DNA from: Oscillospiraceae bacterium
GTDB lineage: Bacteria; Bacillota; Clostridia; Oscillospirales; Acutalibacteraceae
Length of the DNA stretch: 38,684 nt
Direction of reading: 5' to 3'
Assembly: GCA_902796075.1 (NCBI GenBank)
Contig: CADBNN010000094.1
Coordinates: 1 to 38,684 of the forward strand
Positions 1 to 38,684 of this stretch are shown here, piece after piece (within the stretch, counting starts at the first letter, position 1; each line of letters begins with the position of its first letter). Below the pieces are notes generated by a model. It was not told where the DNA came from, ran no database searches, and saw only the letters and a program-made list of their open reading frames with translations. The translations under genes were made by a program, and so were the position numbers.

Positions 1-1
1 G

Positions 2-82
2 GCCGATTGGAACGACGACGGCGCGCTGGACGCGACCGACGCCCTGCACACCCTGCTAAAAGCCGTGGGCAAAGCCCGGTAA
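2..82 (+). CDS. C-terminal end of a dockerin-containing secreted protein (5' part outside window)
   Basis: The last 26 codons of a plus-strand gene are visible, ending in TAA. They encode one calcium-binding dockerin half-repeat, with Asp/Asn at loop positions 1, 3, 5, 9 and 12 (DWNDDGALDATD), then an amphipathic helix ending AVGKAR. It matches the second dockerin repeat of the GDPD protein at 4123-5841 and of the cohesin-like protein at 24249-25322. Type I dockerins bind cohesin domains on scaffold or cell-surface proteins. The catalytic or binding part lies upstream of the window, so the protein's job is unknown. The frame is secure because of the repeat pattern. The gene is followed at once by a terminator. 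Confidence 0.85.
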   Translation, partial: ADWNDDGALDATDALHTLLKAVGKAR

Positions 83-100
83 AAGGGCGTAATAATCAAA

Positions 101-139
101 CGGACGTACGATCGGTGATCGTGCGTCCGTTGTTGTTAT
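101..139. terminator. Bidirectional intrinsic terminator between convergent genes
   Basis: A 13-bp stem (101-113 with 117-129, one G-U wobble, 3-nt loop) is followed by TTGTTGTTATT on the plus strand. On the minus strand it is followed by a T-rich stretch. It sits between the dockerin gene end at 82 and the convergent ttcA-like stop at 136, so it probably serves both. Confidence 0.8.
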
Positions 140-990
140 TCGGTGGTTTCGTCGTTGTAATGTTCCAAAAACGAATGGGGCTGTTTGTTGATCTTGGTGC
201 CGGGAAAGGTGTTTGGCCACACGGCGTGCAAGCTGCTGAAAATGCATTTTTCCACGTTGGGATTGGTTTTGCGCAGGTCCCGCAGCAGTTGTTTTATCTC
301 CTGCCGTTTGGAATCGCCTATGCCGTCGGCCGCCCCGTCCCGCTGTTCGGTAAAGCGGCAGGCGCACTGCAAAAAGGTCAGGTCGTTATACCGCTTCCAG
401 GCCAGAATATCCTCTTCATGTACGCAATACAGCGGGCGGATCAGTTCCATGCCGGGAAAATTGGCGCTGTGCAGTTTGGGCATCATGCCCTGCAGCTGGC
501 CGCTGTAAAACATACCCAGCAGGGTGGTTTCTATCACGTCGTTAAAATGGTGGCCCAGGGCGATCTTGTTGCACCCCATCGCCCGGGCTTTGCTGTACAA
601 ATGCCCCCGCCGCATTTTGGCGCACAAATAACAGGGGGAATGGTCGGCGGCGTTGGCCACGTCAAAAATATTGGTTTCAAAAACGGTCACGGGCAGGCGC
701 AGCAGGGCGGCGTTGTGTTCTATCATGGCCCGGTTTCGGGGACTATAGCCCGGGTCCATCACCAGATATTCCAGTTCAAACGGCACCTCGCTGAACCGCT
801 GCAGCATTTGCAGCAGTTTGGCCATCAGCATGGAATCCTTGCCGCCGGAAATGCACACGGCGATCTTGTCTCCGGCTTGGATCAGGGCATACCGCTTCAC
901 CGCCTGAATAAAAGGATTCCATATCTGCTTGCGGTATTTTTTGGAAATACTGCGTTCGGCCCGTTGCCAGGGCTCCCATTCTCGTTGCAT
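136..990 (-). CDS. ttcA: TtcA-family tRNA 2-thiolation protein (PP-loop ATPase)
   Basis: This 284-residue cytoplasmic protein has the PP-loop ATP pyrophosphatase signature SGGKDS at residues 48-53. It also has a CYLC pair (C120, C123) and a third cysteine candidate at C209 or C211 (QCACRF). Together with the GHHFNDVIETTLLGMFY segment, this is the layout of the TtcA/TtuA group. TtcA makes 2-thiocytidine at tRNA position 32 using an Fe-S cluster held by three cysteines. The exact tRNA target cannot be read from sequence. The start is supported by AGGAG about 7 nt upstream. The gene begins 16 nt after the ABC permease stop and is probably the last gene of that operon, although a functional link to the exporter is not obvious. 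Firmicutes members are often annotated only as ATP-binding protein. Confidence 0.82.
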   Translation of the reverse strand: MQREWEPWQRAERSISKKYRKQIWNPFIQAVKRYALIQAGDKIAVCISGGKDSMLMAKLLQMLQRFSEVPFELEYLVMDPGYSPRNRAMIEHNAALLRLPVTVFETNIFDVANAADHSPCYLCAKMRRGHLYSKARAMGCNKIALGHHFNDVIETTLLGMFYSGQLQGMMPKLHSANFPGMELIRPLYCVHEEDILAWKRYNDLTFLQCACRFTEQRDGAADGIGDSKRQEIKQLLRDLRKTNPNVEKCIFSSLHAVWPNTFPGTKINKQPHSFLEHYNDETTE

Positions 991-1006
991 CGCGTTGCTC
1001 CTTTTT

Positions 1007-2662
1007 TTACCGGCGGCCCCGCAGCAAAAAGCCGGGCGAAAGCAGGAAAAACACCAGCCCCACGCCCAGGTTGATCAGGGCGGCCAAGGCGGCGGCAATG
1101 GCCAAATGGCCCATCATGCCGCCGGTGATCAGCACAATGGCGTCGGGCAGCAGGCCAAAATATAAAAACAGTACCTGCACCACCTGCTTTACCGCCTTGG
1201 GCGCGCTTACGGGGATGGAAAGTTCAATAAACACCCCCACGTTGGTGGAATAATAGTCCATGGTCACAATAAAGGCTAGCCAGGCCAGGGCCGCCAGGGG
1301 GTCGGCGCCCAGCATCAGCACCGCCGCCGCCATGCCGGGCAGCAGGTCCAGCAGGCAGTTGACGCTGCCCGCCGCCAGCGACCAGAACATTTTGGCCCGC
1401 AGGTTTTCGGGCACCAGCAAAAAACTGTCCATTTGAATATCCTGCATCAGCGGATTGCCCAGGGTGCGATAAAACGCAAAGGCCGCCAGGGTGAGCGGCA
1501 CTGGCAAAAACAGGTCGGTTTTAAGGGCAAAGCGCAGCAGCGCCGCCACGCCCACCGCCGCCAGCAAATACACTTCGCCGGTTTTGGTGAACACCCCGAA
1601 ATGGGCAAACCGCCGCCGGTTATACATGGCTTTATGAAAATACACGTTGGCTCCGGCGCCTCGGTTCAAACCGTCCCGCCGCAGGGTATCGCTTCTTTCT
1701 TTGGTGCGGGTGGCAAACAGCTTGCGGCCCTCCTGCACCTGGCGGCGCATTTCGGCCAGTTCCTGGGTTTTGGCCATGGCGTCTTCGTAAAAATCCGCCT
1801 TGATGTGCCAAATCAGCCACACCAGTCCGGCGCCCGCCAGCAAACAGGCGCCTGCGGCGGCCGCCGCACCGGCCGCGTTATGTTCCGCCACCAGCACGGG
1901 CAGGGCTTTTAACCAGCCCCACACCGGCACAAACCGGCTGACCGGCGCGTTAAAAAACCGATGGGCCGCCACCAGCACGTTGGCGCCGCCGGTGGCCTGC
2001 CAATAGGCTGCAAATCCGCCCGCCAGCAGAACGATCAGCCCATACAGCGCCGGCCGCAAACGGGCCATCAGCCGGGGCCGGGTGGCGCAGGCGGTATAAA
2101 GCAGCATTTGCAGCAGTTTGCCAAAGGCCAGGGTGAAGATCCACCCCACCGCAATGCCGGCAATGGTCAGCCAGTCCAGCCCCAGATTGTGGGCCAGGTT
2201 GGGCAGCTGCAGCGCCAGCATATATAAACTGAACAGCGCCACCAGCCCAATGCGGGTCATCAGCCGGAACAACAGCACCGACTGGGGCTTGCGGGGAGAG
2301 GGGAACAGCAGGTCCACGTCGGCCGGCAAAAAAATGGCGCTGCCGCTTTTGTCGGCGCCGAAGGCTTCAAACAGCAGCACGGCCAGCACAATGCCGCCGG
2401 CGATCAGTTCCACCAGGTCGGCGGGCGTCATGCCGCCGGGCAGGGTCAAGGGCTCTTCGCTTTCATCGTCTGTTATTTCTATCTGCTCCACCGCCGGCAG
2501 GTCGCCGGTAGGGGTCTCTTCGTCGTCTAACAGCGAAGCCGTAAGCCCCGCCGCCACGCCCAGCACCACGCACACCGCCAGCAGGATCGCCACCCAGGTG
2601 TGCAGCAGTTTGCGCACTTGATTCACAAAGGTGTGCGCTACGTAATAGCCGAACAACCGCAT
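1007..2662 (-). CDS. Putative ABC exporter membrane subunit
   Basis: This 551-residue integral membrane protein has about ten or more hydrophobic segments. It begins with MRLFGYYVAHTFVNQ followed by a first membrane helix. After an acidic stretch (DDEETPTGDLP) it has the segment GGIVLAVLLFEAFGADKSG and a mid-protein charged cytosolic region near residues 290-345. This pattern fits the putative ABC exporter family of Clostridia (PF16962, family assignment from memory). Its start lies 2 nt after the ATPase stop, so the two genes are translationally coupled and form one transporter. The substrate is unknown. C-terminal residues GLVFFLLSPGFLLRGRR end the last membrane segment. It could equally be described as an ABC-2-type permease. 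Confidence 0.75.
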   Translation of the reverse strand: MRLFGYYVAHTFVNQVRKLLHTWVAILLAVCVVLGVAAGLTASLLDDEETPTGDLPAVEQIEITDDESEEPLTLPGGMTPADLVELIAGGIVLAVLLFEAFGADKSGSAIFLPADVDLLFPSPRKPQSVLLFRLMTRIGLVALFSLYMLALQLPNLAHNLGLDWLTIAGIAVGWIFTLAFGKLLQMLLYTACATRPRLMARLRPALYGLIVLLAGGFAAYWQATGGANVLVAAHRFFNAPVSRFVPVWGWLKALPVLVAEHNAAGAAAAAGACLLAGAGLVWLIWHIKADFYEDAMAKTQELAEMRRQVQEGRKLFATRTKERSDTLRRDGLNRGAGANVYFHKAMYNRRRFAHFGVFTKTGEVYLLAAVGVAALLRFALKTDLFLPVPLTLAAFAFYRTLGNPLMQDIQMDSFLLVPENLRAKMFWSLAAGSVNCLLDLLPGMAAAVLMLGADPLAALAWLAFIVTMDYYSTNVGVFIELSIPVSAPKAVKQVVQVLFLYFGLLPDAIVLITGGMMGHLAIAAALAALINLGVGLVFFLLSPGFLLRGRR

Positions 2663-2664
2663 GG

Positions 2665-3387
2665 TTATGCCTCCTGGGAAACGGGCGTTGCCGCGCCTTC
2701 CGTAATGTCAAAAAACAGCTGTTCCAGGGTGCGGCCGTCGGTCGTCAGCTGATCCTTGGTCACATTGGCGCGTATTACGCCTTGCTGCATAATCAGCGCC
2801 CGGTCCCACAGCATATCCACACTGTCAATAATGTGGGTGCTCACCAGCAAAGTGCGGCCCTGGGCCCGCATTTCCTGCAGCACGTCTTTTAACTGTTTAA
2901 TCGCGTGAGGGTCCAGCCCGATCATGGGTTCATCCAGCAGCAGCACCTGGGGCTGGGGCAGCAAGCCCAGGCAAATGTTGAGCTTTTGCTGCATACCTTT
3001 GGAAAGCTCATCCCCGAATTTTTTTGTTTTGTCGGTCAGTTCAAACCGGTCAAACAATTCGCTTATGCGGGGCTTGTAATCGGTCAGCCGATAGGCCCGG
3101 GCAATAAATTCCATATGTTCCGAAACGGTTAAATTGGGATAAAGCGAAGGCATTTCGGGAATATAGCCCAGTATGCGGCGTGCCTGCACGGTTTTGTTGT
3201 CAAAGCCGCCCACGGTGATTTGCCCGGCATAACGCAAAAAACCGATTGCCGCCTTCATAATGGTGCTTTTGCCGGCGCCGTTGGGGCCCAGCAGCACGGT
3301 AACACTGCCCGGGTCCAGGGTAAAAGATACGTCGTTGCAGGCCAGCACCTTGCCGTATTGTTTATACACGTGAGAAACGGTCAGCAT
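2665..3387 (-). CDS. ABC transporter ATP-binding protein
   Basis: This 240-residue nucleotide-binding subunit carries Walker A GPNGAGKST (residues 34-42), signature motif LSKGM (128-132), Walker B LLLDEP (149-154) and the switch histidine in LVSTH. The order and spacing are typical of ABC-2-type exporter ATPases. It powers the membrane protein encoded immediately downstream (2-nt gap). The ribosome binding site is weak (AGAAAG, about 13 nt upstream of ATG). A near-consensus minus-strand promoter lies at 3457-3485 and probably drives this gene, the permease and ttcA. Export of lipids, peptides or antibiotics are all possible; nothing in the sequence decides. Confidence 0.9.
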   Translation of the reverse strand: MLTVSHVYKQYGKVLACNDVSFTLDPGSVTVLLGPNGAGKSTIMKAAIGFLRYAGQITVGGFDNKTVQARRILGYIPEMPSLYPNLTVSEHMEFIARAYRLTDYKPRISELFDRFELTDKTKKFGDELSKGMQQKLNICLGLLPQPQVLLLDEPMIGLDPHAIKQLKDVLQEMRAQGRTLLVSTHIIDSVDMLWDRALIMQQGVIRANVTKDQLTTDGRTLEQLFFDITEGAATPVSQEA

Positions 3388-3456
3388 AATTCATTCACAT
3401 CTTTCTGTTGAAATAAAACCGGCAACACGCGCCCGCGCTTGCAGCGGATTTTGCTT

Positions 3457-3485
3457 ATTATACCATATTCCCGCCCCGCTTGCAA
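3457..3485 (-). promoter_or_regulatory. Sigma-A promoter for the ABC exporter-ttcA operon
   Basis: On the minus strand, TTGCAA (3485-3480), a 17-nt spacer and a consensus TATAAT (3462-3457) lie about 70 nt upstream of the ATPase start. The -35 box sits just downstream of the coat-protein terminator hairpin. Confidence 0.75.
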
Positions 3486-3505
3486 TAGGCTGTACAATGC
3501 AGAAA

Positions 3506-3529
3506 CCCCGCGCCGTAAACGGCGCGGGG
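3506..3529 (-). terminator. Terminator hairpin after the CotF-like gene
   Basis: A perfect 10-bp GC stem (3506-3515 with 3520-3529, loop TAAA) lies 20 nt downstream of the coat-protein stop. On the minus strand only a short TTTCTG follows, so termination may be partial. Confidence 0.65.
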
Positions 3530-3549
3530 CGGCCCAAACGGGCGGCGGT

Positions 3550-4005
3550 TCAGTTATACATACCGTTGGCGGCCATATAAGTGTAAAGCTGGCGGCCGTG
3601 GTTTTGCTCTTCTTTTTGAATGGTGGCCAGGGCGTCCCGAATGCAGGGGTCGGTGCATTCAAAAATGCCGGTGTTATAGCCGCCCGCCACGTGCTTTTCC
3701 ATGCTCAGCATATCCTGGCACAGCAGTTTGTCAATTTGTTTTGAGCGGCCGTCGGCGTAGTCTACCGGCGTGTTCTGGTCGGCCTGGGCGGCACTTTTGG
3801 CGGGTTGCAGGTCGGGGGTTTGGCCGGCCAGCATTTGTTCCACGGCGGCCAGGTGGCGGCGTTCGCCGTCGGCCAGCGTGTTAAACAGGTTTTTCAGCAC
3901 ACCGCTGCAGGCCTCCTGGGCATACTTGTCATATTTGGCCACGCACAACTGCTCCTGCGAGCGGAATTCGGTCAAATAATCGGTTTCTTTTTGGGTCAGC
4001 GTCAT
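3550..4005 (-). CDS. CotF-like spore coat protein (ferritin-like fold)
   Basis: This 151-residue, helix-rich soluble protein has two ferritin-like halves. One is the N-terminal EKETDYLTEFRSQEQLCV-type helix with ERRHL. The other is the C-terminal CQDMLSMEKHVAGGYNT to EEQNHGRQLYTYM segment, which matches the Coat F domain (PF07875, by recognition). A Gln/Pro-rich linker of about 30 residues joins the halves. Such proteins are structural spore coat components in Bacillus and Clostridia, though some are vegetative. I chose the ATG at 4005, with AAAGGATGG about 10 nt upstream; a TTG at 4008 is also possible. It is a single-gene transcript with its own downstream hairpin. Its upstream region overlaps the divergent dockerin gene's promoter area. 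Confidence 0.78.
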   Translation of the reverse strand: MTLTQKETDYLTEFRSQEQLCVAKYDKYAQEACSGVLKNLFNTLADGERRHLAAVEQMLAGQTPDLQPAKSAAQADQNTPVDYADGRSKQIDKLLCQDMLSMEKHVAGGYNTGIFECTDPCIRDALATIQKEEQNHGRQLYTYMAANGMYN

Positions 4006-4075
4006 CAAACATCCATCCTTTCGTTTTTTCTATTGTGCGCCGGCGGGACGGAAATATACATATGCCGCAAATCAC

Positions 4076-4104
4076 TTGCGTTGCATCCGCGCGTGTGTTA
4101 CAAT
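4076..4104 (+). promoter_or_regulatory. Promoter of the GDPD-dockerin gene
   Basis: TTGCGT (4076-4081), a 17-nt spacer and TACAAT (4099-4104), with an extended -10 TG one base before it. The predicted start point falls next to the ribosome binding site GGAGGG (4111-4116), so the leader would be only about 12 nt. The block CGCGTGTG-n-TACAATACG recurs at the promoter at 24160-24188. Confidence 0.75.
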
Positions 4105-4122
4105 ACGCTTGGAGGGATCGTT

Positions 4123-5841
4123 ATGAAGCGCATAGTATCCGCAGGAATTGCTTGTTTGCTGGTGGTCTTGCTGTTCAACGCCACGCTGCCGGCGCAGGCC
4201 GCCACAGCAAAATTGCGCGAAATTTATTGGCCCGATACCGAATTGGTGCTGCCGCCCGTGGTGGTGCAAACCGTCACGCAAACAGCGCAGGTTGCGGCGC
4301 TGGCAGACGATGAAACCCCGCCGCAAGCCGTGTGGCTGCCGGTTGCGGGCGGCGAAACGCCGCAGGTGCAGTTGTCCCAAACCGCGCTGCCGCTCAGCCA
4401 GGCGTTCGGCGCCTGCGGCCAGCGGGTGATACCCGTGCTGGCCGTTGACGATGCAGCCACCGCAGAATCGGTGTTGGCGTATATTGCAAGCGCGGGCGAA
4501 AGCGATTTGTTTATTGCTTCCGCCAAAGAAGACGTGCTCCGGCAAGTTGCGGCAGCGGGGCAAGCGTATGTATACACGGTTTACCTGGCCGGAGAAAACG
4601 CCGACGTGGCCGCTGTGGCGCGGGCGGCCCATCGATGCGGAGCGATAGTGGCGGCGCTGCCGTCTGCCACGGCTGCGCAAACCGCCTACCTGCAGCGCCG
4701 TTTTTTAACAGTTTGGCTCAACGGCGAAGCGGAAGATGACGTAAAACAAGTATACGCGGCCGTAGACGCCGGCGCCGACGGCGTGGTGGTGAAAGACGCC
4801 CACACGGCCTATGAAAAGTATGCCGCCGTAACAAAGCCGGCCTATGTGCGCACGCCTGCGGTGGTGGGCCACCGCGGCTTTCCGCGCGTTGCGCCCGAAA
4901 ATTCGCTGGCAAGCATGCAAGAAGCCTTCGCCAACGGCGCCGACGCGGTGGAATGCGATATCTATATGACGACCGACGGCCATTTGGCCGTTTTGCATAA
5001 CAGTAATCTGGCAGGCTATGTGGAAGAAGAAGGACCTTATCCGTTTATTGAAAGCATGACCCGCCAACAGATCGAGGCTTACACGTTAAAAACGGTTGGC
5101 AAGCACAGCGGCTGCAAGGTGCCGTTTTTAGATGAACTGTTTGCAGAACTGCGGCAATGGCCCGATAAACTGCTGGTGGTAGAAATCAAAAGCAGTCAAG
5201 CGGCTATTGTGCAACGCCTGCGGGATCTTGCCGAACAATACGGTGTTATCGACCGGATCGTGGTTATTTCCTTTTTGCAGCAGCAAATCCAAACCTGCCG
5301 CGCCGTTATACCCGAAATCGGCGTTTCCTGGCTTTCACAAGACATATTCACCGATACCGCCGGCCTTTCCACCACCCGCACCAACGTGGCGATTCGCAAG
5401 TGCCTGCAAACGGTGGTGCCCCTGGCGGCGTCCATTAGCCCGTATTATGCTTATATGACCGCCGAAATGGAACAAAAGCTTCACGCGCGCGGCGTCGGCG
5501 TAAATGTGTGGACGGTAGACGCCGCCGCCGATATAAGCCAACAAATCGCCGTTGGCGCTCTGTTTATTACGACCAACCGCACCGACCGCGCCGTGCAGGC
5601 CGTGCAGGCGCTGCCGGGCCTTTCGGCCGATGCCGTGTGGGGTCCTCAGGTGGCCCGGGGCGATGTGAATGCCGACGGGCGGGTAGACGCCGTAGACGCC
5701 TTGCAGGTGTTAAAAATGGCGGTGGGCAAGCTCACGCCGGACGCTTTGACGGCGGCGCGGGCCGATTTGAACGCCGACGGCGACACCGATGCCCGGGACG
5801 CGTTGCTCGTGTTGAAAATTGCCGTTGGCAAAGCTGACTGA
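4123..5841 (+). CDS. Secreted glycerophosphodiester phosphodiesterase with C-terminal type I dockerin
   Basis: This is a 572-residue protein from ATG at 4123 (GGAGGG 6 nt upstream); the open frame runs further upstream, but no better start is seen. Residues 1-27 are a signal peptide ending AQAA. Residues about 245-490 form a GDPD TIM barrel with H250-R251-G, the PEN motif (259-261), E277 and D279 (ECDIY), H292 (LHN) and EIK near 354-356, all expected catalytic or metal positions. It should hydrolyse glycerophosphodiesters to glycerol-3-phosphate and an alcohol outside the cell. Residues 35-240 look like a degenerate second barrel without catalytic residues (LTVWLNGEAEDD to DGVVVKDAH resembles a GDPD C-terminal part). 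Residues 513-571 are two dockerin calcium loops (DVNADGRVDAVD and DLNADGDTDARD). A dockerin on a GDPD suggests attachment to a cohesin-bearing surface protein. Confidence 0.9.
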   Translation: MKRIVSAGIACLLVVLLFNATLPAQAATAKLREIYWPDTELVLPPVVVQTVTQTAQVAALADDETPPQAVWLPVAGGETPQVQLSQTALPLSQAFGACGQRVIPVLAVDDAATAESVLAYIASAGESDLFIASAKEDVLRQVAAAGQAYVYTVYLAGENADVAAVARAAHRCGAIVAALPSATAAQTAYLQRRFLTVWLNGEAEDDVKQVYAAVDAGADGVVVKDAHTAYEKYAAVTKPAYVRTPAVVGHRGFPRVAPENSLASMQEAFANGADAVECDIYMTTDGHLAVLHNSNLAGYVEEEGPYPFIESMTRQQIEAYTLKTVGKHSGCKVPFLDELFAELRQWPDKLLVVEIKSSQAAIVQRLRDLAEQYGVIDRIVVISFLQQQIQTCRAVIPEIGVSWLSQDIFTDTAGLSTTRTNVAIRKCLQTVVPLAASISPYYAYMTAEMEQKLHARGVGVNVWTVDAAADISQQIAVGALFITTNRTDRAVQAVQALPGLSADAVWGPQVARGDVNADGRVDAVDALQVLKMAVGKLTPDALTAARADLNADGDTDARDALLVLKIAVGKAD

Positions 5842-5870
5842 CATTGTAAATCACCCCGTTTTTATTTCAA

Positions 5871-5919
5871 AAAGCCCTGCCGTTCAACCCTTTGCAACGG
5901 CGGGGCTTTCGGTTTTTTT
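5871..5919 (+). terminator. Strong intrinsic terminator after the GDPD-dockerin gene
   Basis: A 14-bp stem (5871-5884 with 5896-5909, one G-U pair, 11-nt loop) is followed by CGG and seven T residues ending at 5919. It isolates the dockerin gene from the lipoprotein operon. Confidence 0.88.
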
Positions 5920-5982
5920 GCCGGTTGCCGCCGCGCCCGCAAAATCTTTGCACCGCGGTGCGTGCTGCCGCCCACAAAACGG

Positions 5983-6011
5983 TTGATTTTACAATGCGTT
6001 TATAGTATAAT
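5983..6011 (+). promoter_or_regulatory. Promoter of the lipoprotein/two-component operon
   Basis: TTGATT (5983-5988), a 17-nt spacer and consensus TATAAT (6006-6011). It lies about 34 nt upstream of the lipoprotein start. No other promoter of similar quality was noticed before 15160. Confidence 0.78.
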
Positions 6012-6044
6012 AACTGTGTATATCATAGGGAGGAAGTGAGCCGT

Positions 6045-7352
6045 GTGGCCAGAGGATGGCGCGCCGTGTGTGCGGCGCTGGTATGCGTGTTGCTGTTGAC
6101 CGGGTGTGATACCGCCTTTTTAGATCCGGAAGCCGCCATTCGGGCGCCGGCGGCCACCGGGCTGTATGCCGGCGCGCAAGACGCGCTGGAAGCCGCCGTG
6201 GGCAGCAATATAGCGTTAAAATATCCGCCGGTGCGCGGCGCCCATTCCGCCTTTTTTGCCCGGGATCTGAACGGCGACGGCAGCCGGGAACTGCTGGCCT
6301 TTTACCAAAAACGTACCGAAGGCGCCGTTACACGGGTGCATTTGCTGCGCGCCACGGTGGAGGGCGGCTGGCAGTCGGTGCAGGATCTGGAGCCCCTGGG
6401 GGGCGACGTGGCCGACGTGGACGTGTGCGATCTGGACGGCGACGGTACCGAGGAAGTGTGCATCGGCTGGAGCGTTTACACTGCCCGCAACAAGCAAATG
6501 TGCGTCTATCAGCTGGTAGACGGCGTGCTGGTGCAGCGCGCGGCGGAAGCCTATACCCGCTATGTGATATGCGATATGGATAACGACGGGCAGAACGAAC
6601 TGGGCCTGGCTTTGCTGGATACCGAAAAACAAACCTCGTCCGTTTCCTTTTTCAAAATGCAGGACGGCGCCCTTTCGGGCATCGGCTCGCTTATGCTGGA
6701 CGGCACCGTAACGGCCTACGCCCGTATGACGGCCGCCAGCATCACCGCCCAAACGGCGGGGGTGTATTTAGACGCTTACAAAGGCAACGCCGTTACCATA
6801 ACCGAACTCATTTATTTTAAGGCCGGCAAGCTGTATAATCCTTTTGCCAGCAGCAAAACCGGCAGCAACATTGCCACCCTGCGCTATTGCGTGCTCACGG
6901 CGGGGGACGTAAACGCCGACGGCGTGATGGAGATCCCCTTTTCGCAGGTCATGCCCGGCTATGAAGAGGACGATACCGACCCGGCCCATCATATGATCTG
7001 CTGGCGGTATTTCAACGGCCGCATCAGCGATACGGTCAACGTGTGGTGGTATCACCCCGCCGGCGGTTGTTATCTGGAACTGGACAGCAACTGGGCCGAG
7101 CAGGTGACCGTCACCGGCAACGCCGATGAGGACGGATATACGTTTTATGCTTATGACGGTAAAACGGTGGGACAGCCGCTGTTCAGCCTGAAAACCGTTT
7201 CGGCTGCCCGGTGGGAGGCCGATCCCGACCCGGCGCTGTCGGTGCTGTATGAAAACGAAACCACCGTGTGGGTGGCCCGGGTGTGGCAGGATAACGCCTA
7301 TGGCATTACCGCCGCCCAGTTGGCCGACAAATTTCACTTGATCATAGAATAA
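6045..7352 (+). CDS. Lipoprotein with Asp-rich FG-GAP/VCBS-like calcium loops
   Basis: This is a 435-residue protein if started at GTG 6045, 11 nt after GGAGG. The GTG at 6036 is only 2 nt from it and less likely. The signal peptide ends in the lipobox LLLTGC, with C21 as the lipidated residue. The mature part has at least four loops of the form DLNGDGSRE, DLDGDGTEE, DMDNDGQNE and DVNADGVME. They are spaced like FG-GAP/VCBS beta-propeller blades that bind calcium. It is probably anchored to the outer face of the membrane. It lies 34 nt upstream of a response regulator and kinase, so it may be an accessory sensor or an output of that pair; this is inference from position. No catalytic motif is recognised. 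Confidence 0.8.
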   Translation: MARGWRAVCAALVCVLLLTGCDTAFLDPEAAIRAPAATGLYAGAQDALEAAVGSNIALKYPPVRGAHSAFFARDLNGDGSRELLAFYQKRTEGAVTRVHLLRATVEGGWQSVQDLEPLGGDVADVDVCDLDGDGTEEVCIGWSVYTARNKQMCVYQLVDGVLVQRAAEAYTRYVICDMDNDGQNELGLALLDTEKQTSSVSFFKMQDGALSGIGSLMLDGTVTAYARMTAASITAQTAGVYLDAYKGNAVTITELIYFKAGKLYNPFASSKTGSNIATLRYCVLTAGDVNADGVMEIPFSQVMPGYEEDDTDPAHHMICWRYFNGRISDTVNVWWYHPAGGCYLELDSNWAEQVTVTGNADEDGYTFYAYDGKTVGQPLFSLKTVSAARWEADPDPALSVLYENETTVWVARVWQDNAYGITAAQLADKFHLIIE

Positions 7353-7386
7353 CCGGGCGGCGGGGCCGCCGAAAAGGAGGATACTC

Positions 7387-8091
7387 ATGGCAAAACGAGT
7401 GTTGGTGTGCGAAGATGAAGCCGCGATCCGCGATTTTGTTGTGATCAACTTGCGCAAAAACGGATTTGACGTGCGGGAGGCCGAAACCGGCGAAGCCGCC
7501 CTGCGTATTTTTATGGAGGAAGAAGGCCGCTTTCACGTGGCGCTGCTGGACCTGATGCTGCCGGGGATTGACGGGCTGACCGTTTGCCGCGAACTGCGGC
7601 GGGCCAGCGATACCCTGGGCATTATTATGCTCACCGCCCGCTCGCAGGAGGCCGACAAGATCAAAGGCCTTTCCAGCGGGGCGGACGATTACGTGACCAA
7701 GCCCTTCAGCCCCAGCGAACTGGTGGCCCGGGTCACGTCGCTGTGCCGCCGGGTAGAGGTCAACGCCGACGCCCTGCACCAAAAGGCGGGGGACCGGTTA
7801 ACGGGCGGCGATTACGTGCTGGATCTGCGCCGCCATTGCATTGAAAAGAAAGGCGTGCCCATTGAACTGACCCAGGTGGAATTTGATATTTTGGAAATGC
7901 TGTTTTCCAACGCCGGCCGCCTGGTGGAACGAGCCGATATTTTGCAGCGGGTGTGGGGCGGCGGCTCCGCCCGGGATGAAAAAGTGGTAGACGTGAACAT
8001 TCGCCGCCTGCGCATGAAGATAGAAGACGATCCGGGCGAGCCCGAGCATATCATCACCGTGTGGGGCCGGGGCTATCGCTGGCAGAGTTAA
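7387..8091 (+). CDS. OmpR/PhoB-family response regulator
   Basis: This 234-residue DNA-binding regulator has an N-terminal receiver domain with acidic pocket E9-D10, phosphoacceptor D55 (LLDLMLPG), the conserved Thr in MLTAR and the Lys in VTKPF. A C-terminal winged-helix domain (about 135-234) ends VVDVNIRRLRMKIEDDPG and GRGYRW, as in the PhoB/PhoP subfamily. A perfect AGGAGG lies 8 nt upstream of the ATG. The partner kinase follows after 24 nt. The general organisation resembles PhoP-PhoR or WalR-WalK, but the signal cannot be named. Regulated genes may include the lipoprotein just upstream. Confidence 0.93.
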   Translation: MAKRVLVCEDEAAIRDFVVINLRKNGFDVREAETGEAALRIFMEEEGRFHVALLDLMLPGIDGLTVCRELRRASDTLGIIMLTARSQEADKIKGLSSGADDYVTKPFSPSELVARVTSLCRRVEVNADALHQKAGDRLTGGDYVLDLRRHCIEKKGVPIELTQVEFDILEMLFSNAGRLVERADILQRVWGGGSARDEKVVDVNIRRLRMKIEDDPGEPEHIITVWGRGYRWQS

Positions 8092-8115
8092 CACGCGGCA
8101 AAGGAGCAACCAACG

Positions 8116-9573
8116 ATGCGCAGTCATGCCAAAAAGCTGAATTTCAACGGCCTCACCAAGCGCTGGATCATCAACGTGCTCAGCGTGGTGCTGTTGGTAT
8201 TGACCCTGCTCACGGTCATTTTGGCCGTGGGGGTGCATCGCTATTATTATAACGCGGTAACCCAGTTTTTAGACGTGCAAACCGACACGGCCATGCGGTT
8301 CTTTTCGGGGGACGCGGCTCAAAGCGCGGCCGCGTTTGAAAACGCCGCCAAGGAATATGTGGAATCCTTCACCCTGCACGATACCATGGAAGTGCAAATG
8401 CTGGCCAGCGACGGCACGGTGCTCATGTCCACCGCCGGCTATCCTTCCAACGCGGGTGTGGCCCGGGACTATGCCGCCGCTTTAACGGCGGCCGATCATC
8501 GGGCCGTTTGGGAAGGCCGAATCGACGGCGGCGAGCGGGTCATGTCCGTCACCAGCCTGGTGCTGGCCAAAACCAACGCGTCGGTGTGTGTGGGGGCGGT
8601 GCGCATTCTGGTTTCGCTGGTCAACGTAGACCGGCAGTATTGGATGCTGTTTACCGCCACGCTGCTGGTGGTGTTGGGCTTTTTCCTGGTGATTGTGCTT
8701 TCGGGGCTGTATTTCGTCAATTCCATCGTCACCCCCATTCAAAGCATCGGCAAAACCGCCCGGCAGATCGCCCACGGCGATTTTAACGCCCGCATCCAGG
8801 CCGGCCGGCGGGACGACGAGGTGGGCGCTTTGTGCGATACCATCAACGCCATGGCCGAGGAACTGGCCTCCACCGAAAACATGAAAAACGAATTCATTTC
8901 TTCCGTATCGCACGAACTGCGCACCCCCTTAACGGCCATTAAGGGCTGGGGCGAAACGGTGGCCGGCTCTATGGACGACCCGGCGCTGGTGCAAAAGGGC
9001 ATGGACGTGATCATAAGCGAAGCCGAGCGGCTTTCGGTGATCGTGGAAGACCTGCTGGACTTTTCCCGCATGCAAAACGGCAAGCTGACTTATCACATGA
9101 AGCCCTGCGACGTGGTGGCCGAAATGGACGAAGCGGTGCTGACCCTGGCCGACACCGCCGAAAAAAAGCACGTGCTGTTGGATTTTACCGAACCGGTGGA
9201 CATTCCCGTTGTGATAGGGGACGCGGTGCGCCTGCAGCAGGTGTTTGTGAACGTGCTGGATAACGCCTTGAAATATACGCCCGAACAGGGCAGCGTGGTG
9301 GTCGATATCAAGTCCCACCCGGATGAGATCGAAATCATGATCAGCGACAGCGGCTGCGGCATCGCGCCGGAAGATCTGGATCATATCAAACAAAAATTCT
9401 ATAAAGGCAAGGACGCGGTTCGCGGCTCGGGCATCGGCCTGGCTATCGCCGACGAGATCGTGACCGCCCACGGCGGCCGGCTCACCATCGCCAGCACCCT
9501 GCACGTGGGCACCACCGTGACCATCACCTTGCCGGTGCAAAAAAACCAGTTGAACAAGGAGGAGACCGCATGA
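8116..9573 (+). CDS. Sensor histidine kinase (HAMP, HisKA, HATPase)
   Basis: This 485-residue membrane kinase has a first membrane helix (about 17-40), an extracytoplasmic sensor of about 135 residues and a second helix (176-201). A HAMP region (about 202-254) follows. The dimerisation domain has the phosphoacceptor H266 in SSVSHELRTPL. The ATPase domain has N-box NVLDNALKYTP, G1 SDSGCGIAPEDL and G2 GSGIGLAI. This is the PhoR/WalK-like orthodox layout. It is the cognate partner of the regulator encoded 24 nt upstream. The stop overlaps the next gene's ATG (ATGA), so translation is coupled to the DUF1385 protein. Confidence 0.93.
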   Translation: MRSHAKKLNFNGLTKRWIINVLSVVLLVLTLLTVILAVGVHRYYYNAVTQFLDVQTDTAMRFFSGDAAQSAAAFENAAKEYVESFTLHDTMEVQMLASDGTVLMSTAGYPSNAGVARDYAAALTAADHRAVWEGRIDGGERVMSVTSLVLAKTNASVCVGAVRILVSLVNVDRQYWMLFTATLLVVLGFFLVIVLSGLYFVNSIVTPIQSIGKTARQIAHGDFNARIQAGRRDDEVGALCDTINAMAEELASTENMKNEFISSVSHELRTPLTAIKGWGETVAGSMDDPALVQKGMDVIISEAERLSVIVEDLLDFSRMQNGKLTYHMKPCDVVAEMDEAVLTLADTAEKKHVLLDFTEPVDIPVVIGDAVRLQQVFVNVLDNALKYTPEQGSVVVDIKSHPDEIEIMISDSGCGIAPEDLDHIKQKFYKGKDAVRGSGIGLAIADEIVTAHGGRLTIASTLHVGTTVTITLPVQKNQLNKEETA

Positions 9574-10628
9574 AACAAAAACAAGCCGGTTGCCCGGTAA
9601 ACGGATATACGTCCATCGGCGGCCAAGCGCTGTTGGAAGGCATTATGATGAAAGGCCCCGGCCGCACGGTCATGGCCACCCGTCTGCCGGACGGCGCCAT
9701 CGATCTGGAGGACCTGAACGAGACCCATATCCGGGACCGGTATAAAATTTTCGGTTGGCCCCTCATCCGGGGCACTGTCAATATGGTGGAATCCTTCATC
9801 ATCGGCTATAAAGCGCTTATGAAATCAGCCGAAAAGCTGGGGCTGGACGAAGAAAAACCCGCCGCTCCCGCCGCCGAAGCGCCGGCAGACGGGGAAACCC
9901 CCGAACAGCCGGCAGCCCAAAAATCCACTTCCGGCATTATGACGATTATCGGCGTGGTGTCCACCGTGCTGGGCATCGGGCTGGCGCTGGTGCTGTTTAT
10001 GTGGCTGCCCACCGTGCTGTTCAATCTGCTCAATTCGGCCGTTACCCCGGCCGCCGCGGTCACCATCCGGGGCCTGGGCGAAGGCGTCGTTGGCCGGCTG
10101 GACGGTTGGAAGGGCGTGATCGAAGGCGTGATCAAGATCCTCATCTTCCTTGGCTACGTGGCCGCCACCGCTTTAATGAAAGATATTCGCCGCACCTACC
10201 AATACCACGGCAGTGAACATAAATGCATTTTTTGTTATGAAGCCGGCCTGCCTCTCACGGTAGAAAACGTGCGGGCCCAGCGCCGCTTCCATCCCCGCTG
10301 CGGCACCTCTTTTTTGGTGCTCATGCTCATCGTCAGCATTTTGGTTTCCAGCTGCATTTTGTACATTTTCCCCGGTCTGCGGGCCATCACCTGGCTGTGG
10401 ATCGTGGTCAAGATCCTCATTTTGCCCCTCATTTTGGGGCTGGGGTATGAACTCATCCGCTTTGCGGGGCGGCACAACAACGTGTTCACCCGCATTATGT
10501 CGGCGCCCGGTTTGTGGGTGCAGCGGCTCACCACCCGGGAGCCGGACGACAGCATGATCGAAGTGGCCATCGCCGCTATGAACGCCGTTATCCCCGAACG
10601 CCCGGAGGACGCCCAATGGGGCAAATGA
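9570..10628 (+). CDS. DUF1385-family membrane protein
   Basis: This 352-residue protein has the DUF1385 (PF07136) hallmarks. These are an N-terminal GGQALLEGIMMKGP motif, an LIRGTVNMVESF segment and a YHGSEHKCIFCYE motif near residue 215. The HPRCGTSFLVL motif is followed by hydrophobic segments. An Ala/Pro-rich linker at about 93-115 separates the N-terminal part from the first membrane helices. The biochemical function is unknown. In many Firmicutes this family sits next to prmC and prfA, and here prmC follows with a 13-nt overlap. The conserved His/Cys residues suggest metal binding (inference). The start ATG overlaps the kinase stop. Confidence 0.88.
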   Translation: MKQKQAGCPVNGYTSIGGQALLEGIMMKGPGRTVMATRLPDGAIDLEDLNETHIRDRYKIFGWPLIRGTVNMVESFIIGYKALMKSAEKLGLDEEKPAAPAAEAPADGETPEQPAAQKSTSGIMTIIGVVSTVLGIGLALVLFMWLPTVLFNLLNSAVTPAAAVTIRGLGEGVVGRLDGWKGVIEGVIKILIFLGYVAATALMKDIRRTYQYHGSEHKCIFCYEAGLPLTVENVRAQRRFHPRCGTSFLVLMLIVSILVSSCILYIFPGLRAITWLWIVVKILILPLILGLGYELIRFAGRHNNVFTRIMSAPGLWVQRLTTREPDDSMIEVAIAAMNAVIPERPEDAQWGK

Positions 10629-11473
10629 CCCTGCGGCAGCTGCTGCAAGAGGTGATCGCCGCTTTGACCGCCGCCGGTGTGGAAGACGCCGGATTTGACG
10701 GCTTGCAGTTGGTGTGTCGTCACACCGGCCTTTCTCCCGCCCGGTTGCGGGCCGACGGGGACCGGCCGGCAGACGCCGCCGTTCTGGCGCCGTTGCGGGC
10801 CTGCGTGGCGCGCCGGTGCGCGGGCGAACCCCTGCAGTATGTGTTGGGAGAATGGGAATTTTCTTCCCTGCCCTTTTACGTGGGGCCGGGGGTGCTCATT
10901 CCCCGGGCGGACACCGAAATACTGGTAGACGAAGCCCTGCGATTTTTAGAGGGCGTGGCCGCCCCCCGGGTGGCAGACCTGTGCGCCGGCAGCGGCTGTG
11001 TGGGTTTGGCCCTGGCCCATGAACGGCCGGACGCCGCCGTTACCGGGGTGGAGATCTCGTCCCGGGCGGCCGCCTATTGGCGGCGCAACGCCGCCCGCAA
11101 CCGCCTGCCAAACGCCGTTTTGCGGCAGGCCGACGTGCTGGCGGGGCCGCAGGCCGGCGATTCGTTTCACCTGATCGCGGCCAACCCGCCCTACATTCCC
11201 GCCCGCGACCTGCCCGGCCTGTCCCGGGAGGTGCGGCACGAACCTGCGCTGGCTCTCAACGGCGGGGCCGACGGTCTCACCTTTTACCGGGCCATCATCC
11301 GGCAATGGACCGCCGCCCTCACGCCCGACGGCTCGCTGCTGTTTGAAGTGGGCGCCGGCCAAAGCGAGGCGGTGGCGGCGCTGCTGCAAACCCGTTTTCA
11401 ACAGGTATATACCGTGCCCGATCTCAACGGCATCCCCCGGGTGCTTATCGGCACGGCCGTCATACATACATAA
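10616..11473 (+). CDS. prmC: Release factor glutamine methyltransferase PrmC
   Basis: This 285-residue methyltransferase has an N-terminal helical substrate-binding domain. Its AdoMet-binding domain starts with DLCAGSG (121-127) and holds the catalytic NPPY motif (190-193), which recognises glutamine. PrmC methylates the glutamine of the GGQ motif in release factors RF1 and RF2. The chosen ATG has GGAGG 8-9 nt upstream and overlaps DUF1385 by 13 nt; a second ATG three codons later is possible. No prfA is present in this window, although it is the usual neighbour. The frame extends far upstream, but that part is antiparallel shadow of DUF1385. Confidence 0.93.
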   Translation: MGQMTLRQLLQEVIAALTAAGVEDAGFDGLQLVCRHTGLSPARLRADGDRPADAAVLAPLRACVARRCAGEPLQYVLGEWEFSSLPFYVGPGVLIPRADTEILVDEALRFLEGVAAPRVADLCAGSGCVGLALAHERPDAAVTGVEISSRAAAYWRRNAARNRLPNAVLRQADVLAGPQAGDSFHLIAANPPYIPARDLPGLSREVRHEPALALNGGADGLTFYRAIIRQWTAALTPDGSLLFEVGAGQSEAVAALLQTRFQQVYTVPDLNGIPRVLIGTAVIHT

Positions 11474-11500
11474 CATCCAACGAAAAGGAGTATCAATACC

Positions 11501-12628
11501 ATGGCAGACAAGAAAACCGACCGGGTCGTTTCGGCAGACGACCGCAAAAAGGCGCTGGAAACAGCCCTGCTGCAAATTGAAAAGGAATTCGGCAAAGGCG
11601 CCGTTATGAAGCTCGGCCAGAATTCCGCCATGAATGTGGAAGCCATTTCTACCGGTTCCCTGTCGCTGGACCTGGCGCTGGGCATCGGCGGCGTACCCAA
11701 GGGCCGTATTATTGAAATCTACGGGCCGGAATCTTCCGGCAAAACCACCATTGCCCTGCACGTGGTGGCCGAAGCCCAAAAACAGGGGGGCGAAGCCGCG
11801 TTTATCGACGTGGAACACGCGCTGGATCCGGTGTACGCCCAGGCGTTGGGCATCGATATCGATTCTTTGCTGGTCTCCCAGCCGGATAACGGCGAAAACG
11901 CGCTGGAGATCGCCGAAGCCCTGGTGCGTTCCGGCGCCATCGACGTGGTGGTGGTCGACTCGGTAGCCGCCCTGGTGCCCAAGGCCGAAATCGAAGGCAA
12001 TATGGGCGACAGCCACATGGGCCTGCAGGCTCGGCTCATGTCCCAGGCGCTGCGCAAGCTGGCGGGCGCCATTTCCCGGTCCAACTGTCTGGTCATTTTC
12101 ATCAACCAGCTGCGGGATAAGATCGGCGTTATGTTCGGCAATCCCGAAACCACCACCGGCGGCAAAGCCTTAAAATACTATGCGTCGGTGCGCATCGATA
12201 TCCGCCGTATCGAAACCCTCAAATCGGGCGGCGAAATGATCGGTTCCCGCACCCGGGCCAAGGTGGTCAAAAACAAGGTGGCGCCCCCCTTCCGCGAGGG
12301 CGAATTTGACATTATGTACGGCAAGGGCATTTCCCGCGAAGGCGAGATCGTGGACCTGGGCGTGAAATACGACATCATTCAAAAAAGCGGCGCCTGGTTT
12401 GCTTATAAGGGCGAACGCCTGGGCCAAGGCCGCGATAACGTGAAAAAACTGCTGCAGGAAAATCCCGAACTGGCCAGCGAGATCGAAGCCCAGATCCGGG
12501 AAGCGGCCAAAACCGGCGACCGCCATGCCGCGCCCGCCGCAGCGGCCCCGGCGCCTGCCGCCCCCGCCGCGCCTGAAGCCGCGCCTGCCCGCAAGGTAGA
12601 CCTGGATATTTCGGTCGACGACGAATGA
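11501..12628 (+). CDS. recA: Recombinase RecA
   Basis: This is a 375-residue RecA, with Walker [10 protein letters not shown] at 75-83, Walker [10 protein letters not shown], the L1/L2 DNA-binding loops ([20 protein letters not shown]) and an acidic, Ala/Pro-rich C-terminal tail ending ISVDDE. RecA forms filaments on single-stranded DNA for homologous recombination and stimulates LexA self-cleavage. An AAGGAG site precedes the ATG by about 10 nt. No LexA (Cheo) box was recognised in the 27-nt gap after prmC, so it may depend on the upstream operon promoter or on one hidden inside prmC. The stop overlaps recX (ATGA). Confidence 0.98.
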
Positions 12629-13254
12629 TCGTAACCGAACTGCGCCCCCGCCGCCACCGGCTCACCGCGCTGGTGCTGGCCGGGGTGGAACAGCCCATCC
12701 CGGTGGATACCGAAACCCTGCTGCTTTCCGGCATCGGGGTGGGAGACGACCTTTCGCAGGATCAACTGGATGAGCTGTTAGACCGTTCCCAACGCAACCG
12801 GGCATATGAAAAAGCCTTGTATTTGCTGGAATACCGGGCCCATTCCCGGGCGGAACTGCTGCAAAAAGTGCGGCGGGAATACCCCCTGCCGGCGGCGGAA
12901 GAAGCGGTGGAGCGGGTGGCCGCCCTGGGCTTGATAGACGATGAAGCCTTTGCCCGGGACTATGCCCGCGAGTTGTTTGAAAGCAAGCGTTACGGCGCCC
13001 GCCGGGTAGAGCAGGAATTGCGCCGCCGGGGGATCAACGGCGAGATCATCGACCGGGTGTTGGCGGAACAAACCGCCGATCCCGTTGCGCAGATCACGGC
13101 CATTCTGCAAAAAAAATACACCCCCATCCCCACCGATCCCAAGGCCCTTGCCAAAGTGCTGGCGGCCATGGTGCGCCGGGGGTATGAATACGGCCAGGTG
13201 CGGCAGGCGTTGCTGCAGCTGACAGACAGCGAGATTGAGGATGATACCCTATGA
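12625..13254 (+). CDS. recX: Regulatory protein RecX
   Basis: This 209-residue protein consists mainly of three-helix RecX repeats. Recognisable segments are [31 protein letters not shown] and [14 protein letters not shown]. RecX binds RecA filaments and limits their activity. The recA-recX order with a 4-nt ATGA overlap is the classical arrangement and keeps the two proteins balanced. An N-terminal region of about 55 residues ([12 protein letters not shown]) precedes the first repeat, as in longer Firmicutes RecX proteins. The stop overlaps the rimO start. Confidence 0.92.
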
Positions 13255-14579
13255 GTATTCACGTGGGCATGGTTTCGTTAGGCTGCCCCAAAAATCAGGT
13301 AGACGGCGAACAACTGCTGGCCAAACTGGCGGCCGCCGGCTATACCGTTACGGGCGATCCCGCCCGGGCGCAGGTGATCGTGGTGAACACCTGCGGCTTT
13401 ATTGAATCGGCCAAGCAGGAAGCCATCAACACCATTTTGGAAATGGCCGCCTATAAACAAACCGGCATTTTGCGGGCACTGGTGGTGACCGGGTGCCTGG
13501 CCGAGCGTTATCGCGACGAATTGCTGCGCGAAATGCCCGAGATCGACGCGGTGGTGGGCATCGGCCAAAACGGGGATATCGTGTCTATCGTGCAAAAGGC
13601 CCTGCAAGGGCCGGCCTTTGGTTGTTACGGGCCCAAAAGCGATTTGCCGCTTGCAGGCGAACGGCTGTTGTTCAGCCCCTCTTACTGGGCCTACCTTAAA
13701 ATTGCCGAAGGCTGCAGCAACCGGTGCGCCTATTGCGCCATTCCCGCCATTCGGGGGCCCGTGCGCAGCCGGCCGATGGAATCGGTGCTGGCGGAAGCGA
13801 AGCAACTGGCCGCCGGCGGGGTGAAGGAACTCATCGTAGTGGCGCAGGACACCACCCGTTACGGGGAAGACCTGTATGGCGAAAGCCGCCTGCCCCAACT
13901 GCTGGAAAGCCTGTGCGCCGTGGAAGGCGTTCGCTGGATCCGCCTGCTGTACGCCTACCCCGAGCGGGTCACCCCCCAACTGCTGGCCGTTATGGCCCGG
14001 CAGGAAAAAATCGTGAAATATATCGACCTGCCCATTCAGCATTGCTGCGGCCGGGTGCTGCGGTCTATGAACCGCCCCGGCGACCGGCAAAGCCTTACCG
14101 ACTGCATTGCCGCCATTCGCAAGGCGGTGCCGGGTGTGGTTATCCGCACCACGGTTATGGTGGGCTTTCCCGGTGAAACGGAGCAGGAATTTAACGAGCT
14201 GTGTGAATTTATTGCGCAAATGCGGTTTCCCCGGCTGGGCTGTTTTGCCTTTTCGGAAGAAGAGGGCACCCCTGCCGCCGCCATGGCCGGCGCGATCGAT
14301 CCGGCTGTGCGGGAACACCGGCGGGATATTTTAATGCAGCAGCAAACCCGCATTATGGAACAAGCCGCCGCGGCCCGGGTGGGGCAGCACCTCACCGTGC
14401 TGGTGGAAGGCTTTGATGAAGAACGGGGCCTGTATTACGGTCGCTCGGCCGCCGACGCGCCCGAAATAGACGGGCTGGTGTATTTTTCCGCCCGGCAGGC
14501 CGCCCCCGGCGATTTTGTTACCGTTGCAATCACCGGTACCGACGCGCTGGACTTAGTGGGAAAGGAAATGGATTCGTGA
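13251..14579 (+). CDS. rimO: Ribosomal protein S12 methylthiotransferase RimO
   Basis: This 442-residue radical-SAM enzyme carries two Fe-S clusters. The N-terminal MTTase-domain cysteines are C12, C48 and C82. The radical-SAM cluster is C155-x3-C159-x2-C162 (GCSNRCAYC). A C-terminal TRAM domain (from about 375) recognises the substrate. RimO adds a methylthio group to a conserved aspartate of ribosomal protein S12. The GCSNRCAYCAIPAIRG motif favours RimO over the tRNA enzyme MiaB. The start overlaps the recX stop, and the stop overlaps the pgsA start. Confidence 0.95.
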   Translation: MSIHVGMVSLGCPKNQVDGEQLLAKLAAAGYTVTGDPARAQVIVVNTCGFIESAKQEAINTILEMAAYKQTGILRALVVTGCLAERYRDELLREMPEIDAVVGIGQNGDIVSIVQKALQGPAFGCYGPKSDLPLAGERLLFSPSYWAYLKIAEGCSNRCAYCAIPAIRGPVRSRPMESVLAEAKQLAAGGVKELIVVAQDTTRYGEDLYGESRLPQLLESLCAVEGVRWIRLLYAYPERVTPQLLAVMARQEKIVKYIDLPIQHCCGRVLRSMNRPGDRQSLTDCIAAIRKAVPGVVIRTTVMVGFPGETEQEFNELCEFIAQMRFPRLGCFAFSEEEGTPAAAMAGAIDPAVREHRRDILMQQQTRIMEQAAAARVGQHLTVLVEGFDEERGLYYGRSAADAPEIDGLVYFSARQAAPGDFVTVAITGTDALDLVGKEMDS

Positions 14580-15160
14580 ACGCACCCAATCGATTGACCC
14601 TATCACGCATTGTGTTAACGCCTGTGTTTTTGGCAACGCTTCTGTGGCAGTTCCCCTGCCACTATTTTGTGGCGCTGGTGCTGTTTGTGGCGGCTTCCCT
14701 CACCGATTACTGGGATGGTAAACTGGCCCGCAAGCACGGGCTCGTTACCGATTTCGGCAAGTTTTTAGACCCCATTGCCGATAAACTGCTCACCACCGCC
14801 GCTTTTTTGGGCTTTATGGTGCTGGGCCACGGCGTGGGCATGGTGTGGATCGTGTTTTTGGTGCTGGCGCGGGAATTTGCCGTGGCGTCTTTGCGCATGG
14901 TGGCCGCCGCCAAAGGCACGGTCATCGCCGCCGATCGCTGGGGCAAAATAAAAACCGTGTGCCAAATGGTTGCCATTATTATGGTGCTGGCTTTTCACGG
15001 ATTTATGGACCTGTTCGCCATGGTGTGGCCCGGTTTTACCCTGCTCAACCTGCCCATGGTGGTGCTGTATAACGTGGCGCTGTGGCTTTCGGCGGTGCTC
15101 ACGGTGGTGTCGGGCGTCAATTATTTGGTCAAAAACAAAAATTGTTTTTCCGATTTATAA
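14576..15160 (+). CDS. pgsA: CDP-diacylglycerol-glycerol-3-phosphate 3-phosphatidyltransferase
   Basis: This 194-residue membrane enzyme carries the full CDP-alcohol phosphotransferase motif between residues 44 and 69 (D44, D47, G48, A51, R52, G61, D65, D69). It makes phosphatidylglycerol phosphate, the committed step to phosphatidylglycerol and cardiolipin. About five membrane helices are visible. The start is GTG at 14576, overlapping the rimO stop by 4 nt. The protein ends LVKNKNCFSDL. It is the last gene of the plus-strand run. No convincing terminator is visible before the T-box promoter, only an A/T-rich inverted repeat near 15131-15149. Confidence 0.93.
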   Translation: MNAPNRLTLSRIVLTPVFLATLLWQFPCHYFVALVLFVAASLTDYWDGKLARKHGLVTDFGKFLDPIADKLLTTAAFLGFMVLGHGVGMVWIVFLVLAREFAVASLRMVAAAKGTVIAADRWGKIKTVCQMVAIIMVLAFHGFMDLFAMVWPGFTLLNLPMVVLYNVALWLSAVLTVVSGVNYLVKNKNCFSDL

Positions 15161-15190
15161 AAAATACGTGCATTTTTGTCCTGCGTGGTG

Positions 15191-15196
15191 TATAAT
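15191..15196 (+). promoter_or_regulatory. -10 box for the T-box/cys operon
   Basis: A consensus TATAAT lies about 10 nt upstream of the start of the T-box leader. The -35 region at the expected distance (around GTGCAT) is poor. Confidence 0.55.
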
Positions 15197-15202
15197 GTAG
15201 CG

Positions 15203-15462
15203 TAAGAATACCAAATGCCATAAACAGGACCAGTAACCGCCCACAGCGGGCACGGCAGAGAGGAAGGGCCGCAGGCTGCAAGCCCTTCTCGTGACCGGCG
15301 GCGGCGAATGCCCCTGTTTGCAGGTGCCGGGAACGCGCTTTTGCGCCAGTATCGGCATCCGGGCGGGCCCGTTAGCGCCCAGCACGAGTGATAAACAAGA
15401 GTGGAACCGCGATATCGTCGCCTCTTACCGCCCCTTTGGGGCTGTACAGAGGCGCTTTTTTA
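15203..15462 (+). ncRNA. Cysteine-specific T-box riboswitch leader
   Basis: The leader contains the invariant T-box sequence AGTGGAACCGCG at about 15400-15411. A long stem I is closed by AAACAGG near 15223 pairing with CCTGTTT near 15314. It also has the specifier-loop S-turn pieces AGTA (5' side) and GAA (3' side). Directly after GAA comes TGC (15309-15311), a cysteine codon. Uncharged tRNA-Cys would pair with the specifier and with the TGGAA bulge to stabilise an antiterminator and switch on the genes. The downstream genes cysE and cysS agree with cysteine control. The base after the specifier is C rather than the usual purine. Confidence 0.92.
15419..15462 (+). terminator. Regulated terminator of the T-box
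   Basis: A stem CGCCTCT (15419-15425) with AGAGGCG (15448-15454), containing an inner CCCC/GGGG hairpin, is followed by CTTTTTT. Its 5' arm lies a few bases after the T-box motif, so it competes with the antiterminator. Confidence 0.88.
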
Positions 15463-15475
15463 TGAGGTGAATGTT

Positions 15476-16123
15476 GTGTTTGAACGTTGGCGTGAAGAGA
15501 TCAATAACATCAAAGCCCACGATCCCGCCGCCCGCTCGGCGCCGGAGATCATGCTGCTGTACCCCGGCTTTAAGGCGGTGCGCATGCATCGCCGGGCCAA
15601 CTGGTATTACCGGCACGGGTGCAGGTTTTTGGCCCGGTGGGTGTCTCAGCGGGCCGCCCGCAAAACGGGAATCGAGATCCATCCGGCCGCCCAAATCGGC
15701 CGCCGGGTGTTCATAGACCACGGCTCCGGCGTGGTGATCGGCGAAACCGCCGTGGTGGGGGACGATGTCACCATTTATCAGGGCGTTACCCTGGGCGGCA
15801 CCGGCAAGCACGAAGGCAAGCGTCATCCCACCATCGGCAACGGCGTTATGATCGGGGCCGGCGCCAAGGTGCTGGGGCCCTTCACGGTGGGGGACGGCGC
15901 CCGCATTGCCGCCGGTGCGGTGGTGTTAAGCGAGATCCCGGCCGACGCCACCGCCGTGGGCGTGCCCGCCCGGGTGGTGCGCCTGGGCGACGCCCGGGTG
16001 TGCGAAGAACTGGACCAGGTCCACATTCCCGACCCGGTGGCCCAAAAGATCTGTATGCTGGAAGCCAAGGTGCACCGGCTGGAAAAACTGATGGGGGAAC
16101 AAAACAAAGACCATGACGCGTGA
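15476..16123 (+). CDS. cysE: Serine O-acetyltransferase
   Basis: This is a 215-residue protein from GTG at 15476, with GAGGTG 6 nt upstream. The longer open frame runs back into the T-box and is not used. The left-handed beta-helix built from hexapeptide repeats is plain from about residue 75. It includes the catalytic DHGSG and the VIGETAVVGDDVTIYQGVTLGG block. The enzyme acetylates serine with acetyl-CoA, the first committed step of cysteine synthesis. The C-terminal helix after VRLGDAR could form the CysK-binding tail, but no cysK is seen here. Regulation is by the cysteine T-box. The stop overlaps the next gene by 11 nt. Confidence 0.95.
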   Translation: MFERWREEINNIKAHDPAARSAPEIMLLYPGFKAVRMHRRANWYYRHGCRFLARWVSQRAARKTGIEIHPAAQIGRRVFIDHGSGVVIGETAVVGDDVTIYQGVTLGGTGKHEGKRHPTIGNGVMIGAGAKVLGPFTVGDGARIAAGAVVLSEIPADATAVGVPARVVRLGDARVCEELDQVHIPDPVAQKICMLEAKVHRLEKLMGEQNKDHDA

Positions 16124-16763
16124 CATTTGTTTTGATTTAGACGGCACCCTCACCGATTCCGGCCCCGGCATCAAAAATTCGGTGCGGTATATGCTGGCCC
16201 GGTGCGGCCTGCCGCCCCAAACCGACGCCGAACTGGACCGGTTCGTCGGCCCGCCGCTTATGATGAGTTTTCAGGCCTTTTGCGGCATGACCGAAGCGCA
16301 GGCCAAGCAAGCCATTCCGGTTTATCGCGCCTATTTTAAGCAAACCGGCATTTGGGAAAACACAGTGTATCCCGGCATTCCCGGGCTGTTGGCCGCTTTG
16401 CGGGCCGCCGGCCACCGGCTGTACGTGGTCACCGGCAAGCCGGAAATATTTGCCCGGCAAATACTGGAGCGGTTTGACCTGTGGCAGTATTTTAGCCATT
16501 TGCAGGGCATCGACCTGAACGAGGACGTGCCCACCGCCAAAGCCGACCTGCTGGGGGCGGTTATCAACCGCTTTGGGTTAGACCCTGCCCGCATGGTGAT
16601 GGTGGGGGACCGCCGGTATGATATGGAAGGCGCCGTTGCCGTGGGCGCCACCCCGGTCGGCGTGCTGTACGGCTACGGCACCCGGCAGGAACTCACCGCC
16701 GCCGGCGCCGCTTATTTGGCCCCGTCGGTGCCGGCATTGCAAGGAATATTATTAAAGGAGTAA
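16113..16763 (+). CDS. HAD-superfamily phosphatase (phosphoglycolate phosphatase-like)
   Basis: This 216-residue hydrolase has the HAD motifs. Motif I is FDLDGTLTDS with nucleophile D8 and acid D10. Motif II is in YVVTGKP. Motif III/IV is the Lys in TAKADLLG and MVGDRRYDMEGA. A helical C1 cap lies at about 18-85. The closest named relatives are Gph/PpaX-type phosphatases. The substrate is not determinable. Its place between cysE and cysS, overlapping cysE by 11 nt and 5 nt from cysS, means it is under cysteine T-box control. A cysteine-related or housekeeping metabolite-repair role is possible, but this is inference. Confidence 0.88.
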   Translation: MTRDICFDLDGTLTDSGPGIKNSVRYMLARCGLPPQTDAELDRFVGPPLMMSFQAFCGMTEAQAKQAIPVYRAYFKQTGIWENTVYPGIPGLLAALRAAGHRLYVVTGKPEIFARQILERFDLWQYFSHLQGIDLNEDVPTAKADLLGAVINRFGLDPARMVMVGDRRYDMEGAVAVGATPVGVLYGYGTRQELTAAGAAYLAPSVPALQGILLKE

Positions 16764-16768
16764 GCCCT

Positions 16769-18214
16769 ATGTTGTTATATAATTCCGCCACCCATCGCAA
16801 AGAAGAATTTGTGCCCCGCGAGCCGGGCAAGGTGAGCATGTACACCTGCGGCCCCACGGTGTATCATTTTGCCCACATCGGCAACCTGCGCAGCTATATT
16901 ATGGAAGACGCGCTGGAAAAACTGCTGCGGTATGAAGGTTACGCCGTTACCCGGGTGATGAACATCACCGACGTGGGGCATTTGGCTTCCGACGCCGACA
17001 CCGGCGAAGACAAAATGCTCAAGGGCGCCCGGCGGGAGCATAAAAGCGTGATGGAGATCGCGCAGTTTTATACCGACGCTTTTTTTGCCGACTGCGCCGC
17101 GTTGAACATTAAAATCCCCGACGTGGTGCAGCCCGCCACCGGCTGCATTGCCGATTACATTCGGGTCATTCAAAAACTGCTGGCCGACGGTTACGCCTAT
17201 CTGGCGGGAGGCAACGTGTACTTTGATACCGCCAAGCTGGACAAGTATTACGTTTTTAACGACCACGATGAAGAAGACCTGGCCGTGGGCGTGCGGGAAA
17301 GCGTGCAGGAAGACGCCAACAAGCGCAACAAGGCCGACTTTGTGCTGTGGTTCACCAAATCCAAGTTTGAAGATCAGGCCTTAAAATGGGAGTCCCCCTG
17401 GGGGGTGGGCTACCCCGGCTGGCACATTGAATGCTCCTGCATTTCCATGAAATATCTGGGGGAATATCTGGATATCCACTGCGGCGGCATCGATAACGCC
17501 TTCCCTCACCACACCAACGAAATCGCCCAGTCGGAAGCCTATTTGGGCCACCCCTGGTGCCGCTATTGGATGCACGTGCATCATTTGAACACCCCCACCG
17601 GCAAAATGAGCAAATCCAGCGGCAAATTTCTCATCTTGTCGCTGCTCAAAGAAAAAGGGTATGACCCCCTGGCCTACCGGCTGTTCTGCCTCCAGTCTCA
17701 CTATCGCAAAGCGTTGGAATTTACCTGGGAAAATCTGGACAACGCCGCCGGCGCCTACGAAAAACTCATTAAAAAAGTGGCCGCCGCCGACCCGGCCGAC
17801 GGCACCGTAGACCAGGCCGCGCTGGCCGCCGCCCGGCAAAAGTTTTTGCGGGCCGTGGGCAACGACCTGAACACCTCCATGGGCGTCACCGCGGTGTACG
17901 ACGCGCTGAAACTGCCGGTGAACGGCGCCACCAAAGCCGCCATTGTGGCCGATTACGACCGGGTGCTTTCGCTGGACCTGATGCAAAAAGCGGCCGCCCT
18001 GCGGGAAAAGCAAGCCAAACAAACCGCCGCCCAAACTGCCGGCTTCACGGTGGTGGGAGACGGAGACCCGGCCATCGACGCGCTGGTGCTGCAGCGGGCC
18101 GAAGCCAAAAAAGCCAAAAACTTTGCCGAAGCCGACCGCATTCGGGACGAATTGAAAGCCATGGGCGTTGCGCTGGAGGATTTTCCCGGCGGCGTTAAAT
18201 GGACCCGCGCTTGA
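16769..18214 (+). CDS. cysS: Cysteinyl-tRNA synthetase
   Basis: This 481-residue class I synthetase has zinc ligand C27, the HIGH-type motif HIGN (36-39) and KMSKS (279-283). The zinc-site region IECSCISMKYLGEYLDIHCGG and FPHHTNE, together with a C-terminal DALR-like and anticodon-binding part, complete the family layout. It charges tRNA-Cys. AAAGGAG precedes the ATG. It is the third gene of the T-box operon, which closes a feedback loop: low charged tRNA-Cys raises both cysteine synthesis and the synthetase. Confidence 0.97.
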   Translation: MLLYNSATHRKEEFVPREPGKVSMYTCGPTVYHFAHIGNLRSYIMEDALEKLLRYEGYAVTRVMNITDVGHLASDADTGEDKMLKGARREHKSVMEIAQFYTDAFFADCAALNIKIPDVVQPATGCIADYIRVIQKLLADGYAYLAGGNVYFDTAKLDKYYVFNDHDEEDLAVGVRESVQEDANKRNKADFVLWFTKSKFEDQALKWESPWGVGYPGWHIECSCISMKYLGEYLDIHCGGIDNAFPHHTNEIAQSEAYLGHPWCRYWMHVHHLNTPTGKMSKSSGKFLILSLLKEKGYDPLAYRLFCLQSHYRKALEFTWENLDNAAGAYEKLIKKVAAADPADGTVDQAALAAARQKFLRAVGNDLNTSMGVTAVYDALKLPVNGATKAAIVADYDRVLSLDLMQKAAALREKQAKQTAAQTAGFTVVGDGDPAIDALVLQRAEAKKAKNFAEADRIRDELKAMGVALEDFPGGVKWTRA

Positions 18215-18229
18215 CTCAGCGCATAGCAA

Positions 18230-18278
18230 AACCCGCCTGCCCTCACACGAGAGCAGGCGGGTTAATTATTGTGTTTTT
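18230..18278. terminator. Bidirectional terminator between cysS and mnmE
   Basis: An 11-bp stem (about 18230-18240 with 18253-18263) with an inner CTC/GAG pair is followed on plus by AATTATTGTGTTTTT. On the minus strand it is followed by TTTTGC. It separates two convergent operons. Confidence 0.85.
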
Positions 18279-19641
18279 ATTTGCCCACGCAGAATTGGTG
18301 GAACACGCCGTCGGCCACCGCGTCGGTCACGCGCTCGCCGGTCAGTTCCATCAGGGCGGCCAGCGCCCCGTCCAAACTCACCGAAACCGCGTCCAGCGTC
18401 AGCCCGTCTGCCAGCGCCCGCCGGCATTCGTTCAGGGCGGTCTGCACCCGTTTGGCGCAGGCAAGCTGGCGTTCGTTGGCCAGCATGCCGGCGGCCGGGT
18501 CAAAATCGGTCAGGGCCAGCAGGTCGGTCACGTGCGCCGTCAAATCGTCCAGCCCGGTTTGTTCTTTGGCCGAAGCCACCACCACCCGCGGCACATAAGG
18601 GATTATCTCTTCGGGCGTCACCCGGGCGGGCAGATCGCTTTTGTTCAGGATCGCCACCGCTTTGCGCCCGTGGCAGGCGGCCAGCAGCTGCCGGTCTTCC
18701 TCCGCCAGCGGGCGGGAAGCGTCTATCACCGCAAAAATCAGTTCGGCGGCGGCCAGCCGGTCTTTGGCCCGCTGCACGCCAATGCGTTCCACCGCGTCGG
18801 CGGTTTCGTGAATGCCGGCCGTGTCCGAAAGCCGCAGGCAAACGTCGCCCAGTTGTATCTCTTCGCTCACCACGTCCCGGGTGGTGCCGGGGATCTGGGT
18901 CACAATGGAACTCTCAAATCCGCACAGCCGGTTCATCAGAGTGGATTTGCCCACGTTGGGGCTGCCGGCTATCACCGTTTCCACCCCCCGGCGCACCATA
19001 CGCCCCCGGTCAAAGCCGTTTATCAGCCGGTCTATCTCGTCGCCGGCGGCCTGCAGGCGGGGCAGCAGGGCGGCGGCGTCCACTTCGGGAATATCTTCTT
19101 CGGGAAAATCGGCCCAGGCGCCCAGCCAGGCGGCCGCGTTCAGCAGGTTTTCTTTCACGGCAGATAACCGTTTGGCCAGCGCCCCTTCGTGGGCGGCCAC
19201 CGCGGCCCGGGCGGCCTGCTCGCCCCGGGCGCCGATAATATCCATCACCGCTTCGGCCCGGGTCAGGTCCATTTTGCCGTTCAAAAACGCCCGGCGGGTA
19301 AATTCCCCCGCTTCGGCCATGCGGGCGCCGTTTTGCAGCACCAGCCGCAGCACTGCCCGCAGCACCGCCGGCCCGCCGTGGCAGGAAAGCTCCACCACGT
19401 CTTCGCCGGTATAGCTTTTGGGGGCGGCAAACACCAGCGCCACGGCTTCATCCACCACCCGGTCTCCGTCCTTCACGTGGCCGTACAGGGCGGTATAGCC
19501 GGCGGCTTGGGCAACGGTTTGGCGGTTGGCGGCCGCAAACACACGGTCCGCCACCCGGCGGGCCTCGTCTCCCGAAAGCCGCACGATCCCGATGCCTCCG
19601 GGCGCAACGGCGGTAGAAATGGCGGCGATGGTCTGGCTCAT
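18277..19641 (-). CDS. mnmE: tRNA modification GTPase MnmE
   Basis: This 454-residue protein has an N-terminal tetrahydrofolate-binding domain and a helical domain. The inserted GTPase domain has G1 GSPNVGKS (226-233), the G3 motif DTAG (273-276) and NKSD, and the protein ends FCVGK with catalytic C451. With MnmG it installs the 5-carboxymethylaminomethyl group at wobble uridine 34. A GGGAGAG ribosome site lies inside the end of the upstream ECF gene, whose stop is 3 nt away, so the genes are in one operon. The usual partners mnmG, rsmG and jag are not nearby. Confidence 0.96.
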   Translation of the reverse strand: MSQTIAAISTAVAPGGIGIVRLSGDEARRVADRVFAAANRQTVAQAAGYTALYGHVKDGDRVVDEAVALVFAAPKSYTGEDVVELSCHGGPAVLRAVLRLVLQNGARMAEAGEFTRRAFLNGKMDLTRAEAVMDIIGARGEQAARAAVAAHEGALAKRLSAVKENLLNAAAWLGAWADFPEEDIPEVDAAALLPRLQAAGDEIDRLINGFDRGRMVRRGVETVIAGSPNVGKSTLMNRLCGFESSIVTQIPGTTRDVVSEEIQLGDVCLRLSDTAGIHETADAVERIGVQRAKDRLAAAELIFAVIDASRPLAEEDRQLLAACHGRKAVAILNKSDLPARVTPEEIIPYVPRVVVASAKEQTGLDDLTAHVTDLLALTDFDPAAGMLANERQLACAKRVQTALNECRRALADGLTLDAVSVSLDGALAALMELTGERVTDAVADGVFHQFCVGK

Positions 19642-19644
19642 AGA

Positions 19645-20244
19645 TTACTCTCCCAAACGGAATTTTTTGCTGATGTTGAGCAAACGCAGGATCACCGGGC
19701 TCAAAATCATGTTGGTGCCCAGTTCAAACAAGAAGTTGGCGCCGATAAAGCCCAGGAACAAATACCCCACCACGTTGCTGCCGTAAGCGGAATCGCCCGC
19801 CAGTTGGGTGATGGTGTCCCAGAAAAACAGCCGGCAGCCGATGAGGAACACCCCCGTGTTCACCACCGGGCACACCACGGCGGCCACCAGCACCGCCACA
19901 TACTGATTCCACCGGCACAGCAGGCGATACACAAGGCCGGCCGCAAAGCCGCAGGCCACGCCCTTGGCGATCACGGTGACGAGCGTGCCGGGCACGGAAA
20001 TGGCCAAAAACAGGCCCGCGTCGCCGCTTAAAAACACGGCGCCGGCAAACACCAGCCCCAGCCAGGCGCCAATGCCCGGGCCGCACACGGCGGCGCCCAG
20101 CACAATGGGCACCAGCACCAGCGAAATGGAAAAGGGCCCGAATTTGATGAAGGCCCCCAACAGCTGCAGCACCAGCACCAAAGCGGTCATAATGCCGCTG
20201 AAGGTCAGGGTCAGCGCGGTTGACATGCGTTTTTCGTTTTTCAT
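19645..20244 (-). CDS. ECF transporter S component-like membrane protein
   Basis: This 199-residue protein starts at the ATG at 20244, which has a perfect AGGAGG 7-8 nt upstream; the longer frame adds 20 residues with no support. It has about six membrane helices. Gly-rich segments such as LVPIVLGAAVCGPGIGAWLG and the C-terminal GANFLFELGTNMILSPVILR are typical of energy-coupling factor S components, which capture vitamins for a shared EcfAAT module. Substrate specificity (for example biotin, thiamine or folate) cannot be told. Folate would suit the neighbouring mnmE, which uses folate, but that is speculation. It sits between yhbY and mnmE. Confidence 0.72.
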   Translation of the reverse strand: MKNEKRMSTALTLTFSGIMTALVLVLQLLGAFIKFGPFSISLVLVPIVLGAAVCGPGIGAWLGLVFAGAVFLSGDAGLFLAISVPGTLVTVIAKGVACGFAAGLVYRLLCRWNQYVAVLVAAVVCPVVNTGVFLIGCRLFFWDTITQLAGDSAYGSNVVGYLFLGFIGANFLFELGTNMILSPVILRLLNISKKFRLGE

Positions 20245-20315
20245 AGTATATCCTCCTTGCTGCCGTTCCGCCTGGGGCGCAAGGCCCGTACGGATACAGC
20301 GCAAAATTAGACGAT

Positions 20316-20340
20316 AAAAAGCCCCCTGCGTTACCGGGCT
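20316..20340 (-). terminator. Weak terminator-like hairpin overlapping the yhbY stop
   Basis: On the minus strand AGCCC (20340-20336) can pair with GGGCT (20324-20320), followed by five T residues. The stem is only 5 bp. It may attenuate read-through into the ECF gene rather than stop it. Confidence 0.3.
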
Positions 20341-20630
20341 TTGGGCAATAAGATCTTGGGCTCTTCCGGGTTGCGGCGATACAGCACAAACCGGTAGCCG
20401 ATCACCTGCACCACGTCGGCGCCGGTGGCGGCGGCGATCCGGTCGGCGGCCTGGCGGGCGGTGACGGGGCTGGTTTCCAGCACCCGCAGTTTAATGAGTT
20501 CCCGCACGGTCAGGGTTTCGTCCACCTGGCGGATCAGCTGGTCGCCTATGCCGGCGTGGCCCACTTGAAAAATCGCGTCCATAGAATTGGCCATGCCCCG
20601 CAGGGCGGCCCGTTGTTTACTGGTCAGCAT
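20331..20630 (-). CDS. yhbY: YhbY-family RNA-binding protein (CRM domain)
   Basis: This 99-residue protein starts at ATG 20630 (AGGAG 8-9 nt upstream). It begins MLTSKQRAALRGMANSM and contains the family pattern VGHAGIGDQLIRQVDETL followed by ELIKLRVLE. It is a single CRM fold that binds RNA and is associated with 50S ribosome assembly in other bacteria. The C-terminus has VQVIGYRFVLYRRNPEEPKI, as expected. It is the promoter-proximal gene of the yhbY-ECF-mnmE operon. Confidence 0.93.
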   Translation of the reverse strand: MLTSKQRAALRGMANSMDAIFQVGHAGIGDQLIRQVDETLTVRELIKLRVLETSPVTARQAADRIAAATGADVVQVIGYRFVLYRRNPEEPKILLPKAR

Positions 20631-20661
20631 AGCAGGCTCCTTTTTGCAAAAATACACAGAC

Positions 20662-20690
20662 ATCATAGCACATTTTGCGGCGATTTGCAA
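20662..20690 (-). promoter_or_regulatory. Promoter of the yhbY-ECF-mnmE operon
   Basis: On the minus strand: TTGCAA (20690-20685), a 17-nt spacer and TATGAT (20667-20662), about 32 nt upstream of the yhbY start. Confidence 0.75.
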
Positions 20691-20816
20691 CCAAGCGGCG
20701 GCTATTTGTTGCAAAAACTTGTCCGCCTTCGCCGGCTTCACAAAAAACGGCGCCGAAGATGCCCCAACAGTCGAAGTCGTCAACGCCTTAACGCCGGACG
20801 CGCACATAGCGGCAAG
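20691..20816. other. Intergenic stretch with no recognised gene
   Basis: These 126 bases lie between the divergent yhbY and AbrB promoters. No start codon with a ribosome site was found. The plus-strand frame running through it stays open into the AbrB gene, but the peptide it would give is not recognised. It ends in a strong terminator hairpin with no gene in front of it. Confidence 0.4.
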
Positions 20817-20852
20817 CGATCCGAAAGGTTTTTTTCGGATCGTTTCTTTTTT
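20817..20852 (+). terminator. Orphan plus-strand intrinsic terminator
   Basis: A perfect 10-bp stem (20817-20826 with 20833-20842) is followed by TTTCTTTTTT. It lies 23 nt before the AbrB-gene -35 box. No plus-strand gene lies between cysS and this hairpin, so either a short RNA ends here or the hairpin insulates the downstream promoter. Confidence 0.75.
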
Positions 20853-20874
20853 GCCAAAAGGCCCGCAAACAGGC

Positions 20875-20903
20875 TTGACAAACCGTCCTTTCATAGTTAT
20901 ACT
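20875..20903 (+). promoter_or_regulatory. Near-consensus promoter of the AbrB-lyase-PnuC operon
   Basis: Consensus TTGACA (20875-20880), a 17-nt spacer and TATACT (20898-20903). Just downstream are two direct copies of GTAGGAAA (about 20905-20922) that could serve an AbrB-type autoregulator (inference). Confidence 0.85.
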
Positions 20904-20937
20904 TGTAGGAAAAGTAGGAAATAAAGAAGGGGATGCT

Positions 20938-21177
20938 ATGCCAAAAGGCAAACACGTGTTGGGCTTGCAGGGCGGCAAGCATATTTTCGGAACCGTAAAA
21001 GTGGGCGAAAAGGGGCAGATCGTGATTCCCAAAGACGCCCGTTCCCTCTTCGGCATTCAGTCGGGCGATACCTTGCTGGTGCTGGGGGACGAGCGGGGCG
21101 GCCTGATCGTGACCCGGCCCGACGTGATCCGGGAAACCGCCAATCAGATTTTCGACCGAATGGAGAAGGATTCATGA
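20938..21177 (+). CDS. AbrB/SpoVT/MazE-type DNA-binding protein
   Basis: This 79-residue protein has a swapped-hairpin AbrB fold. The segment FGTVKVGEKGQIVIPKDARS is the classic AbrB signature and is followed by FGIQSGDTLLVLGDERGGL. It starts at ATG 20938 with GAAGGGG 7 nt upstream. AbrB-like dimers act as transition-state regulators or as antitoxins. No toxin lies next to it, so a transcription-regulator role is more likely. The stop overlaps the lyase ATG (ATGA), so it probably regulates its own operon. Confidence 0.9.
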   Translation: MPKGKHVLGLQGGKHIFGTVKVGEKGQIVIPKDARSLFGIQSGDTLLVLGDERGGLIVTRPDVIRETANQIFDRMEKDS

Positions 21178-22466
21178 GCGAAGCGTCTATTTATGAAAAA
21201 CTGGGCATCAGCCCGGCCGTACGCGCCTTTGGCGAAGCGGTGCTGGCGCCGCTGGCACAGCGGTTTGCCGCCATTGACCAAATGGCCGAACAAAATCAGT
21301 ATAAAGTGATCCACGCCATGCAGCAAAACCGGGTGAGCGCCGCCTGCTTTGCCGGCACCACCGGTTACGGGCACGACGATTTGGGCCGCGACACGCTGGA
21401 GCGGGTGTACGCCGACTGTTTTCACACCGAAGCGGCGCTGGTGCGCCCTCACATCACCTGCGGCACCCACGCGCTGGCGGTGGCCCTTTCGGCCAATTTG
21501 CTGCCGGGGGACGAATTGCTTTCGCCGGTGGGCAAGCCGTATGACACGCTGGAAGAGGTCATCGGCATTCGGCCCAGCGCCTGTTCGCTGGCGGAATACG
21601 GCGTCACCTACCGCCAGGTGGACCTGCTGCCCGACGGCGCCTTTGACTACGAAGGCATTCGGGCGGCCATAAACGAAAAAACCAAGCTGGTCACCATTCA
21701 GCGGTCTAAAGGCTACCAAATGCGGCCGTCGTTTTCGGTGGCGCAAATCGGGGAACTCATCGCCTTTGTGCGGTCGGTCAAGCCCGGGGTCACCGTTATG
21801 GTGGATAACTGCTACGGCGAATTTGTGGAAGCGCAGGAGCCGTCCGACGTGGGCGCCGATATGGTGGTGGGTTCGCTCATCAAAAACCCCGGCGGCGGGC
21901 TGGCTCCCATCGGCGGTTACATTTGCGGCACCAAAGCCTGCATAGACCGGTGCGCCTATCGGTTGAGCGCCCCCGGCATCGGCCAGGACGTGGGCGCTTC
22001 CCTTTCCAATATGACGGCGTTGTATCAGGGCTTCTTTTTGGCGCCCACGGTGGTGGCGTCGGCCTTAAAAGGCGCCATTTTTGCCGCCAAGGTATATGAA
22101 ACGCTGGGCTTTCGGGTGGTGCCCACGGGGGACGAATCCCGCCACGACGTGATTCAGTCTATCGAATTGGGCTCGCCGGAAGGCATGGTGGCCTTTTGCC
22201 ACGGCATTCAGGCCGCCGCGCCGGTAGACAGCTACGTCACCCCCGTGCCCTATCCCATCCCCGGCTATAACAGCGATGTGATCATGGCGGCGGGCGCCTT
22301 TGTGCAGGGCTCGTCCATCGAACTTTCGGCCGACGGCCCGGTGCGGGAGCCCTACGCGGTGTATTATCAGGGCGGGCTCACCTGGCCTCATGCCAAGCTG
22401 GGGATCTTAATGAGCTTGCAAAAAATGGCAGACGCCGGTTTGCTGGCCGGCCGGGGAGGATTTTAA
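21174..22466 (+). CDS. Methionine gamma-lyase family PLP enzyme (aluminium-resistance-like)
   Basis: This 430-residue fold-type I PLP enzyme belongs to the Met_gamma_lyase/YnbB family (PF06838). Visible are FAGTTGYGHDDLGRD (59-73), THALAVALSANLLPGDE and VDNCYGEF with the pyridine-binding D211. The probable Schiff-base lysine is K237 in SLIKNPGGG. The family was first called aluminium resistance protein, but its true substrate is unsettled; carbon-sulfur lyase activity is assumed from relatives. In Firmicutes it often neighbours miaA, hfq and glnR; here it is instead coupled to an AbrB-like regulator. Confidence 0.9.
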   Translation: MSEASIYEKLGISPAVRAFGEAVLAPLAQRFAAIDQMAEQNQYKVIHAMQQNRVSAACFAGTTGYGHDDLGRDTLERVYADCFHTEAALVRPHITCGTHALAVALSANLLPGDELLSPVGKPYDTLEEVIGIRPSACSLAEYGVTYRQVDLLPDGAFDYEGIRAAINEKTKLVTIQRSKGYQMRPSFSVAQIGELIAFVRSVKPGVTVMVDNCYGEFVEAQEPSDVGADMVVGSLIKNPGGGLAPIGGYICGTKACIDRCAYRLSAPGIGQDVGASLSNMTALYQGFFLAPTVVASALKGAIFAAKVYETLGFRVVPTGDESRHDVIQSIELGSPEGMVAFCHGIQAAAPVDSYVTPVPYPIPGYNSDVIMAAGAFVQGSSIELSADGPVREPYAVYYQGGLTWPHAKLGILMSLQKMADAGLLAGRGGF

Positions 22467-22469
22467 ACC

Positions 22470-23678
22470 ATGCAAAAGCCCTTTGTTATGCGCTGCAAAT
22501 GGATCGTGATGCTGGCGGCGGCTGCCGCGGCGGTGGTGCTGCTTATTATGGGCACCGTAGCCGTGGGGCAGGTGCCGGCGGTCACCGGCCGGGAGGAAGC
22601 GACGTTCACCCGCACCACCGAAGCCGGCGAGGAAGAATATGAAGACGAAACCGTTTGCCCCGTGTGGTATGAATCGGAAGCGGGGGACGTGTGCGTTGTC
22701 AACTATACCTATGAAGAATGGGAAGCCCTGCCCACCGGCCACACGGTAAACGGCTACGTATACCGGCTGGCCGACGGCCGCACCGTGGGCTTTGACCATT
22801 TGGCGACCGACGCCGAGATCGCCGCCGCGGTGCGGGACCTGAACGGCGTTGCCCAAACCGGCCGCTTTGGCGCCGCCATGGCGTTGGGGTTGTTTGCCGT
22901 CAGCCTGCTGGTTGTCACCCTGTTCGGGCAGCATTTTACCAATTATGAGCAAATCTGGTTTTTGTCGGTCATGGCGCTGGCGGCGGTGGTATCCATCCTG
23001 GCGCCGGAAGAAGACGTGAACGGCGTGCAGGGCCTGGTGATCATGGCGCTGTATCTGGCGGATACGTTTTTAAACATTCTGTGCGAACTGCTTATTTCCA
23101 AACAAAGCAAGTGGAATTTTATTGTTTCGGTGTTTGTGGAGATCACCGAAATCGTCATCTGCCTGGTGCTGGCCTACCGGTTTGCCACCATGGCGTCCAC
23201 CCTGTTCTTCTGGCTGCCGGTAGACATCATCAGTTTTGTAAACTGGCACAAACACCCCGACCGGCAGGAGGAAGACCTGACCAAGGTGCGCAAACTATCC
23301 GGCTGGGCCGAAGTGCTGGTACTGGCGGGCATTGCGGTGTTCACCCTGGTGGTTGGCTATTTGCTGTCCGGTCTGGACATCACCACCGACCTGTTCCGGG
23401 GGGACGAATTGATGCAAACCGTGGTGTGCTATCTGGACGCCTGCGTAACGGCGGTGGGCATTTGCAACGGCTTGTTTATTCTGTTCCGCCTGCGGGAGCA
23501 GTGGATCGCCTGGTTTACCGACGCGATTCTGGAAGCCGTCATCAACATTTTGTCCGGCCAATACGTGCTGCTGGTGCTCAAGGCCGGCTATTTGACCAAT
23601 TCCACCTACGGCTATATCAAATGGACCCGCTATATTAAAGCCCACAAAGAAGTGGCGGCCGAACGCACCGTGTTTTAG
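22470..23678 (+). CDS. PnuC-like transporter with N-terminal extracytoplasmic extension
   Basis: This is a 402-residue membrane protein. Residues 11-33 form a first helix. Residues about 35-130 are a soluble, acidic, probably extracytoplasmic region (EEATFTRTTEAGEEEYEDET). From about 134 on there are seven or so membrane helices resembling PnuC vitamin transporters. Supporting segments are VDIISFVNWHKHPDRQEED, then LREQWIAWFTDAILEAVINI and YGYIKWTRYIKAH at the C-terminus. PnuC proteins move nicotinamide riboside or related nucleosides by facilitated diffusion. The extra N-terminal domain is unusual for the family. GGAGGA lies 9 nt before the ATG, and the gene begins 3 nt after the lyase stop. 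No kinase such as NadR is nearby, so the substrate is uncertain. Confidence 0.72.
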   Translation: MQKPFVMRCKWIVMLAAAAAAVVLLIMGTVAVGQVPAVTGREEATFTRTTEAGEEEYEDETVCPVWYESEAGDVCVVNYTYEEWEALPTGHTVNGYVYRLADGRTVGFDHLATDAEIAAAVRDLNGVAQTGRFGAAMALGLFAVSLLVVTLFGQHFTNYEQIWFLSVMALAAVVSILAPEEDVNGVQGLVIMALYLADTFLNILCELLISKQSKWNFIVSVFVEITEIVICLVLAYRFATMASTLFFWLPVDIISFVNWHKHPDRQEEDLTKVRKLSGWAEVLVLAGIAVFTLVVGYLLSGLDITTDLFRGDELMQTVVCYLDACVTAVGICNGLFILFRLREQWIAWFTDAILEAVINILSGQYVLLVLKAGYLTNSTYGYIKWTRYIKAHKEVAAERTVF

Positions 23679-23695
23679 GCCCCAAAACAAAAAGC

Positions 23696-23732
23696 AAGGC
23701 GTGCCCGAGCCAATGCCCGGACACGCCTTTTT
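23696..23732 (+). terminator. Terminator after the PnuC-like gene
   Basis: An 8-bp stem (23696-23703 with 23722-23729) with further GC pairs inside is followed by a T run to 23732. Confidence 0.8.
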
Positions 23733-23825
23733 GCGCCCCAACACTCTTATTTTACTACAACGCCCGCCAAAATGCAAGTGGTATTTTGCACGAAAATTCA
23801 CATTCAACTTTGTGAATTTTGCGAA

Positions 23826-23854
23826 TTGCCAAACGCTCCCGTTTGGTGTATACT
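23826..23854 (+). promoter_or_regulatory. Promoter of the structured RNA
   Basis: TTGCCA (23826-23831), a 17-nt spacer and TATACT (23849-23854), predicting a start near 23861. The spacer contains an inverted CAAACG/CGTTTG pair. Confidence 0.75.
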
Positions 23855-23860
23855 GTAAGC

Positions 23861-24148
23861 GAACTAAGGAAAGAGCAATAAGTGAGAATCCACACAGAAA
23901 GGACTGAGTCCCATGATTGTTGAGCCAACGACCCACGCATATCAAACCAACAAGAAAGGGGTGAGTCCCAAATACAGTTCGTGCTGAGCCTGACTTAAAA
24001 CGTTCGTAAACAAACCCAATAACTAAAAGGTGAATTCCCATGTACAACTAAAGCCTTCGGGCATTCAAGATACGAACTTTTTCAGATCGGAAGGTAAAAA
24101 CCGATGTTCTAAGCAATTCGCGGGACGCTGCGGCGTCCCGCTTTTTTT
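23861..24148 (+). ncRNA. Candidate structured non-coding RNA (~288 nt), possibly raiA-like
   Basis: An intergenic transcript unit lies between a clear promoter (23826-23854) and a strong terminator (24120-24148). It has no convincing coding frame and is less GC-rich than its neighbours. Three copies of a TGAGTCCCA-like element occur at 23905-23913, 23962-23970 and 24031-24040 (the last as TGAATTCCCA). Each is preceded by AAAGG. Helices that can be drawn by eye are GTTCGTA (24002-24008) with TACGAAC (24071-24077), TGAAT (24031-24035) with ATTCA (24063-24067), a GCC-UUCG-GGC tetraloop hairpin (24053-24062), and ATCGG (24086-24090) with CCGAT (24101-24105). Size and gut-Clostridia context fit the raiA RNA class, but I cannot verify this. 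6S RNA, tmRNA, SRP RNA and RNase P RNA do not match what I see. Confidence 0.7.
24120..24148 (+). terminator. Strong terminator of the structured RNA
   Basis: A perfect 9-bp stem GCGGGACGC/GCGTCCCGC (24120-24128 with 24133-24141) is followed directly by seven T residues. It separates the RNA from the cohesin-dockerin gene promoter at 24160. Confidence 0.93.
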
Positions 24149-24159
24149 GCACAAAACGG

Positions 24160-24188
24160 TTGCATTTGCCGCGCGCGTGTGCTACAAT
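24160..24188 (+). promoter_or_regulatory. Promoter of the cohesin-dockerin gene
   Basis: TTGCAT (24160-24165), a 17-nt spacer and TACAAT (24183-24188), with extended -10 TG. Over 36 bases it matches the GDPD-dockerin promoter at 28 positions, most strongly in GCGCGTGTG-n-TACAATACG. Confidence 0.8.
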
Positions 24189-24248
24189 ACGGTTGAAATC
24201 ATGGCGAATAGAGCCATATCGTATATTGATACAAGGGGGAAACTACTT

Positions 24249-25322
24249 ATGAAACGCAACTGGTTAGCCGTTGTAAGCACCCTGCTGGCCGTGTGCCTGC
24301 TGGCGTGCCTGGGCGCGGTCGCCGCGGCAGACGAGGCGGTGCCCGTTACCTTTACCGTGTTGACCGAATCCAACATCCGGGCAGGCCAAACGGTCAAAGT
24401 GTCACTCAACGTTGCGCAGGAGCGCACCATGATCGGCGCTATCGGCTTCGCTTTTTCGTATGATGAAACTTATCTGGAACCGGTTATGGACCCCGAAACC
24501 GAACGGTATTTCGTCACCGGCCCGGCTTCCGGCGGCGCCACCGCCGTGGGGAACGAAAAAACCATGCAGGTGCAAATGGCGTCGGTGAACGGTTTTAAGG
24601 CGCCCGGCACGGTGGTTTCCGTCTTTTTCAAAGTAAAACAGGAGATCCCCATCGGCACCACCGCCCGCGTTTCGGCGGCCGTTACGGTGGAGCCCACCGA
24701 TAACGGCAACCGCACCACCGTGTATAACGTTACCATGGTGGCCGGCGGCGTGCGGGGTTTGGTGTATCCCGAAGAGTTGGAACAGTTCGTTGCGTCGCTG
24801 CCCGAAGTGGGGGACCTGACGGAAGAACACGAAGAGCAGGTGCTGCATGCGTATAACGAATATTGTGATTTATTGCCGGCGCAGCAGGAGATCCTGCGCA
24901 ACCGGGATAAACTGCTGGCCCTGGTGGAAGCGCTGAAAAACATCCCGCGCACGGCGGTGCTGCCGGTAACAGACGCCATTGCGGCGCTGCCCGCCCCCGC
25001 CGATATCACGCCGGAAAACGCGGCCGCCGTGCAAACGGCTCGTGTGCAATTCGCACAGCTCACCCTCCAACAGCAATCTCTGGTGCAAAACGCGGCCGCG
25101 CTCACCGAAGCGGTGGCAGCGGTGCGCAGCCAAACGGTACGGGGCGACGTGAACGGCGATAAACTGCCCGACGCCCGCGACGCGTTGCTGGTGCTGCAAG
25201 CGGCCGTGGGCAAGCGCACGCTCAGCGATATGGAAGCCATTTTGTCCGACTTGAACGACGACGTGGCAAACAACGCAAAAGACGCGCTCATCATTTTAAA
25301 AATCGCCGTCGGTAAAGCGTAA
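24249..25322 (+). CDS. Secreted cohesin-like domain protein with helical linker and C-terminal dockerin
   Basis: This is a 357-residue protein from ATG 24249 (AAGGGGGA 8 nt upstream). Residues 1-27 are a signal peptide. Residues about 32-167 look like a cohesin-type beta-sandwich. They have the pattern AGQTVKVSLNV, then GAIGFAFSYDETYLEPV and later VVSVFFKVKQEIPIGTTA, the strand order of cohesin domains. Residues about 174-293 contain two helical repeats with the pattern ASLP or AALP, then LTEEHEEQV, then LLPAQQEIL or LTLQQQSLV. Residues 298-356 are a dockerin with loops DVNGDKLPDARD and DLNDDVANNAKD. A protein with both binding halves could bridge a dockerin enzyme to another cohesin, like a small adaptor scaffoldin. 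The cohesin call is by eye and needs a profile search; a general carbohydrate-binding-like sandwich is the alternative. Confidence 0.8.
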   Translation: MKRNWLAVVSTLLAVCLLACLGAVAAADEAVPVTFTVLTESNIRAGQTVKVSLNVAQERTMIGAIGFAFSYDETYLEPVMDPETERYFVTGPASGGATAVGNEKTMQVQMASVNGFKAPGTVVSVFFKVKQEIPIGTTARVSAAVTVEPTDNGNRTTVYNVTMVAGGVRGLVYPEELEQFVASLPEVGDLTEEHEEQVLHAYNEYCDLLPAQQEILRNRDKLLALVEALKNIPRTAVLPVTDAIAALPAPADITPENAAAVQTARVQFAQLTLQQQSLVQNAAALTEAVAAVRSQTVRGDVNGDKLPDARDALLVLQAAVGKRTLSDMEAILSDLNDDVANNAKDALIILKIAVGKA

Positions 25323-25341
25323 GCGTTTAGTTGCATAAATA

Positions 25342-25374
25342 AAGGACTCTGCTCAATGAACAGAGTCCTTTTTG
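25342..25374. terminator. Bidirectional terminator
   Basis: A perfect 10-bp stem AAGGACTCTG/CAGAGTCCTT (25342-25351 with 25361-25370, 9-nt loop) with T runs on the plus strand and an A/T-rich flank on the minus. It serves the convergent cohesin-dockerin and zinc-ribbon genes. Confidence 0.85.
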
Positions 25375-25384
25375 TTTGGTTGTA

Positions 25385-25690
25385 TTATTTCATTGCCAGT
25401 ATAACGCCAAGCACAGAAGAAAGAATAGAACACAATTCGCCAATAATGCTTGTGCGCAGCCCTGCAACTCTGCCGGTATTACGACATTCAAAATAGCCAA
25501 CAACAATGCCTATTATTGAAAGAATATGGCCAACAAGAGCAAACAGAATTGCGAAAATAATGCCGAGGATGCCAAGTATCAGAGAAATCTGAATGGAATT
25601 GGCGGTGGCATTTCTGTTTAATGGCGTGCCGCATTTAGGGCAAAAACCAGCGTCATCTGCAATTTCATTTCCGCATTTTGAACAGAACAT
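25385..25690 (-). CDS. Small zinc-ribbon membrane protein
   Basis: This 101-residue protein starts with a zinc ribbon (C3, C6, C17, C20 in FCSKCGNEIADDAGFCPKC). A short linker and two hydrophobic segments follow (about 33-66 and 76-99), with a DUF4190-like character. Such proteins are common in Clostridia, but their function is unknown. The ribosome site AGGAG is 8 nt upstream of the ATG. The coding sequence is visibly richer in A and T and uses AT-ending codons, unlike all its neighbours, which hints at recent acquisition. It follows asnS by 29 nt in the same direction, so it may share that transcript. Confidence 0.8.
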   Translation of the reverse strand: MFCSKCGNEIADDAGFCPKCGTPLNRNATANSIQISLILGILGIIFAILFALVGHILSIIGIVVGYFECRNTGRVAGLRTSIIGELCSILSSVLGVILAMK

Positions 25691-25719
25691 GCCCAGTTCT
25701 CCTTTTTTGTCGTGTTCCG

Positions 25720-27123
25720 TTAAAATTCGGCCGAACCGGTGGTGCGGGGGAAGGGCAGCACTTCGCGGATGTTGGGCACGGCGGTCAAGTACATGATGAT
25801 GCGTTCAAACCCCAAGCCGAAGCCGGCGTGCTTCACGCCGCCATACCGCCGCAGGTCTAAATACCACCAGTAGTCCTCTTCCTTCAAACCCAGTTCCTTC
25901 ATGCGGGCGGTCAGCACGTCCAGCCGCTCCTCACGCTGGCTGCCGCCGATGATCTCGCCCACGCCGGGCACCAGCAGGTCGGCGGCGGCCACGGTTTTGC
26001 CGTCGTCGTTCAGCCGCATATAAAAGGCCTTGATGTCTTTGGGGTAATCGGTCACGAACAAGGGCTTTTTATATATTTCTTCGGTCAAAAACCGTTCGTG
26101 TTCGGTTTGCAGGTCGCAGCCCCAATACACGGGGAATTCAAACCGGTCTTTGTGCTGTTCCAAAATGCCGATGGCTTCGGTGTAGCTCACCCGGGCAAAT
26201 TCCGCGTTGGCTACAAAATGCAGCCGTTCCAGCAGGTCTTTGTCAAAAAACTGGTTAAAAAAGGCCATTTCGTCCGGGCAGGCCTTCAGCACGTGGCGAA
26301 TGATGTGGCGGATCATATCTTCGGCTATCTGCATATCGCCGGCCAGGTCGCAAAACGCCATTTCCGGCTCTATCATCCAAAATTCCGCCGCGTGGCGCTG
26401 GGTGTAGCTTTGCTCCGCCCGGAAGGTGGGGCCGAAGGTATAAATGTTGCCGAAGGCCATGGCCATGCATTCGCCCGAAAGCTGGCCCGAAACGGTCAGG
26501 CTGGTGGGCTTGCCGAAAAAGTCTTTGCTGTAATCCACCTTGCCGTCTTCGGTGCGGGGCGGATCGTCCGGATCGATGGTGGTCACGCGGAACATTTCGC
26601 CGGCGCCTTCACAGTCACTGCCGGTGATCAGCGGCGTGTGCACGTACACAAACCCCCGCTCATGGAAAAAACTGTGAATGGCAAAAGCCGCTTCCGACCG
26701 CACCCGGTACAGGGCGTTAAAGGTGTTGGTGCGGGGCCGCAGGTGGGCGATGGTGCGCAAAAACTCCATGGAATGGCGCTTTTTTTGCAGGGGATAATCG
26801 GGGGTGGAAAGGCCTTCTATCACCACCGTTTGGGCATGGATCTCAAAGGGCTGGCGCATTTCGGGCGTCAGCACCACGGTGCCGGTCACCGTAACGGCCG
26901 ACCCCACGTTGAGTTTGGCGATCTGTTTATAATTTTCAACGGTGCCTTCTTCAAATACGATCTGCACGCACTTAAAGCTGCTGCCGTCGTTCAGTTCTAT
27001 AAACCCGATAGATTTGGAATCCCGCACGGTGCGGGCCCAGCCCGAAACCGTAACTGTTTGGCCGTCGCGGGCGGTGTAGTCTGCCAGCAAAGTGGCCAGT
27101 TGCAAACGTGCCATGGTGAACAT
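25720..27123 (-). CDS. asnS: Asparaginyl-tRNA synthetase
   Basis: This 467-residue class IIb synthetase starts at ATG 27123 (AGAAAG 5 nt upstream); an ATG three codons later is also possible, and the longer frame upstream is not used. It has an N-terminal OB-fold anticodon domain ([20 protein letters not shown]). Class II motif 2 is in [19 protein letters not shown], and motif 3 is in [19 protein letters not shown]. The FRAEQS and MIEPEMAF segments favour asparagine over aspartate specificity. It charges tRNA-Asn. Its minus-strand promoter is at 27170-27198, and the leader carries a GC-rich palindrome. Confidence 0.96.
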
Positions 27124-27169
27124 CGCTTCTTTCTTATGAAGTGGGTGCCGGCGGCGCCGGCTTTTTCTC

Positions 27170-27198
27170 ATTATAATACAAACCGCCCCGCCGCACAA
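27170..27198 (-). promoter_or_regulatory. Promoter of asnS
   Basis: On the minus strand: TTGTGC (27198-27193), a 17-nt spacer and TATAAT (27175-27170). The roughly 40-nt leader holds a GCCGGC-type inverted repeat (about 27148-27162). No T-box motif is present. Confidence 0.72.
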
Positions 27199-27217
27199 CC
27201 GTTTTTTTCAAAAAACC

Positions 27218-27246
27218 TTGCTTTTTGCTTTTTGCTGCATTACAAT
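27218..27246 (+). promoter_or_regulatory. Promoter of the GH2 gene
   Basis: TTGCTT (27218-27223), a 17-nt spacer and TACAAT (27241-27246), 31 nt upstream of the ATG. It lies back-to-back with the asnS promoter. Confidence 0.72.
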
Positions 27247-27276
27247 GAGGGCAACAAACCCAGGGGGTGTTACCGC

Positions 27277-29556
27277 ATGATCACACATGAATTGACCGAT
27301 TGGCAGTTGTGGGCCAATTATCCCTACGTGCCGGAACTTACCAACGCCGCCGAAACGGGGCAGGCGCTGTCGCCCTTGTTTGCACCCATTCCCGCCCGGG
27401 TACCGGGCTGTGTGCATAACGATCTGCTGGCTGCCGGCAAGATCCCCGACCCGTATTATGAAGCCAATTCTCTGTTGTGCGAATGGGTGGAGCATTACTG
27501 GTGGACCTATAAAACCGAATTTACCCTGCCGGCCGCGCTGCAAGGGCGGCACATCCGGCTGCATTTGGCGGGGGTGGACTACGAAGCGCGCATTGCCCTC
27601 AACGGCGCCGAATGCGGCCGTCACACGGGCATGTACGCCCCCTGCAAGCTGGACGTGACCGACCGGGTGCGCTTTCACGAGCCAAACGTGGTTACGGTGC
27701 TGTTTGCCTGCCCGCCCCGGGAAATGGGGCAGATCGGCCGCACCAGTTTGACCCATACCCAAAAGGCGCGGTTTTGCTATAAATGGGATTTTTCCACTCG
27801 TCTGGTGCAGGTGGGATTGTACGATACGGTCACGGTGGAAGATTTCGGCCGGGCCGCGCTGGAATATGTGAAGGTGGACGCCAGCCTGCAAAACGGCGTG
27901 GGGCAAATCACCCTTACGCCTGAAATGACGGTGTTTACCGCCGGCGACGTGACCTTGCGCTGCCGGGTGAGCCAAAACGGCCGGCCGGTGGCCGAAGCCG
28001 TCCAAACCGTTACCCTGGCTCCCGGCCTGCAAACGGCGGCGTTTACGGTGGCGGTGCCTGACCCCGCGCTGTGGTATCCCAACGGCGCCGGCGGTCAGCC
28101 GGTGTATGACCTGGCGGTTACGGTGGAAGACGAACAGGGCCTTTCCGACCGCAAAGACCTTACCTGCGGTTTTCGCCAAATCGAATATCTGCCGGCCGAC
28201 GGCGCCCCGGAGGGCTGTTTGCCCTACAGCGTGCGGGTAAACGGCAAGCGGTTGTATATCAAGGGCGTCAACATGGTGCCGCTGGATATGATGTACGGCC
28301 GGGTACGCCCGGAAGATACCGAGCGGTTTTTGACCCTGGCCAAGCAGGCCAACGTGAATTTGATCCGCGTGTGGGGCGGCGGGCTGATAGAAAGCGAAGC
28401 ATTTTATAATTGCTGTGACCGCCTGGGACTGATGGTGTGGCAAGAGTTTATTCAGTCCAGTTCGGGTATCGACAACGTGCCTTCTCAGCACCCGGATTTT
28501 TTGCGGCTGCTGCGGCAAACGGCGGTGCACGCCGTGCGCACCAAACAGCACCACCCCTGCCTTGCCTTTTGGTGCGGCGGCAACGAACTGGAAGATGCGG
28601 ACCACGTGCCCGCCACGTTTGAAGATGCCAACCTGCGCATGCTGCGGCAGGTGGTGGAACAGTATGACGGCAAAACCCTCATGCTGCCCACCTCCGCTAC
28701 CGGCTTGCACGAATTTTTGGACGTGACCCGCCCCGGCACCAATTACGACGTGCACGGCCCCTGGAAGTATGGCGGCCCCCAACAGCACTACACCACTTTT
28801 AATACGTCCGACAGCCAACTGCACAGCGAATTCGGGGTGGACGGCATGGGTAACGAAGCCACCCTTGCCACCGTGCTTTCGCCCGAACGGCGGGTGGCTC
28901 AAAGCATGGATGACCCCGTTTGGCGCCACCACGGCGAAATGTGGGATACCTACGACCGTGACCGGGCCATTTTCGGCCCCATCGACAAAGAGCGGCTTTC
29001 CGATTTCATCGCCTGCAGCCAGTGGATCCAGGCCGAAGGCATTCGCTATGCCATAGAAGCCAACCGCCGGCGGGCGTTTCAAAACGTGGGCAGCATTATT
29101 TGGCAGTTCAACGAACCGTGGCCCAACGTGGCCGGCACCAACGTGGTGGACTATTACGCCCGGCCCAAACAGGCTTATTACGCCTTGCAGGCGGCTTTTC
29201 GGCCGGCCTACGCCAGCTTGCGGTATGAAAGCCTGACCTTTGCTCCCGGCGAAGCGGCCGATCTGCAATGGTTCATGACCAGCGATCTGCCCGCCGGCCC
29301 GTGGACGGTGACTGCCCGCATGACCACCGAAGACGGCGTGGTATACGAAACGCCTGCGCGCACCGTTACGGTGGGAGACGGCCTGAGCGTGCCGGTGGAC
29401 CAGCACACAGTCACCATGCCCCGGCAGGGGTGGCTGCGGGTCACGCTGGCGGCCCGGCAAGGCGACCAAACGGTGGAAAACGGTTATTTGCTGTTTGTCA
29501 AAAACGCCCAGGGCTATGCCGACCGCACGCCGGTGCTGGCCGACGCCCGCCGCTGA
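27277..29556 (+). CDS. Glycoside hydrolase family 2 beta-mannosidase-like enzyme
   Basis: This is a 759-residue protein from ATG 27277 (AGGGGG about 10 nt upstream); the open frame continuing far upstream is antisense shadow of asnS. There is no signal peptide, so it acts in the cytoplasm. It has an N-terminal jelly-roll carbohydrate-binding domain, an immunoglobulin-like domain and a TIM barrel from about residue 325. The likely acid/base is E437 in WCGGNELE and the nucleophile is E518 in HSEFGVDG. The segment QKARFCYKWDF matches the mannosidase pattern. It should release beta-linked mannose from imported oligosaccharides. The usual motif is WCGNNE, so the Gly in place of the first Asn is a small oddity. 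It stands alone with its own promoter and terminator, without transporter neighbours. Confidence 0.88.
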   Translation: MITHELTDWQLWANYPYVPELTNAAETGQALSPLFAPIPARVPGCVHNDLLAAGKIPDPYYEANSLLCEWVEHYWWTYKTEFTLPAALQGRHIRLHLAGVDYEARIALNGAECGRHTGMYAPCKLDVTDRVRFHEPNVVTVLFACPPREMGQIGRTSLTHTQKARFCYKWDFSTRLVQVGLYDTVTVEDFGRAALEYVKVDASLQNGVGQITLTPEMTVFTAGDVTLRCRVSQNGRPVAEAVQTVTLAPGLQTAAFTVAVPDPALWYPNGAGGQPVYDLAVTVEDEQGLSDRKDLTCGFRQIEYLPADGAPEGCLPYSVRVNGKRLYIKGVNMVPLDMMYGRVRPEDTERFLTLAKQANVNLIRVWGGGLIESEAFYNCCDRLGLMVWQEFIQSSSGIDNVPSQHPDFLRLLRQTAVHAVRTKQHHPCLAFWCGGNELEDADHVPATFEDANLRMLRQVVEQYDGKTLMLPTSATGLHEFLDVTRPGTNYDVHGPWKYGGPQQHYTTFNTSDSQLHSEFGVDGMGNEATLATVLSPERRVAQSMDDPVWRHHGEMWDTYDRDRAIFGPIDKERLSDFIACSQWIQAEGIRYAIEANRRRAFQNVGSIIWQFNEPWPNVAGTNVVDYYARPKQAYYALQAAFRPAYASLRYESLTFAPGEAADLQWFMTSDLPAGPWTVTARMTTEDGVVYETPARTVTVGDGLSVPVDQHTVTMPRQGWLRVTLAARQGDQTVENGYLLFVKNAQGYADRTPVLADARR

Positions 29557-29579
29557 AACGCCGGCTTCGATCCAAACGC

Positions 29580-29620
29580 AACAGCCGCAAGATCACCGAG
29601 ATCTTGCGGCTGTTTGTTGT
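29580..29620 (+). terminator. Terminator after the GH2 gene
   Basis: A perfect 15-bp stem (29580-29594 with 29600-29614, 5-nt loop) is followed by TGTTGTATAA. It may also act on the convergent membrane-protein gene ending at 29630. Confidence 0.82.
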
Positions 29621-29629
29621 ATAAACCTT

Positions 29630-30211
29630 TTATTCGGCCGGTTGTTCCGGCGTGGCTTCGGCCACGGGCGGCGCAGGTTTGCGTTCGGCCACTTCGGCTC
29701 CGTGTTTGCACAGCAGGGCGGCAATGATCATCATCACGCCGATGCCGACGGAAGCAATACCGTTGAGTTCCGGATCGCCGGTGGCGTGCAGGGCGTGGGC
29801 CACAACGGCAAACACCACCTGGCCCACAACGGTCATGCCAATGGGAATGCACACCGCGCAAATGCCCAGCCGCATCAGTTCCCGTGCGCCGGAAAAGGTA
29901 AAGGGCGTGCCGTCGGCCAGTTCGTGCTTAAAATACCGCTGGGCCAGTTTGGCCAGCACCGCTTCTCCCACGCACAGCACAATACCCGCCGCCATAGAAG
30001 CATACAACTTGCCGGTATCTACACCGGCGGTTTGATCCACCAAACCCCGCAGGGTGGTGCCGCCCAGCTGAATGCCTTCGGCGGGGATAAACGCCAGGCT
30101 CACAATGCCGGCCGCGCACAGGGCGCCGCACACAATGGCCAGCACAAACACAATGGTGCTTAACACCTTTCCCACCTTTGCCAGCACTTGGATCACAGCT
30201 AACGTATTCAT
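29630..30211 (-). CDS. Membrane protein, DUF2975-like
   Basis: This 193-residue protein has four membrane helices and a C-terminal Pro/Ala/Glu tail. The segment QRYFKHELADGTPFTFSGARELMRLG between helices two and three has the G-x-PF pattern and following helix of DUF2975-type proteins. The fit is partial and the function is unknown. The ATG is 3 nt downstream of a 19-nt sequence containing GAAGG that is repeated exactly before the next upstream gene. It is probably co-transcribed with the 30257-30904 gene. Confidence 0.6.
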   Translation of the reverse strand: MNTLAVIQVLAKVGKVLSTIVFVLAIVCGALCAAGIVSLAFIPAEGIQLGGTTLRGLVDQTAGVDTGKLYASMAAGIVLCVGEAVLAKLAQRYFKHELADGTPFTFSGARELMRLGICAVCIPIGMTVVGQVVFAVVAHALHATGDPELNGIASVGIGVMMIIAALLCKHGAEVAERKPAPPVAEATPEQPAE

Positions 30212-30214
30212 TAA

Positions 30215-30233
30215 AAAGCCTTCTTTCTTTTGT
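30215..30233 (-). repeat. 19-nt leader repeat, copy 1
   Basis: This 19-base sequence, which includes the ribosome site AAGAAGG, is identical to 30908-30926. Each copy lies 3 nt upstream of a membrane-protein start codon. Confidence 0.85.
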
Positions 30234-30256
30234 TAAGCGGCGTGTTGCCGCATAAG

Positions 30257-30904
30257 TTACAGCGCAAAGGGAAGCAGGGGGCTGACCAAAACGGCCAGCG
30301 CAACGCCCGCAGGCACCGTGAGCAGCCGCAGGGGACTTTTATACAGCGCCCCGGCAGCGCCCGCAAAGGCCAGCACATACAAAATGCCGCGGTATTCCAC
30401 ATACAACCAACCCACTGCAAAGCAGGCCAGCGTGAATCCGGCCATGATCAGCACGCACAGCGTTACAGCCACCGGACCGTCGCCTCTGGCGTACCAGCAC
30501 CCCACGGCCAGCAGGGGCGAAACAGCCGTAACGGAATACCATATCAGCATATAAGAGCCCGGGTCAAACCCGGCCAGCCACAGGGTACACGCGTGATAGG
30601 CCAGGCACATGCCCGCAAAAAAGCCGAACACATTCAACGCCGCCCGGCCGGCGGAACGGCTGAACACGGCGATCAACAGCGCCGCCAACAGCCACACGGC
30701 CATATCGGAAAAGAACTGACCAAGCGCCAGTTTTTCTATGGGGCGGTGCCACCACACGTCGCTGTTCAGCGCCAGCGTATCCAGCCATTTTGCCAGCGTG
30801 CCCAGCGCGCCGCCGCCGCAAAACAGGGCCGCTGTAACGGCCGCAGCCGGCTTAAAGGGCACGGGCTTGCCAGGACGGATCGCCCGCATTTTTTCACGCA
30901 GCAC
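30257..30904 (-). CDS. Multi-pass membrane protein of unknown function
   Basis: I do not recognise this family. The protein has 215 residues from GTG at 30904, chosen because the GAAGG-containing 19-nt leader ends 3 nt upstream, exactly as in the neighbouring gene. The longer frame would overlap the promoter. Six or seven hydrophobic segments follow a basic N-terminus (REKMRAIRPGKPVPFK). A WWHRPIEK loop precedes helix two. No transporter or enzyme motif is visible. The promoter at 30939-30967 is near consensus. Confidence 0.65.
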   Translation of the reverse strand: MLREKMRAIRPGKPVPFKPAAAVTAALFCGGGALGTLAKWLDTLALNSDVWWHRPIEKLALGQFFSDMAVWLLAALLIAVFSRSAGRAALNVFGFFAGMCLAYHACTLWLAGFDPGSYMLIWYSVTAVSPLLAVGCWYARGDGPVAVTLCVLIMAGFTLACFAVGWLYVEYRGILYVLAFAGAAGALYKSPLRLLTVPAGVALAVLVSPLLPFAL

Positions 30905-30907
30905 GAC

Positions 30908-30926
30908 AAAGCCTTCTTTCTTTTGT
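30908..30926 (-). repeat. 19-nt leader repeat, copy 2
   Basis: Identical to 30215-30233 and at the same distance from the GTG start at 30904. It supports that start codon. Confidence 0.85.
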
Positions 30927-30938
30927 GTATGCCTATAT

Positions 30939-30967
30939 AGTATAGCGGCAGTAAACGCGCATGTCAA
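30939..30967 (-). promoter_or_regulatory. Promoter of the two membrane-protein genes
   Basis: On the minus strand: consensus TTGACA (30967-30962), a 17-nt spacer and TATACT (30944-30939). Confidence 0.85.
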
Positions 30968-30975
30968 ACCTTTCG

Positions 30976-31021
30976 CGAAAAAACAACAAAAAACCCGGAA
31001 AGTGCGAGGCTTTCCGGGTTT
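30976..31021 (-). terminator. Terminator of the secDF operon
   Basis: A perfect 12-bp stem (30991-31002 with 31010-31021, 7-nt loop) is followed on the minus strand by TTTGTTGTTTTTT. It lies 17 nt beyond the secF stop. Confidence 0.9.
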
Positions 31022-31037
31022 TGAGGTGTGTGGTTTT

Positions 31038-32420
31038 TTATTTGCCTTGCTTTTTCAGCTTGCGGGTGCGCCACCAGGCCCACATGGGGCTGGAAAGCAA
31101 CACCGAAGAATAGAAGCCGGCGATGATGCCCACCGCCATGGGGAAGGCAAAGCTGATGATGGAGTCCAGACCGTTGATTTTGGCCACCACGGCGATCGCC
31201 ACAATGGCGATAAAGGTGGACAGCGAAGTGAACACGTTGCGGGTAACGGTTTCGTTGATGGAACGGTTGACCGTTTCTTCCAACGAAAGGGAGTCGCCGA
31301 ATTTGCGTTCGTTTTCGCGAATGCGGTCATAGATCACGATGGTACCGTTGATGGAGTAACCCAAAATGGTAAGCACTACGGCCATAAAGTTATCGTCCAG
31401 CGGAATGCGGAACACCACATAAACCAGATAGGCGATCAGCACGTCGTGGATCAGGGCAAAGGTGGCAAACAGGGCCGCCGAAACGCCGCCGATCTTGCGG
31501 AAGCGAATGCCGATGTACAGGGTGAGGAAAATGCCGCCCAGCACCATGGCCACCAGGCACTTGATGAAAAAGCCTTTACCCACGGTGGCCTTCACGCTGT
31601 TGGAGGTAACAAGCGTAATGGCGTTAAAGGTGGCGGCCGTTTGTTCAATGCCGGCGTCGGGCAGGGCTTCCTGCAGGGCTTCGGTGATCAGGCTGACGGA
31701 TTTTTCATCCATGGCCTGTGCAGGTGCGGCAGGCGCCACAGTCAGGGTTTTGGCGTCCTTGTCAAAGGTTACGGTCACGTCGGCCATCAGTTTATCTTTC
31801 ACCGCGGTGGTGGCGGCGGCGGTGTCGATCTCGCTCGCCGTGGTTTTCAAGGTTACTTTGGTGCCAAACTGTTCCACCAGATCTTTCATCATGGCGTCGG
31901 CCAGTTCTTTAATGGTGTTGGAAGAAGTAAGCGTGTAGGTGGGGGCGCCTTCTTCGGTGCCGGCCAGCGCGGTGCCCAGGTCGGTCACCATGGTGTCGGT
32001 CACAACGCCCTGAGGATCCACCGTCAGGGTGGTGCCGTCCAGCGAAACAAGGGTTTCACAGCCAAAAATTTCTTCGGCCTTGGCTTTCACAGCGTCGGCG
32101 TCCACCGTGCCGGTCACGGTGTAGGTCAACACAGTGGAGGGCACGTCCACCAGTGTAAAGGTGGTTTGGGTGTTGGCGCCGCTCACGTCGTTAGAAAAGC
32201 TCACGCTCACTTTGTCGCCCAAATGGGCTTTGGCAATGTCGGTCACAGCGTCCCGGTCCACGTCGCCGGTGAAGGAATAGGAGAAAATGGCGCCGCCTTT
32301 AAAGTTGATATCCAGTTCGGTGCCTAAAACAACGTTCACGATCAGCCCGGCCACCAGAATGGCGGCGGCAATGATCAAAAACAGTTTGCGCTTTCCAATA
32401 AAATCAAACGTCTTTTTCAT
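31038..32420 (-). CDS. secF: Protein translocase subunit SecF with enlarged extracytoplasmic domain
   Basis: This is a 460-residue protein. TM1 is at about 13-33. The first extracytoplasmic domain runs from about 35 to 282, roughly 250 residues against about 100 in typical SecF. Five further helices follow and carry the SecF motifs GGVSAALFATFALIHDV and LGYSINGTIVIYDRIREN near 353-370. SecF and SecD use the proton (or sodium) gradient to pull secreted proteins through the Sec channel. The extra part is rich in Thr, Asp and Ala and looks like repeated small alpha/beta units. The start overlaps the secD stop (ATGA). Confidence 0.93.
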   Translation of the reverse strand: MKKTFDFIGKRKLFLIIAAAILVAGLIVNVVLGTELDINFKGGAIFSYSFTGDVDRDAVTDIAKAHLGDKVSVSFSNDVSGANTQTTFTLVDVPSTVLTYTVTGTVDADAVKAKAEEIFGCETLVSLDGTTLTVDPQGVVTDTMVTDLGTALAGTEEGAPTYTLTSSNTIKELADAMMKDLVEQFGTKVTLKTTASEIDTAAATTAVKDKLMADVTVTFDKDAKTLTVAPAAPAQAMDEKSVSLITEALQEALPDAGIEQTAATFNAITLVTSNSVKATVGKGFFIKCLVAMVLGGIFLTLYIGIRFRKIGGVSAALFATFALIHDVLIAYLVYVVFRIPLDDNFMAVVLTILGYSINGTIVIYDRIRENERKFGDSLSLEETVNRSINETVTRNVFTSLSTFIAIVAIAVVAKINGLDSIISFAFPMAVGIIAGFYSSVLLSSPMWAWWRTRKLKKQGK

Positions 32421-33835
32421 GCTTTGGCACCTCCGTACAAACCGGGCTTGCGGCAGGCTTTAAAGCGCGAAGCGCCTTTCAGCATCAACCGGGAAGCGCC
32501 CACGCCCATGATGAAGTTGAAAATAACGCCGATGAGCAGGGTGTAGCCGAAGGAATAAATAGAGCCGGTGATGGTGTTAGCCACAGCCAGGCCGGGGATA
32601 AGGCCGATGGTGTGGTTATACAGCCACATGAACGGCCACAGGATCTTGGCCCACACGCCGTTGTAAGGGCCAAACAAGCCCATCAGAATAATGGCCACGA
32701 TCACGTTGGTCACGTTGCCGTCCAAAATGGCGGAAAAGGCATTGGAAAAACCGGCGTCGATGGCGCCGTCGATGGTTTTGCCGTTCACGTTGATCTCTTC
32801 TTTGATACGTTCGGCGGTGATCACGTTGGAGTCAACGCCCATGCCGATGGACAGAATGATACCGGCAATGCCGGGGATGGTGAGAGTGAAGCTGTTCACA
32901 CCCGAGAAGAAACCGCTGGTGCAGGCGATCACGCCGGCGATCTGCCCCAAAATGGCAATGCAGGCAATGGCGCCGGGCAGACGGTATTTGGCGATCATCA
33001 GCAAGCAAATGGCGATGAAGGCGGCAATGCCGGCCGTCAGCATCACCTGCAGGGCTTTTTCACCCAGCGTGGGGTTGATTACCCGGATGGTATCGTCGAT
33101 CTTCAGCGCAAAGGGCAGCGAACCGGCGTTGATCTTTTCCGCCAGGTCCACGGCCGTGTCCGCGTCTTCCATACCGGTGATGACCGCTTTGCCGTTGGTA
33201 ATAACGGCGTTGACCTTCGGGGCGGACAACATGTTATTGTCCAGCCAGATGGAAATGGTATCGTTCAAATATTTTTCGGTGGCGGTGGCAAACTTGGTGG
33301 CGCCCACGTCGGTGAGGTTCAGGCTTACCAGATAGCCGCCCAGTTCATCGTTATACCCCGCTTCGGCGCTTTCCACGTCGGCTGCGCCCTGCAGCAGCAC
33401 GTCGCCGCTGGCGGAACTGCCGGCACGGAAGGTGACCAGCGCGGTTTCGCCCAGTTCTTCCACGGCGGCGGCAGGATCATAGTCCGATTCCTGCGACTGC
33501 CAGGGGAACCGCACGATGATCTGTTTATTATCATTGTCGGTATATACTTCGCTGTTGGTGATGTTGGCGTTTACCAGACGGGTGTTGATAATGTTTTCCG
33601 CGTCGCTCATATCCTGCGCCGTGATGTTGTTGAAATCGGCTTCGGTCACATCAGGCGTGAAAATGGCTTCCACACCGCCTTGGATATCAATGCCCCATCG
33701 AATGTTGCCGGCGCCCTTAACGTAGACCTGCTCAATGTCGCCGTAATAGGTGCTCACGCCAAAAAAGGCGAGATAGGCGAACGCGAGGATCAACAGGGCG
33801 ACCACGATAAAGGTGGCTTTTCCTGAACGCTTCAT
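32417..33835 (-). CDS. secD: Protein translocase subunit SecD
   Basis: This is a 472-residue protein from ATG 33835 (GGAGGG 6-7 nt upstream); the longer frame runs back through the promoter and is rejected. TM1 is at 8-27, then the extracytoplasmic P1 domain follows with the GIDIQGG motif. Later come LNLTDVGATKFA and the TM region with GMGVDSNVITAERIKEEI, the SecD signature around the proton-relay aspartate. It forms a complex with SecF for late steps of Sec-dependent export. A loop near the last helices (FGPYNGVWAKILWPFMWLYN) is longer than in many SecDs. A separate promoter and hairpin-bearing leader lie upstream. Confidence 0.94.
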   Translation of the reverse strand: MKRSGKATFIVVALLILAFAYLAFFGVSTYYGDIEQVYVKGAGNIRWGIDIQGGVEAIFTPDVTEADFNNITAQDMSDAENIINTRLVNANITNSEVYTDNDNKQIIVRFPWQSQESDYDPAAAVEELGETALVTFRAGSSASGDVLLQGAADVESAEAGYNDELGGYLVSLNLTDVGATKFATATEKYLNDTISIWLDNNMLSAPKVNAVITNGKAVITGMEDADTAVDLAEKINAGSLPFALKIDDTIRVINPTLGEKALQVMLTAGIAAFIAICLLMIAKYRLPGAIACIAILGQIAGVIACTSGFFSGVNSFTLTIPGIAGIILSIGMGVDSNVITAERIKEEINVNGKTIDGAIDAGFSNAFSAILDGNVTNVIVAIILMGLFGPYNGVWAKILWPFMWLYNHTIGLIPGLAVANTITGSIYSFGYTLLIGVIFNFIMGVGASRLMLKGASRFKACRKPGLYGGAKA

Positions 33836-33871
33836 GGCATTCCCTCCAAAAAAATGTGTATGCGGGGGGCT

Positions 33872-33888
33872 TGTCCCTTTAAGGGACA
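33872..33888 (-). other. Perfect inverted repeat in the secD leader
   Basis: TGTCCCTTTAAGGGACA can form a 7-bp hairpin within the roughly 70-nt secD leader. There is no T run after it, so it is not a plain terminator. A translational-control or mRNA-stability role, or a repressor site, is possible. Confidence 0.5.
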
Positions 33889-33910
33889 CCGCCGCACACT
33901 GGTAAAGGAT

Positions 33911-33939
33911 ATTATAGTATATACAAATGAAAAAGTCAA
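33911..33939 (-). promoter_or_regulatory. Promoter of secD-secF
   Basis: On the minus strand: TTGACT (33939-33934), a 17-nt spacer and consensus TATAAT (33916-33911). Confidence 0.85.
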
Positions 33940-33967
33940 TAAAAAATCCTGTTAAATCTGTGTCTGC

Positions 33968-34002
33968 CCAAAACAAATCGCCCCGGCCGGAGGCCAGAGC
34001 GA
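33968..34002 (-). terminator. Terminator of the glycolysis-VanY operon
   Basis: An 11-bp stem with two G-U pairs (33978-33988 with 33992-34002, 3-nt loop), followed on the minus strand by TTTGTTTTGG. It lies 28 nt after the VanY-like stop. Confidence 0.75.
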
Positions 34003-34029
34003 CGCGGTATGCAGCATGGGCGGAGCGGC

Positions 34030-35046
34030 TTATTGCCCGCCGGCTTTTATGTAATCGATATATTCTTCCAGGCAATAGCCCAGTTCGGTCATGCGTTTGG
34101 CGTGCTTAACGCCCACAAAACGGAAGTGCCACGGTTCCCAAATCACGCCGGTAAGGGACTGTTTTTCCTTTTCATAGCGCAAAATAAAGCCGTAATCGTT
34201 GCAGTGGGTATACAGCCACTTGCCCGCCTTGGTAGAACCGAAATCCTGTTCCAGGCTGTTGAAGTCAATGGCCAGACCCGACTGATGTTCGCTGGTGCCC
34301 GGCCGGGCCACAATGGTGGCGGCGTAATCTTCGGCTTCTTTTTGGGAGAAGGAGGGATTATCCCGCTTGGCCCGTTCCACCCGGTTCCAATACAGCCGGT
34401 TTTGGGTTTCATACGACCGGTAGCAGGAAACGGGATACAGCCACACGCCGTCGTTGGCGGCGGCCTTCACCATGTCTTTATAGGCCGTGATAATGCGGGA
34501 ATCCAGCCGGTATTCTTCGTCCAGATAGGTCATGGGCACGCTCCAGCTGCTGTCCACGGTGTGGGTGGGATTGAGCAGGAACAAATACCATTCGTTCAGT
34601 TCGTCCGCGCCCGATTTGGTGTATTGAATGTAGTCGCCGTTCACCTTGCCGTTGGCGGGTTGGGCTGCCTGCGAAGAGGTCGCCTGTGAGGAAACTGCTT
34701 GAGAAGAGACCGCTTGCGATGAAACCGCCTGAGAAGAAACAGCCTGCGACGAAGTTGCCTGCGACGACGCTTCCTGCGACGACGCCTGCGACGAAGGAGC
34801 CTGGGAACCGGTCGACGCGTCAGACGCGGGTTGGGAAGAAGATTCCGGTTGGGACGCGGGCAGCGAAGCGGGCTGGGTGGTAACAGACGAAGCGTCTGTT
34901 GCGGTTTGGGGCCCTTTGAGGGCCTGCACGCCTTTCACAATGCCAAACACCACCAGGCACACCAGCAGCACGCCGGCAATATAAATGGCAAATTCCAGTT
35001 TGCGGCCGCCCCCTTTGCGTTTTTTGCGTCGTTTATTATTGGCCAT
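34030..35046 (-). CDS. Membrane-anchored VanY-type D-alanyl-D-alanine carboxypeptidase (peptidase M15)
   Basis: This is a 338-residue protein. A very basic N-terminus (NNKRRKKRKGGGRK) precedes one membrane helix (18-37), so the enzyme faces outward. A Ser/Gln/Ala-rich linker (about 50-130) contains tandem SSQAV-like pentapeptides. The M15 domain carries zinc ligands H254 and D261 (SEHQSGLAID) and H307, with catalytic E304 (EPWH). It should trim the terminal D-alanine from peptidoglycan stem peptides. It is the last gene after pgk, tpiA and gpmI, 19 nt behind gpmI. That linkage looks like simple co-transcription. No vancomycin-resistance genes are nearby, so a resistance role is not suggested. 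Confidence 0.9.
   Translation of the reverse strand: MANNKRRKKRKGGGRKLEFAIYIAGVLLVCLVVFGIVKGVQALKGPQTATDASSVTTQPASLPASQPESSSQPASDASTGSQAPSSQASSQEASSQATSSQAVSSQAVSSQAVSSQAVSSQATSSQAAQPANGKVNGDYIQYTKSGADELNEWYLFLLNPTHTVDSSWSVPMTYLDEEYRLDSRIITAYKDMVKAAANDGVWLYPVSCYRSYETQNRLYWNRVERAKRDNPSFSQKEAEDYAATIVARPGTSEHQSGLAIDFNSLEQDFGSTKAGKWLYTHCNDYGFILRYEKEKQSLTGVIWEPWHFRFVGVKHAKRMTELGYCLEEYIDYIKAGGQ
34666..34794 (-). repeat. In-frame SSQA-type pentapeptide repeat tract
   Basis: Residues about 85-127 of the VanY-like protein repeat SSQ plus A and V, T or S, roughly every 15 nt. Codons vary between units (for example GCC, GCG and GCT), so the repeat is kept more strongly at the protein level than as DNA. 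It is probably a flexible wall-spanning linker. Confidence 0.85.
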
Positions 35047-35065
35047 GGTTTTTCACGTCCTTTGT

Positions 35066-36598
35066 TTACAAAATCAGGCTTTGCCCGGTCATTTCGGCCG
35101 GCTGTTCCAAGCCCATGATCTTCAGCATGGTGGGCGAAAGGTCGGCCAGCCGGCCGCCCTGCCGCACTTGGCAATCCAGCCCGCACACGCAGAAGGGCAC
35201 CGGGTTGGTGGTGTGGGCGGTAAAGGGCGTGCCGTCGTCTTCCGCCATATAATCGGCGTTGCCGTGGTCGGCCGTGATGAGGGCCACGCCATGCATTTTC
35301 AGGGTAGAATCCACCACCCGGCCCACACATTCGTCCACCGTTTCCACCGCTTTCACGGCGGCGTTGAACACGCCCGTGTGGCCCACCATATCGCAGTTGG
35401 CAAAGTTGAGTATCACCGCGTCGTACTTGCCGCTTTCAATGGCTTCGCACACGGCGTCGCACACGGGATAGGCGCTCATTTCCGGCTTCAGGTCAAAGGT
35501 GGAAACGTCCGGCGTGGGGATCAAAATCCGGTCTTCACCGGGGAATTTTACTTCTTCGCCCCCGTTGAAAAAGAAGGTGACGTGGGCGTATTTGGTGGTT
35601 TCGGCAATGCGCAGCTGGGTTTTGCCGTGTTTGCTCAACGTCTCGCCCATGGTCATGGTCAGGGCTTCGGGCTTAAAGGCCACGTCCACGTTGGGCATGG
35701 TGGCGTCATATTCGGTCATGCACACATAATGCAGGGGGAAGCAGCCGTTGGGCCGTGCAAAGCCGGTAAAATCCGGGTCCACAAACGCCCGGGTGATCTC
35801 TCGCGCCCGGTCAGGGCGGAAATTGAAGAACACCAGCGAATCGCCCGCTTCCACCTTGCCGTCGGCACAGCACACGGTGGGCAGCAAAAATTCGTCGGTA
35901 ATAAACTTGCCGTCTTCGTCTTTGGTTTGGTAAGAAGCCTCCACCGCGGCCACGGGGTCGGCGGTTTGCACGCCTTCGCCCAGCACCATGGCGTTATAGG
36001 CTTTTTGCACCCGGGCCCACTGGGTATCCCGGTCCATGCCGTAATAACGGCCGGCCAGGGTGGCCAGTTTGCCCACGCCGATGCGCGCCATTTGTTCCAG
36101 CGCTTCGGCTACGTATTCTTTGCCGGAGGTGGGGGGTACGTCCCGCCCGTCCAGCAGACCGTGCACGTAAACCTGTTTCAGTCCTTCCCGTTTGGCCATT
36201 TCCAGCAGCGCCCACAGGTGGCGGTTGTGGCTGTGCACCCCGCCGGGAGACAGCAGCCCCAGCAAATGCAGTTTGGTGCCGTTGGCCTTGCAGTTGGCCA
36301 TGGCGGCCTTCAAAGCCGGGTTTTCAAAAAAGTCACCGTCTTCGATCGACTTGGTGATGCGGGTGAGTTCCTGATACACCACCCGGCCGGCGCCGATGTT
36401 GGTGTGGCCCACTTCGCTGTTGCCCATCTGGCCGTCGGGCAGGCCCACGTCCATGCCCGAAGCGCCGATGGTGGTAAAGGGGCAGGTGGCGAAAAATTCA
36501 TCCAAACGGGGGGTTTTGGCGGCGGCAATGGCGTTGTTTTTGGGGTTGGGGTTAATGCCGAAGCCGTCCATGATAATGAGTACGACCGGTTGTTTCAT
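35066..36598 (-). CDS. gpmI: 2,3-bisphosphoglycerate-independent phosphoglycerate mutase
   Basis: This is a 510-residue enzyme of the alkaline-phosphatase superfamily. Metal ligand D11 lies in MDGFGINP and the phosphoserine residue S61 in GQMGNSEVGH. Later metal-site segments include ITADHGNADYM. It interconverts 3- and 2-phosphoglycerate with two manganese ions. GGAGG precedes the ATG. It lies 17 nt after tpiA in a glycolytic operon. The length matches the family. Confidence 0.97.
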   Translation of the reverse strand: MKQPVVLIIMDGFGINPNPKNNAIAAAKTPRLDEFFATCPFTTIGASGMDVGLPDGQMGNSEVGHTNIGAGRVVYQELTRITKSIEDGDFFENPALKAAMANCKANGTKLHLLGLLSPGGVHSHNRHLWALLEMAKREGLKQVYVHGLLDGRDVPPTSGKEYVAEALEQMARIGVGKLATLAGRYYGMDRDTQWARVQKAYNAMVLGEGVQTADPVAAVEASYQTKDEDGKFITDEFLLPTVCCADGKVEAGDSLVFFNFRPDRAREITRAFVDPDFTGFARPNGCFPLHYVCMTEYDATMPNVDVAFKPEALTMTMGETLSKHGKTQLRIAETTKYAHVTFFFNGGEEVKFPGEDRILIPTPDVSTFDLKPEMSAYPVCDAVCEAIESGKYDAVILNFANCDMVGHTGVFNAAVKAVETVDECVGRVVDSTLKMHGVALITADHGNADYMAEDDGTPFTAHTTNPVPFCVCGLDCQVRQGGRLADLSPTMLKIMGLEQPAEMTGQSLIL

Positions 36599-36615
36599 GG
36601 TATGCCTGCCTCCGC

Positions 36616-37383
36616 TTATTTAGACGCCGCCGCTACGATAGCGGCAAAATCGTTGGGTTTTAAGGAGGCGCCGCCGATCAGCCCGCCGTCCACGTGTTCC
36701 ATGGCCAGCAGTTCGGCCGCGTTGCCCGCGTTCATGGAACCGCCGTATTGAATGGTCATATGGTCGGCCGCCGCCTGGCCGTACAGCCCGGCCACTGTGG
36801 CGCGGATCACGCCGCACACCTGGTTGGCTTGTTCGGCGGTGGCGGTCAGCCCCGTGCCGATGGCCCACACCGGTTCGTAGGCGATGATCACTTGCCCCAG
36901 CTGTTCGGGCTTGATCTCTTTCAGGGCGATCTTCACCTGCATGGCCACCAGTTCGTCGGTAATGCCCTGCTGGCGCTGTTCCAGATATTCGCCCACGCAC
37001 AAAATGCCGGTCATGCCGGCGTTCACGGCGGCGGTGAGCCGTTTGGCCACCGTTTCGTCCGTGTCGCCAAAATAGGTGCGCCGTTCGCTGTGGCCCACAA
37101 TCACCACGTTCACGCCCATAGCGGTGAGCATGGCAGGCGATATTTCGCCCGTAAAGGCGCCGTGGTCTTCAAAATGGCAGTTTTGGGCGCCAATGCGAAT
37201 GTTGCTGTCGGCAGCCGCGCCCAACACCACCTGCAGATCCACAAAGGGCACGCAGGCTATCACGGTGCAGGCGGCATCGGCCACCAAGGGCTTGATTTCG
37301 TTGATCAGCTGCACGGCTTCGCCGGGGGTTTTGTTCATTTTCCAGTTGCCGGCGATCACGGCCGGCCGCAGGGCTTTATTCAT
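36616..37383 (-). CDS. tpiA: Triosephosphate isomerase
   Basis: This 255-residue TIM barrel has N13 and K15 in GNWKMN, the electrophile H98 in VGHSERR and the catalytic base E170 in AYEPVWAIGTG. It interconverts dihydroxyacetone phosphate and glyceraldehyde-3-phosphate. GGAG lies about 10 nt upstream of the ATG. It sits between pgk and gpmI, with a short hairpin in the 60-nt gap to pgk. Confidence 0.97.
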   Translation of the reverse strand: MNKALRPAVIAGNWKMNKTPGEAVQLINEIKPLVADAACTVIACVPFVDLQVVLGAAADSNIRIGAQNCHFEDHGAFTGEISPAMLTAMGVNVVIVGHSERRTYFGDTDETVAKRLTAAVNAGMTGILCVGEYLEQRQQGITDELVAMQVKIALKEIKPEQLGQVIIAYEPVWAIGTGLTATAEQANQVCGVIRATVAGLYGQAAADHMTIQYGGSMNAGNAAELLAMEHVDGGLIGGASLKPNDFAAIVAAASK

Positions 37384-37410
37384 ATTGATCTACTCCATTC
37401 TATGCAGAAT

Positions 37411-37431
37411 GGGCGGCCAAATTGACCGCCC
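37411..37431 (-). other. Intercistronic hairpin between pgk and tpiA
   Basis: An 8-bp GC-rich stem (GGGCGG against CCGCCC plus two inner pairs, 5-nt loop). There is no T run on the minus strand, so it is more likely an mRNA stabiliser or processing site than a terminator. Confidence 0.5.
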
Positions 37432-37443
37432 GAACTGACTTGA

Positions 37444-38637
37444 TTATTTATCGTTAAGAGCGGCGATACCGGGCAGTTCCAACCCTTCCAGGAATTCCAG
37501 CGACGCGCCGCCGCCGGTGGAAATGTGGGTCATTTTGTCGCCAAAGCCCAGTTTTTCCACAGCCGCGGCCGAATCGCCGCCGCCGATGATGGAAATGGCA
37601 CCGGATTCCGCCACCGCTTTGGCCACCGCAATGGTGCCGGCGGCAAAGCGATCCCATTCCGAAACGCCCATGGGGCCGTTCCAGATCACCGTGCCCGCGC
37701 CTTTAATGGCGTCGGCATACAGTTCTTCGGTGCGGGGGCCGATGTCCAGCCCCATATACCCGTCGGGAATGCCTTCTTCCACGTTGGCGATCAGCATATT
37801 GCAGTCGGGGGCATATTGATCGCCGCAGCGGCTGTCCAGCGGCAGCAAAAAGCGCACGCCTTTTTCCGCGGCTTGCTTCACAATGTTGTTGGCCAGGTCA
37901 AACTTGTCCCTTTCGCACAGCGAGGTGCCGATGGCTTCACCGGAAGCGGCCTTAAAGGTGTAGGCCATGGCGCCGCCGATGATGAGGGTGTCCACCTTGC
38001 CCAGCAGGTTTTCGATCACGCCGATCTTATCCGAAACTTTGGCGCCGCCCAAAATCGCCACAAAGGGCCGTTTGGGATCGGCCAGAGCGGTGCCCATCAC
38101 GCTGATTTCTTTTTGGATCAGATAGCCGCACACGGCGGGCAGATAGTCGGCCACGCCCGCGGTGGAAGAATGGGCCCGGTGGGCGGTGCCGAAAGCGTCG
38201 TTCACATACACGTCCGCCAAACTGGCCAGCGCTTTGGAAAAGCCGGGATCGTTTTTGGTCTCTTCGGCGTGGAAGCGTACGTTTTCAAGCAAAATAGCTT
38301 CGCCTTCCTTCATGTTGGCGGCCAGTTCTTTGGCGCTTTCGCCCACCACGTCTTTGGCCAGCTTCACTTCAAAGCCCAGCAGTTCACTTAACCGTTTGGC
38401 CACCGGCGCCATGGAAAATTCCGGTTTGAATTCGCCCTTGGGCCGTCCCAGGTGGGAGCACAAAATCACTTTGGCGTGGTGGTCCAGCAAATAGCGGATG
38501 GTGGGCAGCGAGGAAACGATGCGTTTGTCGTTGGTGATCACGCCGTCTTTCAAAGGCACGTTGAAATCGCAGCGCACCAGCACGCGCTTTCCGCTAACGT
38601 CAATATCCTCAATGGTTTTTTTGTTCAGTGCGTTCAT
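37444..38637 (-). CDS. pgk: Phosphoglycerate kinase
   Basis: This is a 397-residue enzyme from ATG 38637 (GGAGGG about 10 nt upstream); the longer frame upstream is unsupported. It has the N-terminal substrate-site [12 protein letters not shown] and the [11 protein letters not shown] motif. The C-terminal nucleotide-binding [13 protein letters not shown] and [13 protein letters not shown] complete the fold. It makes ATP from 1,3-bisphosphoglycerate. It is the first gene of pgk-tpiA-gpmI inside the window; gap is expected just outside but cannot be seen. No clear promoter was found in the last 47 bases. Confidence 0.97.
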
Positions 38638-38684
38638 AGTGAGAAACCCTCCAAAATATAATGCAAATGTTTCCATAACAACAA

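Follow-up and report, generated by a model that had tools for sequence, protein, structure and literature searches.

The locus described here lies within a 38,684-nucleotide stretch of DNA from an Oscillospiraceae bacterium (contig CADBNN010000094.1; the window, by which we mean the whole stretch that was analyzed), between a gene of the NMN transporter family upstream and a cohesin-dockerin gene downstream. The product of the downstream gene (24249–25322) matches Cohesin at 32.8 bits and Dockerin_1 at 21.4 bits, the latter just under the Pfam cut-off of 22.9, placing both halves of a cellulosome-type pair in one protein. The intervening region contains the following features:

23793–23825, plus strand: inverted repeat AAAATTCACA/TGTGAATTTT, then TTTTGCGAAT, immediately 5' of the −35 box
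23826–23854, plus strand: promoter TTGCCA-17-TATACT, read in the window sequence
23896–23915, plus strand: element 1, AGAAAGGACTGAGTCCC-ATG, an extended Shine-Dalgarno sequence and the start codon of ORF1; 16S-tail duplex −14.4 kcal/mol
23913–23987, plus strand: ORF1, 24 amino acids (MIVEPTTHAYQTNKKGVSPKYSSC, then stop), starting at element 1; most homologues have a counterpart, with weak conservation
23953–23972, plus strand: element 2 (AAR class), AGAAAGGGGTGAGTCCC-AAA, without a start codon; 16S 3'-tail duplex −20.7 kcal/mol
24025–24051, plus strand: element 3, AAAAGGTGAATTCCC-ATG TAC AAC TAA, mini-ORF M-Y-N-stop, with the counterpart M-Y-I-stop in genome G014
24089–24112, plus strand: element 4, GGAAGGTAAAAACCG-ATG TTC TAA, mini-ORF M-F-stop
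24120–24148, plus strand: intrinsic terminator GCGGGACGC-TGCG-GCGTCCCGC-T7, a 9-bp hairpin with 8 GC pairs plus T7

An earlier note on this DNA had described a stand-alone transcript unit, bracketed by a promoter and a strong terminator, that contains no convincing gene and does not serve as the leader of the cohesin-dockerin gene. Both signals are confirmed in the sequence (23826–23854 and 24120–24148), the terminator separates the RNA from the cohesin-dockerin gene, and the genes flanking the homologues vary. It also holds that no reading frame spans the RNA, but the short ORF1 (23913–23987) had been missed. Homologues carry TTGACA or TTTACA and TATAAT where the window has its −35 and −10 boxes, and these boxes rank with the best-conserved columns in an alignment of 32 sequences. 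The promoters of homologues are of the sigma-A type. A terminator was detected 3' of the elements in most homologues. The segment TTTTGCGAAT also stands 5' of the −35 box in G004, G014, G179, G410, and G530, which represent several genera; together with the inverted repeat, it is a possible UP element or common regulator site of the RNA gene. Because homologues with the same promoter-elements-terminator layout adjoin unrelated genes, which by eye from their translations include MraZ-, NAD-synthase-, DNA polymerase IV (DinB)-, and DUF1292-like genes, we assign region 23861–24148 as a predicted independent small-RNA gene of ~290 nt with its own promoter and terminator. The RNA probably acts in trans.

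The blastn matches came from two genomes within the genus and from one genus outside it, and shared only a ~35-nt core. Scanning with element 2 as a pattern gave 102 stretches. Many were chance singletons, but Clostridia were strongly enriched, and tandem arrays appeared in Ruminococcus, the Caproiciproducens group, and Eubacterium. A sequence model built from six loci, covering the promoter to element 2, recovered many full-length homologues across genera of the family at E < 1e-7. Among sequences outside the model, the best E value in the family was 1.7e-17, and independent matches in other families of the order reached 2e-13 (G530), 3e-9 (G519), and 6e-9 (G562); the G058 match is the same locus as L053, a member of the model, and is not independent. 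With a 32-locus model, at least 35 of 300 family genomes match below 1e-10, weaker matches, often to promoter columns only, being left uncounted. Homologues with their own promoter and terminator thereby span dozens of related genera, many of them in the family and others in three further families of its order. A class-wide search with the pattern of the AUG-less element matched only the window's family and family f79, and a reversed control gave 0 matches. The f79 loci (L214, L216, and L217) are identical in sequence to Acetobacterium, Eubacterium, and Eubacteriaceae records, and Acetobacterium and Eubacterium carry the non-AUG element only. We conclude that these loci constitute a predicted small-RNA family of Clostridia that is undescribed and absent from Rfam 15.

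Most homologues share one layout: a promoter, element 1 with a short ORF, AUG-less and AUG elements ~50 to 65 nt apart, and a terminator. The cleanest cross-genus match is that of G014 (L023, 1270–1560), in which element 1 with the peptide MKDAPPKNYFK-stop is followed by an AUG-less element, ATG-TAC-ATC-TGA, ATG-TTC-TAG, and the terminator. The window presents the same order, with MIVEPTTHAYQTNKKGVSPKYSSC-stop, the AUG-less element, ATG-TAC-AAC-TAA, ATG-TTC-TAA, and the terminator.

Several variants of this layout were noted along the way. One of the two G004 copies (L006, 1476–1620) has three consecutive mini-ORF elements, GAGGTACAGACCAATG-TTC-TAA, GAGGTAAGGACCAATGGGCCGTTAA, and GAGGTACAGACCAATGGGCTGA. 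Eubacterium barkeri and E. aggregans (L059, ~6800–7700, and L064, ~4350–5230, in minus-strand coordinates) each have two tandem units of ~350 nt, every unit with an apparent promoter, the AAAGGGGTGAGTCCnAA element, and an apparent terminator. In Acetobacterium, it is common for a genome to have two or more loci in which the element lies near a terminator. The Ruminococcus versions are long arrays of repeat units (L071, 5350–5960; L094, 690–1410, minus strand; L043, 5080–5710, minus strand), each with an ORF of ~11 codons resembling MKVNTAMRRNI-stop, then AAAGGGGTGAGTCC. These longer versions may be structured, since inverted repeats (TGACATTA/TAATGTCA) separate the units. The RNA may be likened to 6S RNA (RF00013) as a housekeeping-type sRNA, but the window RNA has no match to the 6S model and the relation is one of neighborhood only: in L065, L071, L109, and L127, all Ruminococcaceae-type loci, a 6S RNA lies ~0.5 to 2 kb from the homologue, with a DUF1292-like gene in between at least in L065.

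The repeated elements form the core of the RNA. The earlier note had counted three copies of an AAAGG-preceded motif; these are indeed present at 23896, 23953, and 24025, with AAAGG followed by TGAGTCCCA at two of them and by TGAATTCCCA at one, but the count is four, since the element GGAAGGTAAAAACCGATGTTCTAA at 24089–24112, whose counterpart in another genus is AGGTGAACACCAATGTTCTAG, had been overlooked. Within the window, the string GGNNTGANTCC is confined to elements 1 and 2, against a chance expectation of 0.9. The longer AGGNNTGANTCCNATG has 1 occurrence in the window's own genome and six matches in eight related genomes. Because five of these six fall in homologous RNA loci, the sixth being at the start of a protein-coding gene, the element is not an ordinary gene start of the lineage.

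Elements 3 and 4 have the layout of two-codon minigenes, in which a Shine-Dalgarno sequence and AUG are followed by one or two sense codons and a stop, and the ATG-TTC-stop of element 4 recurs in G004b, G014, G032, and G101. An in-frame stop follows within three codons in 72 of 80 distinct AUG elements (ORF1 excluded); for the remaining ATGs of these loci, the figure is 45 of 291 (15%). When all three frames are considered, the first stop encountered is in frame for 72 of 79 AUG elements, at +6 or +9 with few exceptions. If the elements are thinned to <75% identity, this still holds for 44 of 51, with a nominal p = 2e-29, although binomial p values of this kind are too small in that the loci share descent. 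Because immediate in-frame stops are selected at these AUGs, ribosomes most probably meet them. The second codon is variable (TAC 29, CAC 9, AAA 7, AAC 6, TTC 5, and others), and it would therefore seem that ribosome occupancy, in the form of initiation and termination, is selected instead of a peptide.

The elements are also complementary to the 3' end of 16S rRNA. This end, GGCTGGATCACCTCCTTTCT, was confirmed in several genomes of the same family; no copy turned up in the assembly of the window itself. Pairing takes the form GAAAGG..(G)UGA(n)UCC against 3'-UCUUUCCUCCACUAGG-5', is longer than a normal Shine-Dalgarno duplex, and always contains a one-base bulge (UGA-n-UCC). Mean duplex energies with the 16S tail are −16.0 kcal/mol for ORF1 elements (shuffles, −6.0), −15.7 kcal/mol for AAR elements (shuffles, −6.7), and −12.0 kcal/mol for the AUG elements of mini-ORFs (shuffles, −5.1). 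When 38,660 sites were sampled across the two strands of the window, none paired more strongly than element 2 (−20.7); elements 3 and 4 pair moderately, at −10.9 and −9.5 kcal/mol. Judged by the Shine-Dalgarno distance, the AUG, or the AAG/AAA that replaces it, would sit in the P site. A folded RNA thus appears to account for the repeated elements less well than do ribosome-binding sites of mini-ORFs whose 16S complementarity is extended.

The AAR class, named here for the AAG or AAA that stands where an AUG is expected, has a TGAGTCC core in 79 of 80 elements, and the bases before UGAG are mostly GGGG, GAGG, or GUGG. This class retains the strongest match to the Shine-Dalgarno sequence. In-frame stops follow in 60 of 86 AAR elements, relative to a background of 23%. 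Positions −9 to −7 read GTG or ATG in 73 of 75, of which only the purine is informative, the TG belonging to TGAGTCC. This triplet was seen in frame with a downstream stop (M/V-S-P-K-x-x-stop), as at window positions 23961–23987. A GUG or AUG start at −9 is nonetheless unlikely, because the Shine-Dalgarno spacing would be ~1 nt, which is too short, and the Ser codon is always AGU. In Acetobacterium and Eubacterium, the AAR element is followed by an ORF of 7 to 8 codons (by eye M-x-x-E...) directly before the terminator.

Ribosome engagement of this RNA is strongly suggested by its sequence. In our best explanation, to which we give an even chance, the small RNA engages ribosomes through tandem mini-ORFs with extended Shine-Dalgarno sequences and probably holds or titrates initiating ribosomes. 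Several sites at once on the RNA would engage 30S or 70S ribosomes: element 1 would drive the short ORF, on the minimal ORFs, ribosomes would initiate, terminate, and initiate again without moving away, and at the AUG-less elements pairing alone would retain 30S subunits. The RNA might in this way park or titrate initiating ribosomes, or it might become ribosome-coated and be stabilized. It is the combination of tandem minimal units, strong Shine-Dalgarno sequences, and no downstream gene that suggests such a ribosome-holding job. A more specific form of the proposal, which we offer tentatively, is a dedicated ribosome-parking RNA whose conserved parts are docking sites only: AUG-codon-stop units would idle 70S ribosomes, AUG-less ones would hold 30S subunits, and an RNA, instead of a hibernation protein, would tune the pool of free ribosomes.

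Two-codon minigenes provide the closest parallel. Like elements 3 and 4, they consist of a strong Shine-Dalgarno sequence, an AUG, one sense codon, and a stop; a strong Shine-Dalgarno sequence leads to re-initiation without ribosome dissociation, and ribosome occupancy can shield RNA from nucleases (PMC8708949). The known cases, axe-txe mg2 and B. subtilis ycbK, are located in leaders, where they influence the downstream gene in cis (PMC8708949). The window RNA differs in that it has several such units in tandem, is terminated, lacks a downstream gene, and includes AUG-less elements as well; the terminator follows directly where a leader would continue into its gene, and the flanking genes are unconserved. 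This difference from the cis-acting minigenes counts against our explanation, as do four other observations. The one-base bulge is odd if pairing alone was selected, the in-frame stops of the start-less AAR class are unexplained by simple trapping, the invariance of the AAR UGAGUCC is what a motif that binds a protein or an RNA would show, and elements 3 and 4 of the window pair only moderately with the 16S tail.

The main rival takes up the third of these points. The small RNAs CsrB/RsmZ and CrcZ carry many copies of a motif resembling a ribosome-binding site that could titrate a translation factor. By analogy, GG-n-UGAGUCC-RAR could sequester an RNA-binding translational repressor whose mRNA targets bear the motif at their starts, a protein-sponge reading that we consider unlikely, although it is the strongest of the alternatives. 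The likeness to CsrB/RsmZ and CrcZ (PMC4063720) lies in multiple RBS-like motifs that could titrate a translation factor, and multiple copies of one motif, which a protein might bind, are seen here on a terminated sRNA. Such a sponge would be expected to act in trans and to carry a conserved motif in tandem within sequence that is otherwise neither conserved nor structured, as appears here; the near-invariance of UGAGUCC in AAR elements (79/80) is more than 16S pairing needs; the extra base also speaks for a sponge; and many AAR elements have no start codon. The motif, however, is neither the AnGGA of CsrA nor the CA motif bound by Hfq, and GG-n-UGAGUCC shows no consistent hairpin, unlike the GGA in a hairpin loop of CsrB-type RNAs. 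The elements differ further from CsrB and CrcZ in having in-frame start and stop codons and full complementarity to the 16S tail, and the in-frame stops selected at AUG elements would be needless for a sponge. The motif is also almost absent from ordinary gene starts of the same genomes in a pattern search, leaving few visible mRNA targets, and there is no candidate protein.

Less probable again is that the RNA is a peptide mRNA, in which ORF1 would encode a functional short peptide and the mini-ORFs would tune translation or mRNA stability. ORF1 is present in most homologues, has Glu at residue 4 in 27 of 49, encodes an early Pro with synonymous codons (CCA 16, CCG 14, CCT 6, CCC 1), and is most variable at third codon positions (53, versus 48 and 37), all of which would fit a translated peptide. 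Its length nevertheless varies widely in the homologues, from ~8 to 37 amino acids, with many copies ending just 5' of element 2, and little is conserved past the E/P residues. In G338, G266, and G562, a stop after two codons replaces ORF1, and the frame crosses element 2 in the window but ends before it in G001 and G014.

We regard as improbable a base-pairing regulatory sRNA, whose repeated UGAGUCCC segments would pair with target mRNAs. An unstructured, terminator-ended RNA with a repeated single-stranded motif is typical of seed regions, yet this motif complements the anti-Shine-Dalgarno region and not Shine-Dalgarno sequences, and the in-frame stops would be left unexplained.

That this is a structured noncoding RNA, either raiA/ModT-like or some other folded riboregulator, is very improbable. 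The raiA motif RNA/ModT is an abundant RNA of Clostridia whose mechanism is unknown (PMC11706538). It shares with the window RNA a stand-alone existence in Clostridia but has a conserved complex fold, whereas none is seen here and the raiA model is not matched. The earlier note had proposed a structured RNA with several helices, possibly of the raiA class or else something new. A cmscan of the window with Rfam 15 gave 0 matches at gathering score, a search of the region to E = 10 returned chance matches only, with raiA not among them, and 14 further related loci had no match over the RNA. raiA (RF03072; gathering score, 101.3 bits) is absent from the whole genome, and none was found above the cut-off in 40 relatives. 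The raiA assignment can thus be set aside in favor of a new family. The terminated transcript unit and the UUCG tetraloop hairpin of the window (GCC-UUCG-GGC at 24053–24062, as the note had reported) would suit a folded RNA, but the hairpin is not conserved in homologues. The full 288 nt, including the terminator, have an MFE fold z of −1.89; without the terminator, the value is +0.84 for the window, folding no better than shuffles, and the mean is −0.75 over 55 regions. RNAalifold on six homologues gave 4 consensus pairs and 0 compensatory changes, so the proposed helices lack covariation. Outside its terminator, the RNA is not structured. A pairing between elements 1 and 2 (GGACU/AGUCC) is possible in many homologues, not in all.

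Other resemblances were considered and rejected. A mini-hairpin within each element (GGn...nCC) looked promising at first, in a handful of sequences, but its closing bases pair inconsistently (GGUGAGUCC, GGACUGAUACC); likenesses to a T-box, through GGUGGUACC in a few elements, and to the T-arm of tRNA are partial only. A role as the leader of the cohesin-dockerin gene (24249), or an origin as its decayed upstream region, as the position on the same strand ~100 nt 5' of that gene might suggest, has a negligible likelihood given the strong terminator in between and the unrelated genes beside homologues.

We know of no described bacterial RNA family in which tandem units of a Shine-Dalgarno sequence and a minimal ORF lie on an independent, terminated transcript, and the open-access literature offered no precedent for RNAs with mini-ORFs in tandem or for decoy RNAs of the anti-16S kind. 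What ribosomes, or a protein that reads ribosome-binding sites, would do at the AUG-less elements is a pointed question, given the strict conservation of UGAGUCC and the in-frame stops there. As for the ribosome-holding explanation, its cellular role would lie in an effect on translation capacity. If ribosome binding is true, the RNA would be a simple device that controls translation capacity in very common gut bacteria.
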